A stretch of 64,000 nt of DNA from Athalassotoga saccharophila. Its GTDB lineage: Bacteria > Thermotogota > Thermotogae > Mesoaciditogales > Mesoaciditogaceae. How positions within the stretch are numbered: the stretch's first letter is position 1; each line of letters starts with the position of its first letter. Location of the stretch: contig NZ_AP019551.1 in assembly GCF_009936215.1 (NCBI RefSeq), forward strand, positions 1,016,708 through 1,080,707. Reading direction: 5' to 3'. Shown in pieces: positions 1-64,000 of this stretch. Below the pieces are notes generated by a model. It worked only from the letters and a program-made list of their open reading frames with translations, ran no database searches and was not told the origin of the DNA. The translations under genes were made by a program, and so were the position numbers.

Positions 1-93
1 TCGTGTTCTTTGTTAAATGTCTAATCTTTTCATGTCAAAAGATATAAAATTGATACGATGCTACAAAGCATCTAATTAGAGGAGGTCATTCAG

Positions 94-1359
94 ATGGAAA
101 ATGGGAATGGCGGAAGTCTTTTTGCAGATGCCCTCAAACAGTTTGACAGGGCAGCGGATTTGATGAATCTCGATGACGGAATGAGGCAGGTTTTAAAAAG
201 CCACAAAAGGGAGATAACGGTTAATTTCCCTGTTAAGATGGATGACGGTTCTATACGTGTTTTCACGGGTTACCGTTTCCAGCACAACATAGCGCGCGGT
301 CCTGCTAAGGGTGGAATAAGGTACCACCAAAATGTCAACGCCGATGAAATAAAAACTCTTTCCTTTCTTATGACATGGAAATGCGCTATAGCGGGAATTC
401 CTTACGGAGGGGCCAAGGGTGGAGTAAAGGTAAATCCGAATGAACTTTCGGAGGGAGAACTCGAAAGACTTTCGAGAAGATTTTTCTCGGAAATCGCTCC
501 TTTCATAGGCACCGAGACGGACATACCTGCTCCGGATGTGAACACAAATTCTAAAATAATGGCATGGTACATGGATACATATTCTATGAATGTTGGAAGA
601 TCCGAACTTGGTATTGTAACTGGAAAACCAGTTGAACTGGGAGGATCTCTCGGAAGAAATGAAGCAACCGGTCGTGGTGTCGCGATAGTTGCTGACGAGG
701 CATGTAAATATTTTCTTACCGGCGGAGGGGTAAAAGGTAGAACGGTTGCCATCCAGGGCTTTGGAAATGTGGGATCTTACACGGCATTGATACTTGGAAC
801 TGAATACGGAGCAAAAGTTGTTGCCATAAGTGATATAACCGGAGCCTATTACAATCCAGAAGGTATAAATGTTAAAGAGGCCTTTGATTACGTTACCACT
901 CACAAAGATTTGAAAGGGTTTAACGGTGGGAAAATCATCTCTAATGATGAATTACTCGCTCTCAACGTTGAAATACTTATTCCTGCAGCCCTTGAAAGAT
1001 CTATAACTGATAAAAATGCAGACAAAGTAAGAGCAAAATTAGTCATAGAAGCGGCAAATAACCCTGTAACTCCTGAAGCAGATGAGATTTTGCGAAAGAA
1101 AGGCATAAGTATAGTTCCCGATTTCCTTACCAATTCTGGCGGAGTTGTTGTTTCTTACTTCGAATGGGTTCAGGGACTTTATTCTTATTTCTGGGATCTT
1201 GAGGATGTAAGAAAGGCACTCACAAAGGTTATGAAAAATTCATTTGCAGATATCATAAAGACCATGGAACAGTACAAGACAGACATGAGAACTGGCGCGT
1301 ACATACTCGCTATAAGCAAGGTCGCAAACGCAACGAAATTGCGCGGTATATATCCATAG
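94..1359 (+). CDS. gdhA: Glutamate dehydrogenase (NAD(P)-dependent)
   Basis: Interconverts glutamate with 2-oxoglutarate and ammonium in the cytoplasm, linking amino-acid and carbon metabolism. The 421-residue length is usual for the hexameric bacterial/archaeal enzyme. The substrate-binding segment GPAKGGIRYH (about 69-78) and the catalytic-lysine motif PYGGAKGG (103-110) are intact. A Rossmann dinucleotide motif GFGNVG lies near residue 222. The ATG is preceded by a strong ribosome-binding site (AGAGGAGGT) 8 bases upstream. A small inverted repeat (GATGCT/AGCATC) sits in the leader at about 57-72. The gene appears monocistronic, because a strong terminator follows 14 bases after the stop. 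Cofactor preference cannot be told by eye. Confidence 0.96.
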   Translation: MENGNGGSLFADALKQFDRAADLMNLDDGMRQVLKSHKREITVNFPVKMDDGSIRVFTGYRFQHNIARGPAKGGIRYHQNVNADEIKTLSFLMTWKCAIAGIPYGGAKGGVKVNPNELSEGELERLSRRFFSEIAPFIGTETDIPAPDVNTNSKIMAWYMDTYSMNVGRSELGIVTGKPVELGGSLGRNEATGRGVAIVADEACKYFLTGGGVKGRTVAIQGFGNVGSYTALILGTEYGAKVVAISDITGAYYNPEGINVKEAFDYVTTHKDLKGFNGGKIISNDELLALNVEILIPAALERSITDKNADKVRAKLVIEAANNPVTPEADEILRKKGISIVPDFLTNSGGVVVSYFEWVQGLYSYFWDLEDVRKALTKVMKNSFADIIKTMEQYKTDMRTGAYILAISKVANATKLRGIYP

Positions 1360-1372
1360 TCATAAGTCGACG

Positions 1373-1400
1373 AAAAGCCGCACTGACGTGCGGCTTTTTT
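1373..1400 (+). terminator. Rho-independent terminator of gdhA
   Basis: An 11-bp perfect stem (AAAAGCCGCAC / GTGCGGCTTTT) with a 4-base loop runs into a T tract. It ends the gdhA transcript before the promoter of the next gene. Confidence 0.93.
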
Positions 1401-1421
1401 CATTCATTTTTGATATCGTTT

Positions 1422-1430
1422 TGGTATAAT
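1422..1430 (+). promoter_or_regulatory. Extended -10 promoter element for the ODP-chemoreceptor genes
   Basis: TGGTATAAT matches the extended -10 consensus, 30 bases before the start of the diiron-protein gene. No good -35 hexamer is visible at normal spacing. It lies just after the gdhA terminator, so the sensor pair probably has its own transcript. Confidence 0.6.
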
Positions 1431-1460
1431 ATCTTTAAGTTCATCATTGGGGGTGTGCTA

Positions 1461-2234
1461 ATGAGCGATACTGTGAAGACGACCGCGATATACGAAAGTG
1501 AAAACCATAAATTTTTCTTTCTCGGATGGGAAGAGAAGGAAGAAGGAGGAGTTGTCCAGACAAACCAGTACTTTGTCATTAATGGGAATGAAGGGACACT
1601 TCTCGATCCCGGAGGTGTTCACGTTTTTCCTCGCGTGCTTGCCAACGTTTCAGAGATTTTGGATGTAGGCAAAATAAAACATATATTCTTCTCCCATCAG
1701 GATCCTGACGTTTCTTCTGGAGTTTCCCTATGGCTTTCTGCCGCTCCGAATGCAAGGGTGCATATATCTGGCCTTTGGACGAGATTCTTACCACACTTTG
1801 GAGTTTACAACCTCTCAAGAATAGATCCGATTCCTGACAAAGGTGGAGAGATAAGACTTTCTTCTGGAAAATCTTTTATCCTTATTCCGGCGCATTTTCT
1901 TCATTCACCGGGACAATTCAATCTTTACGATCCCGTCTCAAAGATACTTTTCTCGGGAGACATAGGCGCCGCGGTCTTTCCGGAAGGCAAAAGATACCCA
2001 TTCGTTGAAGACTTTGAGGAACACAAAAAATTCATGGAAGGCTTTCACAAAAGGTACATGGCTTCAAGTCAGTTCTGCAAAAAATGGGTTGATACCGTCA
2101 AAAAGTACGATGTCCAAATAATTGCCCCCCAGCATGGAGCGATCTTTAGAGGAGAAAATGTAAAGAAGTTTTTAGACTGGTTTTATGGCCTTAAATGTGG
2201 CAGCGATTTGATAGATGAAATCTATGGCAGGTGA
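1461..2234 (+). CDS. Oxygen-binding diiron (ODP) metallo-beta-lactamase-fold protein
   Basis: This 257-residue protein has the metallo-beta-lactamase fold of flavodiiron proteins but no flavodoxin domain. The metal-site region reads [12 protein letters not shown], then the later histidines HFLHSPGQF, the aspartate in LFSGDIGA, and IIAPQHGAI near the C terminus. Proteins of this class are established oxygen/iron sensors (ODP of Treponema denticola) that pair with chemoreceptors lacking sensor domains. The next gene is exactly such a receptor. The start at 1461 is chosen over an upstream in-frame ATG at 1410 because the upstream segment overlaps the promoter and GGGGGTG precedes 1461. A role as an NO/O2 reductase cannot be excluded, but no flavin module is present. 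Confidence 0.82.
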
Positions 2235-2239
2235 AAAAA

Positions 2240-3154
2240 ATGGCCTTTTTTAAAAGGGAAGAGAAAGAGGCAATCGATCAGAGAAAAGAAGAGGTCACAG
2301 AGAATAAAGATTTAGAGATCGAGAATTTGAAAAGTTCGATAAGAAAAACTGCCGTAGGGCTTTACCATGAGAATATAATTTCATCCTTTACGGCCAACCT
2401 TGACGAAGTAATAGGGCGAAGAGTCAAAAACGTTCAAGATTCGGCCGAACAATCGACAGATTCGATTCAAAAGACCATTAAAATAATAGATGAAATTTTT
2501 GAAATGGTAAGAAAAATGGATGAAATGGCAAAGTCAAACCTCGATCAGATAATAGAAAGCAATAAAAATGTACGCGCGCAATTGCAGGATGCAGGTACAA
2601 GTCTCGACGCGCTTGATAAAGATATAGCCGAGACCATAAATGCCACAACGCAGTCTCTTTCTGAGTTTTCGAAGATATCCAAAATGGCCGATGCCATACT
2701 CGATATAGCGCACGAAACTTCAATACTTTCTCTCAACGCAAGTATCGAAGCGGCAAGGGCTGGAGAGGCAGGAAAGGGATTTGCCGTCGTTGCCACAGAA
2801 ATACAAAACCTCTCTGCCGAAACGGATAGAACTTCCAAAGAGATATCCAAACTCGTTACAGATCTCTCGCAAAAGGTAGAACTTTCGATGAAGAGCATTC
2901 AGAAGATGACCATTTTCAAAGCACTTAAATCTTCTCTCGATAACATAATGAAGGTACTCAACGAGAATGAAAAATTCATAATGGATGTAAGATCGAGAAC
3001 AGGTGAGATAGCGAATGCCGTAGACAGAGGAATGGGAGAACTTGAAGACACTAAGGCAAGGATAGAGGAATTGTTGAAGATAGTAATAACCGTAAGAGAC
3101 GTGATAGACAACGTCTTGAAAGTCCAGCAACTCCTAAAGGAGATTCAAATCTGA
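2240..3154 (+). CDS. Soluble methyl-accepting chemotaxis protein without sensor domain
   Basis: A 304-residue all-helical protein with no signal peptide, membrane segment or HAMP domain. The conserved receptor hairpin tip is plain: [20 protein letters not shown] (about 170-190) followed by IQNLSAETD, flanked by long heptad helices. It should bind CheA/CheW in a cytoplasmic array. With no input domain of its own it must take its signal from a partner, most likely the ODP protein just upstream. A GTG at 2231 overlaps the upstream stop, but AGGTGA sits 5 bases before the ATG at 2240, so that ATG is the better start. No C-terminal CheR-tethering pentapeptide is seen. Confidence 0.88.
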
Positions 3155-3157
3155 TAA

Positions 3158-4405
3158 ATGTTAACTCCCTCTCAAAAGAAACATGCGAGATTTATCTCTA
3201 TCGTTGAAGGATCTTTTGCAACGGTATGGGGTGCTTTTACTGGCGGTTTCGGAGGAAATTCGTATTTAGTCGGTTTCTTCCTCTGGATCGGTGCAAGCCC
3301 ATTTGTGATGTCCATTTATTCCTCACTTATACCTCTTGCAAGCGTCATCCAGCCATTTTCTTTGATGTTTGCTCGCAAGTTCACGAGCAAAAAAAAATTT
3401 ATACTCTCTTTGGTCTCGATTTCAAGACCGATATTTTTCTTGATCGCCCTTACCTATTTTCTACCACCGGGGATGAAGGTATGGGTAGCCCTTTTGATCT
3501 TCTTCTTCATTGAAATTTTAACCTCCGTTGTTGGATCTCCGTGGCAGACGTGGATGTCTGAAATAGTTGATCCTCCAATAAGGGGAAGATACTTCGGAAT
3601 AAGAAATTTTATAACTGGTCTTGTTGCCATTCCATCTTTGCTTGCAGCAGGTTATCTACTCGATGCGCTTGGAAAAGGATTCTGGGCCTTTTTCGTGATC
3701 TTTTTGATAGGATCGATCTTTGGCGTTTTGGACTGGTATTCCCTTAAACTTCAGGATGAAGAATCAAAACTTAACGTACCAATGATAAATTCTTCTGCGA
3801 TCTTTGAAGTTCTTAAAATTAAATCTCCTTACAGGTCCTACCTTATAACTTTGTCATTGTGGATCTTCACAATGAACCTTGTCGGTCCTTACACAACCGT
3901 TTTAATGATAGAAGTTTTCAAATACGACTACGCAATCCTTGGAATACTTACTGTGGTCTCAACCTTTGCCGCCACTATATTCCAGCCAATATGGGGAAGA
4001 TTGGGTGACAGGTACGGAAATTTCAAAATTCTCAAATTAACTCTCACAATTCAAACTCTTTTGACATTTGGATGGGTATTCGCGATTCCGTCCATGTATT
4101 ACATGATTCCATTTCAAATGGCAATAGGCATAATAGCAACGGCCGGGACAGGTCTTATCTCGTTCAATTTTCTAATGGAAATAGTGCCTAATTTCGGTAA
4201 AACAGAGGCCTTTTCAATATACGCAAGCGTGACAAATCTTGCCTCATTTGTAGGCAACCTCATATCTGGTCTTTTGTTTCTCACTTTTGAATCTTTGAAA
4301 TTCAACGCTAATTTATTCGTCATTGACGCCTACAGGATCATCTTTTTGATAGCGGCAATTTCTTCTTTGTGGACGCTTTACCTTGTTTTGAAGATCAAGA
4401 GGTAG
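3158..4405 (+). CDS. Major facilitator superfamily transporter
   Basis: This 415-residue inner-membrane protein has about 12 hydrophobic segments and an MFS-like loop (GRYFGIRNF after TM4; GRLGDRYGN between TM8 and TM9). It starts 3 bases after the chemoreceptor stop and so is probably cotranscribed with the sensor pair, although no strong ribosome-binding site is close to the ATG. The substrate cannot be told. The 3' end overlaps the convergent fliI gene by 11 bases. Confidence 0.85.
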   Translation: MLTPSQKKHARFISIVEGSFATVWGAFTGGFGGNSYLVGFFLWIGASPFVMSIYSSLIPLASVIQPFSLMFARKFTSKKKFILSLVSISRPIFFLIALTYFLPPGMKVWVALLIFFFIEILTSVVGSPWQTWMSEIVDPPIRGRYFGIRNFITGLVAIPSLLAAGYLLDALGKGFWAFFVIFLIGSIFGVLDWYSLKLQDEESKLNVPMINSSAIFEVLKIKSPYRSYLITLSLWIFTMNLVGPYTTVLMIEVFKYDYAILGILTVVSTFAATIFQPIWGRLGDRYGNFKILKLTLTIQTLLTFGWVFAIPSMYYMIPFQMAIGIIATAGTGLISFNFLMEIVPNFGKTEAFSIYASVTNLASFVGNLISGLLFLTFESLKFNANLFVIDAYRIIFLIAAISSLWTLYLVLKIKR

Positions 4406-5702
4406 AATCGACTATTTCTTTTATCTTTCTTTGTACCTCTTCGAAATCGGGTTTTTCTTCCACAGATTGTCTTAAGAATGATTCTATTTTATCCTGAAAC
4501 TTTATAGATCTGTCTATCTTTGGATCTGTTCCAATCTTGTACGCTCCAACACTTATCATATCTTTGACGGAAGCATATGTTGACATAAGATCTCTTGCAA
4601 TGCCTGTATAGTGTATAAGATCTTTGTTTACTACGTACGGCATGACTCTGCTTACGCTTTTTAAGACATCTATTGCAGGGTAGTGATTCGCATTTGCCAA
4701 TTCTCTCGAAAGGACTATATGTCCGTCTAAAATTCCGCGCGCCGTATCACTTACAGGTTCATTCAAATCGTCTCCCTCGACAAGAACTGTGTATATTCCG
4801 GTTATGGATCCTTTATCAGAGTTGCCTGCCCTTTCGAGAATCTTTGGAAAGATGGCGAAAATACTTGGAGGATAACCTCTCGTAGTCGGCGGTTCACCGA
4901 TCGCAAGGCCCACCTCTCTTTGCGCAAGTGCAAACCTTGTAAGTGAATCTACCATCAACAAAACATTCTTTCCCATGTCTCTGAAATATTCGGCTATAGC
5001 GGTGGCCGTAAAGATCGCCTTAACCCTTACAAGTGCAGGTTTATCGCTTGTTGCAACTACGATAACGGATCTTGAAATGGCATCGCCAAGGTCTCTTTCT
5101 ATGAATTCTCTTACCTCTCTGCCACGCTCTCCAACCAAACATATCACGTTAACGTCAGACACACAATTTCTTGCTATCATGCCCATTAAGGTAGATTTAC
5201 CGACACCGCTACCTGAAAATATACCTATTCTTTGCCCCTTTCCAATTGTCAAAAAGGCATCTATGGCCCTTATGCCGACAGGAAAAGGTTCATTTATGAT
5301 CTTTCTTTTTATTGGATTTGGAGGGGGAGAATTGAGAGGGTAACGTTTGTAGGCGACAAGAGGCTTATCGTCTATTGGATTTCCAAGTCCATCTATGATT
5401 CTTCCCAACATGACATCGCCTACAGGGACAAAGAGTTTATCTCCGCTGCCGGTAATCGTACTTCCGACTGTAAGACCTTCTATATCGCTGAGAGGCATTA
5501 ATATTATCTTGTTTTCCTTAAAGCCAACAACCTCTGCCAAAACTTTTTGACCATTTGCATCTATTTCACAAAGTTCGCCCATAGAAACATTGGGGCCTAC
5601 CGATTCTATTGTCAATCCAACAACCTTATCGATCCGCCCCATCACTTTCCAGAGGGATCCGTTTTCAATTTCTTTTCTTACGGATTCAAATATCTCTTTC
5701 AT
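4395..5702 (-). CDS. fliI: Flagellar type III export ATPase FliI
   Basis: The ATPase of the flagellar export apparatus, related to the F1 beta subunit. Walker A is GIFSGSGVGKST (about 157-168). It is followed by VGERGREVREF, the Walker B region LLMVDSLTRFALAQREVGLA and the FliI/SctN signature GEPPTTRGYPPSIF. The length (435 aa) is normal. It is the only flagellar structural gene here; FliH and other partners are absent. The start is uncertain. An in-frame ATG at 5726 overlaps the rubrerythrin stop (TAATG) and would add 8 residues encoded by a GC hairpin, whereas the ATG at 5702 follows that hairpin. Neither has a clear Shine-Dalgarno sequence. Confidence 0.95.
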   Translation of the reverse strand: MKEIFESVRKEIENGSLWKVMGRIDKVVGLTIESVGPNVSMGELCEIDANGQKVLAEVVGFKENKIILMPLSDIEGLTVGSTITGSGDKLFVPVGDVMLGRIIDGLGNPIDDKPLVAYKRYPLNSPPPNPIKRKIINEPFPVGIRAIDAFLTIGKGQRIGIFSGSGVGKSTLMGMIARNCVSDVNVICLVGERGREVREFIERDLGDAISRSVIVVATSDKPALVRVKAIFTATAIAEYFRDMGKNVLLMVDSLTRFALAQREVGLAIGEPPTTRGYPPSIFAIFPKILERAGNSDKGSITGIYTVLVEGDDLNEPVSDTARGILDGHIVLSRELANANHYPAIDVLKSVSRVMPYVVNKDLIHYTGIARDLMSTYASVKDMISVGAYKIGTDPKIDRSIKFQDKIESFLRQSVEEKPDFEEVQRKIKEIVDSTS

Positions 5703-5707
5703 GATAA

Positions 5708-5724
5708 GCGCGCCGGAGGCGCGC
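5708..5724 (-). terminator. GC hairpin between rubrerythrin and fliI
   Basis: A perfect 7-bp stem (GCGCGCC / GGCGCGC) with a 3-base loop lies between the rubrerythrin stop and the ATG of fliI. The following bases (TTATCATG) are a poor U tract, so it may be a weak terminator, an mRNA 3' end, or a structure affecting fliI translation. Confidence 0.5.
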
Positions 5725-5725
5725 A

Positions 5726-6235
5726 TTATGCTTTAAATTCAACGAAAGCGCTCTTTGGAGCTCCGCAAATAGGACATTTCTCAGGAGGAACGCCCTCAAC
5801 TGTGTATCCACAGACAGGGCATATGTATATCTTGTCTGCCGTGTAGTCTTTGCCGGCCTCGGCGAGTTTCTTGGCGTTTTTGTACATCTCTCTGTGAATC
5901 TTCTCGGCCTCGAGGGCAAAATGCGTCGTCTTTTCGGCTTCCTTTTCACCCTGGAACTTTGCCGTGTTGTTGTAAACCGGATACATTTCTTCAACTTCAA
6001 AATTTTCACCATCGATACATTGCTGAATGTTAAATGCAGGATCACCGATCATCTTTAGAGCGTTGTAGTGATTCTTGGCATGGACATATTCGGCGTAAGA
6101 GATCGCTTTGAAAAGATTTGCCAGTTTCTTAAGTCCTTTCTTTTCCGCTTCCTCGGCAAAGATCGCATACCTCATGTGAGCCTGAGATTCACCGGCAAAA
6201 GCGGCCTTCAGAAAATCAGCAGTCATCTGTTTCAT
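5726..6235 (-). CDS. rbr: Rubrerythrin
   Basis: A 169-residue peroxide-reducing diiron protein of anaerobes. The N-terminal ferritin-like four-helix domain carries ExxH-type metal ligands (GESQAHMRY, EYVHAKNHY, EAEKIHREMY). The C-terminal rubredoxin-like domain carries two CxxC knuckles (CPVCGYTVEG and CPICGAPKSAF). The start at 6235 is set by AAAGGAGGTAGTAAAATG; an upstream ATG at 6271 would run through the promoter region. It is an oxidative-stress enzyme and likely monocistronic, perhaps with read-through into fliI. Confidence 0.96.
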   Translation of the reverse strand: MKQMTADFLKAAFAGESQAHMRYAIFAEEAEKKGLKKLANLFKAISYAEYVHAKNHYNALKMIGDPAFNIQQCIDGENFEVEEMYPVYNNTAKFQGEKEAEKTTHFALEAEKIHREMYKNAKKLAEAGKDYTADKIYICPVCGYTVEGVPPEKCPICGAPKSAFVEFKA

Positions 6236-6276
6236 TTTACTACCTCCTTTGAAAATGGTATTCGATAGCAACTAAT

Positions 6277-6285
6277 ATTATATCA
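6277..6285 (-). promoter_or_regulatory. Extended -10 promoter element for rubrerythrin
   Basis: TGATATAAT on the minus strand, about 42 bases before the rubrerythrin ATG, matches TGnTATAAT. The -35 region would fall in the end of the permease gene. Confidence 0.55.
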
Positions 6286-6299
6286 CGAATCTTGTATTT

Positions 6300-8156
6300 T
6301 TAACCTTTTTCATTTTTTACCTCAGGTAAAATTGGCAATTCGTACTGTTCTTCTATTATTTTCTGAAGGTCTTCGGTTTTGTACCCGGCCCTAATGGCAA
6401 AGAAATATATAACAGTGTAAATTGGGATCATAAGAAGAGTGTCCCATGGAAATGGAATTACCGTATCTATTCCGAAACTGCCGAAGTAAGAAACCAAAAT
6501 CGTCGAAAAAAGAAGGGCAAAAAGCCAATAAGCGCTTGTGAATATAACTTTTTTGTCACTTTCCATCTTTTTAGAGGTAAGCCACGTCGATGTTAAAAAC
6601 ACCGCAAAAGAAAGGACCAAAGTTGTCATAAATACAAGAGTTTTTGTCCCTATTGGCTCATTTGATGGAGGATACAAAACGTACATGTAATTCAAAACTA
6701 TCGCTGAAATCGAGGTAATGAATTCTATAAAGGCCACCGTGTAGGAAAAGCCTTTTGATATTTTGAGTTTATCAGGCACATATGTTATATAAAAGATCGG
6801 TATTCCAACAAATGTTGCGTAGATTATCATGGTAAGAGTCGTGATTCCTGACCAGTAAACTATCAAGGCACCTCCTACGAATGCTATCGGAGATATTATC
6901 GAAGCGTACGCAAGTTTGAATGGTTTTTTGATGTCTGGAGCATTTTTTCGGAATATCTGCAATGCGACAGGACTTATTATGTACGTTAGCACAGTTGCAC
7001 TTGTCGAAAATCCAACGAAAAGGTACCATGAAGGAAATGGCAAAAAGAAAAATACTCCTATGACTGTCGATACGATAAGCGCAAGATAAGGTACGGCAGT
7101 TTTTTTGTGCAATTTCAAAAGTGAAGAAGGAAGATATCCATCTGCCGCCATCCCGTAAAGTACTCTCGAACTTGTCCCGAGATATATCCATCCAGTACCG
7201 CTTGGAGAGATCCACGCGTCCACAAGTAAAAGTTCTGCAAATGCCGCAAATAAGGCTATTCCGCTGTACTTCAATTCCGTGAAAAACGGTGAGGTTCCGA
7301 GATCGCTTGATGTCAAGTTGGCCCAACTGATCCCGGCAGGCCATTTTATCGCCCCTATGAAGGCCATTTGAAGCAAAGAATAAAGTATTATGGCCGTGAC
7401 TATAGATAGAATGGTCGCTTTGGGTATGTCTCTTTGCGGATTTTTTGCCTCTCCTCCGAATTCGACGGACTGTCTGAATCCAAGGTAGGAAAATATTATT
7501 CCAGCCGCGGGTATGGCGTAAAAGATACTTCCGATCCCCATCGGGGCAAAGCCTCCATAGGAGACAAAGTTAGATCCGTTGAACATGAAAAGCAGAAAAA
7601 CAAATGTAAGAACTGGAAGGATTAATTTCCACCAAGTGGCAATGCTGTTGAATTTCCCGAGAAATTTTATTCCGAACCAGTTCAAAAGGAAGAAACCCAT
7701 GATCAAAAATACTCCGATCAAAATTCCAAATGGCGTCAATACCGCTACATTTCCAGACGTCCTAAATAATCCCGGTACATAGGTTGAAACGTAATTCAAA
7801 ACCGCTTCAGCCTCTATCGTCGGCGTTGTTATCGCGCCTATAAGATAAGCCCATCCAAAGATAAAGCCCGTATAACTGCCATAACTTAGGTGTGGATATC
7901 TAACTATCGCGCCACTTTTGGGTATAGATCCGGCCACCTCGGCAAGGGTGAGGGCAATAAAAAGCACTATCACACCGCCGATTATCCACGAGATTACCGA
8001 GGCGGGTCCCGCCGTTCCGGCTCCTGCCGCGACTCCAAGAAGCCATCCAGAACCTATTATTCCACCCATAGAAAGAAAGAATAAATCCTGGAATGTTAGA
8101 ACTTTTTTCAACTTCCTGTCAGACTCTTCTGCACTTATTTTTTCCTTTACTTCCAT
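6300..8156 (-). CDS. APC-superfamily amino-acid permease
   Basis: A 618-residue membrane protein with about 12-14 transmembrane segments. The N-terminal motif GGIIGSGWLLGVAAGAGTAG (about 32-51) is the unwound TM1 substrate-binding signature of APC amino-acid/polyamine transporters. FGGEAKNPQRDIPKA after TM6 is also typical. It is longer than most members, with extra C-terminal segments. AGGAGGTG precedes the ATG. The mRNA leader contains a short open frame and a terminator, suggesting amino-acid-dependent control. The substrate is unknown. Confidence 0.9.
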   Translation of the reverse strand: MEVKEKISAEESDRKLKKVLTFQDLFFLSMGGIIGSGWLLGVAAGAGTAGPASVISWIIGGVIVLFIALTLAEVAGSIPKSGAIVRYPHLSYGSYTGFIFGWAYLIGAITTPTIEAEAVLNYVSTYVPGLFRTSGNVAVLTPFGILIGVFLIMGFFLLNWFGIKFLGKFNSIATWWKLILPVLTFVFLLFMFNGSNFVSYGGFAPMGIGSIFYAIPAAGIIFSYLGFRQSVEFGGEAKNPQRDIPKATILSIVTAIILYSLLQMAFIGAIKWPAGISWANLTSSDLGTSPFFTELKYSGIALFAAFAELLLVDAWISPSGTGWIYLGTSSRVLYGMAADGYLPSSLLKLHKKTAVPYLALIVSTVIGVFFFLPFPSWYLFVGFSTSATVLTYIISPVALQIFRKNAPDIKKPFKLAYASIISPIAFVGGALIVYWSGITTLTMIIYATFVGIPIFYITYVPDKLKISKGFSYTVAFIEFITSISAIVLNYMYVLYPPSNEPIGTKTLVFMTTLVLSFAVFLTSTWLTSKKMESDKKVIFTSAYWLFALLFSTILVSYFGSFGIDTVIPFPWDTLLMIPIYTVIYFFAIRAGYKTEDLQKIIEEQYELPILPEVKNEKG

Positions 8157-8177
8157 AAAGCACCTCCTAAATTAAAA

Positions 8178-8259
8178 GGGCCACATCTTTTCGATGTGGC
8201 CCGGTGAATTAGCAGTCAATTTGATTAAAGCACGATCAAATATCCGCTCCTTCACCGGG
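8178..8259 (-). promoter_or_regulatory. Attenuator: competing hairpin and terminator before the amino-acid permease
   Basis: On the minus strand a terminator stem GGGCCACATC/GATGTGGCCC (8193-8202 with 8178-8187, 5-base loop) is followed by CTTTTAATTT, 12 bases before the permease ribosome-binding site. Upstream, CCCGGTGAA (8251-8259) pairs perfectly with TTCACCGGG (8200-8208), and its last three bases are the first three of the terminator stem. An inner 7-bp hairpin (8235-8241 with 8219-8225) lies inside. CCCGGTGAA is also part of the leader reading frame at 8236-8310. This fits transcription attenuation; a small-molecule riboswitch is the alternative, but it matched no class I know. Confidence 0.72.
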
Positions 8260-8310
8260 CAGATACTTATCATGCTTTCTATTGAGATTTAATTCAAATC
8301 GTAAATTCAT
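8236..8310 (-). CDS. Short leader peptide (24 codons) upstream of amino-acid permease
   Basis: An ATG preceded by AAAAGGAG at 9-base spacing opens a 24-codon frame ending in TGA inside the attenuator. The peptide begins MNLRFELNLNRKHDKY and ends LPGEGADI. Codons 17-20 contain the CCCGGTGAA arm of the antiterminator hairpin. A ribosome reaching the stop would cover that arm and favour the terminator; one stalled earlier would leave it free. There is no simple run of one amino acid (3 Leu, 3 Asn, 2 Arg and 3 basic or His residues), so the sensed residue is unclear. The frame may not be translated at all. Confidence 0.5.
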   Translation of the reverse strand: MNLRFELNLNRKHDKYLPGEGADI

Positions 8311-8333
8311 AATGCTTTTCTCCTTTTGAACCC

Positions 8334-8362
8334 ATCCTACCATTGTTTAATGTTAAAATCAA
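8334..8362 (-). promoter_or_regulatory. Promoter of the attenuated permease transcript
   Basis: Minus strand: TTGATT (8357-8362), 17-base spacer, TAGGAT (8334-8339), ending 23 bases before the leader-peptide ATG. A standard sigma-A arrangement. Confidence 0.55.
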
Positions 8363-8389
8363 TAGATAAAAGATTAACACTTAATGGTA

Positions 8390-9298
8390 TCACTGTTGCT
8401 TTTCTGCGATCTGAATTATTTTGAAGAGCCTTCTGTAAACAACGGATTTCGAAAGGGGTGGATCGATCATCTTTCCTATTTCACTTAAAGACAACTCTGG
8501 ATGTTCGATACGAAGTTTTGCTATTTTTTGCACATCTTCAGGAAAGTTCTCGAGTCCTATCCTCTCTGAGACGAATTTTATCGCATTTATCTGTTTCCAA
8601 CTCGCATTACCGCTTCTTTTTGAATTCGCATCTATGAAATTCATGCTTCGCGTTATATCAGAACTTATCTTTTTCGATGACATTATGGAGGAGAATAATC
8701 TTGCTGATTCCACAGATCCTATGAAATTAAGAAATTCATTTATCGTTTCTCCATTTTTTATGTAGAACCTGTAACCGTACCTTACGTCTACGATAAATCC
8801 TACCATTCCAACGGTATTTTCAAGTTTCGCTTTCAACCATTTCAGGATCTCTATATCTTTACTGTAAATCTCCAAATGATGGTATTTGGCAGGATTGGCT
8901 ATGTATCCAGACGATATAAAAGCACCCCTCAAAAAAGCGCCGAGTACTGCCGGATCTTTGAAAAATTCGTCGTGCATTTTTCCGGTTAAATCAAGGCCCA
9001 TTCGGGATATGAACTCTTTTATGTCACCGGCAAAGACCTTTACCTCGAAAAGATTGCCGGTATTCAATCTGCGTACTTTTTTGTAAATAACGGAACTTTC
9101 GTTCTCTCCAACTTTTGTCAGGAGAAATTTTATCCTTCTGACGGAGGAAGGCTCTTTGAGTGTTATAAGAAGATAGATATCCTTTCCTATTTCGACATTT
9201 CCCTTAAATTTCAAAAAACCTGCAAGTTCGGCGCGTGCAAGCGTTTCGTCTGTGGGAACATGGTAAAGTTCCTCTTTTACCTGCATGCTAAATTCCAA
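8390..9298 (-). CDS. whiA: DNA-binding protein WhiA
   Basis: About 302 residues with the WhiA layout: an N-terminal domain related to LAGLIDADG endonucleases, including the family segment GAFLRGAFISSGYIANP, and a C-terminal helix-turn-helix (HPELSLSEIGKMIDPPLSKS). It is a regulator linked to cell division and chromosome segregation in Gram-positive bacteria. The family N terminus has the form (M)xFSxxVKEEL, so the TTG at 9298 (GGTGA 5 bases upstream) fits best; ATG at 9286 and GTG at 9307 are alternatives. It overlaps the 3' end of yvcK and closes the conserved rapZ-yvcK-whiA cluster. Confidence 0.93.
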   Translation of the reverse strand: MEFSMQVKEELYHVPTDETLARAELAGFLKFKGNVEIGKDIYLLITLKEPSSVRRIKFLLTKVGENESSVIYKKVRRLNTGNLFEVKVFAGDIKEFISRMGLDLTGKMHDEFFKDPAVLGAFLRGAFISSGYIANPAKYHHLEIYSKDIEILKWLKAKLENTVGMVGFIVDVRYGYRFYIKNGETINEFLNFIGSVESARLFSSIMSSKKISSDITRSMNFIDANSKRSGNASWKQINAIKFVSERIGLENFPEDVQKIAKLRIEHPELSLSEIGKMIDPPLSKSVVYRRLFKIIQIAEKQQ

Positions 9299-10247
9299 CC
9301 TTATCACCCGTTATCAATTCAATGGTTTTTATAACGGCTTTTGCGAGTTTATCGGGATCATGTCTTATTTTTCTTTGGCCATCGATTTTGTCTGTTACGA
9401 TCTTTACCATGGGAAATCTTACGAATTTTGGGTTTTCGATTTTACATAAGACCTGTTTTGACCCTTCCTTTTCATATCTTTCAAGCACATCTTTTGGGAT
9501 TGACTGCGAGTTTACTATAACTTTATCAACTTCAGATTTAAGATACTTCTCTACAATTTTTAAATGATCTTCTGCGTCCATTCCCGTTGTTTCTCCCGGC
9601 TGCGTCATCAAATTCGCAATGAGTATCTTTGGCTTTTCCTTAAGGATTTCGGGTATTGAATCGACAAGGAGGTTGGGAATTATGCTCGTAAAAAGACTTC
9701 CCGGTCCGATTATCACCACGTCAGATTTCGAGATCTCCTCTATCACTTTTGGAAAGGGCTTTGCAGGCTTGTTAAGCCCTATTTCATTTATTTTTCCATT
9801 TCTCTTTGTTATATTGCTCTCGCCTGTGATAACACTTCCGTCTGACATGTGTGCCACAAGTTGAACGGATTCTTCAGTTACCGGAAGCACCTTTCCCTTT
9901 ATCGCTAAAATGGAGGATATATTCTCTATTGCTGCAGGAAAACTTCCATTTATCTTTGTAAGCGCTGCTATTATAAGATTTCCAAGGCTTTGATCCTTGA
10001 ATCTTGTGCCTTCTTGAAATCTGTACGCCATTATTTGGGCCATCAGAGATTCATCTTGAGCCAGAGCGACGATGTTATTTCTTATATCGCCCGGAGGAAG
10101 GATTCCAAATTCTTCTCTCATGATTCCAGAACTTCCCCCATCATCCATAACGGTCACAACGGCCGTGATCTCGACTTTCTCAAACTTTTTTAACCCTCTT
10201 AGCAACGTCGAAAGCCCTGTTCCACCACCAAATGCAACGATCTTCAA
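9288..10247 (-). CDS. yvcK: YvcK/CofD-like gluconeogenesis factor
   Basis: A 319-residue protein of the YvcK family, which binds UDP-sugars and affects cell shape and growth on gluconeogenic carbon sources in Bacillus. The N-terminal glycine-rich motif AFGGGTGLSTLLRGLK (about 5-20), VMDDGGSSGIMREE and LPPGDIRN are family signatures. A second conserved segment reads IIGPGSLFTSIIPNLLV. It starts 6 bases after the rapZ stop. Function is inferred from family and gene order. Confidence 0.94.
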   Translation of the reverse strand: MKIVAFGGGTGLSTLLRGLKKFEKVEITAVVTVMDDGGSSGIMREEFGILPPGDIRNNIVALAQDESLMAQIMAYRFQEGTRFKDQSLGNLIIAALTKINGSFPAAIENISSILAIKGKVLPVTEESVQLVAHMSDGSVITGESNITKRNGKINEIGLNKPAKPFPKVIEEISKSDVVIIGPGSLFTSIIPNLLVDSIPEILKEKPKILIANLMTQPGETTGMDAEDHLKIVEKYLKSEVDKVIVNSQSIPKDVLERYEKEGSKQVLCKIENPKFVRFPMVKIVTDKIDGQRKIRHDPDKLAKAVIKTIELITGDKVGI

Positions 10248-10253
10248 TTAATT

Positions 10254-11111
10254 TCACCTCTCGATGTCTCTGTGAGAGATACGGATATCCACTTCCTTTT
10301 CAAGTTCTTTGGCGATTTGATTGACTAAATAAACAGATCTATGTCTTCCGCCACTACATCCAATGCCAACGTATATTACACTTTTTCCTTCCTTTGAATA
10401 ATTCTTTATCGCCATCTTCACTATCTCGATTATCTTTTCTGCGTACTCCCTTACAACATCGAATTTTTCGAGATATTCTATAACTTCCGGATCGTTACCG
10501 GTCTTTGCACTTAAAGATTCAACGTAATAAGGATTTGGTAGAAACCGCGCATCGAAGATGAAGTCAGCGCCCAGTGGAAGTCCGTATTTAAAGCCAAAAG
10601 ACTCGAGAAAGATCTTCAAGACTCTTTCGTACTTTCCTTCGGTAAGGGCGATTATCTCGCTTCTCAACTGGTGCGTACTTATAAGTGAGGTATCAACAAC
10701 GTAATCGGCTATTTCCCTTATCTCACGCAGGAGTTCTCTTTCCTGCTTTAGAAGTTTTTCTATTTGCTGATCTTCTTTTTCGGCGAGCGGATGACGCCTT
10801 CTTGTAAGATTGTAACGATTTATAAGTACGTCATCTTTCGCATCGAGAAAAATTATCTTTATGGTTATTCCTCTCGATCTCAGATTTTCTATCACATTTT
10901 TTATCTCTCCAAGCATCTTTCCGGCTCGGACATCTACTATTGCCGCTATTTTTTTACCATTGAAGGAAGATTCCATCAAAGAGAGCATGTCAACTATAAG
11001 GCTGGGTGGAACATTGTCCATGCAAAAATATCCGGCATCTTCCAAAGCGCCAAGGGCTGTGGTCTTGCCGGCTCCGGACATTCCAGAGATCAAGACGAAT
11101 TCAGATGCCAA
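10254..11111 (-). CDS. rapZ: RapZ/YvcJ nucleotide-binding protein
   Basis: A 285-residue P-loop protein: Walker A SGMSGAGKTTALGALED (about 9-25), then the RapZ signatures IKIIFLDAKDDVLINRYN and RRRHPLA. The C-terminal domain contains ADFIFDARFLPNPYY and IGCSGGRHRSV. In enterobacteria RapZ controls GlmZ/GlmS; in Firmicutes the homologue YvcJ sits with YvcK and WhiA, as here. The start is a TTG overlapping the last codons of zapA, with AAGGGA upstream. Confidence 0.94.
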   Translation of the reverse strand: MASEFVLISGMSGAGKTTALGALEDAGYFCMDNVPPSLIVDMLSLMESSFNGKKIAAIVDVRAGKMLGEIKNVIENLRSRGITIKIIFLDAKDDVLINRYNLTRRRHPLAEKEDQQIEKLLKQERELLREIREIADYVVDTSLISTHQLRSEIIALTEGKYERVLKIFLESFGFKYGLPLGADFIFDARFLPNPYYVESLSAKTGNDPEVIEYLEKFDVVREYAEKIIEIVKMAIKNYSKEGKSVIYVGIGCSGGRHRSVYLVNQIAKELEKEVDIRISHRDIER

Positions 11112-11358
11112 CTTTCTTTCCCTTCTCTATTTTTTCTGTCAATTCAGTGATCTGTTTTTTAAGGGATAAATTTTCCTCGAGCGTGTTTAGAAGCATCATC
11201 AAGAAAAAATATTCATTTCCATACTTTTGAATCTCCTGTGAATGGCTTGCGAAATTCATTTTGATCTCGTTTAAAATCTCATCGATTTGATTTTGCGGAT
11301 CGCCTGTTTCGAATTTGTAACTCTTATTTCCAAGTTCAAAGGTTATTGTCCTCTTCAT
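11101..11358 (-). CDS. zapA: Cell-division protein ZapA-like
   Basis: An 85-residue protein with a short beta-strand N terminus (KRTITFELGNKSYKF), then a long helix with NEYFFLMMLLNTLEENLSLKKQI, the layout of ZapA, which bundles FtsZ filaments. The ATG at 11358 is preferred over 11397 because GGAG lies 13 bases before it and the extra residues do not fit the family. It overlaps the upstream coiled-coil gene by 23 bases and the downstream rapZ by 11. The assignment rests on size, fold pattern and the coiled-coil neighbour. Confidence 0.72.
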   Translation of the reverse strand: MKRTITFELGNKSYKFETGDPQNQIDEILNEIKMNFASHSQEIQKYGNEYFFLMMLLNTLEENLSLKKQITELTEKIEKGKKVGI

Positions 11359-11584
11359 CAGAGATAACACTCTCCTTTTTATTTGAATTGAGAACATTCT
11401 GAAGTTTCTTTATCAAAACTTCGACCCTGACACTTTGCGCATTTAGCATTTCTTTTAATTCGTTATTCTCTGCTTTGAGGTTTTGAACTTCTGAATTCAG
11501 ACTTTGAACCCTTTTGAACAAATCTTCTCTTTCATTCAAAAGTTGACCGACGGCCTCTTCAAGTTTTTTGAAGACATCCTCCAC
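11336..11584 (-). CDS. Small coiled-coil protein, ZapB-like
   Basis: 82 residues, almost entirely a heptad coiled coil (LFKRVQSLNSEVQNLKAENN region), with an acidic tail. GTG start with GAGGTGA 4 bases upstream. By size, composition and its overlap with a ZapA-like gene it is a candidate division-ring coiled-coil partner like ZapB. Such sequences are low in information, so homology cannot be claimed by eye. It is the first gene of the zap-rapZ-yvcK-whiA transcript. Confidence 0.65.
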   Translation of the reverse strand: MEDVFKKLEEAVGQLLNEREDLFKRVQSLNSEVQNLKAENNELKEMLNAQSVRVEVLIKKLQNVLNSNKKESVISDEEDNNL

Positions 11585-11628
11585 GGGATCACCTCATCAT
11601 GATTTTACCAGATCAAAGGATTGTTTTT

Positions 11629-12423
11629 TCAAAAAATGCAACATTCGTCCTGAAAAATAAGGTGAAATCCTCTTTCTCGAAGAGAATCTATCATCTTTTC
11701 AGATACCTGAGTTAAGGTGTTAAAGCCATTTTCAACTGCGGCCTCTGCGATTTGATCACGGAGATTGCCCTTTGGATACATACATCCGAGATTCAATTCA
11801 CATTTGAACCTTTCTCTCGCGTAAGCAAAGACCGATTTTATATCTTCTATTTTGGGAGGTTGACATTTTTCAAAAGCAGTGTGAGGGGTTGGAATGAAGA
11901 CGAGAAAAACCACTTTTTTGAAATTGTAATGTGAAAGTATATCGATTGCCTTGTACTCATGAGTGATCTTACCGCAATCAAGGCCTACGGTAATGTGTGG
12001 ATAGACCTTGTCCGTTATCTTCATCAATGTCTCTAAAGATCTTATGTAATCTTGGACCTTTGCGTTGAGATTGTAAACTCTTTTTATAACATCGTCATCG
12101 CCAACGAAATCGAATGAAATCGCGTCGGCAAGGTTCAATACGGAAATATCATCGTGAATAAGACCCGTGTGAAAGTTCAATTTGAATTTTTTCAAAGATT
12201 CTATTTCTTCTTTATGTTCGGAAAGTGGTACCTCTCCATTCATTTTAGATCCACCGCTTACAAGTATGCTTTTTGTAGATGATGGTATTTCATTTATTTT
12301 GTTTATTGGAATCATGTCCTCAAGGTAATGGCGACCGCAATGTTTGCAATTAAGTTGGCAAGCCGTTCCCGTTACGCTAACGGGAACGGTTGATCTTAAC
12401 CTCACGATCTTTATATCTCTCAA
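11629..12423 (-). CDS. Radical SAM protein of unknown function
   Basis: About 264 residues. TACQLNCKHCGRHYL carries the CxxxCxxC cluster that binds the [4Fe-4S] centre and SAM. SILVSGGS matches the glycine-rich SAM-contacting strand, and HTGLIHDD and VGLDCGKITHEYKAI follow. The frame stays open upstream inside galT, but the likely start is the TTG at 12423, which overlaps the galT stop as TTGA; GTG at 12405 is an alternative. The tail ends FQDECCIF, with two adjacent cysteines. No dedicated partner domain is seen and the reaction is unknown. Cotranscription with galT is likely. Confidence 0.82.
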   Translation of the reverse strand: MRDIKIVRLRSTVPVSVTGTACQLNCKHCGRHYLEDMIPINKINEIPSSTKSILVSGGSKMNGEVPLSEHKEEIESLKKFKLNFHTGLIHDDISVLNLADAISFDFVGDDDVIKRVYNLNAKVQDYIRSLETLMKITDKVYPHITVGLDCGKITHEYKAIDILSHYNFKKVVFLVFIPTPHTAFEKCQPPKIEDIKSVFAYARERFKCELNLGCMYPKGNLRDQIAEAAVENGFNTLTQVSEKMIDSLRERGFHLIFQDECCIF

Positions 12424-13418
12424 ATCTTTACATCTCTTAGATATTTTGCGGCTTCTTCTGGAAGAGTAGGATTTATGTAAAATCCAGATCCCCATTCGAA
12501 ACCTGCGAGTTTTGTGAGCCTCGGAACTATTTCGAGGTGCCAATGATAGTATTCTTTTCCATCTCCGCGTGGCGTTCCAGTATGAATCATGAAATTGTAC
12601 GGAGGATCGTCAAGGGCCATCTTCATTTTTAAAAGGACATTTTTAAGTATTGCCGCAAAGTTTTTTACATGAGGCTCATCTATCTCTCCAAAATTGTACT
12701 GATGAACCTTTGGCAGAATCCATGTCTCAAAAGGTGCGCGTGAAGCGTACGGTGCAAAGGCAAGAAAATCGTCATTTTCTTCTATTATGCGTGTATTTTC
12801 CATCTTTTCTTCCTGAATTATATCGCAGTACACGCATCTTTCTCGAAATCCGTAGTACTCCTTTGACCCTTCCATCTCCTGAAGTACAAGACTCGGAAGA
12901 ATTGGTGTCGCTATTATCTGAGAGTGCGAATGTTCCAAAGATGCGCCGGCATCTGCGCCGTAATTTTTGAAGATCAAAACGTATTTTATATTTGGATCTT
13001 TGAATATCTCGTTGTACCTTTCAACGTAAGCCCATATAACCTCTTGGACCTGTTTGTAATCGAGAGTGGCAAGCGTCGCATTGTGATCAGGAGTCTCTAT
13101 AACTATCTCGTGGGCACCAAAGCCTGACATCGAATCGTATATACCATGACCAAGTCTTACGGGCTGAATCTTTGGATCGAGTGCTGGAAATTTGTTTGGA
13201 ACGACCCTTATCCACCATCCGGGAGAATTTGGAGCGGTATTCGCGGGCCTAAATGCCATTATTTCCGGAGGAGTTGTCGATTCATTGCCGGGATCAAAGG
13301 GACAGAACTTCGAAACCTTTTCGACCTGAGGCTTAACAAAATCGTGTGGCCTTTTTGATCTTTCCGTCGAGATTATGACCCAACTTTTCGTTATGATATC
13401 TTTTCTTAATTCTGGCAT
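12420..13418 (-). CDS. galT: Galactose-1-phosphate uridylyltransferase
   Basis: The Leloir-pathway enzyme moving UMP between UDP-glucose and galactose-1-phosphate. 332 residues of the HIT superfamily. The active-site region reads GASLEHSHSQIIATP (about 157-171), where the second histidine is the UMP-carrying nucleophile. A zinc-site-like pair occurs in RCVYCDII, and WHLEIVP lies near the C terminus. It starts 4 bases after glgA. Galactose enzymes are also implied by the glycosidase locus near the end of the window. Confidence 0.93.
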   Translation of the reverse strand: MPELRKDIITKSWVIISTERSKRPHDFVKPQVEKVSKFCPFDPGNESTTPPEIMAFRPANTAPNSPGWWIRVVPNKFPALDPKIQPVRLGHGIYDSMSGFGAHEIVIETPDHNATLATLDYKQVQEVIWAYVERYNEIFKDPNIKYVLIFKNYGADAGASLEHSHSQIIATPILPSLVLQEMEGSKEYYGFRERCVYCDIIQEEKMENTRIIEENDDFLAFAPYASRAPFETWILPKVHQYNFGEIDEPHVKNFAAILKNVLLKMKMALDDPPYNFMIHTGTPRGDGKEYYHWHLEIVPRLTKLAGFEWGSGFYINPTLPEEAAKYLRDVKI

Positions 13419-13422
13419 TTTA

Positions 13423-14865
13423 TCACCTTGCTTTTGAAAGTTCGTAAAGTTTAATGTATTCGGAGGCAGACCTTTCCCATGAAAGATCCATGCTCATGGC
13501 GTTTTTTATAAGTGTTCCCATGTAATCATCGACTTGGTAATAATACAGGGCCCTTAAGATTGATCTCAAAAGATGAGCAGAGTCGTAATTTTTGAATCCA
13601 AATCCATTTCCAGATTTTCCATCAAACTCTTTTACCGTGTCTGCAAGGCCTCCAGTGTATCTTACTATCGGTATTGTGCCATATCTGAGACTGTACATCT
13701 GACCGAGGCCGCACGGCTCATATCTGGATGGCATAAGAAAAAAGTCAGATCCTGCGTATATTCTCTGAGCAAGATTTACGTCAAATCCGATCTTAACGGC
13801 CACCTTTTGGGGGAATTCTTTTGAAAGATCCAAGAAGGCCTTTTCGTATTTAGGCTCTCCCGTTCCAAGTAAAATGAAATTCACATCGCAAGAGGCGACA
13901 ACGTATTTCATGATATCGTCAACCAAATCAAGGCCCTTTTGATCGAAAAGTCTGCTTACCAAACCTATTACTGGCGTTCTTTCACTTTCTTTCAACCCCA
14001 TCTCTTTTTGCAAATATAACTTGTCCTTTTTCTTTCCATCTAAAGAGTTCAAGTCGTAATTGTAAGGTATACACTTGTCAGTTTTTGGATCATTCTCGGC
14101 ATAATCTATGCCGTTAAGGACTCCGTAGAGTACATCCTTTCTAAGTTGCAAAACTCCTTCGAGTTTCTCACCATATTCCGGAGTCTTTATCTCTTCGGCG
14201 TAGGTAGGACTCACGGTGTTGACTATGTTTGAAAATAAAATCCCACCTTTCATGAAATTTATCTTCCCGTAAAACTCTATCCCGTCCATGTTGTAAAGGT
14301 AATCGGGCAACCCTGCAAAATCGATGTAGGATCTATCGAAGAGGCCCTGATATCCAAGATTGTGAATCGTGTAAATTGTAGAAGTGTTCGAGAAGACCGG
14401 ATCGTTTCTGTACAGACTTTTCAGGTAAACGGGAAGCAGTCCTGTCTGCCAGTCATTGGAATGTATTACATCAAAATGTATATTCATCTTTTTTATCGAT
14501 TCTATAACGGCCTTTGTGAAAAAGATGGCCTGCTGACCACCGTCTGGCGATCCATAAACATCTTCAGATGAAAAATAGTAATCGTTTGATATAAGGTAAA
14601 CGGGTATATCTGTACCGGGAAGATTGGTTTTAAAAAGAGATGCTTTTTGATCCGTTTTAAGGCCTGTGTCGAATTGATCGAGAATCTTCTCGACCCGTAG
14701 ATTGAATTTTTCGATATTCTTTTTAACAACTTTATGGTATGGCATGAAGATCTCGACATCCACACCCTTGGATATCAGGGCTTTCGGGAGGGAGCCGGCT
14801 ACGTCCGCAAGACCTCCAACCTTGGCAAGCGGATAAACTTCAAAAGACACAAAAGCAACTTTCAT
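13423..14865 (-). CDS. glgA: Glycogen synthase (ADP-glucose type)
   Basis: 480 residues, GT5 family. The N-terminal substrate motif PLAKVGGLADVAGSLP (about 13-28) is intact. The C-terminal domain carries IGLVSRLFDQKGLDLV and the catalytic segment MPSRYEPCGLGQMYSLRYG, then RYTGGLADTV. It elongates alpha-1,4-glucan in the cytoplasm. It heads the glgA-galT-radical SAM unit and suggests carbohydrate storage. Confidence 0.96.
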   Translation of the reverse strand: MKVAFVSFEVYPLAKVGGLADVAGSLPKALISKGVDVEIFMPYHKVVKKNIEKFNLRVEKILDQFDTGLKTDQKASLFKTNLPGTDIPVYLISNDYYFSSEDVYGSPDGGQQAIFFTKAVIESIKKMNIHFDVIHSNDWQTGLLPVYLKSLYRNDPVFSNTSTIYTIHNLGYQGLFDRSYIDFAGLPDYLYNMDGIEFYGKINFMKGGILFSNIVNTVSPTYAEEIKTPEYGEKLEGVLQLRKDVLYGVLNGIDYAENDPKTDKCIPYNYDLNSLDGKKKDKLYLQKEMGLKESERTPVIGLVSRLFDQKGLDLVDDIMKYVVASCDVNFILLGTGEPKYEKAFLDLSKEFPQKVAVKIGFDVNLAQRIYAGSDFFLMPSRYEPCGLGQMYSLRYGTIPIVRYTGGLADTVKEFDGKSGNGFGFKNYDSAHLLRSILRALYYYQVDDYMGTLIKNAMSMDLSWERSASEYIKLYELSKAR

Positions 14866-14880
14866 GCTTTATCATTCCTT

Positions 14881-15483
14881 TCATATTTTTTCTTCTTTTA
14901 TTATTGAATTGTAACTTATCTCGTTGACATCCAAAATCTTAGAAAGTTCCTTTGCATTTTTTCCTTCAACTCTTATTATTGCGACCCTTTCACCTATATT
15001 CTTTCCCGGATAAATGAGAACTGATAAAACATTCATTGAATGAAGATATAGAACATCTAATATATGCTTTAAAGATCCGGGCTTATCTTTAAGTTCTACC
15101 TCAAGCCTTATTCCACCTTCGCCGAATCCAGCCATCTGAGTAAAAGCGTCGAGAATGTCAAAGATAGATATAACCCCAACGATCTCCTCTTCTGAAATAA
15201 CGGGGAGCAATTCAAAATCCGATTCAAGAAAAAAAACGGCCGCTTCGTCGAGAGTATCTTGCGGACTTAAAGTGTATGGAACTTTTCGAATGTAATTTGA
15301 TACAGGCAACGAATCATCCATTCCAAGAATTTCTTCCGATCTTACAATGCCTTCAAACCTTTTTTGCGTCGAGACTATACAACAATTTGATCCGTACTCC
15401 CTTAAGATCCTTTTAACGTCACCAACAGTGGCACTTTTATCAACCGTGGCAAAATCTTTTTTCATCCACTCTTCTATTATCAT
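14881..15483 (-). CDS. CBS-pair and ACT domain protein (AcuB-like)
   Basis: A 200-residue predicted ligand-sensing protein: two CBS motifs (about 1-125; the second includes LLPVISEEEIVGVISIFDIL), then an ACT domain (from about 135, RLEVELKDKPGSLKHILDVL). The CBS pair usually binds adenine nucleotides and the ACT domain a small metabolite. No catalytic domain is attached. The ATG at 15483 follows AAAGGAGAG; an upstream in-frame start at 15522 is less likely. It may be expressed alone or with the glgA group 15 bases downstream. Confidence 0.85.
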   Translation of the reverse strand: MIIEEWMKKDFATVDKSATVGDVKRILREYGSNCCIVSTQKRFEGIVRSEEILGMDDSLPVSNYIRKVPYTLSPQDTLDEAAVFFLESDFELLPVISEEEIVGVISIFDILDAFTQMAGFGEGGIRLEVELKDKPGSLKHILDVLYLHSMNVLSVLIYPGKNIGERVAIIRVEGKNAKELSKILDVNEISYNSIIKEEKI

Positions 15484-15639
15484 TATCTTCTCTCCTTTCC
15501 CACAGATAAGATCATACAACAAAAAATGTTAAAAATAAAAATTCAAAGCAAATTTAAGATAATTTGCAAAAATTGGAGATAAAGACATTCAATTACGTGA
15601 TAATTACATTAAAAACGTCAAAATTGCTATAAATCATGA

Positions 15640-17220
15640 TTATTGTTCTTCTCTAAATAATGGTTTTTCGAGAATGTAAAACACGACAAAAGTTGCAATG
15701 GTAAGAATAGAACCAAGTGCCTGGGCTTCTGGCACATGCATCGATGAAAATAACCTGTAGGCGCTTATCGAAATAGTTGGAAATTGGGGATTGTAAAGTA
15801 CCATAGTCGCGCTCATCTCGCCCATTGAGATTGCGAATGCGAAAAAGAAAGTAGAGATCACTTGAGGCTTTAATATTGGAATTCTTATCAACGTTAATCT
15901 CTGAAACCAGTTTGCACCGTCTACCGATGCCGCTTCATCTATCTCCTCTGGAAACCTCTGCCAGCCGGACAAAAAGGTTTGAAAACCTATTGGGAATGAA
16001 AGTATTGTGTATATCGGGATGATCTCAGATGGAAAATTAAGAGGTATCCAGTTTTGAAGTGCCAAATATCCAAATGCCAGTATCACGGGGGAAATTGCAA
16101 GAGAGGAGGTAAAAATGATATCAAAAATGGCACTCTTTATTTTGTTAACGGCGTAGGCTGAGGTTATAGATAAAATCACCGTTAGAATCGCCGACGATAA
16201 CGAGAAAATACCAGTCCATAAAATCGCGGCGATAACGGAATTTCCTATGTAAGGATTCATCCTTCCAGAGAAGAGATGATCTATCCATTCGAGCGTGAAT
16301 GTTGAATTTTGAAAGTTCCAAAATCCGGCAAATACCTGTGAGATTATTGGACCAAACACGAAGATGCTTATTCCTGCCAGATAAAGAATCCCCCACAGCG
16401 GGAATTTGAAATTTGAACGTGAAATTTCTTGCGAAAATATTCCCGCGATCTTTCTTAGAATACCAAAGATGAAGACTATCGATCCTATCAAAGCGATCTG
16501 TAAGATTGTGAGATCTATAGCCCCCTTGAAATCGATGATCGTTGTTAGATACATGTATATTTGAACTTCAATCGTTGAAAATTGGGCACCCCCTATGACG
16601 AGAACAACGGCAAAGGAGGTGAAACAATATATGAATGTCAAAATCAAAGCACTCAGTATCGATGGCAAAAGAATTGGCAATTCGATGAATAAAAAACTTT
16701 TGAATTTAGAAGCCCCGTCTATTCGAGCCGCTTCGGCATAAAGTGGATCGAGATTTGAAATAGCACTTCCAACTATCATCATTGTAAGGGGAAAGTTATA
16801 AAAAGCATTTCCCATTACAACCCCGAGAAGGGTAAAGAGTGGCTCGAATCTTACATGGAAGATTGGCCAGAGAAAATAAGAATTGAATATACCGTTATGA
16901 CCGAAAAAGGAAATAAATCCGAGAGTCATAGAAATCGAAGGCATAACAAAAGGCACCGTTGACAGGGCTGCAAATATCCCTTTGAATCTAAAGCGGGTTC
17001 TTCCCAAAAGATAAGCGCCGGGAAGGCCCATCGCAAAAGACATTAAAGTCGAAAGGAAGGCCTGATAAGATGTGAACTTGAGTATTCGAAGGTTAAGAGA
17101 ATTGAAAACAGAACTTCCTGTTTTGTAAGTATAGGCAAATAGAACTATAATGGGTAAAAGGTAAAAGACCGCCGTGAAGATCGCGGCGGGTAAAATTGAA
17201 AAAATATACCTGCTTTTCAT
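15640..17220 (-). CDS. thiP: Thiamine ABC transporter permease (fused duplicate)
   Basis: 526 residues, about 12 membrane segments in two homologous halves, each with a binding-protein-dependent permease EAA loop: EAARIDGASKFKSFLFIELP in the first half and EAASVDGANWFQRLTLIRIP in the second. This fused architecture is typical of ThiP and the related iron/putrescine permeases. It overlaps thiB by 4 bases, and both lie downstream of a TPP riboswitch, which makes thiamine (or a phosphate ester) the likely substrate. No ATPase gene (thiQ) adjoins it. Confidence 0.9.
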   Translation of the reverse strand: MKSRYIFSILPAAIFTAVFYLLPIIVLFAYTYKTGSSVFNSLNLRILKFTSYQAFLSTLMSFAMGLPGAYLLGRTRFRFKGIFAALSTVPFVMPSISMTLGFISFFGHNGIFNSYFLWPIFHVRFEPLFTLLGVVMGNAFYNFPLTMMIVGSAISNLDPLYAEAARIDGASKFKSFLFIELPILLPSILSALILTFIYCFTSFAVVLVIGGAQFSTIEVQIYMYLTTIIDFKGAIDLTILQIALIGSIVFIFGILRKIAGIFSQEISRSNFKFPLWGILYLAGISIFVFGPIISQVFAGFWNFQNSTFTLEWIDHLFSGRMNPYIGNSVIAAILWTGIFSLSSAILTVILSITSAYAVNKIKSAIFDIIFTSSLAISPVILAFGYLALQNWIPLNFPSEIIPIYTILSFPIGFQTFLSGWQRFPEEIDEAASVDGANWFQRLTLIRIPILKPQVISTFFFAFAISMGEMSATMVLYNPQFPTISISAYRLFSSMHVPEAQALGSILTIATFVVFYILEKPLFREEQ

Positions 17221-18200
17221 TTAATAACTATTTGAGTCCATTCGTTTATCCATTTTGAAAGAGAAGTTTTTATCTCTTCCATAGGTATATTAACAGTCTT
17301 TGTTATAACTGGGGCATGATCTATGAATACCTGAGGAAGAGATACATCCGTTACAGGATACATCCATTGGTTAAGGGGAACTGCGCTTTGAAAATCTTTG
17401 GAGAGCACAAAATCAATGAATTTTTGTGCAAGAGAGAGGTGCTTTGTGCCTTTCACTATTCCGGCATATTCTACCATGACATATGCTTCATCATTTGGAA
17501 TGATAACTCCTATATCAGATCCGTTGTAATAATAGTAATTGTAAGCCTCGTCAGTTGCAAAACTCACCATCATTTTGGCCTCTCCATTTTCGATCATCTG
17601 AAATGCCGTGTCCCATCCACTCGTTATAGTTTTTACAGTTGGCATAAGTTTTTGCCAGTAATCCTGCCATTTATCACCATATATCGCTATTGTCCATAGC
17701 AAAAAGTCAAGGCCCGTTGTAGAAGTTCTTGGATCCTCTATCACGAGCGTATGTGCGTATTGTGGATTCAAAAGGTCATCAAAGGTTTTTGGGGGATCCT
17801 TAAGACTTTTACTGTAATCTATCGCGAGAGCACCGTAATCGAAGGGAATTACCCTGTAGAGTGGATCTATCAAAAATGATTTGTTCACGACACTTGCGAT
17901 ATCAGTTGGCTTGTAAGAAATGAGGAGATTTTGATCGATCACTTGCGGAATCTGGCTTTGAGATAGACCAATGACAACGTCTGCTTGCGGATTCGACTTC
18001 TCAAGGATCAATCTGGCCACAAGGTTTCCACTGCTCATCGATACAAAGTTGATTTTGCAATCATACATCTTCTCGAAGATAGGCTTTATTTCATTTCCTA
18101 TCCCCGATACGAAACTGCTGTAGGTGTAAACAGTCAGAGTTTCCGAAAATCCAGCAATTGCCATCAAAATTACTATGGCAAAGATCGCGACTTTCTTCAT
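17217..18200 (-). CDS. thiB: Thiamine-binding periplasmic protein
   Basis: 327 residues with a signal peptide (MKKVAIFAIVILMAIAGFSE). The mature start LTVYTYSSFVSGIGNEIKP matches the ThiB/iron-binding SBP class. Family segments PFDYGALAIDYSKSLKDPP and DPRTSTTGLDFLLW are typical of ThiB, and NQWMYPVTD near the C terminus also fits. It is the first gene behind the TPP riboswitch. The ATG at 18200 has GGAGGTGA upstream; another ATG 4 bases earlier is in a different frame. Confidence 0.92.
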   Translation of the reverse strand: MKKVAIFAIVILMAIAGFSETLTVYTYSSFVSGIGNEIKPIFEKMYDCKINFVSMSSGNLVARLILEKSNPQADVVIGLSQSQIPQVIDQNLLISYKPTDIASVVNKSFLIDPLYRVIPFDYGALAIDYSKSLKDPPKTFDDLLNPQYAHTLVIEDPRTSTTGLDFLLWTIAIYGDKWQDYWQKLMPTVKTITSGWDTAFQMIENGEAKMMVSFATDEAYNYYYYNGSDIGVIIPNDEAYVMVEYAGIVKGTKHLSLAQKFIDFVLSKDFQSAVPLNQWMYPVTDVSLPQVFIDHAPVITKTVNIPMEEIKTSLSKWINEWTQIVIK

Positions 18201-18223
18201 TCATTATCACCTCCAAAAAATTA

Positions 18224-18247
18224 AGACCGTCCCAAACGGAGACGGCC
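18224..18247 (-). terminator. Terminator of the TPP riboswitch expression platform
   Basis: Minus strand: GGCCGTC/GACGGTC stem (one G-U pair) with a 10-base loop, followed by TTAATTTTTT, 10-20 bases before the thiB ribosome-binding site. It is the likely off-state terminator. Confidence 0.8.
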
Positions 18248-18261
18248 AGTTTATCCTTATT

Positions 18262-18341
18262 TCCCTTCGCCAGCATTACCTGGATCAGGTTCAAAGGGTC
18301 GAGACTTTAAGCCTCCTCTCAGCCAGTTCACTGGCTCCCCG
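18262..18341 (-). ncRNA. TPP riboswitch (THI element)
   Basis: Minus strand. The 5' part reads GGGGAGCC, then the conserved pyrimidine-binding CTGAGAGG. The 3' part contains ACCCTTTGAACCTGATC and GGTAATGCTGGCGAAGGGA, the diagnostic THI-box segments for pyrophosphate binding. All core elements are intact. A terminator follows, so high TPP should stop transcription before thiB-thiP. Confidence 0.96.
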
Positions 18342-18351
18342 TTACGTATCT

Positions 18352-18381
18352 ATTATACCAGATTTCCCTCATTTATAACAA
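18352..18381 (-). promoter_or_regulatory. Promoter of the TPP riboswitch - thiBP transcript
   Basis: Minus strand: TTGTTA (18376-18381), 18-base spacer, TATAAT (18352-18357) preceded by TGG (extended -10). Transcription would start just ahead of the aptamer. Confidence 0.75.
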
Positions 18382-18507
18382 ATTCGTGTGTATAATGAAT
18401 CTATTCACCTCTCGTTCTTCACTTTTTTACTCGTCATTTGTGCCATCCTGCCGGGACAAATATTCGAAATTTGAAACTGACTTAGTATAATTGTTTGAGG
18501 TGAAAAA

Positions 18508-19056
18508 ATGAAGGAGAATATTTTTTATGGAAATCTTGTCAGATTAAGGGAGTATCACAAGGATGATCTTCCGATTGTTTGGCAATACGTTAACGACTGG
18601 GAGGTAAAAAAATACCTTGCTCCCGATGTCCCCTTGCCATGGAAATTCGAAGAGGAAGAAAAATGGTACGAAGAATTATCCTCAAGGAATCCTTCACATT
18701 ACAGTTTTGCAATAGAAAGGATATCAGACGGTCAGTACATCGGTGGGTGCGGTATAAACGAACTTGATTGGAAAAACAGTGTTGCCACTGTTGGAATTTT
18801 TTTGGGCAAACCTTTCCTTTCTCAAGGATATGGTACAGACGCAATGGAAATACTTGTGAACTTCATATTTTCGGAGATGAATATTCACAAGATAATACTT
18901 CACGTTTTTGCCTTTAACGATCGTGCGATAAAGTCCTACAAAAAGGTAGGATTCAAAATCGAAGGCACTCTTAGATCTCAAATCTTCAGGGATGGGAAAT
19001 ACCACGATGAAATAATAATGGGTATTTTAAAAGAAGAATGGAGGATGAATTCATGA
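18508..19056 (+). CDS. GNAT N-acetyltransferase (RimJ/RimL type)
   Basis: 182 residues with the acetyl-CoA fold. The N-terminal LVRLREYHKDDLPIVWQYVN is typical of the RimJ/RimL/SpeG group. The pyrophosphate-binding motif is FLGKPFLSQGYGTDAME, followed by FNDRAIKSYKKVGFKIEGTL. GAGGTG lies 7 bases before the ATG and TATAAT (18488-18493) may be the -10 element. The substrate (ribosomal protein N terminus, antibiotic, polyamine) is not predictable. It overlaps ridA by 4 bases. Confidence 0.88.
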   Translation: MKENIFYGNLVRLREYHKDDLPIVWQYVNDWEVKKYLAPDVPLPWKFEEEEKWYEELSSRNPSHYSFAIERISDGQYIGGCGINELDWKNSVATVGIFLGKPFLSQGYGTDAMEILVNFIFSEMNIHKIILHVFAFNDRAIKSYKKVGFKIEGTLRSQIFRDGKYHDEIIMGILKEEWRMNS

Positions 19057-19430
19057 GGTACATATCCACGGAACGTGCACCAAAGGCGATAGGACCTTAC
19101 TCTCAAGCAGTTGTTGCTGACAATTTTATTTTTGTTTCTGGCCAACTTCCGATAGATCCGGAAAATGGAAAACTTGTGGAGGGCGAAATCGAGGAGAAAA
19201 CAATTCGAATCTTTGAAAACATCAAAGCAATCCTTGAAACTGCCGGATCGAATTTGGAATCAGTTGTGAAGGTTACCGTTTTTGTAAAAGACATGGGGAA
19301 TTTCAGCCGTGTAAATGCTGTATACGAGAAGTACTTCTCAAATTCAAAACCTGCGAGGTCATTTGTGGAAGTTTCAAATCTTCCAAGAAATGCAGATATA
19401 GAGATAGAACTCATAGGCGTATTGAAATGA
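19053..19430 (+). CDS. ridA: RidA-type enamine/imine deaminase
   Basis: 125 residues of the YjgF/RidA family, a homotrimer that hydrolyses reactive 2-aminoacrylate formed by PLP enzymes. APKAIGPYSQAV, FVSGQLPIDPENG and the C-terminal PARSFVEVSNLP, with the conserved arginine that binds the carboxylate, are all present. The start at 19053 gives an ATGA overlap with the upstream acetyltransferase stop, with GGAGG upstream, and is preferred over 19038. Confidence 0.95.
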   Translation: MRYISTERAPKAIGPYSQAVVADNFIFVSGQLPIDPENGKLVEGEIEEKTIRIFENIKAILETAGSNLESVVKVTVFVKDMGNFSRVNAVYEKYFSNSKPARSFVEVSNLPRNADIEIELIGVLK

Positions 19431-19607
19431 AATTTTTCAAATGTAGCGTGTGGCGGGTGGTACGCTTCACCATGAATGACTATTCGGCTTTTAAAGTGAA
19501 TTCAGTATATTTAAAGGATATTCGAGATATCAAAAGATAAAGTCAATAAATCGCATAAATCGCCCGTTTTTTTCTGAATTTCGCCCTTAAATTCCTGAAA
19601 TCGTATT

Positions 19608-19635
19608 TTGAAATTTCAGAAATAAGTTGTATGAT
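19608..19635 (+). promoter_or_regulatory. Promoter of the lacI-type regulator and sugar operon
   Basis: TTGAAA (19608-19613), 16-base spacer, TATGAT (19630-19635). The predicted operator starts 6 bases after the -10, so a bound repressor would block initiation. The longer in-frame extension of the regulator upstream of 19675 would run through this promoter and is therefore not coding. Confidence 0.62.
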
Positions 19636-19641
19636 TTTGTG

Positions 19642-19655
19642 TGGAATCGGTTCCA
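19642..19655 (+). promoter_or_regulatory. LacI-family operator 1
   Basis: TGGAATCGGTTCCA, a palindrome with a central CG, the usual shape of a LacI/GalR-family site. It overlaps the predicted transcription start of the regulator gene, pointing to autoregulation. A near copy lies at 20673-20686. Confidence 0.72.
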
Positions 19656-19674
19656 TAAAGAAGGTGAAGATAAA

Positions 19675-20694
19675 TTGAAAACGACGATAGATGATATTGC
19701 AAAAATGGCTGGAGTATCTAAATCAACCGTATCACGTGCACTTAATGGTACCGGTTACATTTCAAAAGATAAAAAGAAAAAAATACTCGAACTCGTGAAA
19801 CTCCACAACTATGTTCCGGATTCGAAAGCCGTAAATCTGAGCAAGAAAAAAACTATGACAATCGGACTTGTCTTGCCTTCGGTAACTGGCCCTTTTTATG
19901 GAGAGGTAATCCAGGGAGTCGAAGAGGTGCTAAGCGAGAACAAATATTTCACACTTTTTATGACTTTCGAATCGAATTCTCCAGAAAAAAACCGCGAAAG
20001 ATATTTATCTCTCATGAGTTCTGGAAGGATCGATGGAATAATAATTTTTGATCCACAGGTAGACAGTCAGACCGTTGAAAAAGTTACAAAATTTGAAATT
20101 CCTGTGGTATATCTTGGAGAAGATGTCCATGGATCGGATGTAATTTTAGTTGATAATTTTAGCGGCGCATATTCGATGACAGAACATTTGATAAAGATCC
20201 ACAAACACGAAAGAATCGCATTTATAACCGGGCCTGCGAAAAGTTTCGACAGCGTCGAAAGGCTTCGCGGATACAAATTTGCCCTTGAAAATAATGACAT
20301 TGAATTCGATCCAAGTCTTGTGTGCCGTGGAGATTTTACAAAAGAAAGTGGTAAAAATGCAGTCGAGAATTGCCTCAAAAACGGTGCGACGGCCATTTTT
20401 GCCGCCAACGATGAAATGGCCCTCGGAGTCATAGAAGAATTAGAAAGAAAAAGAATAAAGGTTGGGAAAGAAATCGCCGTCGTTGGTTTTGACGATACAT
20501 TCTGGTCAAGGTACATTCAACCACCTTTGACGACAGTACATCAACCCATGCACAGTATCGGAAAAATGGCGGCAAAGACGATTCTCGACAGGATAAATTC
20601 AAAAGATCTCGTTAAATCTCCCATGAGAATTGTTTTGAGCACAAGGCTGATCGTGAGAAATTCATGTGGTTGTGAAACCGATTCCACAAATTGA
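19675..20694 (+). CDS. LacI-family transcriptional regulator of the sugar operon
   Basis: About 339 residues. The N-terminal helix-turn-helix plus hinge reads TIDDIAKMAGVSKSTVSRAL; the periplasmic-binding-like sensor domain follows (TIGLVLPSVTGPFYGEVIQG). TTG start at 19675 with GGTGA 7 bases upstream; the longer frame crosses the promoter and operator. The C terminus has an unusual Cys-Gly-Cys pair (NSCGCETD). It probably represses itself and the ABC transporter/glucan-degrading genes that follow and is released by an oligosaccharide. Operator-like sites lie before its start and inside its last codons. Confidence 0.93.
   Translation: MKTTIDDIAKMAGVSKSTVSRALNGTGYISKDKKKKILELVKLHNYVPDSKAVNLSKKKTMTIGLVLPSVTGPFYGEVIQGVEEVLSENKYFTLFMTFESNSPEKNRERYLSLMSSGRIDGIIIFDPQVDSQTVEKVTKFEIPVVYLGEDVHGSDVILVDNFSGAYSMTEHLIKIHKHERIAFITGPAKSFDSVERLRGYKFALENNDIEFDPSLVCRGDFTKESGKNAVENCLKNGATAIFAANDEMALGVIEELERKRIKVGKEIAVVGFDDTFWSRYIQPPLTTVHQPMHSIGKMAAKTILDRINSKDLVKSPMRIVLSTRLIVRNSCGCETDSTN
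20673..20686 (+). promoter_or_regulatory. LacI-family operator 2, inside the end of the regulator gene
   Basis: TGAAACCGATTCCA reads as TGGAATCGGTTTCA on the minus strand, one base different from operator 1. It lies in the last codons of the regulator and 22 bases before the first transporter gene, so it could act as a second operator or a transcription roadblock. Confidence 0.65.
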
Positions 20695-20708
20695 AAGGAG
20701 GAAGTTTT

Positions 20709-22409
20709 ATGAAGAAGGGTTTGACACTTTTGATTTTTTCGATCATTTTGATCGGTGCCGTAAGTTTTGGATTGGCACAATCTACAACACAGGGCCCTGC
20801 GATCGTTAACTGGGGAAATGTCAAATACGGGGGTACCTTAAATGTGGTTATGCCATGGGGACAATTGACAAATAGCGTCAATCCATTTTTGCCTACTTCT
20901 CAGACTTTGCAGATGCAAAACATGATTTATGAAAGTCTTTTCTATGTCAACAGTTTGACTGGCCAACTTACACCCATGCTCGGAACATCTTACAAATGGT
21001 CAGACGATAACCTAACCCTTACAGTTACAGTTAGAAAGGGAGTCAAGTGGTCTGACGGTACGCCATTTACAGCCAATGATGTTGCTTTCACGTTTAACCT
21101 GATCAAAAAATATCCGGCACTCGATTTGGGATCATTGTGGGCCAAAGACAATTACCTTCAAAGCGTTGTTGCAAGCGGTGATAACGTGATCTTCACCTTC
21201 TCGAAGCCAAATACGCCTTTACTTTACGCATTGCTTGGACAACTCATAGTTCCAGAACATATATGGTCAAAGTTATCAGATCCTGCGACATATCCAAATC
21301 AGAATCCAGTTGGAACTGGTCCGTTCTTGCTTGATTCTTTCAATCCAACGACCAACACTATAACGCTTGTAAAAAATCCAAATTACTGGATGGTAGGAAG
21401 ACCTTATATAGACAAAATAGTCGTGAGATCAGTTGAGTCCAATACTACGGTAATGCTTGAATTGCTAAAAGGCACGGCGGACTGGAGTTATGTCTATATT
21501 CCTGACGTTCAAAAGACATGGGTGGGCAAAAATCCGGCCGTTAACAAGATATGGTGGCCGATGAATAGCACGTTGATACTTTATCTGAACACGAGAAAGT
21601 ATCCTTTCGATAATCCAGTCTTCAGACAGGCAATATCGATGGCAATAGACAGATCAGCGGCAGAAGAAAAGGCCTATTTCAACGCTGGAGGTCCTTCAAG
21701 CGCCATCGGAATACTTCCGGCCCAGCAGTCCGAATGGCTCGATCCGACTTTGACAGAATTGAATGTTTCTCTTGCGCAGTACAATCCAAAAGCGGCACAG
21801 GAATTACTCGCATCGATAGGATTTAAGAAAAACGCAGATGGTAATCTCGTTGGTCCTGATGGAAAAGTCCTTCCAACTTACAAATTACCTGTCGTTGCGG
21901 GATGGACTGATTATCTAACTATTTCTCAGATAATATCCCAAAACCTTAAAGAACTCGGCATAAACACGATAATAGATCAGGAATCATTCGGATCATGGTG
22001 GTCAACAATAACAAAGGGAATGTACGACATGGCCTTTGCGTGGGCAACGGGAAGCGGTCCGACTCCTTACTTCTATTTTAACCAGGAACTCAATCCATCA
22101 TTTACAGCGCCAGTTGGACAAACATCATCTTCTAACTGGTCTGGATATACCAATCCTCTGATAACGGCCGCATTGAATACCTATTCGCAAACAAGCGATA
22201 TGCGCCTTCAGAAGCAGGCCATGTACACCATAGAGAGGATCTTTGTACAGGATATGCCATTTGTTCCTGTCGTTTACGGAACAGAATTTGATGTCTTTAG
22301 CGAAAATAATTTCACCGGATGGCCTTCCGAGTCTCATCCTTACGCGACCGGTGCAGGTATAGGATCGGCTGAAGGCGAAATGATCGCTTTGAACGTGCAT
22401 TTGAAATGA
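20709..22409 (+). CDS. Family 5 solute-binding protein (peptide/oligosaccharide type)
   Basis: About 566 residues with a signal peptide (KKGLTLLIFSIILIGAVSFG). The body is SBP_bac_5: YGGTLNVVMPWG, the family motif VRKGVKWSDGTPFTANDVAFTF and NPVGTGPFLLD. In Thermotogota this class often binds oligosaccharides rather than peptides. No matching DppB/C permeases adjoin it; the permeases downstream belong to the family 1 system. It is the first gene after the regulator, so it is an orphan receptor sharing that control. The ATG at 20709 has AAAGGAGG upstream. Confidence 0.93.
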   Translation: MKKGLTLLIFSIILIGAVSFGLAQSTTQGPAIVNWGNVKYGGTLNVVMPWGQLTNSVNPFLPTSQTLQMQNMIYESLFYVNSLTGQLTPMLGTSYKWSDDNLTLTVTVRKGVKWSDGTPFTANDVAFTFNLIKKYPALDLGSLWAKDNYLQSVVASGDNVIFTFSKPNTPLLYALLGQLIVPEHIWSKLSDPATYPNQNPVGTGPFLLDSFNPTTNTITLVKNPNYWMVGRPYIDKIVVRSVESNTTVMLELLKGTADWSYVYIPDVQKTWVGKNPAVNKIWWPMNSTLILYLNTRKYPFDNPVFRQAISMAIDRSAAEEKAYFNAGGPSSAIGILPAQQSEWLDPTLTELNVSLAQYNPKAAQELLASIGFKKNADGNLVGPDGKVLPTYKLPVVAGWTDYLTISQIISQNLKELGINTIIDQESFGSWWSTITKGMYDMAFAWATGSGPTPYFYFNQELNPSFTAPVGQTSSSNWSGYTNPLITAALNTYSQTSDMRLQKQAMYTIERIFVQDMPFVPVVYGTEFDVFSENNFTGWPSESHPYATGAGIGSAEGEMIALNVHLK

Positions 22410-22414
22410 ATTGG

Positions 22415-22436
22415 GGCAGGGTCTATCCTGCCTTTT
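22415..22436 (+). terminator. Short hairpin with T tract between two solute-binding-protein genes
   Basis: GGCAGG/CCTGCC with a 6-base loop followed by TTTT. Likely a partial terminator or mRNA end that makes the first binding-protein gene more abundant than the rest of the operon. Confidence 0.6.
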
Positions 22437-22456
22437 CTCGATGGGAGGAATGATTT

Positions 22457-23713
22457 ATGAAAAAGTATCTTTTCGTTTTTTCTATGATTTTGATCTTAAT
22501 CGTTGGATCGGCGATGGCAGTCACCATAACTATTGCACCACCAGATGCGCAATCTTTTAACTACCTTCAAAGTGTGATCCCGATCTTCCAAAAACAAAAT
22601 CCGGACATAACCGTTCAGGTAGTGGCCCAACCAAGTGGCGGTCAGATAGCGGCACTTGTCGCGGCAGGCAATGCTCCGAATATATTCATAGGGCCGGTTT
22701 CGATGAATTACGTTCAAAATGGCCTTCTGCTCGATTTTACCAAAATGCCGGGATACGATAAGATAGCTTCTGAACTCATAACCGGTATTTTCCCTTACAA
22801 TGGTGGAGTTTACAACATACCTTGGATGGTAACGACACAGGTGATGTTTTACAACAAAACGATCTTTAAACTTGCAGGACTTAACCCGGATAATCCGCCA
22901 AAGACCTTTGCCGAATACCTTTACGATGCAAAGAAGATAAGTGAACTCCCGCCCGGTCCTTACGGAAAATACTACGGTCAATTTTTCTGGAATGAGATGC
23001 TTCAATATTCTTGGTATTGGGGTATGTTAGAACAGATATACTACAACTTCAACGATGCAAAATATCCTCATTTGATAGGTGAATATGGTCTTTCACTTGA
23101 ATTTACAAATCCCGATGCACATTTCGTAGATTTCTTGAAATTCTGCAAGGAGGCCCAACAATACAGTCCATCAGGCATGCAGCAGGCTTCTATTTTTGGA
23201 AGAAACGTTGGAATGTGGCTTCAATTCGCCTATGGGTGGACCTTTAACCTTCAAAATTCAACGGGAGGTCCTATGGTTTACGGTAAAGATTATGGCCTTG
23301 CTCCGATACCCACAAATTCGGATTCTGCAACGGCCATTCACTGGTCTACCCTTGCTCAAAGACCTTTGATAGTTTTCAAATCAACGCCACAAAAGGATTT
23401 AGGGGCATGGAAGTTCATCCAATTCTTAATGGAACCACAAAATGAACTTCAAGCGTGCGAAGAGATAGGATGGCTGCCGTCCGTCAAAGAGAACGCAAAT
23501 AATCCATTCTTCATGAAACCGGATGTGAAACCTTACGTTGATCAACTTGCTCATGTTATCGTTACGAACCCATTTGAGCAAAACTCCGGAGTTACCCAAG
23601 CCGTTTTAAACGCATGGGGTCAATACGTTGTCAACAATTCAATTCCAACGGCCGAGCAGGCTCTCCAGATAGCAGCAAAAAATGCCCAGGCCGCTTTGAG
23701 TTCGGGATTATGA
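22457..23713 (+). CDS. Family 1 sugar-binding protein of ABC importer
   Basis: 418 residues with a signal peptide (KKYLFVFSMILILIVGSAMA). SBP_bac_1 features: IPIFQKQNPDITVQV, YNIPWMVTTQVMFYNKTIF, and a C-terminal AWKFIQFLMEPQNE. It should deliver an oligosaccharide to the two permeases that follow 4 bases later. GGGAGGAATG precedes the ATG. Confidence 0.94.
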   Translation: MKKYLFVFSMILILIVGSAMAVTITIAPPDAQSFNYLQSVIPIFQKQNPDITVQVVAQPSGGQIAALVAAGNAPNIFIGPVSMNYVQNGLLLDFTKMPGYDKIASELITGIFPYNGGVYNIPWMVTTQVMFYNKTIFKLAGLNPDNPPKTFAEYLYDAKKISELPPGPYGKYYGQFFWNEMLQYSWYWGMLEQIYYNFNDAKYPHLIGEYGLSLEFTNPDAHFVDFLKFCKEAQQYSPSGMQQASIFGRNVGMWLQFAYGWTFNLQNSTGGPMVYGKDYGLAPIPTNSDSATAIHWSTLAQRPLIVFKSTPQKDLGAWKFIQFLMEPQNELQACEEIGWLPSVKENANNPFFMKPDVKPYVDQLAHVIVTNPFEQNSGVTQAVLNAWGQYVVNNSIPTAEQALQIAAKNAQAALSSGL

Positions 23714-23717
23714 GGTC

Positions 23718-24620
23718 ATGAAGGATTTTCTAAGAACACTTAAAAGATCCAAATGGGGCTACATCTTTGTAGCCCCTTGGATCGTTGGTTTTTTGGTTTT
23801 TAGCGTCTATCCTTTATGGCTTGGAATAAAGATGACCTTTTTGAATTACAACCTTGTGGCGCCGCAGTCGATAAAGTTTGTTGGATTCCAAAACTGGATA
23901 AATGGATTTATAGATCCGCTTTTTTGGAAAAGCATTGTCAATATCCTTTACAATCAGGCGATATTCATAATTTTAACCTTCTTTGTCGCTTTACTTGTAG
24001 CCTATTTGCTCTTCAAAATTTCTAATGGGAATAAATTCTGGAATGCGTTTTTCAGAAGTGCTTATTTTGTACCGACTATAACCTCAGTTGTTGTTGTGAT
24101 GCTTGTGCTCGGAAATATAACCGCTCCCTATGGCCCCATTCAATCTTTGCTTGTTAAATGGCATATTTTAAGTCAGCCAATAGTGTGGAATTTAACGCCG
24201 ATACTCATAATGCCCGTTATAGCGGTCATAACCTCATGGATGTCCTTCGGAGTTCAGGCGATAATCTTGCTTGGCGGAATGGGTACAATACCGACCGAAT
24301 TCATAGAAGCGGCAAGAATAGACGGGGCAAGAGAAGGTACTATTTTCTGGAGAATAATCTTTCCGCTTTTAAGGCCACAGATAGTATTCATAATGGTCAT
24401 GAACGCGATAGGAGGGCTTCAGATGTTCACCCAAGTTTACGTGAATTTTGGTGTCACGGGAGGGCCGGATCAGGCCGGAATGACTCCTGTGCTTTACATA
24501 TATGACGAAGGGTTGAGTAAATTTCAGATGGGATATTCGTCAACACTCGGTTTTATTCTCAGCATTTTGATAATCATAGCAACGGTCATAACGCTTAAAG
24601 TTCTTCAGGAAAGAAATTAG
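23718..24620 (+). CDS. Sugar ABC transporter permease, MalF/UgpA type
   Basis: 300 residues, six membrane segments. N-terminal APWIVGFLVFSVYPLWLGIK is typical. The EAA loop that contacts the ATPase reads EAARIDGAREGTIFWRIIFP (about 195-214). It pairs with the next gene. A perfect 9-bp hairpin (23755-23776) lies inside its first codons. Confidence 0.95.
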   Translation: MKDFLRTLKRSKWGYIFVAPWIVGFLVFSVYPLWLGIKMTFLNYNLVAPQSIKFVGFQNWINGFIDPLFWKSIVNILYNQAIFIILTFFVALLVAYLLFKISNGNKFWNAFFRSAYFVPTITSVVVVMLVLGNITAPYGPIQSLLVKWHILSQPIVWNLTPILIMPVIAVITSWMSFGVQAIILLGGMGTIPTEFIEAARIDGAREGTIFWRIIFPLLRPQIVFIMVMNAIGGLQMFTQVYVNFGVTGGPDQAGMTPVLYIYDEGLSKFQMGYSSTLGFILSILIIIATVITLKVLQERN

Positions 24621-24628
24621 GTGATCAA

Positions 24629-25456
24629 ATGCTAAAGCAAGAAAGAAGAGAAAGAACAAGGGCATACATTCTCTTAAGTATAGGACTCATAATAACTCTT
24701 TATCCATTCGTTCTGATGGTTATGAGTTCATTCATGACTCCATCACAACTTTTGAACAATCCGTCGATGATAATTCCTATGCCATGGACGTGGTCTGGAT
24801 ACACCGGGCTTTTCAAAGATCTTGACGTTTTATTGCTTTTCAAAAATACCTTAATAATAGCCGGATCTGTAACTTTGCTTAACCTTTTCTTTGATTCTTT
24901 GGCCGCCTTTGCGCTTGCAAAGTTGAAGTTTCCTGGGAAAAATGCCCTTTTCGGTTTCATGCTCTTTACCTTGATGATTCCAGGTGTTCTCTTTTTCATA
25001 CCAACTTACACAATGCTCTACAACTGGGGATGGGTTAACCATTACAGGGCCCTTATAATTCCAAGTTTTGTTCAATTCTATAGCATATTCCTTATGAAAC
25101 AATTCATGGAACAAATTCCGGATGAGGTCATAGAGGCAGCCCGGATAGACGGTGCGAGTGATCCGGTTATATACGCAAGAATAATAATTCCCATGAGTGT
25201 GCCAGTTTTAGCGACGATCGCGATACTGACATTTATGGGCGCGTGGAATGACTTTTTCGGTCCTTTACTTTATTTAAGAAGTCCGAGCATGTGGACGGTT
25301 CAACTTGGTCTTCAGATGTTTTCAAGTTCGATCCCCGGCCAAAATATACAGGTGCTGTGGGCGGGTGAAGTTGTGATAACTTTGCCTATATTAATTGTCT
25401 TTTTGTTCCTTCAAAAATATTTCATCAGAGCCTTTACGAATGTCTCTTTCAAGTAG
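24629..25456 (+). CDS. Sugar ABC transporter permease, MalG/UgpE type
   Basis: 275 residues, six membrane segments, EAA loop EAARIDGASDPVIYARIIIP (about 168-187), and the C-terminal GAWNDFFGPLLYLRSPSMWT characteristic of MalG-like subunits. Starts 8 bases after its partner. No ATPase gene is in the operon, so a shared MsmK/MalK-type ATPase encoded elsewhere is expected. Confidence 0.95.
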   Translation: MLKQERRERTRAYILLSIGLIITLYPFVLMVMSSFMTPSQLLNNPSMIIPMPWTWSGYTGLFKDLDVLLLFKNTLIIAGSVTLLNLFFDSLAAFALAKLKFPGKNALFGFMLFTLMIPGVLFFIPTYTMLYNWGWVNHYRALIIPSFVQFYSIFLMKQFMEQIPDEVIEAARIDGASDPVIYARIIIPMSVPVLATIAILTFMGAWNDFFGPLLYLRSPSMWTVQLGLQMFSSSIPGQNIQVLWAGEVVITLPILIVFLFLQKYFIRAFTNVSFK

Positions 25457-25465
25457 GCGATCGAT

Positions 25466-25987
25466 TTGAAGAAAAAGATCATCCTTTACTCTGTCATTGC
25501 ATTGGTAGTTTTTGCGATCTTCTTTGCCGGATACGTTGCAGCGTGGATTCAAACGAAAGACTTTGCAGTTGAAAATTACAACAAGGCCGAAGAGGCTCTA
25601 AAGGCCGGAAAATATCTCGATGCTCTTAACGGTTACCAGATATTCGATGCCAAACTTCAAAAGTACGTAACTTATGTGGGTTTTACTCAGATTTCAACGA
25701 TGTTTGAAGACAACTCGATCTTTGGAATTCCGCCGGTTGTTGAAAAGGCCAGAAAAGAAGTTATGAAATTGATTGCCACCATGCCAACGAGCGATCTTGA
25801 GACTTACTTTCAAAACACCGTAAGAAATAGAAATCCGTACATACTTTACGTTCTGGCCGAATTAATACACAGAACATCGGATCAATCGAAGATAAGCATG
25901 TACGAGAATATCTTCTCTTTGGTTGGTGGAAAGACAAATGAAATAACGAAATATTACGATACATTACACAGGGAGGCAGGTCAATGA
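25466..25987 (+). CDS. Membrane-anchored protein of unknown function in sugar transport operon
   Basis: 173 residues: one N-terminal membrane anchor (about 5-27, IILYSVIALVVFAIFFAGYV), then a helical domain with a TPR-like stretch (YNKAEEALKAGKYLDALNGY, about 38-57). I do not recognise a family. TTG start with no clear ribosome-binding site; it probably depends on coupling to the upstream permease. It overlaps the phosphorylase by 4 bases, so its synthesis is tied to both transport and phosphorolysis. It may be an accessory to the importer. Confidence 0.75.
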   Translation: MKKKIILYSVIALVVFAIFFAGYVAAWIQTKDFAVENYNKAEEALKAGKYLDALNGYQIFDAKLQKYVTYVGFTQISTMFEDNSIFGIPPVVEKARKEVMKLIATMPTSDLETYFQNTVRNRNPYILYVLAELIHRTSDQSKISMYENIFSLVGGKTNEITKYYDTLHREAGQ

Positions 25988-28314
25988 AGTATTTCAAAAC
26001 AAAATATGGATATTTTGATGAAAATGGAGATTACGTCATAACTGATCCAAAAACTCCGATGCCTTGGATAAACATCTTAACGAATGGAAGGTATGGCTCT
26101 ATCTATTCACAAAGCGGAAGCGGATATTCCTTTTACATTGATGCATCTCAGAGTTTGCTGACAAGATGGGTTCAAGATCTCGTAAAGGATGATTACGGAA
26201 GGTACATATACATCCGTGACGATGAGACCGGCGAGATTTATTCTCCGACATTTCAGCCAGTCCAGCATAAGGGGAAGTATACCATTACCTTCTCTCCGGG
26301 AATTGTAAAATTCAACGCGAAATTCTCCAAATTCGATGTTGAGATGAATGTCACCATACCTATGGACGATGATGGAGAGGTTATAAATTTGAGTTTCAAA
26401 AACAAGGGCAAAGATAAACTTCACCTTTCTATCTTTTCATATTTTGAACTCAACATGAGCACAAATGCCGATTTCCATCGCGAATTTCACAAACTCTTCT
26501 TTGAAACCAGATTCATAAAAGATCATTCGGCCATATTAAGCAAAAAATATCTATGGCTTAACTGGAATGATTCTTATCCTTACGTTCTTGTCCATTCGAC
26601 ATCCGGAAAGGTCATTTCATTTGACACGGACAAAAGATCATTTATCGGGATGTATGGAGATATTCGAAGACCTCAGGCCGTTAAAAATGGAATTTGCGAT
26701 ATGAATCAGGACAGGCACGTGGACGGCATAAATGCCCTTCACGTCAAGATCGATGTAGATTCTCAAGATACGAGGACACTTAACTTCTTTATAGGCGTAG
26801 GCAAGAGTGAAGAAGAGGCGCTTTTGATCGCGAAAAAATACAATAAGGTCAATTTCGATGATTTAAAAGATAAAGTCGAGTCGCACTGGAAAGACTTCCT
26901 TGGTAAATTCAAAATAAGTGTTCCGGACAAAGACGTAGAATTTTTGATAAACAAATGGCTTCCATATCAGGCGATCGGTGGAAGACTTATGGCAAGAACT
27001 GCGTATTACCAGATGGGAGGTGCATATGGATTTCGCGATCAACTTCAAGACAGTCTTGCGGCTCTATGGCTTGATCCCGAGATCACAAAAAATCAAATAA
27101 AACTCCATGCTGCCCACCAAAGAAATGATGGAACGGTCCAGCACTGGTGGCTTCCTCTTACAAACTGGCACCCTTCGGAAAGGTGGTCAGACGACCTTTT
27201 ATGGCTTCCATTTGCACTTACCGAATACATATCTCATACTTCAGATACCAAAATACTCGAAGAAGAAGTTCCCTTTTTAGACGGTGGTAGCGGTACTCTC
27301 AAAGATCATGCCATAAGGAGTATAAAGAGCGTGATGTCTGCTAGATCGGAGAGAGGAATACCTTTTATATTTAACGGGGATTGGAACGATGGTCTTAACG
27401 GTCTTGGTAAAAATGGAAAAGGAGAAAGTTTCTGGGTAAGCGAATTCCTTTATTACATCCTTTCCAAAGTTCAGGAAACCTTTTCACTCAGTAAAGATGA
27501 AAAAGCATTCATTGAAAAGTCGGCAAAAGAGATCAAAGATTCATTCAACTCCTGCGCATGGAATGGAGATTGGTTTGACAGGGCTACCTCAGACGATGGA
27601 ATAGTGCTTGGCGGCAAAAATGATGACAGGATCTTTTTAAATGCCCAAAACTGGGCCGTGATATCTGAAATAAGCGACAATGAAAAATTAGAAAAGGCTA
27701 TGGAAAATGTGAAAAAAAGACTCATAACCGATTATGGTCCATTGCTTTTTACGCCACCGCTTACAAGGCCTGATCCAAAAATTGGGTACCTCAGCAGATA
27801 TTCTCCTGGATCCAGAGAAAATGGAGGAGTTTACACTCATGCGGCCGTTTGGACTTTGTGGTCTGCCTGGAAGAGAAGGGATACAAACCTTTCAGACAAA
27901 GTTTACGAATCTATTTCTCCTATAAAACGATTCGTAAAAGCGCCCGAGATATACATGGCCGAACCTTACGTAACTCCAGGTAACAGCGATGGACCGCTTT
28001 CTCCAAAGAGCGGAAGGGCTGGCTGGACATGGTATTCGGGATCGGGCGGATGGTTTTACAGATCGATAATAGAGTATTACATAGGGATAAAGCCCGTCAA
28101 AGATGGAATTCTTTTCAGACCATCGACAAGAAAGACATGGAAGAGTGCGAAATTCTCATTCACCGTAAGAGGCGGAGAATACACAGTCGAGATCGAAAAT
28201 CCAAAGATGAAAGGCCTCGACTCAAAAAGCACTATCTTTGTCGATGGAAAGAAAATAGATGGGGATCTCATACCTTATTTGAAGGGAATCCATAAAGTAA
28301 AGGTAAAATATTGA
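25984..28314 (+). CDS. GH94 glycoside phosphorylase
   Basis: 776 residues, no signal peptide, so cytoplasmic. N-terminal GH94 beta-sandwich, then an (alpha/alpha)6 barrel with GGAYGFRDQLQDSLAALW (about 341-358), HAAHQRNDGTVQHWW and the acid/base region NGDWNDGLNGLGKNGKGES (Asp in DWND). These motifs resemble the phosphorylase module of cyclic beta-1,2-glucan synthases more than classical cellobiose phosphorylase, where the equivalent region reads more like GFRDSNQD. With a GH144-like enzyme in the same operon, cleavage of beta-1,2-linked oligoglucans to glucose 1-phosphate is likely. Cellobiose or laminaribiose activity is not excluded; known beta-1,2-oligoglucan phosphorylases are longer. 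Confidence 0.9.
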   Translation: MKYFKTKYGYFDENGDYVITDPKTPMPWINILTNGRYGSIYSQSGSGYSFYIDASQSLLTRWVQDLVKDDYGRYIYIRDDETGEIYSPTFQPVQHKGKYTITFSPGIVKFNAKFSKFDVEMNVTIPMDDDGEVINLSFKNKGKDKLHLSIFSYFELNMSTNADFHREFHKLFFETRFIKDHSAILSKKYLWLNWNDSYPYVLVHSTSGKVISFDTDKRSFIGMYGDIRRPQAVKNGICDMNQDRHVDGINALHVKIDVDSQDTRTLNFFIGVGKSEEEALLIAKKYNKVNFDDLKDKVESHWKDFLGKFKISVPDKDVEFLINKWLPYQAIGGRLMARTAYYQMGGAYGFRDQLQDSLAALWLDPEITKNQIKLHAAHQRNDGTVQHWWLPLTNWHPSERWSDDLLWLPFALTEYISHTSDTKILEEEVPFLDGGSGTLKDHAIRSIKSVMSARSERGIPFIFNGDWNDGLNGLGKNGKGESFWVSEFLYYILSKVQETFSLSKDEKAFIEKSAKEIKDSFNSCAWNGDWFDRATSDDGIVLGGKNDDRIFLNAQNWAVISEISDNEKLEKAMENVKKRLITDYGPLLFTPPLTRPDPKIGYLSRYSPGSRENGGVYTHAAVWTLWSAWKRRDTNLSDKVYESISPIKRFVKAPEIYMAEPYVTPGNSDGPLSPKSGRAGWTWYSGSGGWFYRSIIEYYIGIKPVKDGILFRPSTRKTWKSAKFSFTVRGGEYTVEIENPKMKGLDSKSTIFVDGKKIDGDLIPYLKGIHKVKVKY

Positions 28315-28343
28315 TCCAAAATTCAAAATAAGGAGGGAAAGAA

Positions 28344-28928
28344 ATGAAAAAAGTAGCACTGGTTTTTTCGGCAATTTTGGTTTTAGCGATCGGAATGGCC
28401 CTTGCTCAGGTAACTTTTAATTACTACATCATAGAGCCATTCTCAAGCCCATTTGGTCACTTTGGACTTGGTCCGTGGACGGGAGGTACATCATCGGCAA
28501 CTGATGCAAGTGCACAGATAGTCTCGAGCACACTTTTTGGAAACAAATGGGACATATACTACAACGTTGAAAAAGACGGGTCTTACAACGGGACATACGT
28601 GCTTTTTGCAAATCAAAATCTGAATCAATCATTTGATGCATCTGCTTATTCTTCTTACGTCTTCTTCGCAAAGTCTGATTCATCGACACCTATAACTTTC
28701 AAGGTAGAACTGAAAAGTCCAAATAACGGCGTGGAATATTATTATGTTCGCGGCATAGGCAAGTACTGGACCTTTGTCCAGATTCCATTCAAAGATTTTA
28801 CGAAGTATTCATGGTCAAATGAAACCAATTTCTCTCAGTTAACACAGGGTACCTTTGTTTTCGAACATAATTTGGACGTCTTAAACACGGCCCATCTTTA
28901 CATTGCGGACATAGGTTTCATGAAATAA
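28344..28928 (+). CDS. Secreted single-domain carbohydrate-binding-like protein
   Basis: 194 residues: signal peptide (KKVALVFSAILVLAIGMALA) plus one beta-sandwich module of about 165 residues. The module closely matches the C terminus of the GH144-like protein encoded next: GLGPWTGGTSSATDASA, NQNLNQSFDASAYSS and KSPNNGVEYYY recur there. Probably a free-standing glycan-binding protein of CBM11/CIA30-like type; family not proven. AAGGAGGG precedes the ATG. A terminator follows at once, so it may be made in excess of the enzyme. Confidence 0.82.
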   Translation: MKKVALVFSAILVLAIGMALAQVTFNYYIIEPFSSPFGHFGLGPWTGGTSSATDASAQIVSSTLFGNKWDIYYNVEKDGSYNGTYVLFANQNLNQSFDASAYSSYVFFAKSDSSTPITFKVELKSPNNGVEYYYVRGIGKYWTFVQIPFKDFTKYSWSNETNFSQLTQGTFVFEHNLDVLNTAHLYIADIGFMK

Positions 28929-28956
28929 AGAAGGCACCGTCAAGGTGCCTTCTTTT
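28929..28956 (+). terminator. Terminator between the binding protein and the GH144-like gene
   Basis: Perfect 10-bp stem (AGAAGGCACC/GGTGCCTTCT) with a 5-base loop and a short T run, starting on the base after the stop codon. The next ribosome-binding site (GAGGTGA) starts directly after it, so read-through must supply the downstream gene. Confidence 0.82.
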
Positions 28957-28967
28957 GAGGTGATGAA

Positions 28968-30746
28968 ATGAAAAAATTCTTTGTGTTATTTCTTGCCCTT
29001 TTGATAGTAGGAGGCATCGCAATGGCTCAAGACAATCCCGATGAGATTCTTGCAAAAAATGAAAGAGATGCCGTATTTTATTTTTGGAATGAGGTAAATC
29101 CATCTAATGGACTTGTAAGAGACAGAACCACATGGGATTCTCCTTCATCGATAGCGGCCGTTGGATTTGGACTTACCTCGTTATGTATAGGTGCAGATCA
29201 CGGCTGGATTCCAAAGCAGGACGTTTACAATAGAATTCTAACAACACTTGAATACTTCAAAGATTTACCAAACGAGCATGGTTTTTACTACCACTTTTTG
29301 AATCTTTGGACTGGCCAGAGGGCAAGCGGATCAGAGGTTTCTCCTATAGACACAACACTTTTCATAGCGGGAGCACTCTTTGCAGGCCAGTATTTTCCCG
29401 GAACAGAGGTTCAAAAATTGGCAGATGAACTTTACGAGCGTATAGACTGGCAATGGATGACGAATAACACAGCCTATTTGGACATGGCGTGGTATCCCGA
29501 AAGCGGATTTTCCAAATCTTACTGGACCGGATACAGCGAGGCTGCGTTGATGTACATCCTTGCCATAGGATCTCCTACTTATCCGATATCGCCTCAAGAT
29601 TGGGGGTACTGGATAGTTACATGGTCTCAAAACGGATCTGGCAATTTGAAACACTGGGCAAGTTCAGATGAAAGCATGTTCACCTATCTTTACTCTCAGG
29701 CTTACATAGATTTCAAAGATTTGAATTTCAAATACGTTGGAAATCTATGGGACAATTCGAAGAGGGCCATAGAGTACGACATGCAATTTGCGAATGATAA
29801 TTCCCAGTACAAGACATTCAAAGAAGGCTTTTGGGGATTGTCCGCATGCGATGGACCGAATGGTTATCAGGCATATGGATCGATAACTGGAGGAATAGAT
29901 GGGACCGTTGCACCTTACGCGATGATAGGTGCGCTTCCATTCACTCCAAACAGATCGAAAGCGGCGGTTTTAAAGATGTGGGAACTTAAAAATGAACTCT
30001 ATGGCCGGTATGGATTCGTTGATGCCTTCAATCTCGATCAGAATTGGAGAGATTTCGATTACATAGGCATAGATGTCGGAATAGAGGTATTGATGACAGA
30101 GAATTATTACACTGGCATGGTTTGGAAATATTTCATGCAGATACCCTACGTTCAAAAGGCAATCGATTTGATAGGGCCAGAAGTTATAAAATCCTCCGAA
30201 GAACAGTCACAGATTGAACGATCCCAAAGTTTACAAAGCACATCGTACACGGTAGTTGAAAATTTCTCAAGTCCTTACGGAAATTACGGTCTTGGCGTAT
30301 GGACTGGTGGAACCTCTTCTCCCTCTGATGTGAATGCAAATATAGTTTCTGATGAAAAATTTGGACATGCATGGAAGATAAATTTCAACGTCCAAAAGAG
30401 CGGCGCTTACAACGGTACATGGATGGATCTTGCAAATACAAATCTTAATCAGACCTTCGATGCTTCTGGCTATTCATCTCTTGTCTTTTACGCCAAAGGA
30501 AGTTCTCAGGATATGAATTTCAAAATAGAGTTAAAAAGTCCGAACAACGGCGTTGAATATTATTACGTAAACCTCGGTAATGAGTGGACAAAGGTTGTCA
30601 TTCCTTTTGACAAAATGTCTGTTTACTCGTGGACGAAACCTGTGGACTTTTCGAAACTGATTCAGATGACCTTTGTCTTTGAAAATAACGTCGACAACGT
30701 CAAAGAAGGCACAATATACATCGCGAACATAGGTTTTTCGAAGTAA
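28968..30746 (+). CDS. Secreted GH144-like endo-beta-1,2-glucanase with C-terminal binding module
   Basis: 592 residues. Signal peptide (KKFFVLFLALLIVGGIAMAQ), then a catalytic (alpha/alpha)6-type domain (about 25-405) of the PF10091 glucoamylase-like family: VFYFWNEVNPSNGLVRDRT, PSSIAAVGFGLTSLCIGADHGW, GFYYHFLNLWTGQR, GFWGLSACDGPNGYQAYG, FDYIGIDVGIEVLM. Characterised relatives in GH144 are endo-beta-1,2-glucanases. Residues about 425-592 are the same beta-sandwich module as the preceding protein. It acts outside the cytoplasm, releasing oligosaccharides for the ABC importer. Exact linkage is inferred from family only. Confidence 0.85.
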   Translation: MKKFFVLFLALLIVGGIAMAQDNPDEILAKNERDAVFYFWNEVNPSNGLVRDRTTWDSPSSIAAVGFGLTSLCIGADHGWIPKQDVYNRILTTLEYFKDLPNEHGFYYHFLNLWTGQRASGSEVSPIDTTLFIAGALFAGQYFPGTEVQKLADELYERIDWQWMTNNTAYLDMAWYPESGFSKSYWTGYSEAALMYILAIGSPTYPISPQDWGYWIVTWSQNGSGNLKHWASSDESMFTYLYSQAYIDFKDLNFKYVGNLWDNSKRAIEYDMQFANDNSQYKTFKEGFWGLSACDGPNGYQAYGSITGGIDGTVAPYAMIGALPFTPNRSKAAVLKMWELKNELYGRYGFVDAFNLDQNWRDFDYIGIDVGIEVLMTENYYTGMVWKYFMQIPYVQKAIDLIGPEVIKSSEEQSQIERSQSLQSTSYTVVENFSSPYGNYGLGVWTGGTSSPSDVNANIVSDEKFGHAWKINFNVQKSGAYNGTWMDLANTNLNQTFDASGYSSLVFYAKGSSQDMNFKIELKSPNNGVEYYYVNLGNEWTKVVIPFDKMSVYSWTKPVDFSKLIQMTFVFENNVDNVKEGTIYIANIGFSK

Positions 30747-30860
30747 TTTGGCAATTTTCAATTTAGACCTACTCACTCTTTACTTGTCATTGTTTACCCG
30801 AGGCATCCTGCACTCAACTTACAGGTAAATGAATATTCAACTTTAGAGTGATATTTTAAT

Positions 30861-30887
30861 GCGAAGGGATTCTCCCTTCGCTTTTTT
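30861..30887 (+). terminator. Terminator of the sugar operon
   Basis: GCGAAGGG/CCCTTCGC stem (8 bp, 5-base loop) followed by six T, about 115 bases after the GH144-like stop codon and 32 bases before the IS element. The rest of 30747-30918 is non-coding and carries one copy of a degenerate intergenic motif. Confidence 0.9.
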
Positions 30888-30912
30888 GTTTCGATATGTG
30901 CTTTAAATTAAG

Positions 30913-30918
30913 ATTTAA
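30913..30918. repeat. Target-site duplication, left copy
   Basis: ATTTAA directly abuts the left terminal repeat of the IS and is repeated at 32763-32768 directly after the right one. Confidence 0.8.
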
Positions 30919-30934
30919 CCCACTTTCCGCAGAT
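30919..30934 (+). repeat. IS left terminal inverted repeat
   Basis: CCCACTTTCCGCAGAT, 13 of 16 bases matching the inverted right end. Confidence 0.85.
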
Positions 30935-31144
30935 AAAAAACAGTTTTTTGGATTTATTTGAAACTCATGTTTTAAAATTGAAAGTGGGAAATGATTAGAG
31001 TCAGTAATAGCCAAAGAAGCATTTGCTGTAACCTTGACGCACATCACAAAGATTATACCACTATTTACCGTTTCGGATAGAGTCCATTGATTTATGCCTT
31101 TCTGCTGCTATGATCTATTTGAAAAAGACAGCGGAGGTAGAAAA

Positions 31145-32740
31145 ATGGAAATCACTACAAAGCAACTTGATCACCATGGACTTGTGGCTGGGACATTTGA
31201 TAAATTTGAAATGGGAGAGGTCATTGAAAAGAGAATACCGAAAGTCCGGAACTTCAATCTTTCAACGTCTGCGATAATAAAAGCGATGATCATACTCGGG
31301 CTTGGTTTTGTTGACAGGAGATTGTACTTTGCAGGGAGTTATTTTGAGAACTGGGATGTTGAGAAACTTTTAGGCGAAGGAACTAAACCGGAAGATCTTA
31401 ACGATGACGCTCTCGGCAGAGTGCTTGACAAGATTTATGATTACGGTCCAACGGAATTATTTCAAGAGATAGCGGCGCACGCTTTGAACAAACTTGAAAT
31501 GGATGTTCACCTCGTTCACACCGATACCACAAGCGTGAGTGTAAGCGGCAATTACGAGATGGAAGACGGGACGAATGGTTTTAAGATCACCTTCGGTCAT
31601 TCGAAAGATCACAGACAGGATTTGAAACAATTCGTGATAGGGATGGTTGTAAATCAGCATGGAATGCCGATGTTTGCCAAAACATACAACGGGAACGAAT
31701 CGGATAAAGAGTCGATCAAAGAAATGGTCAAAGCAATCAGGAAGAACATTGACAAAGACAAGAAAGTCTATCATGTGGCAGACAGTGCTTTCTACACTGC
31801 GGAAAACATTAGCGAACTCAGAACAACATACTGGATAAGCCATGTGCCGTCTACGATAAAAGAGGCTGAAGAAATGCTAAATAAAGAAGTTGAATTTCGT
31901 CCGACCAAAATTGAAGGATATGAAGTGTATTCCGAAATAAGCAATTACGGCGGGATAAAACAAAAATGGATAATGGTGAATTCGAAATATCTTAAAGAAC
32001 AGGAACTGAAAACATTTGACAGGCATTTGAAAAAAAGCAAGACAGAAGCGGAAAAGTCATTGAAAAAGACTGTGACGAAAGAACGGTATTTTTGTTCTGA
32101 AGACGGAATAAACAAGTCCAGACAATGGATGGAAGCTCATCCTCTTTTCAAATACGACAAGTTTGAGATAAAGAGCGTAAGAGTCAGAACTGACGGGAAA
32201 AGAGGAAGGCCTAAAGATGGGGATCCGACGATAGAAATGTATGAAATAGATGCTGAGATAGGTCTGAATGAAGAAGCGGTTGAAAAGGCCAAAGCAAAAC
32301 TCGGAAGATTCATACTTTCAACGAACGACATTGAACTTGAAGATGAAAAAGTGCTCGAATATTACAAAAACCAGACAACGGTCGAAAGAGGATTCAGGTT
32401 TTTGAAAGACAAAAGTTTCGGAGTAAGCGATGTGTATCTGAAAAAGCCCGGACGGATTCAGGCACTTGTGATGATAATGGTATTGACGTTATTGGTGTAC
32501 TCGCTTTCGGAATGGGAAATAAGGCGCACATTGAAAGAGACAGGGCAAACATTTCCGAATCAGTTGAAAAAGCCGACAAACAGGCCGACATTCAGGTGGA
32601 TATGTCAGAACTTCATGAACATAACCGTTGTAAATGTGGTTACAGATGGGCAAACAACCACACAGATAGCGAATTTAAAAGATTTGCAGATCAAAGTGAT
32701 AAGACTTTTGGGAGTTGAATATGAAAAATATTATTTCTGA
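31145..32740 (+). CDS. IS1634-family DDE transposase
   Basis: 531 residues, IS4-superfamily RNase H-like transposase with the inserted beta-strand-rich region. Candidate catalytic residues are Asp in VHTDTTSVSVSG, Asp in HVADSAFYT, and Glu in TTVERGFRFLKDKSF, the last being the Y-R-E-K-type motif region. The open frame is uninterrupted, so the element may be active. The ATG at 31145 follows GCGGAGGT; an upstream in-frame ATG at 31094 lacks such a site. Confidence 0.94.
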   Translation: MEITTKQLDHHGLVAGTFDKFEMGEVIEKRIPKVRNFNLSTSAIIKAMIILGLGFVDRRLYFAGSYFENWDVEKLLGEGTKPEDLNDDALGRVLDKIYDYGPTELFQEIAAHALNKLEMDVHLVHTDTTSVSVSGNYEMEDGTNGFKITFGHSKDHRQDLKQFVIGMVVNQHGMPMFAKTYNGNESDKESIKEMVKAIRKNIDKDKKVYHVADSAFYTAENISELRTTYWISHVPSTIKEAEEMLNKEVEFRPTKIEGYEVYSEISNYGGIKQKWIMVNSKYLKEQELKTFDRHLKKSKTEAEKSLKKTVTKERYFCSEDGINKSRQWMEAHPLFKYDKFEIKSVRVRTDGKRGRPKDGDPTIEMYEIDAEIGLNEEAVEKAKAKLGRFILSTNDIELEDEKVLEYYKNQTTVERGFRFLKDKSFGVSDVYLKKPGRIQALVMIMVLTLLVYSLSEWEIRRTLKETGQTFPNQLKKPTNRPTFRWICQNFMNITVVNVVTDGQTTTQIANLKDLQIKVIRLLGVEYEKYYF

Positions 32741-32746
32741 TCAAAG

Positions 32747-32762
32747 ATGTGCGAAATGTGGG
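32747..32762 (-). repeat. IS right terminal inverted repeat
   Basis: Read on the minus strand: CCCACATTTCGCACAT, matching the left end with three mismatches. Confidence 0.85.
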
Positions 32763-32768
32763 ATTTAA
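32763..32768. repeat. Target-site duplication, right copy
   Basis: ATTTAA directly following the right terminal repeat; identical to 30913-30918. Confidence 0.8.
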
Positions 32769-32835
32769 TAAATTTGAAAATATTAAATAAAGATATAGTG
32801 CTAATATTAGACCAAAGACTTTGCCGGAGGAAGAG

Positions 32836-34044
32836 ATGATCGTAGTTCAAAAGTACGGCGGTACTTCGGTCGAGAGTACTGAAAAGATATTGAAGATAGC
32901 ACAAAAGATTTCTGAAGATTACGATCGTGGAAATAAGATCGTCGTCGTTGTATCCGCAATGGGGAAGACGACGAATTATTTGATAGATCTCCTAAATCAG
33001 GTAAATCCCAATGCAAGTCCGAGAGAGTACGACATGATAGCATCCACCGGTGAACAGGTATCGATAGCGCTTATGGCTTCGGCACTCTCAAAATTTGGGA
33101 AAAAATCAATCTCTTTGACTGGCTTTCAGGCCGGTATCGATACTGATTCAACGCACTCGAGGGCAACTTTGAAAAGGGTTTACAGAGGAAGGTTACTCTC
33201 ACTTTTGGACGATGGATTTATACCTGTAGTCGCGGGCTTTCAGGGGATAAGCCCAGATGGAGAGATAACAACTCTCGGACGCGGCGGATCCGATACCACG
33301 GCTGTGGCCGTTGCTTATGGAATAGGTGCAGATCTTTGCGAAATATACACAGATGTAGACGGAGTCTACACGGCAGATCCAAGGTACATAGAGAGGCCGA
33401 AAAAACTCGATAAAGTGTCTTACGATGAGATGATCGAAATGGCGGTAAATGGGGCAAAGGTGCTCCATCCAAGATCCGTCGAACTTGCCAGAAGGTATCA
33501 TGTTAAAGTCGTTGTAAAACATGCACACAAAGAATCAGATGGAACAATTGTTGAGGAGGCTGGTAAATTGGAAGAACCTCTTGTCAGATCTCTAAGCGTT
33601 GACGAAGGCATTGTCAAGATAGTCATTTCAAATGTGCCAGATATTCCCGGTATTGCCGCGGCAACCTTCAAGAAACTCGCACAGTACCATGTCTCATTAG
33701 ACATGATAGTTCAGAGCATGCACAAAGATGGAAAAAATGATATAGCCTTCACAGTCTCAAAAGAGGAATCTAAAGATGCTCTAAAGGCCATGGAAATGTT
33801 AAAGAATGAAATTGAACTTGGCGGGATTCATTTTGACGACACTATGGCAAAGATTTCGATAATAGGGGTCAACATTGTTGGGTCTTCAGAGATAGTCTAC
33901 AACATGTTTGATGCAATAGCATCTGTAGGTGCGAATATAGATATGATAAGCACATCCAACAGTAGAATTTCATGCATCGTAAAAAGGGAAAAGATAAAAG
34001 AGGCTGCTAAAGCCGTTGCGAAAAGGTTTGGACTGGAGGAATAA
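32836..34044 (+). CDS. lysC: Aspartate kinase
   Basis: 402 residues. Phosphorylates aspartate as the first step to lysine, threonine and methionine. N-terminal VQKYGGTSV (4-12), TLGRGGSDTTAVAVA and the ADPRYIERPKKLD segment are family signatures. Two C-terminal ACT domains (VKIVISNVPDIPG and KISIIGVNIVGS) point to feedback control by lysine or threonine. ATG at 32836 has GGAGG 5 bases upstream; the TTG 15 bases earlier is less likely. It is followed at once by asd. The IS lies just upstream, so its natural promoter may be displaced. Confidence 0.96.
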   Translation: MIVVQKYGGTSVESTEKILKIAQKISEDYDRGNKIVVVVSAMGKTTNYLIDLLNQVNPNASPREYDMIASTGEQVSIALMASALSKFGKKSISLTGFQAGIDTDSTHSRATLKRVYRGRLLSLLDDGFIPVVAGFQGISPDGEITTLGRGGSDTTAVAVAYGIGADLCEIYTDVDGVYTADPRYIERPKKLDKVSYDEMIEMAVNGAKVLHPRSVELARRYHVKVVVKHAHKESDGTIVEEAGKLEEPLVRSLSVDEGIVKIVISNVPDIPGIAAATFKKLAQYHVSLDMIVQSMHKDGKNDIAFTVSKEESKDALKAMEMLKNEIELGGIHFDDTMAKISIIGVNIVGSSEIVYNMFDAIASVGANIDMISTSNSRISCIVKREKIKEAAKAVAKRFGLEE

Positions 34045-34045
34045 G

Positions 34046-35005
34046 ATGAAAGTAGGAGTCGTTGGATCAACCGGAGAGGTTGGCAGAACGATGGTAAAGG
34101 TACTCGAAGAAAGAGGACATTTCTTTGATGAGTTTAGACTCTTTGCCTCAGAAAGATCGAAGGGAGTGAAGATCCCGTTTCACGATGAAAATATTCCCGT
34201 TGAGGTTTTAACTGAGGAGGCAATGAAGGAAAGATTCGATTTTCTTCTCTTTTCTGCCGGAAAAGAGATTTCCAAGCATTTTGCTCCCATAGCGGCAAAT
34301 TACGGTACGACTGTCATAGACAATTCTTCTGCATTCAGAATGGATCCGAAAATTCCACTTGTGGTGCCCGATGTCAATTCGCACGTCTTGAAAAATTATC
34401 GCGGAATAATAGCAAATCCTAATTGTTCTACAATTCAACTTGTGATGGCCCTAAAGCCACTTCACGATCTTTACCATTTAAAACACGTGGTCGTTACGAC
34501 GATGCAGGCCGTATCTGGAAGCGGTCACAAAGGCATAGAAGAACTCGAAATGGAGATGAAGGGAAATATCGTCCCGAAGTTTTATCCAAAAAAGATAGCC
34601 TACAATTGCATTCCCCAGATAGGTCCATTCTTCGAAAATGGCTTTTCCGAAGAAGAGATGAAGATGTACAATGAGACAAGAAAGATAATGGAATGTGATT
34701 GTGTAGTCGAAGCCACGACCGTAAGAGTGCCGGTACTTTACGGCCATTCGGAATCTGTCTGGGCAGAATTCGAAAAGTCTTTCGATCTCGATGGAGTCTT
34801 AAAAGCATGGAAAGCCGTTCCTTACGTCAAAGTGTGGGATGATTATCCTACCCCCATCGAGATAAAGGGAAGCGATCTCTCGCACGTTGGAAGGGCGAGA
34901 ATATCTCCAACGAATGCCTTGATGTTTTGGAATGTTGCAGACAACGTAAGAGTTGGTGCTGCCACAAATGCCGTAAAAATTCTTGAATACTTTATAAATG
35001 TCTGA
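34046..35005 (+). CDS. asd: Aspartate-semialdehyde dehydrogenase
   Basis: 319 residues; reduces aspartyl phosphate to aspartate semialdehyde with NADPH. GSTGEVGRTMV is the Rossmann motif, and IIANPNCSTIQLVMAL carries the catalytic cysteine (about 127-128). MQAVSGSGHKGIEEL is the family segment holding substrate contacts. Start at 34046, one base after the lysC stop, with GGAGGAATA upstream. The 3' end overlaps thrB on the other strand by 14 bases. Confidence 0.96.
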   Translation: MKVGVVGSTGEVGRTMVKVLEERGHFFDEFRLFASERSKGVKIPFHDENIPVEVLTEEAMKERFDFLLFSAGKEISKHFAPIAANYGTTVIDNSSAFRMDPKIPLVVPDVNSHVLKNYRGIIANPNCSTIQLVMALKPLHDLYHLKHVVVTTMQAVSGSGHKGIEELEMEMKGNIVPKFYPKKIAYNCIPQIGPFFENGFSEEEMKMYNETRKIMECDCVVEATTVRVPVLYGHSESVWAEFEKSFDLDGVLKAWKAVPYVKVWDDYPTPIEIKGSDLSHVGRARISPTNALMFWNVADNVRVGAATNAVKILEYFINV

Positions 35006-35819
35006 CGATAAGTCCTCTTTTGGAGGTACTTTTTTGAAGGACCTCCCATCCTGATGGAACTTCCAAATGATGGACTCCTGATACGGCCAAAGCGCTGCCG
35101 GATCCGCATATGAAGACGGGATCATTCGTTTTTGATCTTATCTTTTCAAAAAAATCTTTCAACTCTGGATAAAGAGAAAGTCTTTGTTCTTGATGAAGTT
35201 TATCCTCGAAAAATTCTTTTTCCATCTTTTTTCCGGCATTCGCAACTACCATTGCCACACGCTGGATGTTAAAGACGGCATCCTCTAAGGAGATCATTTT
35301 GGGAAGGACCTTTCGTGCCTCATGGGTAGAGGTAGAAAATGGAGGAATTATTATCGTCAGGTGCGTAAAAATTGGAGAAAGAGATCTCGCCATGTAATTT
35401 TCGAAATGACCACTTACGGTAAAACCACCGTAGACGCATGCGGCCGCGTTGTCTGGATGACCTTCCATTTCAGAGGCGATTTCAAAAATTCTTTTTCGAG
35501 ATAAAGTGCCATTTATCGACATCGCCGTTGCTATTCCCAAAACTATCGAGGCCGCACTCGATCCAAGTCCTTTTTTGGGAGGAATCAAAGTCTTTTTCTC
35601 TATCCTGTAATTCATATCAAGATTGTATTTTCTCATCATCATTTCGAAAGATTTCAAAAACAGGTCTTCTCCTTCTACCTTTATTCCCTTTTCAATAATT
35701 GAAAGGCCTGAGGACTCTTCCACGATCACTTCATTTCTTAAGTTTATGGCCATTGCGAATGTGTCAAAGCCACTTCCGACATTCGCGATCGTTGCCGGGG
35801 CCGAAATGACAAATTTCAT
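34992..35819 (-). CDS. thrB: Homoserine kinase
   Basis: 275 residues of the GHMP kinase family; phosphorylates homoserine for threonine synthesis. The ATP-binding motif [16 protein letters not shown] (about 84-99) is intact, with the N-terminal [16 protein letters not shown] typical of ThrB. The ATG overlaps the thrC stop as ATGA, so translation is coupled to thrC. Homoserine dehydrogenase is not in the window. Confidence 0.95.
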
Positions 35820-36856
35820 GATTCTATCTCCCTTTCAAAATCTTCGAACTTTGCGGGGATAACCTTGATCTTGTTTTCGTATTCTTTCTCGATAACGTGA
35901 GGATCTTTCAAACCATTTCCGGTCAAAGTAGCGACTACCTTCTCCCCGCCTTTGAAAAGGCCCTTTTCTTTCATTTTCAATATACCTGCGACAGAAGCGG
36001 CCGATGCCGGCTCGCAAAAGATACCCTCCAACCCTATAAGGCTTTGGGCGTAAAGTATTTCCCTGTCAGACACCATGTCTATTACGCCATGAGATTCGTC
36101 TCTTGCCTTTAGCGCTTTTTCCCAGTTCGCTGGATTTCCTATTCTTATTGCGGTTGCTATGGTTTCTGGCTCTACCGGGAACCCTCTCACTATAGGAGCA
36201 GCGCCTTCGGCCTAAAATCCCATCATCCGTGGCAATTTTGAAGAAAAGCCTGCATTTTTATATTCTTTATAACCCATCCAGTAAGCCGTTATATTCCCGG
36301 CATTTCCAACAGGCAGAAAGTGGTAATCGGGGGCATCGCCAAGGACATCGATTATCTCAAAAGCGGCCGTTTTCTGACCTTCAAGCCTGTACGGATTTAT
36401 AGAATTAACCACGGTTATCGGAAATTTTTCGCTTGCAAGTCTTACCAGTCTAAGACAGTCATCAAAATTGCCTTCTATCTGGACGACCTTTGCACCGTAG
36501 ACCAAAGACTGGGCAAGTTTTCCTATCGCGATCTTACCCGCAGGGATCACAACTATCGATTTCAAGTCAAAGGACGTCGCGTAAGCGGCGGCAGACGCGG
36601 AGGTGTTTCCTGTAGACGCACATATAACGGTCTTTGAACCTTCTTCGATGGCTTTTGCCATGGCCATTACCATTCCCCTGTCTTTGAATGATCCCGTAGG
36701 ATTCATCCCTTCGTATTTAAGGTAAAGATCTATTCCGACCATCTGACTTATATGTTTAGCCTTTAGAAGTGGAGTAAAACCCTCTCCAAGCGTTATAATT
36801 GGAGTTTTATCATTTACCGGCAAAAATTTCGCGTACCTTTCAAGAAGTTTTTCCAT
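35816..36856 (-). pseudogene. thrC: Threonine synthase interrupted by an in-frame amber codon
   Basis: Converts O-phosphohomoserine to threonine with PLP. The two frames together form one full-length 346-codon Thr[18 protein letters not shown] with the PLP lysine, [28 protein letters not shown], then, after the break, [10 protein letters not shown]. The only lesion is TAG at 36212-36214, in RMMGF[16 protein letters not shown]. The family has glutamine here (GFQAEGAAP), so the change is a single CAG to TAG. No frameshift is present and both halves are otherwise well kept, so the stop is either very recent, an assembly error, or read through. TAG also ends other genes here, so it is not generally reassigned. 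GGAGGG precedes the ATG; thrB overlaps the end. Confidence 0.9.
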
Positions 36857-37046
36857 CTTTTTTTCCCTCCATTTTTATTGCATATTATATACCAAATAAA
36901 ATTCAAATCAGAATCTCTCTGACGGGTGCTCACATAGCACATAACGCGTCGTGTAAGGTGAAAATTCTAAATCTTAAAGAATACGTGTTAATGTTTTTAA
37001 CTCTTGAATGCAAATTAAATTTAAATCATTTATCATTTAAATTTTA

Positions 37047-37055
37047 TGGTATAAT
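37047..37055 (+). promoter_or_regulatory. Extended -10 promoter of the amino-acid ABC operon
   Basis: TGGTATAAT in an AT-rich region, 28 bases before the binding-protein start; no -35 hexamer stands out. The rest of the 220-base gap (36857-37076) shows no gene; TATAAT at 36884-36889 on the minus strand may serve thrC. Confidence 0.6.
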
Positions 37056-37082
37056 TTTCCAAACAGGAAGGGAGGTATGAAA

Positions 37083-37808
37083 ATGAAAAAGATTTCCGTT
37101 GTTTTGATTGCACTTTTGGTCTTTGGTTCATTTGTTCTTTCGAAAACTTACATAGTTGGCACCTCTGCCGATTTCCCACCATTCGAATACGTTGACAATG
37201 GGAAGTATGTCGGCTTTGACATGGATCTCATAAGGTCGATCGCAAGTTTGGAAGGATTTCAGGTTGAGATAAGGGATATGTCCTTTGACTCTCTCATACC
37301 CGCTCTTAAATCCGGAATAATAGACATCGCTATAGCGGGCATGACGATAACGCCGGAGAGATTAAAAGTCGTTGATTTTTCGACTCCTTACTGGTCTGCG
37401 GATCAGGATGTGATAGTCAAGAAAGACTCAAATTACAATCTGACCGTTCTCTTCGGAAATCACAAAATAGGCGTTCAAACGGGGACAACCGGTGATCTGT
37501 GGGTAAGTGATAATCTTGTGAAGACGAATATACTGAAAAGTATAGTAAGATACGAAAGTTTTATATATGCCCTTCAGGCGCTTTTGAACGGCGAGGTTGA
37601 CGCAGTAGTTCTCGATAGCCCTGTCGCCGAAAGATTTGCCCAGACCCAGCCCGTCTCAATTGTTGGGATAATAATAACGAATGAAAATTATGGTATAGCA
37701 GTAAACAAGGGAAATAGCGATTTGCTTTCCAAGATAAACGATGGACTTTCGAAATTGCGAAGTTCCGGTCAGTTAACAATTCTTGTCGATAAGTACTTCG
37801 GAAAGTAA
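37083..37808 (+). CDS. Amino-acid ABC transporter substrate-binding protein
   Basis: 241 residues with a signal peptide (KKISVVLIALLVFGSFVLSK). SBP_bac_3 signatures: VGTSADFPPFEYVDNGKYVG, GFDMDLIRSIA, GMTITPERLKVVDFSTPYW and YGIAVNKGNSDLL. It binds a polar amino acid outside the membrane. The ATG at 37083 has GGAGGT 7 bases upstream; the ATG at 37077 is too close to it. First gene of a four-gene importer. Confidence 0.95.
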   Translation: MKKISVVLIALLVFGSFVLSKTYIVGTSADFPPFEYVDNGKYVGFDMDLIRSIASLEGFQVEIRDMSFDSLIPALKSGIIDIAIAGMTITPERLKVVDFSTPYWSADQDVIVKKDSNYNLTVLFGNHKIGVQTGTTGDLWVSDNLVKTNILKSIVRYESFIYALQALLNGEVDAVVLDSPVAERFAQTQPVSIVGIIITNENYGIAVNKGNSDLLSKINDGLSKLRSSGQLTILVDKYFGK

Positions 37809-37810
37809 AG

Positions 37811-38476
37811 ATGGATCTCCTTTCAATTCTACAGGTTTTACTTAAAGGAACTCTGATTACCGCTGAACTGGCGGTAATCTCTTTTGCAATGGCCTTTGTG
37901 ATAGCGATTCCATTCTCGCTCGGTCAGGTCTATGGCAATATACCAATTAAAATAATCACGACATCTTACGAGAGGATAATAAGGGGTGTTCCACTCCTTG
38001 TGGTTATGTTCATAATATTCTTTGGCTTTCCCTCTATCGGCATAAGATTTGACCCTTTCACGGCCTCTGTACTATCTCTCGGCATTTGCAGTTCGGCTTA
38101 TCAGTCCCAAATCTTTCGAGGATCACTCCTTTCAGTTCCAAATGGTCAGATCATGGCGGGACAATCGCTTGGAATGAAAGGTACACAGATCTTCATTCAT
38201 ATAACCTTACCACAGGCCATAAGATTTTCAATTGCCCCACTCACAAATGAATTCACGATAGTTCTCAAAGATACCTCTTTTGCCTATGCGCTTGGTGTAA
38301 CAGAACTTCTTAGAGAAGGCACCTATATAATATCTACGACATACGAGCCGCTTTTGATATACCTTTTGTGTGCGGCGATATATTTCATCATAACCTTTTC
38401 AACGAATTCTATTGTCAGAAGAGTTGAGAAGAGATTTGCAATTCACGGCTTTGAATTCAGAGGTGAGAGGGCGTGA
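37811..38476 (+). CDS. Amino-acid ABC transporter permease (first)
   Basis: 221 residues, HisM/GlnP type, about five membrane segments. The loop containing [20 protein letters not shown] (about 117-136) is the ATPase-contact motif, and [17 protein letters not shown] is the typical TM entry. Starts 2 bases after the binding protein. Confidence 0.94.
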
Positions 38477-39204
38477 AGGTTCTTGAAGTAAGAAATCTCA
38501 AAAAAAGATATGACAGCAACGAAATAATAAAAGGCATTTCCTTTGAGATGGAAAAGGGAGAAACGGTCGTCGTCATAGGTCCTTCAGGAACTGGGAAGTC
38601 GACGATGCTTATGTGTATAAATCGCCTTATAGAGCCGGATGAAGGTAAGATCTTTTTGAATGGCGAGGAGATAACCGGTTCAAAGCACCCTGAAATCTTC
38701 AGACAAAGGATCGGAATGGTATTTCAAGAGTTCAACCTTTTCAATCATTTAACTGTCCTCGACAATGTCAGAATAGGGCCCATTAAGGTTAAAAAATTGC
38801 CAAAAGATATCGCTACAAAAGTGGCAATCGAAAATCTAAAGAAAGTTGGGCTTGAATCACGGATGAATGCCTATCCTGCCCAACTGTCTGGCGGGCAAAA
38901 GCAAAGGGTCGGAATCGCACGAGCCCTTGCCATGGAGCCACAGTTGATACTTTTCGATGAGCCAACCTCGGCTCTCGATCCCGAACTCGTCGGAGAGGTT
39001 TTAGAAGTCATAAAAAAACTTGCAAGGGAAGGCATGACTATGCTTATTGTGACTCACGAACTTGGATTTGCAAGGGATGTCGCTGACAGGATAATCTTCA
39101 TGGAAAATGGGGAAATAATCGAACAAGGAGGCCCGGAAATACTCGCTAATCCCTTAAAAGAAAGGACAAAGCAATTTTTGGCCAAATTCAGGGAGGGAAG
39201 ATGA
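38473..39204 (+). CDS. Amino-acid ABC transporter ATPase (GlnQ/HisP type)
   Basis: 243 residues. Walker [10 protein letters not shown] (about 36-44), Q-loop [17 protein letters not shown], signature [16 protein letters not shown], Walker [15 protein letters not shown] and the switch histidine in [12 protein letters not shown] start overlapping the upstream stop by 4 bases. Confidence 0.97.
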
Positions 39205-39860
39205 TAAAGTTCATAAATGTCTTTATAGAGGCCTTCCCATTTTTTATGAATGGCCTTGTTTTCACGGCAGAACTTGCGCTTTCTTCGATCTCGATAGGAT
39301 TCGTGATAGGTGTACTCGTTGCGATATCGAGAACTTACGGGAATAAACTCTCATATTCTATCTCAACCATCTTTGTGGAATCCATAAGAGGAACTCCTTT
39401 GCTCGTACAGTTATTCATATTTTATTTTGCCTTTCCGCAGATAGGAATACATCTTTCACCGCTTGTCGCCTCCATAATAAGTTTCTCGATAAACAGTGGG
39501 GCGTATCAAGCCGAATACATAAGAGGATCTATTCAATCTATAGATAAAGGACAGATGATGGCAGCCCTTTCGATAGGGATGACTAAATGGAAAAGCATCC
39601 TAAACGTGATACTTCCTCAAAGTCTTATAAAGGTGCTTCCATCATGGACAAATGAATTCGCGTACCTTGTAAAGTACACCTCTGTCGCATACCTTGTGGG
39701 TGTTCCAGAGTTAATGGCACAGGGTGAGTTCGTGGCAAGCAGAAATTTTGAATTTATGGACGTTTTCCTTGGCGTTGCCTTGATATATCTCGTTATCGTG
39801 ATGATTCTTACATGGGGAATGTCGAGAATAGAGAAGATGGTAAGAATGCCCGGAGTGTAA
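39201..39860 (+). CDS. Amino-acid ABC transporter permease (second)
   Basis: 219 residues, paralogous to the first permease: [20 protein letters not shown] and [24 protein letters not shown] overlap with the ATPase gene. Two unlike permeases suggest a heterodimeric membrane core. Confidence 0.94.
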
Positions 39861-39946
39861 AAAATGATCTCATTTGAAAATTCGAAATACAGTTTTTGTT
39901 TAAGTGCCAGTTTGCAAGAGTGACTATTCGGAATTCGAATTTTGTT

Positions 39947-39955
39947 TGGTATAAT
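39947..39955 (+). promoter_or_regulatory. Extended -10 promoter before the hexapeptide-repeat transferase
   Basis: TGGTATAAT, with TTCGGA 17 bases before the TATAAT as a weak -35. Confidence 0.6.
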
Positions 39956-39972
39956 CAAGCGAGGTGGTAAAA

Positions 39973-40716
39973 GTGAGTGTCAGCAAAAACGCGATCATGG
40001 GGAATGGAGTATCTATTGGAGAAAATGCCATAATAGAAAACGATGTTGTGATAGGGAATAACGTCACAATAGGACACAACGTTGTCATTCTTTCGGGCGT
40101 AAGAATAGGCGATTATGTTACGATCTGTGATGGTACGATCCTTGGGAGATCTCCCCTCAAAGCCTCTACAAGTGCGACAACGAGATTAAAGGTTCTGCCA
40201 CCTTTGGAAATTAAAAAAGGCGTTACAATAGGATCGGGATGCATTATCTACAAAGGATCTGTAATAGATGAAAACGTGTTCATAGGGGACCTTGCCACAG
40301 TAAGGGAAGAAGTTGAGATCGGCAAAAACACGATCATTGGGAGGGGAGTTGCAATTGAAAATCAAACGAAGATCGGCAGTTATGTCAAGATAGAAACAGA
40401 GGCCTACATAACGGCAATGTCTGTTGTAGAGGATCATTGCTTCATCGCGCCAGAGGTCTCGTTTTCAAATGATAATTATTTGGGAAGAACGCAAGAAAGA
40501 TTCAAACATTTCAAAGGCCCGACACTTAAAAAAGGCGCAAGGATAGGAGTTAACGCGACGATTTTGCCGGGCATAACGATAGGGGAAGAGGCAGTTGTTG
40601 CGGCAGGTGCCGTTGTGACAAAGAATGTGCCGGCGCGCGTTGTTGTTGCAGGTGTTCCGGCAAAGTATCTCAAAGACGTACCCGAGGATCAATTGCTTGA
40701 TAAAGGAGGGAATTGA
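39973..40716 (+). CDS. Left-handed beta-helix (hexapeptide-repeat) acyltransferase
   Basis: About 247 residues made almost wholly of hexapeptide repeats (IGENAIIENDVVIGNNVTIG and similar), with a loop after about residue 60 and the C-terminal cap GAGAVVTKNVPARVVVAGVPAKYL-type segment (here starting AAGAVVTKNVPARVV) seen in sugar O/N-acetyltransferases. Likely trimeric; substrate may be a nucleotide sugar or surface glycan. GTG start at 39973 with GAGGTGG 5 bases upstream, rather than the GTG at 39964. Confidence 0.88.
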   Translation: MSVSKNAIMGNGVSIGENAIIENDVVIGNNVTIGHNVVILSGVRIGDYVTICDGTILGRSPLKASTSATTRLKVLPPLEIKKGVTIGSGCIIYKGSVIDENVFIGDLATVREEVEIGKNTIIGRGVAIENQTKIGSYVKIETEAYITAMSVVEDHCFIAPEVSFSNDNYLGRTQERFKHFKGPTLKKGARIGVNATILPGITIGEEAVVAAGAVVTKNVPARVVVAGVPAKYLKDVPEDQLLDKGGN

Positions 40717-41052
40717 ATGACCTGGAAAGGATGGACAACAGTTTTGGCGGGAGTGTGGCTTATAATAGCGGGATTTATTCCGATCGGTGTAACTGGCAAT
40801 ATGGTAAATGACATAATAGTTGGAATAATCGTTGCGATAGTTGGATTCATGATGCTTCCGCAGGGCTCAGCGTGGCAGGGATGGATCATAGGGCTTATCG
40901 GTGGGGTATGGATGATAATAGCAGCCTTTATCCCTTACGTCAGCGATCCAAAGATCCATCATCTCCACAATGTGGCAAATGATGTAGTGGTAGGCGTGAT
41001 AATCCTTATAGTTGCACTTTTTGAAAGAGTGCCGAAGGAAAAGAAGAGTTGA
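40717..41052 (+). CDS. SPW-repeat small membrane protein
   Basis: 111 residues, four membrane segments in two similar halves: TVLAGVWLIIAGFIP and GLIGGVWMIIAAFIP align with each other, the pattern of SPW repeat proteins (PF03779). Function unknown. It begins on the base after the transferase stop, with AAAGGAGGG upstream, so the two are coexpressed. Confidence 0.8.
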   Translation: MTWKGWTTVLAGVWLIIAGFIPIGVTGNMVNDIIVGIIVAIVGFMMLPQGSAWQGWIIGLIGGVWMIIAAFIPYVSDPKIHHLHNVANDVVVGVIILIVALFERVPKEKKS

Positions 41053-41053
41053 A

Positions 41054-41860
41054 TTATATCGTCATATCATTTTGACTTATAAGATCTTCGAAGCGGAAAT
41101 TTCCGCAGGCTTTTTTCACGCTCTCCTTTAATCTTACCATTGGAGGTGGAAGGAGACCGTACATGGTAAGATCCTCTTCAATGAAGGATTTTACATGTCC
41201 GTCAAAAACGATCTTTCCATTGAACATTACAAGGGCCCTATCAAAGTTGTAAAGGGCCTCTTCTACTGAATGCGTAACGATTATGACACTTTTTCCTTTA
41301 CTTTTGAGTACCTTAAGAATTTCAAAAAAATTCTTTGCGCTTGAAGGATCCAAAGAGGAAGTGGGTTCGTCAAATACAAGGTATTTTGGATCACACGCTA
41401 TTATCGAGGCGATTGCAACTTTTCTTTTCTCACCTCCCGAGAGGGCAAAGGGAGACCTCGAGAGAATATCCCATCTAAGATCGACTATTCTTATGGCTTC
41501 TTTAACTGCCATGTCGGCGTCCATTCCAAAGTTTTTTGGACCAAATGCTATTTCCTGATAAACCGTATCTGCAAAAAATTGGTGTTCTGGGTTTTGAAAG
41601 ACAAGTCCAACTCTCTTTCTTATCTCGAAGACCTTATCTTTATCTGTCGTTACCATTCCATCAACGATAACCCTTCCAGATGATGGTTTTATTATACCGT
41701 TCATGAGTTGAAGAATGGTTGATTTTCCAGATCCAGTCTTTCCAAGAATAGAAAGAGATTCTCCATCCTTTATTTTAAAGGAAATATCACTTACCGCTTC
41801 CTTTTCAAAGGGTGTTTTCTTATCGTACACGTAACTCACCTTTTCAAATTCGATTGACAA
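41054..41860 (-). CDS. ecfA: ECF transporter ATPase subunit (second)
   Basis: 268 residues, CbiO/EcfA type. Walker A GKTGSGKST (about 41-49), Q-loop LVFQNPEHQFFADTVYQEIAFGPKNFG characteristic of ECF ATPases (first 20 residues shown by LVFQNPEHQFF), signature LSGGEKRKVAIASI, Walker B YLVFDEPTSSLDP. Pairs with the upstream paralogue, overlapping it by 25 bases. No transmembrane EcfT or substrate-binding S component adjoins, so the pair probably serves several vitamin transporters. Confidence 0.9.
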   Translation of the reverse strand: MSIEFEKVSYVYDKKTPFEKEAVSDISFKIKDGESLSILGKTGSGKSTILQLMNGIIKPSSGRVIVDGMVTTDKDKVFEIRKRVGLVFQNPEHQFFADTVYQEIAFGPKNFGMDADMAVKEAIRIVDLRWDILSRSPFALSGGEKRKVAIASIIACDPKYLVFDEPTSSLDPSSAKNFFEILKVLKSKGKSVIIVTHSVEEALYNFDRALVMFNGKIVFDGHVKSFIEEDLTMYGLLPPPMVRLKESVKKACGNFRFEDLISQNDMTI

Positions 41861-42648
41861 TATTCGATCAGCCTTCTTTCCAATTTTGAGATACTCATGA
41901 ATTCCTTTATTACTCCGGATCTGTGAAGTTTTATTTCAAAATCTATCAGTTCAGAACTTCCAAAATCATCCTTTATCTCGCTTATTACGTCTACAGTCTT
42001 TCCATCGAAGAGTAAATTCCCATTCTTTAGATAAATGATCCTTTCTGCATTTACTATCTCATCGAGTAAATGGGTTGAAAAAATTATCGTGTGGCCATTT
42101 TCATGAAGTTTTGAAAGTATTTCAAAGATTGCCTCCCTGCTTACAGGATCCATCATCGAGGTAGGCTCATCCATAACTATGTATTTAGGTCCCATGGCAA
42201 GAACGTCAGCAACGCAAAGCAATTGTTTTTGACCTCCGGAAAGCCTGTGTGGTTCGACATTTTTTAGATCGTAAAGTCCTACAAATTTAAGGACCTCCTC
42301 TATCTTTTTAATCATTTCTTCTCTCGGAACGCCCAGATTCTCAAGACCAAAGGCTACATCCTCTTCTACCGTGGTCCCTACGATCTGATTTTCTGGATTT
42401 TGAAAGACAATACCAACGTCTCTTCTTATTTCCCATATCTTTTTTTCATCTCTTGTACTCATTCCGTCAACCAAAACCTCTCCTGCAGTTGGCAAAAGTA
42501 GACCGTTCATCAACTTAAAAAGAGAGGTCTTTCCAGATCCATTCAGACCGAGAACGGCTATGAATTCAGACTCTTTGATTTTAAAATTCAAATTCGAAAA
42601 GACATTTACATCTTCGTAATCGAGTTTTACATTTTTAAATTCTATCAT
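41836..42648 (-). CDS. ecfA: ECF transporter ATPase subunit (first)
   Basis: 270 residues. Walker A GLNGSGKTS (about 34-42), Q-loop VFQNPENQIVGTTVEEDVAF, signature LSGGQKQLLCVADVLA and Walker B YIVMDEPTSMMDP. The extended C-terminal domain is typical of EcfA. It overlaps the methyltransferase gene by 4 bases and is translated before its paralogue. Confidence 0.9.
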   Translation of the reverse strand: MIEFKNVKLDYEDVNVFSNLNFKIKESEFIAVLGLNGSGKTSLFKLMNGLLLPTAGEVLVDGMSTRDEKKIWEIRRDVGIVFQNPENQIVGTTVEEDVAFGLENLGVPREEMIKKIEEVLKFVGLYDLKNVEPHRLSGGQKQLLCVADVLAMGPKYIVMDEPTSMMDPVSREAIFEILSKLHENGHTIIFSTHLLDEIVNAERIIYLKNGNLLFDGKTVDVISEIKDDFGSSELIDFEIKLHRSGVIKEFMSISKLERRLIEYCQSNLKR

Positions 42649-43235
42649 CTCTCAGAGCAGTAAACTCTTATTCCTCCATCCTTTACTATGGTAGATACGT
42701 TACCAAAGACTCTTTTCATTTCTCTTTCTATCGCACTTCCACCTTTGTTGTGAAATCCAACACAAAAGAGTAACCCTCTCTCTCTAAGGTGAGAACGTGA
42801 CTCTTCTATTAGTCTTACCCATACATCTTTTCCGGCTGCCATTGGAGGATTAAAAACGACAAAATCGAATTCCATTCCATTCCATATTTCAAATCCATCA
42901 CCACTTTTTATGACTGCAAATATATTGTTGTTTTTTGCATTGATCTTCGCGTATTCAACGGCCCTTTCATTTATATCGCTCATGAAAAGATTCAGATCGG
43001 GATTTTTAGCCTTCAGAGAAATTCCAATGAATCCGTATCCACATCCAAGATCGAGTAAATCACCTTTAACTTCGGGAAAATTTCTCACAAGTACCACCGA
43101 TGCCGGATCTGGGTTGCCAAACGAAAAGACACCACTAACAGTTTTGAAGCGCAATTTTTGACTTCCGACGTTGAATTCAAAATCCTTTTCTACGATTTTA
43201 CTTGAAGGGTTCTGAGAATAGTAATGCTCAAACAT
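42645..43235 (-). CDS. RsmC-like class I SAM methyltransferase
   Basis: About 196 residues. SAM-binding motif I is LLDLGCGYGFIGISL, and the N6/N2-amine methyltransferase motif is VFNPPMAAGK. FKTVSGVFSFGNPDPAS matches the N-terminal strand of RsmC/RlmG-type guanine-N2 rRNA methyltransferases. The single-domain size matches the catalytic half only. ATG at 43235 with GGTGA 5 bases upstream; the first codons overlap the end of the glycosylase gene. Confidence 0.85.
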   Translation of the reverse strand: MFEHYYSQNPSSKIVEKDFEFNVGSQKLRFKTVSGVFSFGNPDPASVVLVRNFPEVKGDLLDLGCGYGFIGISLKAKNPDLNLFMSDINERAVEYAKINAKNNNIFAVIKSGDGFEIWNGMEFDFVVFNPPMAAGKDVWVRLIEESRSHLRERGLLFCVGFHNKGGSAIEREMKRVFGNVSTIVKDGGIRVYCSER

Positions 43236-43851
43236 TTTGTTCACCGTATTCACATATATCTGTCAAAGGACACATTCGACAGATGGGCTTGCTCCTGCAA
43301 TGCATCTTCGAGTGCTGAACGATAAGGGCATGAAATTCACCGAGAGTTTCTGGATCGTTGAAAGATTTTTCAATCTGGATCGGTTCGATTCCAAGTCTTG
43401 TGGTTAGTCTTTTAAAGTAAGCATCGTAAACAAAGATTGGTCTATTGAATATGTAAAGTAAGATTGAACTGGCCGTTTCATGGCCTATACCGTTGACGCC
43501 GATCAACATACTATAAAGAGTTTTTGTGTCAAACTTTTCGAGTTTGTCGAAATCGAAAGAAAAATTTGAAAAAAAGGAAAGAAAATTCTTCAATCTCATC
43601 GCTTTCAACTTTGGAAAGCCCGAAGGCTTTATAAGATATGAAAGTTTCTCGATAGGTGTTATATACATTCTATAAGGTTCAAGAAGGCCAGCATTTTCAA
43701 GATTTTTTATCGAAAGAACAACATTTCTCCACATTGTATTCTGCGTTAAAATCGCACCTACCGCTATTTCGAATTTCGTATCGGCAGGCCACCAATTTTG
43801 AGGTCCGTAATTGTTGTAAAGCCTTTCAAATATCTCTTTGTAATCCTTCAA
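43228..43851 (-). CDS. HhH-GPD DNA glycosylase (endonuclease III family)
   Basis: 207 residues. Helix-hairpin-helix plus catalytic region GVNGIGHETASSILLYIFNR, with the aspartate in FVYDAYFKR. C-terminal iron-sulphur cysteines lie in HCRSKPICRMCPLTDIC. N-terminal AVGAILTQNTMWRNV is typical. The catalytic lysine of true Nth (following the hairpin) is replaced in GIGHETA, closer to MagIII-type 3-methyladenine glycosylases. TTG start with AAGGTG upstream. Confidence 0.87.
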   Translation of the reverse strand: MKDYKEIFERLYNNYGPQNWWPADTKFEIAVGAILTQNTMWRNVVLSIKNLENAGLLEPYRMYITPIEKLSYLIKPSGFPKLKAMRLKNFLSFFSNFSFDFDKLEKFDTKTLYSMLIGVNGIGHETASSILLYIFNRPIFVYDAYFKRLTTRLGIEPIQIEKSFNDPETLGEFHALIVQHSKMHCRSKPICRMCPLTDICEYGEQNV

Positions 43852-43872
43852 ATTATCACACCTTTCAAATAT

Positions 43873-43881
43873 AGTATACCA
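43873..43881 (-). promoter_or_regulatory. Extended -10 promoter of the glycosylase operon
   Basis: TGGTATACT on the minus strand, about 22 bases before the glycosylase start. Confidence 0.5.
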
Positions 43882-44020
43882 TAATCATTTTCATCATCCT
43901 TTATGGGTGATAATATAGGATAAGGTGGTTGGCACGTAGAAAAAACAGATGGATCATTAAAAGTCTTTTACTGTTCACTCGTCACTTTACACACACAAGG
44001 CATCGGCCTGCGCTTGTTTA

Positions 44021-44029
44021 TGATATAAT
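44021..44029 (+). promoter_or_regulatory. Extended -10 promoter of the DHH - smpB operon
   Basis: TGATATAAT about 30 bases before the DHH gene start. The gap 43852-44059 otherwise holds one copy of the degenerate intergenic motif at about 43970-44013 and no gene. Confidence 0.55.
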
Positions 44030-44059
44030 AAGTGTTCAGATTAAGTGGAGATGATGGAA

Positions 44060-45040
44060 ATGTTTGTAAAACTCGAAGAGATAGTCGAAAGAATAAAAAA
44101 GAGCAAGAAAGTTCTCATAATAGGACACGTAAAGCCCGATGGAGATGATATAAGTTCGGTGGCAACCTTAACGCTTGCCTTGAGAAAATGCGGGATAGAG
44201 GCCGAAGGGTGTATAGCAGATCACATTCCATGGTTTTACAAAGATATAAATGGAGTATCGGAGATAAAAGGCCTTGAAGAATTAAAAAATTATGATTATG
44301 ATACCTCGATAATAGTCGATGCCTCTGAGATATCGAGAATAGGGGACGGAGCCCTACTTTTGAAGAAGAAACCAGATATAACTCTCGATCATCACAAAAC
44401 GAATGAAGGGTTTGGGGAGTTCGATTTTTGCGATCCATCTTATGCCGCTACGGCAGTTATAGTTTACGAAATAATAAACAAATTTGGAATAGAATACGAT
44501 CCAGTACTTGCCGAGATAAATCTTCTGGGCATAGCAACTGATACTGGATTTTTTAAATATTCAAATACAGACGCTAAGGTCTTCAAATATTCTGCAAGCC
44601 TTGTTGAGAAAGGTGCAAATATTCAAAAAATTGCCTCCGCTGTCCTTGAGCATAAAACCTTAAAAGAATTAAAACTCTTCTCCGAAACACTCGATACTCT
44701 CGAGGTCAAAGAGGATGGAAAACTTGCATGGGCCTATGTTTCTTACGATATGCTTGAAAGAAATAACTGCACCGATGAAGAAACCGGAGGATTCGTTGGG
44801 GAAATAAGATCTATATACGGAGTCGAGATCGCAATTCTTTTCATAGAATGGCCAAGAAATCAGATAAATATCTCCTTTAGATCCAAAAATTACGTTGACG
44901 TAAGTGAGATCGCGAAGTATTTTGGTGGTGGAGGACATATTCGGGCCTCGGGATGTAGCATAAAAGATGCGAACTTAATGGATGTCATTCAAAAAGTCGT
45001 TGATAAATCGAAAGAAGCGTTAAAGGCTGTGAGTTCATGA
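44060..45040 (+). CDS. DHH-family phosphoesterase (NrnA-like)
   Basis: About 326 residues. DHH motifs: IIGHVKPDGDDISS (motif I), IVDASEISRIGD, LDHHKTNEGFGEFDFCD (DHH-type motif, here DHHKTN) and the DHHA1 domain with GGGGHIRASG. Relatives hydrolyse oligoribonucleotides and 3'-phosphoadenosine 5'-phosphate. The exact start is uncertain: ATGs at 44051, 44054 and 44060 all follow TGGAG, and 44060 has the best spacing. It overlaps smpB by 4 bases. Confidence 0.92.
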   Translation: MFVKLEEIVERIKKSKKVLIIGHVKPDGDDISSVATLTLALRKCGIEAEGCIADHIPWFYKDINGVSEIKGLEELKNYDYDTSIIVDASEISRIGDGALLLKKKPDITLDHHKTNEGFGEFDFCDPSYAATAVIVYEIINKFGIEYDPVLAEINLLGIATDTGFFKYSNTDAKVFKYSASLVEKGANIQKIASAVLEHKTLKELKLFSETLDTLEVKEDGKLAWAYVSYDMLERNNCTDEETGGFVGEIRSIYGVEIAILFIEWPRNQINISFRSKNYVDVSEIAKYFGGGGHIRASGCSIKDANLMDVIQKVVDKSKEALKAVSS

Positions 45041-45483
45041 AGGTAGTAACGACGAATTCAAAGGCAAGAAGGGATTACGAGATTTTAGACAAATTCGAAG
45101 CCGGCATAGAATTGAAAGGTACAGAGGTAAAGTCTCTTAGAAATGGAAGTGCGAATATAAACGATGCTTATTGCATAATAAGGAATGGAGAGATCTTCAT
45201 AGAAAATATGCACATACCGCCATACGCGGGAGGCAACCTTTTCAATCACGATCCGTTAAGAAAAAGAAAACTTTTGATGCACAAAAGAGAGATAATAAGG
45301 CTCGATTCAAAGGTAGATCAAAAAGGATTGACCATTATCCCCTTGAGAGTTTATTTCAATGACAAAGGAAAGGCAAAGGTTGAGATAGCCCTTGCCAGAG
45401 GTAAACATCTTTACGATAAAAGGGAGGAAATAGCAAAGAAAGAGGTCGAAAGAACCTTGAAAAAAAAGATAAAATACGAGTGA
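45037..45483 (+). CDS. smpB: SsrA-binding protein SmpB
   Basis: 148 residues. Binds tmRNA and delivers it to stalled ribosomes. GIELKGTEVKSLRNGSANIN and DPLRKRKLLMHKREI are family signatures; the basic C-terminal tail that enters the decoding channel is present (KKEVERTLKKKIKYE). The tmRNA gene itself is not seen in this window. Confidence 0.97.
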   Translation: MKVVTTNSKARRDYEILDKFEAGIELKGTEVKSLRNGSANINDAYCIIRNGEIFIENMHIPPYAGGNLFNHDPLRKRKLLMHKREIIRLDSKVDQKGLTIIPLRVYFNDKGKAKVEIALARGKHLYDKREEIAKKEVERTLKKKIKYE

Positions 45484-45493
45484 GGAGGTCGAA

Positions 45494-46555
45494 ATGGCTT
45501 ATCCAAGATTAGTCTCGAATATGGAATCGATAAAATACAATGTCAGAGAAATTTCGAAGATGTGCCATGAAAATGGAATAGAACTCGTCGGTGTCGTTAA
45601 AGTTGCTAAGGGAGAGCCTTTACTTGCGAAAACGTACTTAGAAAACGGAGTGGACATAATAGGAGATTCGAGAATGCAAAATATAAAAAGAATGCGCAAA
45701 GATGGGGTAAATGGCCCTTTCATGTTGCTTAGAATACCTATGATGAGCGAAATAGAGGATGTCGTTGAGAGTGTGGACATAGTCCTTGTCTCGGAGTTAG
45801 AAACGGTCAAAAAAATCGGAGAAGTGGCAACCTCTCGCGGAAAAAGGCAAAAGATAATATACATGGTAGATATCGGCGATTTAAGAGAAGGTGTTTGGTT
45901 TACAAAGGCCGTAGATGAGATCGTCGAATCTTCAAAAATAAAAGGAATAGACCTTTACGGGATAGGTACGAATCTCGGATGTTACGGGGGCGTCATACCC
46001 GATCCAGATAACATGAGATTACTTGCAAAGATCGGAGATAAAATAAGATCGCAAGGCGTGAATTTCAAAGTTATAAGCGGTGGAAATACGGCGGCACTTT
46101 ACATGGTAAAGGATAAGAAAATACCTCCATCTATAAATGAGTACAGACTTGGAGAATCATTGATCCTCGGTACCGATACGACAAACAACATTTCATTTGA
46201 ATTTCTAAAGCAGGATACATTCACTCTCGAGGCCGAAATAATAGAATTGAAAACCAAGCCATCGGTTCCTTATGGCAGGATAGGAAGAGATGCAATGGGA
46301 AGGGTACCGGTCTTCGAGGACCTCGGAGATAGACTTAAGGCCATAATAGCCATAGGAGAGCAGGATATCGATCCGGCTGGCTTGATCCCTCTCAACAAAG
46401 GAATCAAAGTACTTCATGCCTCAAGTGATCATACAGTTTTAGATGTGAGCGATTTTGATGGAAATTTGAAGTTAGGAGACATTTTGAAATTTCGCCTAAC
46501 ATACAGCGCACTTTTGAGAGCCATGACATCTGAATACGTTGAAAAAGTGTGGTGA
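45494..46555 (+). CDS. PLP-dependent amino-acid racemase (alanine racemase fold)
   Basis: 353 residues of the COG3457 group (ornithine/lysine-type racemases). The PLP lysine lies in LVGVVKVAKGEPLLAK (about 34-37). Other family segments are MVDIGDLREGVWF, IGTNLGCYGGVIPDPDNM, ISGGNTAALYM and EYRLGESLILGTDT. Thermotoga peptidoglycan contains D-lysine made by a racemase of this type, so a wall role is plausible; D-ornithine is the alternative. GAGGTCG precedes the ATG, 10 bases after smpB. Confidence 0.85.
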   Translation: MAYPRLVSNMESIKYNVREISKMCHENGIELVGVVKVAKGEPLLAKTYLENGVDIIGDSRMQNIKRMRKDGVNGPFMLLRIPMMSEIEDVVESVDIVLVSELETVKKIGEVATSRGKRQKIIYMVDIGDLREGVWFTKAVDEIVESSKIKGIDLYGIGTNLGCYGGVIPDPDNMRLLAKIGDKIRSQGVNFKVISGGNTAALYMVKDKKIPPSINEYRLGESLILGTDTTNNISFEFLKQDTFTLEAEIIELKTKPSVPYGRIGRDAMGRVPVFEDLGDRLKAIIAIGEQDIDPAGLIPLNKGIKVLHASSDHTVLDVSDFDGNLKLGDILKFRLTYSALLRAMTSEYVEKVW

Positions 46556-46560
46556 AATTT

Positions 46561-47544
46561 TCATCTTTTAGGAATTACAACGGTGAAGGTAGATCCAAAT
46601 GTGTACTTTGAATTCACCTCTATTTTGGCATTTATTATCTTTGCCAGATGTTTGACCAGTGCAAGGCCCAATCCCATTCCCTTGGCATCTGTTTCGGAGG
46701 CGTTCGAAGCCCTATAAAATCTTTCAAAAATTCTCGGTATTTCTTCACTTTTTATACCTATGCCATGATCCTCAACTGAGATCCTTACTAATTTTTCGTC
46801 CTCTTTTGCGCTTATTTTTACCGAAGAATTCTCCCACGAATATTTTATGGCATTCGAAAGCAAATTCGTGGTTATCCTGTAAAGGGCTGTTCCATCGGTT
46901 TTAATGAAAAGATTTTCTGGGATTTCTATTTCCACATTTATGTTTTTTGCCTTGCATCTGTAAGCCATTTCTTCTCTTGCCTCTTGGGCCATCTGGTAGA
47001 GGTTAACGATTGAAAACTTTGGAATGTAGGTCTCCATTTCAAGAGCGCTCAAATATAGTAACTGATCAACGAGTTTTTCAAGTCTTTTTAATTGATTTTC
47101 TGCCCTCTCGATGTATTGTGCTTTCGATTTTTCATCGACCTTTGGATCCTTTATGATCTCAAGAAAACCTTCTATTATGCCGAGAGGAGTCATGAATTCG
47201 TGGGAAACGGCCGAAACGAAATCCGCTTTTGCGTTTTCGAGCATTTTGATATCGTCTAAATTCTTGAAGATCCATCTTATCAAAGGTCCTTCTGTAAAGA
47301 CAGTAACCTTGCATTCTATCTTCTTTGTGCCGAAAAAAACAGGTAACTGTTCTGAAAATACATGCCCATTTAAAGAGGTTTGAAGTGCTTCATTCATCTT
47401 CGAAAATGAAATGACATCTGTGAGTTTAACGGCCCTCTGAAAAGAAACTTCAAAGTTCGTCGAAATCGTATCGTTATGATCGACTATGTTCAAATTTTGA
47501 TCTGTCGAGACTATTCCTTCACTTACAAAATCAATTATCCTCAT
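46561..47544 (-). CDS. Sensor histidine kinase, PhoR-like, without membrane segments
   Basis: 327 residues. A short PAS-like N-terminal region (about 1-95), then a HisKA helix with SAVSHEFMTPLGIIEGFLEI (phospho-His about 116) and the ATPase domain: NLLSNAIKYS, VEDHGIGIKSEEIPRIFERF and GMGLGLALVKHLA. No signal or membrane anchor is seen, so it must sense a cytoplasmic cue or partner. It overlaps the response-regulator gene by 14 bases, and PhoU lies at the head of the operon. Confidence 0.92.
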   Translation of the reverse strand: MRIIDFVSEGIVSTDQNLNIVDHNDTISTNFEVSFQRAVKLTDVISFSKMNEALQTSLNGHVFSEQLPVFFGTKKIECKVTVFTEGPLIRWIFKNLDDIKMLENAKADFVSAVSHEFMTPLGIIEGFLEIIKDPKVDEKSKAQYIERAENQLKRLEKLVDQLLYLSALEMETYIPKFSIVNLYQMAQEAREEMAYRCKAKNINVEIEIPENLFIKTDGTALYRITTNLLSNAIKYSWENSSVKISAKEDEKLVRISVEDHGIGIKSEEIPRIFERFYRASNASETDAKGMGLGLALVKHLAKIINAKIEVNSKYTFGSTFTVVIPKR

Positions 47545-48217
47545 TCAAAAAATCACCGAGTTTGTATCCGACTCCTCTGACCGTCTTTATAACTGATTCT
47601 CCGAGTTTTTCCCGTATCTTGCTGACGTGAACATCTACTGTACGAAATTCCCCGAAAAAGTCTAAGCCCCAGATCTTGTCAAGTATCTCTTCTCTTGTGA
47701 AAACCTTAAGTGGATTTGAAAGAAACAATTTTAAAAGTTCAAATTCTTTATTGGTAAATTCTATCACATTGCCATTTTCGTCCACAGCGGAATAAGAATC
47801 AAGATTCACAGTCTTTCCGTTGAATTTGAAGATCTTTGCGGGAGTTTTGTCGAGTCCCGTCCTTCTGAGGACTGCCTTTATTCTTGCCACAAGTTCGTAC
47901 TGGTTAAATGGTTTTGTTACGTAATCGTCTGCGCCCATCTCGAGACCAAGCACTTTGTCTATATCTGTTCTCCTTGCCGTCAAAATTATGACTGGAATTT
48001 GAATATCCTTGTTCTTCATCATCTTTAAAGCATCTATGCCGGATCCATCCGGAAGGCCTATATCGAGAAGTATTAAGTCAAAGTTGTTTTTTGACAACTT
48101 ATCCCACATCTCTGAAATGGCCATGGCCTTATCGAATGTAAATCCACCATTCTTCAAAGCGTAAGATATTACATCGATCATGTCCTCATCGTCTTCAACT
48201 ATGAGAATTGAATTCAT
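47531..48217 (-). CDS. OmpR/PhoB-family response regulator
   Basis: 228 residues. Receiver domain with acidic pocket VEDDED, phospho-Asp in LILLDIGLPDGSG (about 53), Thr/Ser in IILTARR, and Lys in YVTKPFN. The C-terminal winged helix contains FTNKEFELLKLFLSNP and RTVDVHVSKIREKLG. The 4-base overlap with phoU suggests phosphate control, but no pst genes are present. Confidence 0.95.
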   Translation of the reverse strand: MNSILIVEDDEDMIDVISYALKNGGFTFDKAMAISEMWDKLSKNNFDLILLDIGLPDGSGIDALKMMKNKDIQIPVIILTARRTDIDKVLGLEMGADDYVTKPFNQYELVARIKAVLRRTGLDKTPAKIFKFNGKTVNLDSYSAVDENGNVIEFTNKEFELLKLFLSNPLKVFTREEILDKIWGLDFFGEFRTVDVHVSKIREKLGESVIKTVRGVGYKLGDFLNEDN

Positions 48218-48897
48218 CTTTCACCTCCTAACAAGGTGTAAAGTTCTTTTCCAAGGATCATGTAAGTTGTTTCCTCGCATATATTCGTGGAGTGATCGGC
48301 AACTCTCTCGATGGCCCTTGAGACAAGGATCAACCTTTCGGCCTGTGCAATTCTATCCTTGGAGCAGTGTTTTTCTACTATTTCTTCCAAATCATTGACT
48401 ACCTTTCTGTCGAGATCGTCAACCTGATCATCCATAAGCCAAATTTTTTTTGCAAGTTCGATATTTTCATCGAAATATGCCTTCATTGATCCGTGAAGCA
48501 TCTCCCTTGCCACTTGGGCCATCTTGGGTATATCTATCAGTGGTTTTATCAAAGTTTTGCCTTCCAAAAACTGAGTAACCTGCGCTATATTAACTCCTTG
48601 GTCTGCAATGCGTTCAAGTTCTCCCGTTATCTTCATGGCCATCATTATGCGTCTTAGATCCTGAGATAACGGTTTGTATTTTAGGAGTATTTCGTAGACG
48701 ATCTCCTCTATTTCTCTTTTTAGAGCATCTATTTCATCATCCTGCTTTATAACCTTTTCCGCAATTTTGACATCCACATTTTCAAGAGATTTTATCGAAG
48801 AATCGAATGACTCAAGAGATAAACTGAACATTTCATTCAATTTCATTCTCAAAATATCCATTGAATGTTCATAACTCGATAAGGCTATCTTATCCAT
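48214..48897 (-). CDS. phoU: PhoU-like phosphate signalling protein
   Basis: 227 residues, all helical, two PhoU repeats: KVIKQDDEIDALKREIEEIV in the first and KKIWLMDDQVDDLDRKVVND in the second, with RIADQGVNIAQV and RVADHSTNICEETTYM. These are the metal-binding E/DxxxD and AD-N motifs of PhoU. It links phosphate import to the kinase/regulator pair. First gene of the phoU-regulator-kinase unit. Confidence 0.94.
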   Translation of the reverse strand: MDKIALSSYEHSMDILRMKLNEMFSLSLESFDSSIKSLENVDVKIAEKVIKQDDEIDALKREIEEIVYEILLKYKPLSQDLRRIMMAMKITGELERIADQGVNIAQVTQFLEGKTLIKPLIDIPKMAQVAREMLHGSMKAYFDENIELAKKIWLMDDQVDDLDRKVVNDLEEIVEKHCSKDRIAQAERLILVSRAIERVADHSTNICEETTYMILGKELYTLLGGER

Positions 48898-48924
48898 CTG
48901 GCTTCCTCCAATTGGTCTTGACTT

Positions 48925-48933
48925 ATTATATCA
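48925..48933 (-). promoter_or_regulatory. Extended -10 promoter of the phoU operon
   Basis: TGATATAAT on the minus strand, 28 bases before the phoU ATG; GGAGG follows as ribosome-binding site. Confidence 0.6.
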
Positions 48934-48954
48934 TACGATTTTAAATGGTATTAA

Positions 48955-48978
48955 AAAAGGCCGCTTGAGCGGCCTTTT
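48955..48978 (-). terminator. Terminator of the transmembrane chemoreceptor gene
   Basis: A 10-bp stem (AAAAGGCCGC/GCGGCCTTTT) with loop TTGA. On the minus strand it follows the chemoreceptor stop and runs into six T. Confidence 0.9.
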
Positions 48979-51301
48979 ATTCTGTTTTGAACTTTTTCAC
49001 ACTTTCATCAAGCATTTGTGATGTTGCCGCAAGTTCCTCTGCCGTGTTTGCTATATTCGTTATTGCATTTCCACTTTCGTTTAAACTTTCAGATATCGAG
49101 TCTAACATATGCATCATCTCTTCAAAGAGTTTTGCCCTTTCTTGAGAATCTGCGCTTACTTCAGCCATCTCTATTCCGTTGGATTTTATCACATTACTTA
49201 TCTCTTCGACGTCTTTTCTTATCTGATCAAAGGTGGATATCATACTTCTAACCATCTCGGCCATCTTTCCAGCCTCGGATGAAAGATTTTCTATCGCAGA
49301 TGCTCCCGATTCTATTTCTGCCGCGGTTTTTTGAACATCTTCTTGGAGGTGTTTTATTTCATTTCTTATCTCTTCGGCAGCCTTGTTTGATTCCTCTGCA
49401 AGATTTCTTATCTCCGATGCCACAACCGCAAATCCTTTTCCTGCCTCTCCAGCCCGTGCTGCCTCTATGGCGGCATTGAGAGCCAAAAGGTTAGTTTGTT
49501 CGGCTATCGATTCGATCGTCTCTATGAACTTTGAAATTGAGGCGTATGAAGCCTTTAGATTCTCGACAGATTTCGAACCTTGAAGAATCCTATCCTTTGT
49601 CGTTAGCAAATTACCGACAAGATGCTCTACTTCTTTTTGAGTGCCACTCGCGGCCTTCATCGATTCATCGGAAGAATTCTTTATATTTTTGGCATTATCA
49701 ACAGTGCGCCTTTCAGACTCTTCCAACTTTTCAAATCTGCTTACCATCTCTCTCAAGCCTTCAACGGAAGATTTTGTTGAATTCTTTATCTTATCGAGAT
49801 TTGCACTTATTTCCTCTATCGTGGCAGAATTTTCCTCTATGGCCGCGCTTAAGTTCTGTGAACCGCCGTTTACGTCGGAGGCCGATTGTCTTACATGACT
49901 TATTATCTCTCTGAGAGAATTGACCATCTCATGGAATGCATTCTGAAGGGCCCCAAATTCATCTCTTCGTTTTGTTTTTTCAAGATTGACGCTTAGATCG
50001 CCCTCGCTTATCTTCGAGGCAGCATCTTCAAGTTTCTTTAGAATTCTTGTGAAATTGAATATCAGGAAGATACCGAGCAAAACTATGCCTATTCCAGAAA
50101 TTATAACTATAACAACGGAAATAAAGATAAGAGAGTTGAAAGAATTTGAAACGAAAGCGGAAGATTGGTTAACATTCTGTATGGCATTTTGCACATCAGA
50201 ATTTGCCCTGTCAAAAAGTGTTGAAAGGTTAGTGTTTATGGTATCGAAATATTGCTTTGCACTGTTGGTAAGAAGGTTTGCTATCAAATTTCTTTGAGTA
50301 GATATCTGCTGGTTGTATCCGTCAACAACCGTTGAAACCGATTGAACGTTGAATTGATCATTTTGGGCCGTCATCACGAGATCTCCGAATTGTTTTGCAA
50401 GGTTGTAATACGTGTCAAGCAAAATGTTTCCATAATAGACTCCAACAGAGTTGAGGGCTCCCATGCTCATTCCGGTCTTGAAAGATTGAATGTAAGTCTT
50501 CATCATCGTAAGTTGGGTATTTATCTGATCCTGAGATGTTGCAAGGCTTATATTCCTGACTGCAAGTTCCATCGAAGAAAGCATTCCTTGCGCTTGAGAA
50601 GTTCCCACAAGAATTGCAAGGTTGCTAAGTAATTCCTCAACGTCTGCAATGCTGAGGGAACTTATCGGAAATTTCGAGATCTCGGATGCAAGTTTTGTCT
50701 GAAGGATCTGTGCCTCTGTTGCCGGAAGAGAATAAAGGTTATTTGCACTTGCTGATATCGTGTTAAAACTTGCCTCTATCGTTTGCGTAAGATTTTTGTG
50801 AAGAACCATCAAATTGGATATCTGACTTTCTACCTGGGTGTACTGGGCCTGGGCGGCAGACAAGTTCGACTGGGCCTGCTTTAATTTGTCCTGATAACTT
50901 ATAAGCATTCCGGTCTGAACGAGAGCAAGATCTCCAACGCTTTTCATCTTTTTAAGATTTGCGCTCATTTGAGATGCTTCATCCGAGACCGGCAATTTTT
51001 GAATTATGGAAAAGGCATCATTTACCTCGCTGTCGAATAGATTAGTCTGGGCCTTCAGAGTAGAGGTGGAGGCGCTAAATACTCCCAAATTGAGGTCTGA
51101 TAGAGCCTTTGTTATCGTGAATCTGAGATTGGCAAGTTGGGTCGTGGAGTTGTAGGTATTATTCACCTCTTTTACCGCTTTGTTGGTATTTGATAGAGCA
51201 TTTCTTACTCCAAAACTTTCAAAATAGATCACACCGGCTATTATTGAGAGCACAACAACCATTGCAACGGCAAAAAGTATTATCTTCGCTCCAACTTTCA
51301 T
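48977..51301 (-). CDS. Transmembrane methyl-accepting chemotaxis protein
   Basis: About 774 residues. First membrane segment at about 5-25 ([20 protein letters not shown]), a long helical extracytoplasmic region (about 30-390) rich in Gln, Ser and Asn, a second segment ([20 protein letters not shown]), a HAMP domain, and a cytoplasmic signalling hairpin with [20 protein letters not shown] and [14 protein letters not shown]. The sensor fold is not recognised and ligand is unknown. GGAGGG precedes the ATG at 51301; an upstream in-frame start at 51322 lies on top of that site. No CheR-binding tail. Confidence 0.93.
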
Positions 51302-51424
51302 CCATATCCCTCCAAAATTCAAAAGATGCGGGAAACCACTTTATTATAACTTAAAATCAAAAGAATAAATCGAACTTTACATTGAAAAAAATACATTGAT
51401 TTGTTAATATTGTGAAACACATCT

Positions 51425-51874
51425 TTACGCTTTGGAATCCACTATTATCGTAACGGGTCCGTCATTTACAATGTAGACCTCCATCTTTGCCTGAAATATA
51501 CCCCTTTCTACCTTTAAGGCAGGATAAGTTAGCGAAAGATCCTCGCAAAATCTCAAATACATCTCCCTTGCCATGTCGGGAGGGGCCGCCTCGGAAAAAG
51601 AAGGCCTCCTTCCGTGGGATGCATCTCCGTACAGTGTGAATTGAGAGATGACGAGAATCTCTCCACCAATATCTATCAAAGATCTGTTCATCTTGTCATT
51701 TTCATCTTCAAAAATTCTGAGATTTGGAATTTTGTCTTCCATCCACTTAAGATCTTTATCTGTATCCTCTCTTCCTATTCCAAGAAGTATCAAAAGGCCC
51801 TTGCCGATCTTTCCAACTGTTTCTCCATCAACTTTTACGTAAGATTCTTTAACCCTTTGAATTACGGCCCTCAA
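51425..51874 (-). CDS. dtd: D-aminoacyl-tRNA deacylase
   Basis: 149 residues. Removes D-amino acids (and glycine mischarged on tRNA-Ala) from tRNA. The active-site segment ISQFTLYGDASHGRRPSF and the C-terminal cross-subunit Gly-cisPro motif in VNDGPVTIIVDS are present. It overlaps the end of rel by 26 bases, a common gene order. Confidence 0.96.
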   Translation of the reverse strand: MRAVIQRVKESYVKVDGETVGKIGKGLLILLGIGREDTDKDLKWMEDKIPNLRIFEDENDKMNRSLIDIGGEILVISQFTLYGDASHGRRPSFSEAAPPDMAREMYLRFCEDLSLTYPALKVERGIFQAKMEVYIVNDGPVTIIVDSKA

Positions 51875-53999
51875 GACTGTTTCCTCTTTCCCTGTAAACT
51901 TTACTTATACCCTTTTCTTTCTTAAGGTGGTTTATGAGATCATTCAACTGAACGAGATTTGCAACGTTGACTCTGACGATGATGTGTGCGATTCTCACGT
52001 CATCGACCCATGATGTCACACCAACTATCTGGATATGTTTTTCCTTTATTCTGTTCATTATATCATTCAAAAGCCCATCTCTGTCGTCTCCTTCGAGGAC
52101 TATATTTGCACCGAAAAGTTCATTCGAATTTCCCCATGATACCTTTACGATTTTGTTTTTATCCATGTTTTTTAAATTAAGGCAATCGGCTGTATGAATG
52201 CTTATTCCATTTTTGGTGACAACGCCTACAATTCGATCGCCCGGAACTGGATTGCAGCATTTGGCAAATCTTACCTCTATGCCCTTCAAATCATCGACGA
52301 CTATTTCAGTCCCTTCGGGCTCGGTAATTTCGTGCTGGAACTCCGGCTTTGGAATCTGGCCGAGAAATTTCTCTATTTGGTAAACCTTTATTGCTCCGGA
52401 TCCGAGCCTTAATTCAAGTTCATCATCCTTTTCTATGTTTCTATCTTTTAGATATGCCTTTATCTCTGGCTTGTTTAAAATCTCCTCAACTGTAAGATGG
52501 TACTTTTTAGACAGTTCTCTTAGTATTTCCTTGCCCTTTTCCTGATATTCGCTTGCGAATTTATCTCTAAGGAATTTTTTTATCTTGGCCCTTGTGTGGA
52601 CGCTATGGGCATACTTAAGCCAACTTGCGTTCGGCCCTTCACTGTTTCTATCGACTATGATCTGAACCCTGTCTCCATCTTTAAGTTGGTAACCCATCGG
52701 AACTAATCTCCCGTTAACAGAGGCTCCGGCGTAATGATTCCCGATATCCGTGTGAATCGAATATGCAAAATCTATCGGCGTTGATCCTTTCGTAAGATGC
52801 TTTACCTCGCCCGTTGGGGTGAAAACAAAGACCTCATCGAGACTCATCTCCGTTGCCATCTCTTTCCATCCTACAAGGCCCTTTGAGTAGTCTCTTTGCC
52901 ATTCTAACAATTTGTCTATGAATTCACTCTTTTGAATATTTCCTTCTTTGTATTTCCAGTGTGCAGCCATTCCGTACTCGGCTTCGTGGTTCATCTGTTC
53001 GTCCTTTATCTGAATCTCGAGAAACTCTCCTCTATCTGTCACAACGGTATTGTGAAGTGCTCTGTAACCGTTAGATTTAGGAGCGGCTATGTAGTCTTTG
53101 AACCTTCCCGGTACCGGTGTCCATAAACTGTGAATAACGCCGAGCGTTTCATAACACATCGGAATATTTTTGACAACGATCCTTATGGCAAAAAGGTCGT
53201 AGATCTCGTCGAAAGATTTATTCTTTTCTTTCATCTTCATCCAGATACTGTAAAAATGCTTCGCACGCCCGCTTATTTCAACGTATTCTATCCCGTTTTG
53301 ATCGAGAACCCCGGCAATTTGAGATTTGTAATATTCTATTTCTTGACTTCTTTCCTGGAGTTTCTTATCAACTAATTTTTTTATCTCTATATATTCCTGC
53401 GGATACAATTCTTTGAATGAAAGATCTTCAAGTTCTCTTTTTATCGTGTATATTCCGAGCCTGTTGGCTATAGGCGCATACACCTCGAGAGTTTGACGGG
53501 CCTTTTCCTTTCTTTTAGATGCCTCGGCAAATCCTTCTATAGTTCTCATGTTATGAAGTCTGTCGGCAAGTTTTATCAGAACAACGCGCATGTCTTGGGC
53601 CATCGCAAAGATCATCTTTCTTATAGTCTCTATCTCTGAAAACTTTATATCCTCATTTTCAAGAGTCTTTATCTTTGTAAGGCCGTTAACCATATTCGCA
53701 ATCTCAGATCCGAAGTGTTTCTCGATCTCTTCTATTGGAATATCCGTATCTTCGGCCACATCGTGTAAAAGGGCCGTGCATATTGAAGGTATATCCATTC
53801 CCATATCGTAAACAATCTTTGCGACTTGAACTGGATGTGAAATGTACAACTCTCCGGAGGCGCGTGTTTGATTCTTGTGTGCTTCCTTTGCAAATTCGTA
53901 AGCCTTCTCGACGAGTTCAACCTCTTGTTGGGAATGATCTTTTTTTAACGCCTCGATTATTCTCGAAATGACTATCTTGTAATTCTCTTCACTTTCCAT
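51849..53999 (-). CDS. rel: Bifunctional (p)ppGpp synthetase/hydrolase
   Basis: 716 residues, full RelA/SpoT layout. The HD hydrolase domain has SHPVQVAKI and ALLHDVAEDTDIPIEEI (about 45-90). The synthetase domain contains GRAKHFYSIWMKM and RFKDYIAAPKSNGYRALHNT. TGS follows (FTPTGEVKHLTKGSTPIDFA) and a C-terminal ACT domain (about 640-700). The HD motif is intact, so it should both make and degrade the alarmone. It overlaps the DUF368 gene by 11 bases. Confidence 0.96.
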   Translation of the reverse strand: MESEENYKIVISRIIEALKKDHSQQEVELVEKAYEFAKEAHKNQTRASGELYISHPVQVAKIVYDMGMDIPSICTALLHDVAEDTDIPIEEIEKHFGSEIANMVNGLTKIKTLENEDIKFSEIETIRKMIFAMAQDMRVVLIKLADRLHNMRTIEGFAEASKRKEKARQTLEVYAPIANRLGIYTIKRELEDLSFKELYPQEYIEIKKLVDKKLQERSQEIEYYKSQIAGVLDQNGIEYVEISGRAKHFYSIWMKMKEKNKSFDEIYDLFAIRIVVKNIPMCYETLGVIHSLWTPVPGRFKDYIAAPKSNGYRALHNTVVTDRGEFLEIQIKDEQMNHEAEYGMAAHWKYKEGNIQKSEFIDKLLEWQRDYSKGLVGWKEMATEMSLDEVFVFTPTGEVKHLTKGSTPIDFAYSIHTDIGNHYAGASVNGRLVPMGYQLKDGDRVQIIVDRNSEGPNASWLKYAHSVHTRAKIKKFLRDKFASEYQEKGKEILRELSKKYHLTVEEILNKPEIKAYLKDRNIEKDDELELRLGSGAIKVYQIEKFLGQIPKPEFQHEITEPEGTEIVVDDLKGIEVRFAKCCNPVPGDRIVGVVTKNGISIHTADCLNLKNMDKNKIVKVSWGNSNELFGANIVLEGDDRDGLLNDIMNRIKEKHIQIVGVTSWVDDVRIAHIIVRVNVANLVQLNDLINHLKKEKGISKVYRERGNSLEGRNSKG

Positions 54000-54822
54000 T
54001 TTTTCCTCTCATCATAACAATTCCAAAATAGATTGAAATAAAAGCGCCAATAGAAGTCAGGGTTAAGAATAGTATAACACTCTTGAAAGTATAGGAAGAT
54101 ATTCGGAATGGCCATATAAAAAAGATCGAAGATATCATAAGCCCACTTATGAAAGAAAAGGTTTGAGAATGGTATTTCTCAAGTAAGATTCCAACTATTT
54201 TTATAAAAATCCAGAATCCTACCAGATAACCGGCGGCAAAGATCAAAAGGGTTAATAAATCGAAATTCTTGACTGCCAAAAGCAAATGTTCGTAATTTCC
54301 AAGAAGAATAAAGGTTATAGAATCTCCGATGGCCGGTAAAGAGGTAGATGATATAAATCCAGCCAAAAAGTCTACAATTCTTATTCCCATATTCTTTTGA
54401 AAAAAGGCGATGTCGCCAATGCGTCCAAAGAAAAGGGGAAAGATCGCGGCAATGCCGGCCAGAAACCATATCAATTCACGAAGGCCTTTCTTTTTTATTT
54501 GTTTGTAAAGAGAATAAAGAGTTCCTATTATCAGGCCCACGAAGATAGAATAAATACCGAATCTAAAGTTCATCAAGAATTTCAAAATAAAGTAAGACAT
54601 CAAAAAAAGTGCAGGGACGATGCCTGTTATCAATAACAAAAGTAAGATCGAATCATCTTTATCTATCTTTTGAAATGAAATGAGTTTATTCAAAGTAAGA
54701 ATAATAGGTTCATAAATGCCGATCATTATTGCCACAACTGGCCAACTTATTCCCGGCAAAATCATGCCTATTCCCATAAAAAAACCACTTGCTATTATCC
54801 TGATAGCGTATCTTCCTGTCAA
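53989..54822 (-). CDS. DUF368 membrane protein (PopT-type undecaprenyl-phosphate translocase)
   Basis: 277 residues with about eight membrane segments. N-terminal GFFMGIGMILPGISWPVVAI matches the DUF368 signature. Some DUF368 proteins were shown to recycle undecaprenyl phosphate across the membrane, needed for wall and glycan assembly. A glycosyltransferase is divergently encoded next door. The start is a TTG with AAGGTG upstream; no ATG fits the family N terminus better. Confidence 0.85.
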   Translation of the reverse strand: MTGRYAIRIIASGFFMGIGMILPGISWPVVAIMIGIYEPIILTLNKLISFQKIDKDDSILLLLLITGIVPALFLMSYFILKFLMNFRFGIYSIFVGLIIGTLYSLYKQIKKKGLRELIWFLAGIAAIFPLFFGRIGDIAFFQKNMGIRIVDFLAGFISSTSLPAIGDSITFILLGNYEHLLLAVKNFDLLTLLIFAAGYLVGFWIFIKIVGILLEKYHSQTFSFISGLMISSIFFIWPFRISSYTFKSVILFLTLTSIGAFISIYFGIVMMRGKNGK

Positions 54823-54885
54823 TTGAATACACCTTAATTATTATGATATCATATAATCGTACAGAATTAAGAAAGGAAGTCCCCA

Positions 54886-56085
54886 ATGAAGGTATTGATA
54901 ATAACGCAGCATTATCCACCCGATCTTGGTGCTTCTGCATTCAGACTTAAAGCACTGTCAAATGAACTAATAAAAAGAGGGCACGAAGTTGTCGTACTTA
55001 CTGCGACACCTAACAGATATTCGTCCTTTAAGGTTTCGGAAGAGGAAAAGGGTAAAGAACAGATAATAAGGATAAACGTTAAAAGTGGAAACAATTCTGC
55101 CCTCGCACAGATATTGAGACAGTTGAATTTCTATTTGAAAATGAAGAGCAAGGCAAAGAAGATATGCAGATCAAACAATGTAGACATTGCAATAGTCTCA
55201 AGCCCTCCATTTTTCATAGGCATGTCTGGTATTTCTCTAAAAAAGAAGGTCAAACATTTGGTTGTCGAAATAAGAGATCTCTGGCCCGACACCATCGTAG
55301 AACTTGGAAAGGCAAAAGAAAGTAATCCGGTGATAAAAGTTATGAGACATTACGAAATGAAGATGTACAAAACGGCCGAAAAAATAGTTACGGTATTGCC
55401 TTTTATGAATGAAAGAATCTCTTCAAGAGGTATTCCGGAGGACAAACTTGTCACATTTTCAAATGGACTGGATTCGTATCTTTTGGAAGAAATATCGAAA
55501 TGGAGCGATAAAAAAGCGGATGCAAGGAAATTCTTGTCAATAGACGATAATGAATTCGTGGTCTCTTACGTTGGTAATGTCGGACTCGGACAAAATCTTG
55601 AAGTTTTTGTGAATGCTGCAAAGGCCTTGAAAGATGTTAAATTCATAATAGTTGGCGATGGATCGGACAAAGAAAGACTTCTCTCTATTTCCAAAGGGAT
55701 TAACAACCTTCATTTTGTCCCGCCAGTTCCAAGAGAGCATGTTCCGATTTATTACGCTGCCAGCGATATTCTCTTCATTCATCTTGCAAATGCAAAGTTG
55801 TTTTCAGATTCCCTTCCTTCAAAGACCTTTGAGTACGCCGTGGCCAATAGACCGGTAATATACGGTCTTGATGGTTTATCTGCCGAGATCTTCGATAAGT
55901 CTAAATCCGGAATAAGAGTTCATAGAGAAAATACCGACGAGATAATAGAGGCTATAAAAAAAATAAGATCGAATTACGAGGCCTACCAGAAAAACGCGAT
56001 CGATGGAAAGGATTACGTGATAAAAAACTATTTAAGAGAAGAAATAATGAAAAGATATGTGGATTTCCTCGAAAATTTGAAATGA
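54886..56085 (+). CDS. GT4-family glycosyltransferase (WbuB/WcaI-like)
   Basis: 399 residues, GT-B fold. N-terminal VLIITQHYPPDLGASAFRLK and VVVLTATPNRY are typical of the WbuB/WcaI group. The nucleotide-sugar domain contains VVSYVGNVGLGQNLEVFVNA and the C-terminal SDSLPSKTFEYAVANRPVIY with the catalytic E. It likely adds a sugar to a lipid-linked surface glycan. AGAAAGGAAG precedes the ATG. Confidence 0.92.
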   Translation: MKVLIITQHYPPDLGASAFRLKALSNELIKRGHEVVVLTATPNRYSSFKVSEEEKGKEQIIRINVKSGNNSALAQILRQLNFYLKMKSKAKKICRSNNVDIAIVSSPPFFIGMSGISLKKKVKHLVVEIRDLWPDTIVELGKAKESNPVIKVMRHYEMKMYKTAEKIVTVLPFMNERISSRGIPEDKLVTFSNGLDSYLLEEISKWSDKKADARKFLSIDDNEFVVSYVGNVGLGQNLEVFVNAAKALKDVKFIIVGDGSDKERLLSISKGINNLHFVPPVPREHVPIYYAASDILFIHLANAKLFSDSLPSKTFEYAVANRPVIYGLDGLSAEIFDKSKSGIRVHRENTDEIIEAIKKIRSNYEAYQKNAIDGKDYVIKNYLREEIMKRYVDFLENLK

Positions 56086-56100
56086 AAGGAGAGAGCAAAG

Positions 56101-56433
56101 ATGCCGGAATTTGGAAATTCATTTTCAGGACTTGCGAATGACAGAAAACTTTCTCACGAAGAACTTGTAAGGGCAATAAGGTTTATGATAGCGGCCGAAT
56201 ACGAAGCGATACAATTGTACACCCAACTTGCCGAATCAACAGACGATGAGGTGGCAAAGGCTGTCCTCGAAGACATATCAGATGAGGAAAGGGTTCATGC
56301 CGGAGAATTCCTGAAACTTTTGAAGTACTTGGATTCAAAAGAAGAAAAATTTTACGAAGATGGAGGTCGGGAAGTTGAAGAGATAATCGAAAAGGTAAAA
56401 GATCAGGCGACAAGATCGAGGAAGAAAAAATAA
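56101..56433 (+). CDS. Mini ferritin-like protein, encapsulated-ferritin type
   Basis: 110 residues with two long helices. The first carries RFMIAAEYEAIQLYTQLAE (metal-binding Glu), the second DEERVHAGEFLKLL, a single ExxH. Half a normal ferritin four-helix bundle, so two chains must join to make a diiron site, as in EncFtn. Thermotogota relatives with an N terminus like PEFGNSFSGLAND occur with encapsulin genes. No encapsulin shell gene adjoins here, and the C terminus is a basic tail (RSRKKK) rather than a familiar cargo-loading peptide. It may store iron or remove peroxide. Confidence 0.83.
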   Translation: MPEFGNSFSGLANDRKLSHEELVRAIRFMIAAEYEAIQLYTQLAESTDDEVAKAVLEDISDEERVHAGEFLKLLKYLDSKEEKFYEDGGREVEEIIEKVKDQATRSRKKK

Positions 56434-56434
56434 A

Positions 56435-57202
56435 ATGCTTGTAAAGGAATATATATCAAAGATAGAAGAAAAATTCCCGCTTGCCCTCCAGCAAAGTTAC
56501 GATAACAGCGGAATCCAGATCGAGGGTCCTAACGTTGAACTTCATAACGTGATAATAACTCTTGATATTACCGAACAGGCAGTAGAAAGAGCCATTCAAA
56601 CGGATGCCCAAATGATATTAAGCCATCATCCCATTTTCTTTCATCCTTTAAAATCGATAAGATCTGACGATTTCAAAGGAAGGATTATATATACCGCTAT
56701 AATGAATTCGTTAACTGTATATTCGTGCCATACGAACTACGATGCGGCAATTGGTGGTTTGAACGATATTCTTGCAAGGCTTCTTGAAATGAAAGAGTGT
56801 CATCCTCTTGTCAAAATAGACGAATACGGAAATGGAATAGGAAGAATAGGTCTGGTCAAAAGAAGACCTATCGAGGAATTCGTCAACTTTGTAAGAGAAA
56901 AACTTGAAGTAGATCACGTCAAGTTCGCTCCCATCGGCAACGTTGAGGTTGAAAAGATAGCGATATGTTCGGGATCTGGAGGAGATTTTTTAAAAAACGC
57001 AATTGACGCAGGCGCAGATCTTTACATAACCGGAGACCTATCTTATCACGAGATATCTCAAGCAGTCCAGTCGGGAATCTCCGTCATAGTTGTCGATCAC
57101 GACGAGAGCGAAAAATTCTTTGAAGATGGCATGATCGAATTTTCACGCGACTTTGGATTCAAAGTTACAAAGTACCACGAACGTTTTTACTGGACTTTGT
57201 AA
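56435..57202 (+). CDS. Nif3-like dinuclear metal-centre protein
   Basis: 255 residues of the NIF3/YbgI/DUF34 family, a hexameric toroid with two metals per subunit. Metal ligands lie in LSHHPIFFHPLK and CHTNYDAAIGGLND, and near the C terminus in ITGDLSYHEISQAVQ and VVDHDESEKFF. The family is widespread but its reaction is not settled. It starts 2 bases after the mini-ferritin stop and converges on gatZ with a 16-base overlap. Confidence 0.93.
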   Translation: MLVKEYISKIEEKFPLALQQSYDNSGIQIEGPNVELHNVIITLDITEQAVERAIQTDAQMILSHHPIFFHPLKSIRSDDFKGRIIYTAIMNSLTVYSCHTNYDAAIGGLNDILARLLEMKECHPLVKIDEYGNGIGRIGLVKRRPIEEFVNFVREKLEVDHVKFAPIGNVEVEKIAICSGSGGDFLKNAIDAGADLYITGDLSYHEISQAVQSGISVIVVDHDESEKFFEDGMIEFSRDFGFKVTKYHERFYWTL

Positions 57203-58437
57203 ATCACGCTTTTTTGGTAGTCATTCAATACCTTTTTTATTTCGTAATTTATTAGCGCACGGGGATCTTTGTTCAGTTTGTTTTTCCTTATGTTTTTATA
57301 TTGTTCTGGAAGATACTGACGAATTAAACTCATAGGAATATCTTTAAGATTTTCAATAAGACGATTCGTAGATTTCTCAACTTCTTCGAATGGCCAGTAA
57401 TATCTAATTCTATCGAAATAACTGTACATTTGATCTAATCTAAGTTTGTTTCCATTACCTTTATAGTAATCTTGCCAGTACTTTGGATATTCATTCATTA
57501 CTTTTAGCACTTTCTCGATCAATCTGGATTGTTTCTCTTCGTCTATAAACTCTCTTTCTATAAAATTCAATGAAAATATGGCTCTTCTGTAAGCATCTGT
57601 TAGTGCAGGTCCAACCTTTAATATCTTTATACCGTCTTTGACCATTTGTTTTAGGGATCCTGCCGTTTGATAATCTGTCGAATGGGCCTCAAAGTATAAA
57701 GATGGATAATACCGATTCAGATGGGCACACAATGATTTTGTCTTTTCACTTTCATATTCGGATATCTCATCTCCAAAACCTATTCCAAGTCTTACGACTA
57801 TCGCTATAACTCTGTCCCACGCATTTTTTAGACCGAATCTCGAGAAAGCACTTTGAAGTTCTTCGATCGTTTCGTCCAACTCTGCAACAGAGGTTACTTC
57901 TGGAACCTCTTGCACGCTTCCGCCGGGAGCAGGCACCTCGGTGCCAACAACGTAAACGGGTTTATTTCCACCATATTTTTCGTAGGTCTCTTCTGCCACA
58001 GCGCACAATTCTGCCTCGCGATCTGCGACTAAAGTTGTCGAGAAATCATTGTCTCCTTTCAATGGCATGCTACAATCCAGATGGATCTTCCCAAAACCAT
58101 TTTTTACGAATTCGGCCACTAATTGTTTTGCTTTGCCCATTGCTGTACCGGCATATTCATTTTTCCACGGATCGGGACCGAGATGATCTCCTCCAAGCAA
58201 GATTTTTTGAGGATTAAAATTTAATTCTTCAACCTTTTTAAAGATCTTTTTGCTAAAAATTTCTGGCGTCATATTGGTATATCCACCAAATTGATTAACC
58301 TGATGACATGTCGCCTCGATAAGCAAAAAATCTTCTCTCTCCTTTGCAAACTCAATAGAAGCATCCAAAACATTCTCATTTGAACTGCACACAGAATATA
58401 TTCCTCTATTTTTCAAAAAAACGCTATCAAGCCACAT
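57187..58437 (-). CDS. Tagatose-bisphosphate aldolase GatZ/AgaZ-type subunit
   Basis: 416 residues of the GatZ/KbaZ family, which acts with or stabilises the class II aldolase splitting tagatose 1,6-bisphosphate. Signature segments: IEATCHQVNQFGGYTNMTP, ILLGGDHLGPDPW, HLDCSMPLKGD, YVVGTEVPAPGG and YFEAHSTDYQT. The catalytic partner (GatY/AgaY) is not in the window. In other bacteria it acts in galactitol or N-acetylgalactosamine breakdown, which fits the galactoside enzymes upstream. ATG at 58437 with AGGTGG upstream; it overlaps the GH36-like gene by 11 bases. Confidence 0.9.
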   Translation of the reverse strand: MWLDSVFLKNRGIYSVCSSNENVLDASIEFAKEREDFLLIEATCHQVNQFGGYTNMTPEIFSKKIFKKVEELNFNPQKILLGGDHLGPDPWKNEYAGTAMGKAKQLVAEFVKNGFGKIHLDCSMPLKGDNDFSTTLVADREAELCAVAEETYEKYGGNKPVYVVGTEVPAPGGSVQEVPEVTSVAELDETIEELQSAFSRFGLKNAWDRVIAIVVRLGIGFGDEISEYESEKTKSLCAHLNRYYPSLYFEAHSTDYQTAGSLKQMVKDGIKILKVGPALTDAYRRAIFSLNFIEREFIDEEKQSRLIEKVLKVMNEYPKYWQDYYKGNGNKLRLDQMYSYFDRIRYYWPFEEVEKSTNRLIENLKDIPMSLIRQYLPEQYKNIRKNKLNKDPRALINYEIKKVLNDYQKSVIYKVQ

Positions 58438-60421
58438 AATCTGCCACCTGCTTTGGAATCGCACAAATGAGAATGTGATCTTTGAAATCCAAATTCACAA
58501 ATCTTTCTCCTTTCTTAAGAGTTGCTATTTTATAATCATTTTCACAGTTGAATATTTCGTATTCTTTCGATTTTTTTAATCCCCTTAATTCTAATTGACC
58601 TGAAAACTTACTCGCAAAGATGGAATAATATAACCTTTTCCCTTTTCTTACAACGTGCGTTTCGGGATGATCGAAGACCATGTCGTAAAGGTTGAGGTAT
58701 TCTCCTTCAGAAAGTCTGAGTTTATTGTAGATATCTATCCATTTCTTAATATTTTTCTCTCTTTGTTTTGTAAGAGGATAATGACCGCTTCCATTTAGAG
58801 TAAACATAGAGCCGGGAACACCTCCGATGCCTATTGTTGAGGCAAAATCCTTACCTGTCTCAGTTAATTCAACGTAATCCCCAAAATATGGAACATTTCT
58901 ACCCATAAGTGCTTTAAAAGCCTTTCCTCTGTGTCTTATCTGAAATGAACTTTTCGGATCAGAGGCAACCGGCAAATCGCAGGATGGCATGTTATATATC
59001 GAAGCACAGGATCCGCATGGACATATTTCTATTACGGCATCCTTTTTTATGGAATGAGACAGGTCATATATTTTCTTTATCAATTTTGGGGAACTCTCAT
59101 AGGATTCAAACTCGCTTTTATGATCGTGAGAATTGTTAAAACATGGCGGCACCGCATTTATGTGTTGACCATCTACTTTTAGACCGTCAAAATCGTAATT
59201 TGAAATCAATCTCTTGACGAGATCTGTGGTGACTTTTTTTGTACCAGCCATTGATGGGCAAAGGTAATAGGAATTCCAAAAATCGATCTCTATCGGATGC
59301 GAATCTTTGTCTAAAACCATTAATTCCTTGTGTACTTTTAACAATTCTGAATCTTTGGAGGCGGCAAGAGGTATAAACCATATTCCGGCCTTTAAATGCT
59401 TTTCATGAATTTTTTTCACCGTCTCGATGAGATCATCTTCTCCATTTCCAAAGGCCAATTTGCTTATTCCCCAATCCCCGTACTTGTCTTGCCATCCATC
59501 ATCTATTACAACCCATCCAAATCCAAGTTCTTTTACCTTGCCGATCGTTTTAAGAATATCTTCCATGTACTGGCCATCGTAAGAAAAATCTCTTCCATAT
59601 CCCCACGCACACCATTGAGGCAAATAAGCGTCTTTGGGATATTTATTCTTTCTTACGATAAGACCTAATTTCGTCAAAATCTTCGAATACCGTTCTAAAG
59701 GATCGAAAAAATCTCCACGGTGGGGTAACAAAACAGTGCTATAACCTTCGTATTCTCCATTTAGAATGACCTTTCTATTCTCTAAAATTTTGAGATGAAT
59801 TCCCTCTTTATCGCTGACAAGAGGAATTGAGACTGGATGTGGTTTTTTCTCGAGAATGCCTATCGCAACTCCACCATCTTTTGACCATACATCTACAATC
59901 GGAATTCCTCCGCCGTAATCATTTGAATTCATGCCCATGTAATTTTCTCTGTGGTAATTTTGAGTTACAGGGAGTATCCAATCTGGCCTTTCTGGATAAC
60001 TTGCACCCTGAAAGGCCCAGAACATTTTGGAATTGCCGATCTTTATTTCATTTCTTACGACATTTTCTATATCTATTTTTTGTCCGATCAAATATTTTAC
60101 TTTGATCAAAAAGGCATCCTTAAAATCAGAAAAAACGGTAATGTAGACATATTTTTTCATTTGAGAATTTTTGGTTTCAGAAATGCCTTCAAAAATGTAC
60201 TTTTTGTAAAGTCCCAATCCATTTTTACCATTCAAAACCTTTACCTTTTCTAAAGAGAATTTATCGATCTTTTCTCCATCAGCCTTTAAAAGGTAATCAG
60301 CGGAACCTTTTAACGTTATCCACCGTTTTGAATAAGTATCAAAAATTTCAAAGCCAAAATTGTTATCCATTAAAAGTTGAAAATTCCCCGATGAAATTTT
60401 ATACGTCTTTAAAGTTTTCAT
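58427..60421 (-). CDS. GH36-like alpha-galactosidase family enzyme
   Basis: 664 residues, no signal peptide. An N-terminal beta-sandwich (about 1-260), then a TIM barrel: WCAWGYGRDFSYDGQ, WVVIDDGWQDKYGDW, DGLKVDGQHINAVPP (probable nucleophile Asp in KVDGQ), IEICPCGSCASIYNMP and the acid/base region VASDPKSSFQIRHRG. The IDDGWQ and KVDxQ motifs resemble the raffinose-synthase-like branch of GH36. It may cleave alpha-galactosides or alpha-N-acetylgalactosaminides in the cytoplasm. The ATG has no Shine-Dalgarno site and lies 5 bases after the GH114 stop, so reinitiation is likely. Confidence 0.85.
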   Translation of the reverse strand: MKTLKTYKISSGNFQLLMDNNFGFEIFDTYSKRWITLKGSADYLLKADGEKIDKFSLEKVKVLNGKNGLGLYKKYIFEGISETKNSQMKKYVYITVFSDFKDAFLIKVKYLIGQKIDIENVVRNEIKIGNSKMFWAFQGASYPERPDWILPVTQNYHRENYMGMNSNDYGGGIPIVDVWSKDGGVAIGILEKKPHPVSIPLVSDKEGIHLKILENRKVILNGEYEGYSTVLLPHRGDFFDPLERYSKILTKLGLIVRKNKYPKDAYLPQWCAWGYGRDFSYDGQYMEDILKTIGKVKELGFGWVVIDDGWQDKYGDWGISKLAFGNGEDDLIETVKKIHEKHLKAGIWFIPLAASKDSELLKVHKELMVLDKDSHPIEIDFWNSYYLCPSMAGTKKVTTDLVKRLISNYDFDGLKVDGQHINAVPPCFNNSHDHKSEFESYESSPKLIKKIYDLSHSIKKDAVIEICPCGSCASIYNMPSCDLPVASDPKSSFQIRHRGKAFKALMGRNVPYFGDYVELTETGKDFASTIGIGGVPGSMFTLNGSGHYPLTKQREKNIKKWIDIYNKLRLSEGEYLNLYDMVFDHPETHVVRKGKRLYYSIFASKFSGQLELRGLKKSKEYEIFNCENDYKIATLKKGERFVNLDFKDHILICAIPKQVADYVA

Positions 60422-60426
60422 AAATT

Positions 60427-61938
60427 TTAAAAATTAACCGTCGTTGTATTTACACTTGTATCGAATTCTTTATTGTCTCCCGGGTTAATCACTATTTTCA
60501 AAGGGCTAAAAGACTTGTTAACCTCAACTGACACTTTGTAATCCTCATTTGGACCGAGTTGATCAACAGTTACGTCTTTTATTAGTTGGCCTTTGCTGTT
60601 ATACACAAGTATCTCAAATTGCTTTGAAGGATTGATTCCAACATTTCTTACCGTAAATGTTATTTTGTTATTCCGATAACCGAAATTGCCAAGTGCAAAT
60701 TCCATCATGTCAGGTCTTCCTATGTATGCAATTCTTCCCCCTTTAAATCCAAGTTTTTCTTGAATTCCCGGAATTTTTGAATCCACATCGTAAAGGTATT
60801 TTTTATCTATGTTCACCAAAGTAGCCTTGGGCATATTATCGTCGCCTATAGGAATTGAGGCTATCATGGGCCAGTTTGTACCATCATAGGCGGAAATCTG
60901 AAGGGCAAAATCGTTTAATCCTCCATCGAAATATATGACCAAAAAAGTGGAGTTCTGCGTCGCGTTAAATGTTAAAACAGCACCTGCATCCCATCCTTCG
61001 CATCTTCTATACCATATCCCAACAATGCTCTCCGGTTTACTCCAGCCGGGTCCATATATATAAGCAGTAGAACTTTCCGGCCTTTCTGGATTGAAATAAA
61101 TTTCGGAAGAAACATTGGTAGAACTATAAGTTAAAACTGGGATTGGCATGCCAGGCTTATATGTGTATATCGAATTGATGTAAAGATTTGTTATAGATCC
61201 GAGTACGTCATACTTTTCATACACAGAAAAGATGTAGTTCATCAGATTGTAATCATTTTCTCCCGCATAACTTAACGCAAGGATTTTATATCCAAACTTT
61301 TTAGCGAGGTTAACCTGCCGATCTACCTCGACTGGATTTATGTCTACCTTTTCATAAGTACCATTTATAAAATTGTATTTTGAGGCAAAATCTTCCCACA
61401 AAACTCCGTCAATGTAAGGACCTGTTTTGCTCAAAAGAGGGAAACCTCTATTTTGAATGATTATCATATCGGGATATTTTTCTCTTATTTCCTTTATCAA
61501 AGAGACCATTGCATCGGCAGTTTGTGGAAATTGAACTGCCGTATCAACGGTATCGAGAAAGAATCCATTGTATCCCATATCTTTTATTTTCTTTGCAAGA
61601 ACATTTAATATGTAATCTCTCCAGCCCTGTTTTCTGACATCTATCATGTACGAATTCCAGTTCTCATTCTTTGCAAGTATCCAAGATGGATCTACATTTT
61701 TGTTATCTGATTCTCCTATGCTCATATAAGCGATCAATTTAACCCCATGAGATTCTATTTCCTTAATCTCACTCGTTGAATACGAATCTGGCTGAACAAC
61801 GGCAAGATCGTATTTAGAAAGTTGGTTTATATCGTCTTTTCCGTAATAGAAAACAAAATTCTTTATTCCATCAATGGGATTGGCAAATAAAATCAAAGAA
61901 GTAAAAGTTAAGATAATAAATACAAGGATCTTTCTCAC
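60427..61938 (-). CDS. Secreted GH114-type glycosidase (TM1410-like)
   Basis: About 503 residues with a signal peptide (RKILVFIILTFTSLILFANP). The catalytic TIM barrel (about 20-275) has FVFYYGKDDINQLSKYDLAV, LIAYMSIGESD, MGYNGFFLDTVDTAVQFP, IIQNRGFPLL and DGVLWEDFAS, the pattern of GH114/TM1410-like proteins. Characterised GH114 enzymes are endo-alpha-1,4-polygalactosaminidases. The C-terminal 220 residues look like beta-sandwich modules. GTG start at 61938 with GAGGGATG upstream; the frame remains open to 61965. Substrate is inferred only from family and neighbours. Confidence 0.85.
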   Translation of the reverse strand: MRKILVFIILTFTSLILFANPIDGIKNFVFYYGKDDINQLSKYDLAVVQPDSYSTSEIKEIESHGVKLIAYMSIGESDNKNVDPSWILAKNENWNSYMIDVRKQGWRDYILNVLAKKIKDMGYNGFFLDTVDTAVQFPQTADAMVSLIKEIREKYPDMIIIQNRGFPLLSKTGPYIDGVLWEDFASKYNFINGTYEKVDINPVEVDRQVNLAKKFGYKILALSYAGENDYNLMNYIFSVYEKYDVLGSITNLYINSIYTYKPGMPIPVLTYSSTNVSSEIYFNPERPESSTAYIYGPGWSKPESIVGIWYRRCEGWDAGAVLTFNATQNSTFLVIYFDGGLNDFALQISAYDGTNWPMIASIPIGDDNMPKATLVNIDKKYLYDVDSKIPGIQEKLGFKGGRIAYIGRPDMMEFALGNFGYRNNKITFTVRNVGINPSKQFEILVYNSKGQLIKDVTVDQLGPNEDYKVSVEVNKSFSPLKIVINPGDNKEFDTSVNTTTVNF

Positions 61939-61967
61939 TTTCCATCCCTCACTTTCAGTTAACAATT

Positions 61968-62005
61968 AAAATCAAAGGGTATCTTCAAAGATACCCTTTG
62001 ATTTT
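61968..62005 (-). terminator. Strong hairpin after the CBM9-like gene
   Basis: An 18-bp perfect inverted repeat (61968-61985 with 61988-62005; arm AAAATCAAAGGGTATCTT). On the minus strand it starts 3 bases after the stop of the upstream gene and ends in a T-rich arm. Likely lowers expression of GH114-GH36-gatZ relative to the secreted binding proteins. Confidence 0.9.
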
Positions 62006-62008
62006 CAA

Positions 62009-62821
62009 TCAGAATTTATTCAATGGATCTATGAGGAAAAGGTTACCAAAGAATTGAGGATTTCCCCAGTTATTTGGTGACTTCGGAGAAGAACTTATCA
62101 TGACATCCTGTGAAAGTGTATTGGGTTTGTTCGTGAAACTTGGAGATACCACAAAGCCCATTAACATTCCGGGTTGAGGATCGACATTTAACAACTTCCA
62201 TGGAATTGCAACCTCGAAATTATAACCGGTCGGAGTTTGAACAACTGCCAACTTACACTTTGCAACCTCACTTGCCAAAACGGGTGGAGTCCATACGTAT
62301 ATTTCTGGCTTTATGAAATCAAAGTTTCCCGGGCTTATTCCAATCTGGAATATGGCTTTGTTGGGTTGTTTAAGATCGAAATCTTCTTGCATTTGTGTAT
62401 CAAACCACAATTCAATATGATCGCCCTGCCACATGTTGGATCCTACCGCCATCTGGACTACAGGTGTTGCGTTGACTTCCATTGCCATGTAAAAGTAATT
62501 TTGATCCCATCCTAAGTAATAAACGGCCGATTGCTTTTCCTGCCCTTCCCAGTTTTCTGGCTGGTAACCGACGTCAACGGGTAATCCCAAATAGTATCTT
62601 GGACTCAAGTACCATTCATCGCTGAGATTTATCTTTCCGTCTATAACCGGTGGCTGTGGGAAATAAGGAGCGTACTGGGTCCATGTCTCGGTTCTCAATT
62701 TCAAAGTTTGGGTGCTCGCAGGAGAACTACTTGCGACGTTTAGAGTCACAGAATCAGCGAATGCTAAAGACCCTAACACTACCAAGGTTAAAATCGACAA
62801 AATCACAAGTGCCCTTTTCAC
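62009..62821 (-). CDS. Secreted CBM9/DOMON-like carbohydrate-binding protein
   Basis: 270 residues: signal peptide (KRALVILSILTLVVLGSLAF), then one beta-sandwich domain. INLSDEWYLSPRYYLG, AVYYLGWDQNYFYMAMEV, GDHIELWFDTQM and GYNFEVAIPWKLLN follow the family 9 carbohydrate-binding pattern. It has no catalytic domain, so it may capture polysaccharide for the enzymes and importer encoded alongside. GGAGAGGTGATAAG precedes the ATG. Confidence 0.85.
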   Translation of the reverse strand: MKRALVILSILTLVVLGSLAFADSVTLNVASSSPASTQTLKLRTETWTQYAPYFPQPPVIDGKINLSDEWYLSPRYYLGLPVDVGYQPENWEGQEKQSAVYYLGWDQNYFYMAMEVNATPVVQMAVGSNMWQGDHIELWFDTQMQEDFDLKQPNKAIFQIGISPGNFDFIKPEIYVWTPPVLASEVAKCKLAVVQTPTGYNFEVAIPWKLLNVDPQPGMLMGFVVSPSFTNKPNTLSQDVMISSSPKSPNNWGNPQFFGNLFLIDPLNKF

Positions 62822-62853
62822 AACTTATCACCTCTCCCTTTAATCAGTGAAAT

Positions 62854-64000
62854 TTATTTTAAAGCCCTATCCAATATCTTCTGACAACTTTGCTGTGCTA
62901 TTGAAGCGGCTCTTTCTGGGCTCATGGTGTTGGTCCATGCGTATTCCAATGTACTTTCCAACATGTTTTCCCATTCATACCATGAAAGCGTAAAAGGAAT
63001 GTCGCGTAAAATAGATGGATCCTCATTACTCCTGTTCAATATATCCAAAAGCCCGCTTGCCTGAGGAAAATTGTCAAAGTAAACTGGGACTACACTTTTT
63101 AAAGCAGGTATAGCCTGACCATTTTCAGCCATTATCTTCTGCCCTTCAGGACCTATCAAAAATTTTATGAATTCCCAGTCAGCCTGAATGTTCTTTGATT
63201 GTGCTGATACAACGTAAGATAACTGATTTATGCTCATATATCTTCCTGCGGGCCCTTTTGGAATAGGAGCAATCCCCCATTTGAATGGAAGGCTCTTGTA
63301 TCCGACAATGCTCGACGAAATTCCAAGAACTGTACCGAAGTTTCCAGTCATAAATGGATCCGAAAGGCCCTGCATGTAAGATTCAGAAGGATTCACGTAG
63401 TATTTATATCTGACATCGTACATGAATTGAAGACCTTTTAAAGTGTCTGGATTCGTGAGCGTGAACTGCGTTTTACTGCTGTTTAAAATGTCACCTCCGG
63501 CTTCCCATATTATCTGGTAAAGCCCTCCTTCACCATAGGTGGGTATGTACATTCCCCATTTATTTGCATCAATGTTTGTTAATTTTTTGGCCGCATCGAG
63601 CCAGTCTTGCCATGTCCAATCCCAGTTTGGATAAGAAAGCCCAGCCTTGTCAAAAAGATTCTTGTTGTAGTAAAGAATTCCACCTATAGTTATATCTTTA
63701 GGTGCTCCATAAACGATGCCATTGTATTCACAAACAGTAGGTTCAAAATAGTACTCGTTGAGATTTACACTTTTCATAAGGTTAGTTAGGTTATAAAACA
63801 CACCTTCTTTGGCGAAATTGTCAAAATATGCTCCATCCATTACAAAGACATCTGGTGCATTATTTGCGGCAATTCTATTTTGCAACGTTTGAAAGTAAGC
63901 GCCCCACGAAGTTGATTGAAGAGAAACAAAGATGTCCTTTTGAGATTGATTGAATTTGTCCACCATCTTTTGATAGGCCTGGATTTCGAAGATGTTTCCC
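62854..64000 (-). CDS. Family 1 sugar-binding protein, N terminus beyond the window
   Basis: At least 382 residues of an SBP_bac_1 protein. The frame is open to the window end (in-frame codons read NIFEIQAYQKMVDKFNQSQ), so the real start and signal peptide lie outside; the ATG at 63966 is internal. Family segments: NAPDVFVMDGAYFDNFAKEG, DITIGGILYYNKNLFDKAGL, WTWQDWLDAAKKLT and ADWEFIKFLIGPEGQKI. It should serve a sugar ABC importer whose permeases are presumably further upstream. First readable gene of the GH114/GH36 locus. Confidence 0.93.
   Translation of the reverse strand, partial: GNIFEIQAYQKMVDKFNQSQKDIFVSLQSTSWGAYFQTLQNRIAANNAPDVFVMDGAYFDNFAKEGVFYNLTNLMKSVNLNEYYFEPTVCEYNGIVYGAPKDITIGGILYYNKNLFDKAGLSYPNWDWTWQDWLDAAKKLTNIDANKWGMYIPTYGEGGLYQIIWEAGGDILNSSKTQFTLTNPDTLKGLQFMYDVRYKYYVNPSESYMQGLSDPFMTGNFGTVLGISSSIVGYKSLPFKWGIAPIPKGPAGRYMSINQLSYVVSAQSKNIQADWEFIKFLIGPEGQKIMAENGQAIPALKSVVPVYFDNFPQASGLLDILNRSNEDPSILRDIPFTLSWYEWENMLESTLEYAWTNTMSPERAASIAQQSCQKILDRALK

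What the first reader, a model, noticed from the sequence alone, without database searches (positions are those of the whole stretch)
19608..30887. Candidate beta-1,2-glucan utilisation operon under one LacI-type regulator
One transcript unit combines a LacI regulator, two solute-binding proteins, two permeases, an unknown anchored protein, a cytoplasmic GH94 phosphorylase and a secreted GH144-like enzyme. GH144 members are known endo-beta-1,2-glucanases. The GH94 motifs (AYGFRDQLQD, GDWNDGLN..GES) look closer to the beta-1,2-glucan synthase phosphorylase module than to cellobiose phosphorylase. Together they describe extracellular cutting, import and phosphorolysis of a rare glucan, with no ATP spent on the phosphorylated sugar.
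Basis: partly seen in the sequence, partly recalled or inferred. Interest (0 to 1): 0.75.

Follow-up and report, generated by a model that had tools for sequence, protein, structure and literature searches.

The report
Heat-loving bacterium's beta-1,2-glucan operon
A single operon in a hot-spring bacterium almost certainly encodes the machinery to cut, import and phosphorolytically digest the rare sugar polymer beta-1,2-glucan; such systems are known, but this one uses an untested stand-alone relative of a glucan-synthase phosphorylase domain and a possible new sugar-binding module.

Summary
GH144 is firm: best solved match is the beta-1,2-glucanase XcSGL, and the proposed catalytic acid, base and clan-defining Phe and Tyr are present. 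[quoted passage not shown] This GH94 type and GH144 sit 1.4-17 kb apart in 27 Thermotogota genomes, some also with a GH35 near the GH94. Precedent exists: Ignavibacterium album has a stand-alone GH94 of this kind in a GH144 cluster, and Listeria a comparable locus. What is new is modest: distribution in thermophiles, and a CBM11-like module both free and fused to GH144. Receptor specificity and all activities are untested. New member of a known kind.

The parts
19608..19635 (+). promoter-like site TTGAAA-16-TATGAT
   Evidence: consensus match only; as many as in shuffles
19642..19655 (+). probable LacI operator TGGAATCGGTTCCA, just downstream of the -10
   Evidence: pattern TGGAANCGNTTCCA once in the 2.04 Mb genome; variants at the same place in relatives
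19675..20694 (+). LacI-family regulator (ORF opens at 19627; likely start TTG 19675)
20673..20686 (+). second operator-like site TGAAACCGATTCCA before SBP5
20709..22409 (+). secreted solute-binding protein, family 5 (solved relatives include chitin-oligosaccharide and mannoside binders)
22457..23713 (+). secreted solute-binding protein, family 1/8 (sugar type)
23718..24620 (+). ABC permease, UgpA/MalF type
24629..25456 (+). ABC permease, UgpE/MalG type
25466..25987 (+). membrane-anchored all-helical protein of unknown function, overlaps GH94 start by 4 nt
   Evidence: conserved in four relatives
25984..28314 (+). cytoplasmic GH94 phosphorylase, cyclic-glucan-synthase type
28344..28928 (+). secreted single-domain protein with CBM11-like fold
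28968..30746 (+). secreted GH144 beta-1,2-glucanase with C-terminal CBM11-like domain (30240-30743)
30861..30887 (+). intrinsic terminator-like hairpin and T-run

Best explanation
It is a beta-1,2-glucan utilisation operon. Outside the cytoplasm the GH144 enzyme cuts beta-1,2-glucan endolytically into sophoro-oligosaccharides; its own CBM11-like domain and the free copy hold the glucan near the cell. A sugar-type ABC importer (SBP1, two permeases, with a MalK-like ATPase encoded elsewhere) brings the oligosaccharides in. The GH94 enzyme removes glucose from the non-reducing end with phosphate, giving alpha-glucose 1-phosphate without a kinase step (import still costs ATP). Residual sophorose is probably split by the chromosomal GH1 beta-glucosidase. 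LacI represses the operon through the palindrome at 19642 until an oligosaccharide releases it. Shown by sequence: operon anatomy, family membership, catalytic and subsite residues, conserved gene linkage. Inferred: secretion, substrate, glucan binding, inducer, sophorose step, and which ATPase is used.
For: GH144: solved-structure matches XcSGL 211 bits, CpSGL 148, BDI_3064 134, against 54 for GH194 PgSGL3; acid E191 (=CpSGL E211), base D128 (=E142), F238 and Y300 present (roles from PMC12102758). GH94: cyclic-glucan-synthase domain 440 bits, cellobiose phosphorylase 327, chitobiose 286, laminaribiose 37; tree; Q343, A347, R611, Y684 match residues used by LpSOGP at +1/+2 (PMC5309861) and are shared with all seven synthase domains, while cellobiose phosphorylases have a longer loop with Arg, then Lys and Leu. 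Linkage: synthase-type GH94 and GH144 both in 27 of 103 genomes, 5 and 7 with one only, 64 with neither, 1.4-17 kb apart. GH35 genes lie near the GH94 in several clusters, as in the Ignavibacterium beta-1,2-glucan cluster (PMC8861115). Operator. No second GH94 or PF10091 gene in the genome, so no cyclic glucan synthase: the glucan comes from outside. One MalK-like ATPase, one GH1.
Against: No activity or binding data. Subsite comparison rests on residue numbers from a paper, with a one-residue length difference at the Gln. No SOGP, CDP, ChBP or CBAP row in the tree. The GH94-synthase join has 90/93 support only. SBP1 is not specifically close to the Listeria receptor. Fisher and binomial values ignore shared ancestry. 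No sophorose-splitting enzyme in the operon.
Confidence: 0.87

Rival explanations
1. The operon digests a different beta-glucan (cellodextrin, laminarin or mixed-linkage glucan); the GH94 is an unusual cellobiose or laminaribiose phosphorylase.
For: CBM11, the nearest fold to the accessory domain, binds beta-1,3-1,4-glucan in Clostridium thermocellum; cellobiose phosphorylases are the second-best match.
Against: Tree separation and four diagnostic positions; the characterised GH144 enzymes in the papers read act on beta-1,2-glucan (PMC12102758, PMC8861115); true cellobiose phosphorylases of Thermotoga-type genomes are a separate clade, and six of those genomes (G090-G095) lack GH144.
Confidence: 0.07
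2. The locus recycles or trims a glucan made by the cell itself (osmoregulated glucan), not food.
For: The GH94 resembles the length-trimming domain of cyclic glucan synthase.
Against: The genome has one GH94 and one PF10091 gene, both here, so no cyclic glucan synthase; importer genes and a LacI regulator are typical of sugar uptake.
Confidence: 0.04
3. Beta-1,2-glucan use is right, but the two receptors serve different sugars: SBP1 imports sophoro-oligosaccharides, SBP5 something else, or nothing via this operon. (Compatible with the best explanation; a rival only to the reader's two-receptor reading.)
For: SBP5 has no Dpp-type permease here and has seven 51-56% identical paralogs in the genome; it is missing from the same operon in G014.
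Against: It sits in the operon between LacI and SBP1 in three members of the genus, behind the second operator-like site.
Confidence: 0.45

Closest known systems
Ignavibacterium album GH144/GH94/GH35 beta-1,2-glucan cluster (IALB_1177-1187, PMC8861115)
   Same: Stand-alone GH94 described there as a homolog of the synthase C-terminal domain, GH144, sugar ABC transporter; some Thermotogota relatives also have a GH35
   Different: The window has one GH144, no GH35 in the genome, a LacI regulator at the head, an SBP5 and a CBM11-like module; IALB_1177 could not be compared by sequence here
Listeria innocua lin1838-1843 locus (SOGP, GH3, ABC transporter, LacI; PMC3960220)
   Same: LacI, ABC importer and a cytoplasmic beta-1,2-oligoglucan GH94
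   Different: Listeria uses the long SOGP type with an extra N-terminal domain plus GH3; the window uses a 776-aa synthase-type GH94 plus secreted GH144
[quoted passage not shown] NdvB/ChvB)
   Same: Best match over nearly full length, same subsite residues
   Different: Stand-alone cytoplasmic protein in a catabolic operon, not a module of a synthase
XcSGL / CpSGL (GH144 beta-1,2-glucanases)
   Same: Family, catalytic acid and base, clan-defining Phe and Tyr
   Different: Extra C-terminal CBM11-like domain; shares the Asp base and the lack of the CpSGL D135/D139 segment with XcSGL

Membership tests
GH144 | Sequence match to GH144 above other clan GH-S families | tested here: met
   211/148/134 bits to GH144 structures, 54 to GH194; no other clan GH-S family under E 0.001; PF10091 200 bits
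GH144 | General acid Glu, acidic base, conserved Phe and Tyr | tested here: met
   E191, D128, F238, Y300
GH144 | Activity on beta-1,2-glucan | not testable with these tools
   needs assay
GH94 | Supersandwich and catalytic domains, catalytic Asp, phosphate-site residues | tested here: met
   PF06165 219 bits, PF17167 308 bits; D469, Y617, H619, S685
Cyclic-glucan-synthase-type GH94 | Groups with synthase GH94 domains, apart from cellobiose and laminaribiose phosphorylases | tested here: met
   90/93, separate from clades supported at 100/99 and 100/100
SOGP (Listeria/Lachnoclostridium type GH94) | About 250-residue extra N-terminal domain and close sequence match | tested here: not met
   776 aa; LpSOGP only 73 bits with a profile, below cellobiose phosphorylase at 591
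Cellobiose phosphorylase | Arg corresponding to CgCBP R362, KEN and WLTG motifs | tested here: not met
   window has GGAYGFRD, REN, WYSG
CBM11 | CBM11 beta-sandwich fold | tested here: met
   Z 15.4, 2.8 A over 148 residues, TM 0.70, model pLDDT 67
CBM11 | Pfam CBM_11 curated cut-off | tested here: not met
   18.3 bits against cut-off 27
CBM11 | Glucan binding | not testable with these tools
   needs binding assay
Beta-1,2-glucan utilisation locus | Secreted beta-1,2-glucanase, importer and beta-1,2-oligoglucan phosphorylase under one regulator | tested here: met
   gene content conserved across Thermotogota; functions inferred from family and residues

The most novel reading that the evidence does not exclude
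The CBM11-like module, free and fused to GH144, is a new carbohydrate-binding family specific for beta-1,2-glucan, and the stand-alone synthase-type GH94 is a heat-stable beta-1,2-oligoglucan phosphorylase class distinct from SOGP (perhaps with a different chain-length limit).
Probability: 0.4. Interest if true: 0.5.

Novelty: new member of a known kind. Interest (0 to 1): 0.42.

Why it matters
It puts beta-1,2-glucan use into a thermophilic phylum where the literature searched here did not describe it, and offers probably heat-stable enzymes (endo-glucanase, phosphorylase) for making sophoro-oligosaccharides. A stand-alone synthase-type GH94 is noted in one paper but not characterised there; this set of about 30 sequences makes the class testable. 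It also raises the question of who makes beta-1,2-glucan in hot springs.

Tried and rejected
Scan of named genomes with the GH94 returned only one 91% relative, so named relatives outside the phylum were taken from plasmid records. Considered that the GH144-like gene might be GH192-194 because its top hit XCC2207 came with that paper; the paper itself places XcSGL in GH144. Considered THA_1941 of Thermosipho (cellodextrin phosphorylase) as counter-evidence; at 1,019 aa and under 12% identity to known GH94 it is not in this clade. The larger chromosomal GH3 was tested as a sophorose-splitting enzyme and judged most like beta-xylosidases. Fold search for the anchored protein gave nothing under E 0.001. 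The LpSOGP sequence could not be obtained, so its residues were compared by the numbers in the paper. PHROGs gave nothing for the two unknown proteins.

Full report
WHERE IT IS. The window lies on the 1,957,762-base chromosome of a three-contig, 2,044,999-base genome. The identification is an inference from sizes.

THE OPERON. Nine genes on the + strand, gaps -4 to 47 nt, run from LacI (start probably TTG 19675) to GH144 (stop 30746).

REGULATION. The palindrome TGGAATCGGTTCCA (19642-19655), with the central CG usual for LacI operators (established knowledge), sits 6 nt after the -10 hexamer. The pattern TGGAANCGNTTCCA occurs once in the genome. A weaker copy lies at 20673-20686, before SBP5. 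In related loci, near-perfect central-CG palindromes occur within -150/+60 of the LacI or GH94 ORF start in 23 of 53 regions, against 4.8% of random pieces of the same loci. Two main forms recur: TGxAACCGGTTxCA in several families and CTTAACCGATTAAG in family f7. This supports a local, dedicated repressor; the binomial value ignores shared ancestry.

GH144. Best solved matches are XcSGL (XCC2207, 211 bits), a structural-genomics 'putative glucoamylase' (169), CpSGL (148) and BDI_3064 (134); GH194 PgSGL3 scores 54. PMC12102758 places XcSGL in GH144 and proposes the acid (CpSGL E211), the base (E142) and a clan-defining Phe and Tyr. The window protein has E191, D128, F238 and Y300. Among 43 Thermotogota sequences, every one that is not gapped there agrees: E in 41, D in 42, F in 42, Y in 42. 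XcSGL reads Gln at the acid position because the crystal is the E239Q mutant.

GH94. [quoted passage not shown] recorded as 'putative b-glycan phosphorylase', known to me as cellobionic acid phosphorylase), cellodextrin phosphorylase (105) and laminaribiose phosphorylase (37). With a profile, LpSOGP appears at 73 bits, far below cellobiose phosphorylase at 591, so this is not an SOGP by descent; it also lacks the extra N-terminal domain. A maximum-likelihood tree of 45 sequences separates cellobiose (100/99) and laminaribiose (100/100) phosphorylases from a clade of synthase domains plus the Thermotogota set (90/93); the Thermotogota set itself is 72/69.

SUBSITES. In LpSOGP (PMC5309861) Q621, A626, R916 and Y1004 take part at subsites +1/+2, and cellobiose phosphorylase fills the +2 space with R362. 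The window has Q343, A347, R611, Y684; all seven synthase domains have the same four; T. maritima-type and other cellobiose phosphorylases read ISRGIGFRD, KEN and WLTG. Spacing from Gln to Asp is one residue shorter than in LpSOGP. Catalytic D469 and W467, R351, D352, E612, Y617, H619 and S685 also correspond. In the f9-type clusters the Ala is Gly, still small.

LINKAGE. In 103 Thermotogota genomes, synthase-type GH94 and GH144 occur together in 27, GH94 alone in 5, GH144 alone in 7, neither in 64 (Fisher 1e-13, not corrected for ancestry). In 18 of the 27 the matched domains lie 1.4-3.0 kb apart, in nine 4.8-16.7 kb. The core LacI-GH94-GH144 persists while the importer differs: SBP1 is only 22-27% identical between the window type and the f6/f7/f10/f11 type. 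In several clusters of families f6, f7 and f9 a GH35 gene lies near the GH94. A GH35 enzyme of the Ignavibacterium cluster transfers glucose from beta-1,2-linked sugars (PMC8861115). Six genomes with only the cellobiose phosphorylase type (G090-G095, one matching T. maritima in size) have no GH144.

TRANSPORT AND END STEPS. No ATPase is encoded in the operon; one MalK-like ATPase exists in the genome. SBP5 has no Dpp-type permease here and belongs to eight close paralogs. No cyclic glucan synthase is present, since the only GH94 and PF10091 genes are these. The last disaccharide may go to the GH1 enzyme; the larger GH3 resembles beta-xylosidases.

ACCESSORY PROTEINS. The 194-residue protein and the GH144 C-terminal domain are 58% identical. 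A model (pLDDT 67, pTM 0.72) matches CBM11 best (Z 15.4, 2.8 A over 148 residues, 19% identity), ahead of CBM30-type folds, and also the N-terminal domain of the GH144 enzyme BDI_3064 (Z 11.4). Pfam CBM_11 is below its cut-off. Binding beta-1,2-glucan is a guess. The anchored protein is helical with one N-terminal membrane helix; no fold match was significant.

VERDICT. A beta-1,2-glucan utilisation operon, well supported by inference, ordinary in concept, with an uncharacterised phosphorylase class and a possible new binding module.

Noticed in passing
window 18244-18351 (-), with 15640-18200 (-): TPP riboswitch upstream of a binding protein and fused permease on the - strand: probable thiamine importer.
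   Followed up: no
window 31094-32740 (+): IS1634-family transposase directly after the operon's terminator.
   Followed up: no
own genome, e.g. G000:C1 154325-163297, 1585711, 1631213, 1682002: Eight family-5 binding proteins (window's SBP5 and seven others 51-56% identical to it); none of the seven Dpp-type permease genes found lies beside them. An orphan-receptor expansion that may share one permease.
   Followed up: partly
L094 8553-14713; L082; L095: Three relatives keep LacI, GH94 and the importer but lack GH144; in L094 a CBM9 domain resembling the GH144 C-terminus of relatives remains next to GH94. They may live on oligosaccharides released by others.
   Followed up: partly
L083 6575-15535 and equivalents in L085-L093: Conserved cluster genes of unknown role: a DUF5696 protein, an NHL/Yip1 membrane protein and a binding protein with a long N-terminal extension.
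   Followed up: partly
L067 3579, L079 9792 and relatives: GH144 proteins of 1000-1364 aa carry repeated N-terminal domains without a Pfam match and a C-terminal CBM9 in place of the CBM11-like domain.
   Followed up: no
L108 1-3954: A family-5 binding protein followed by a NagZ-like GH3 and a beta-lactamase-like protein, resembling a cell-wall recycling set.
   Followed up: no
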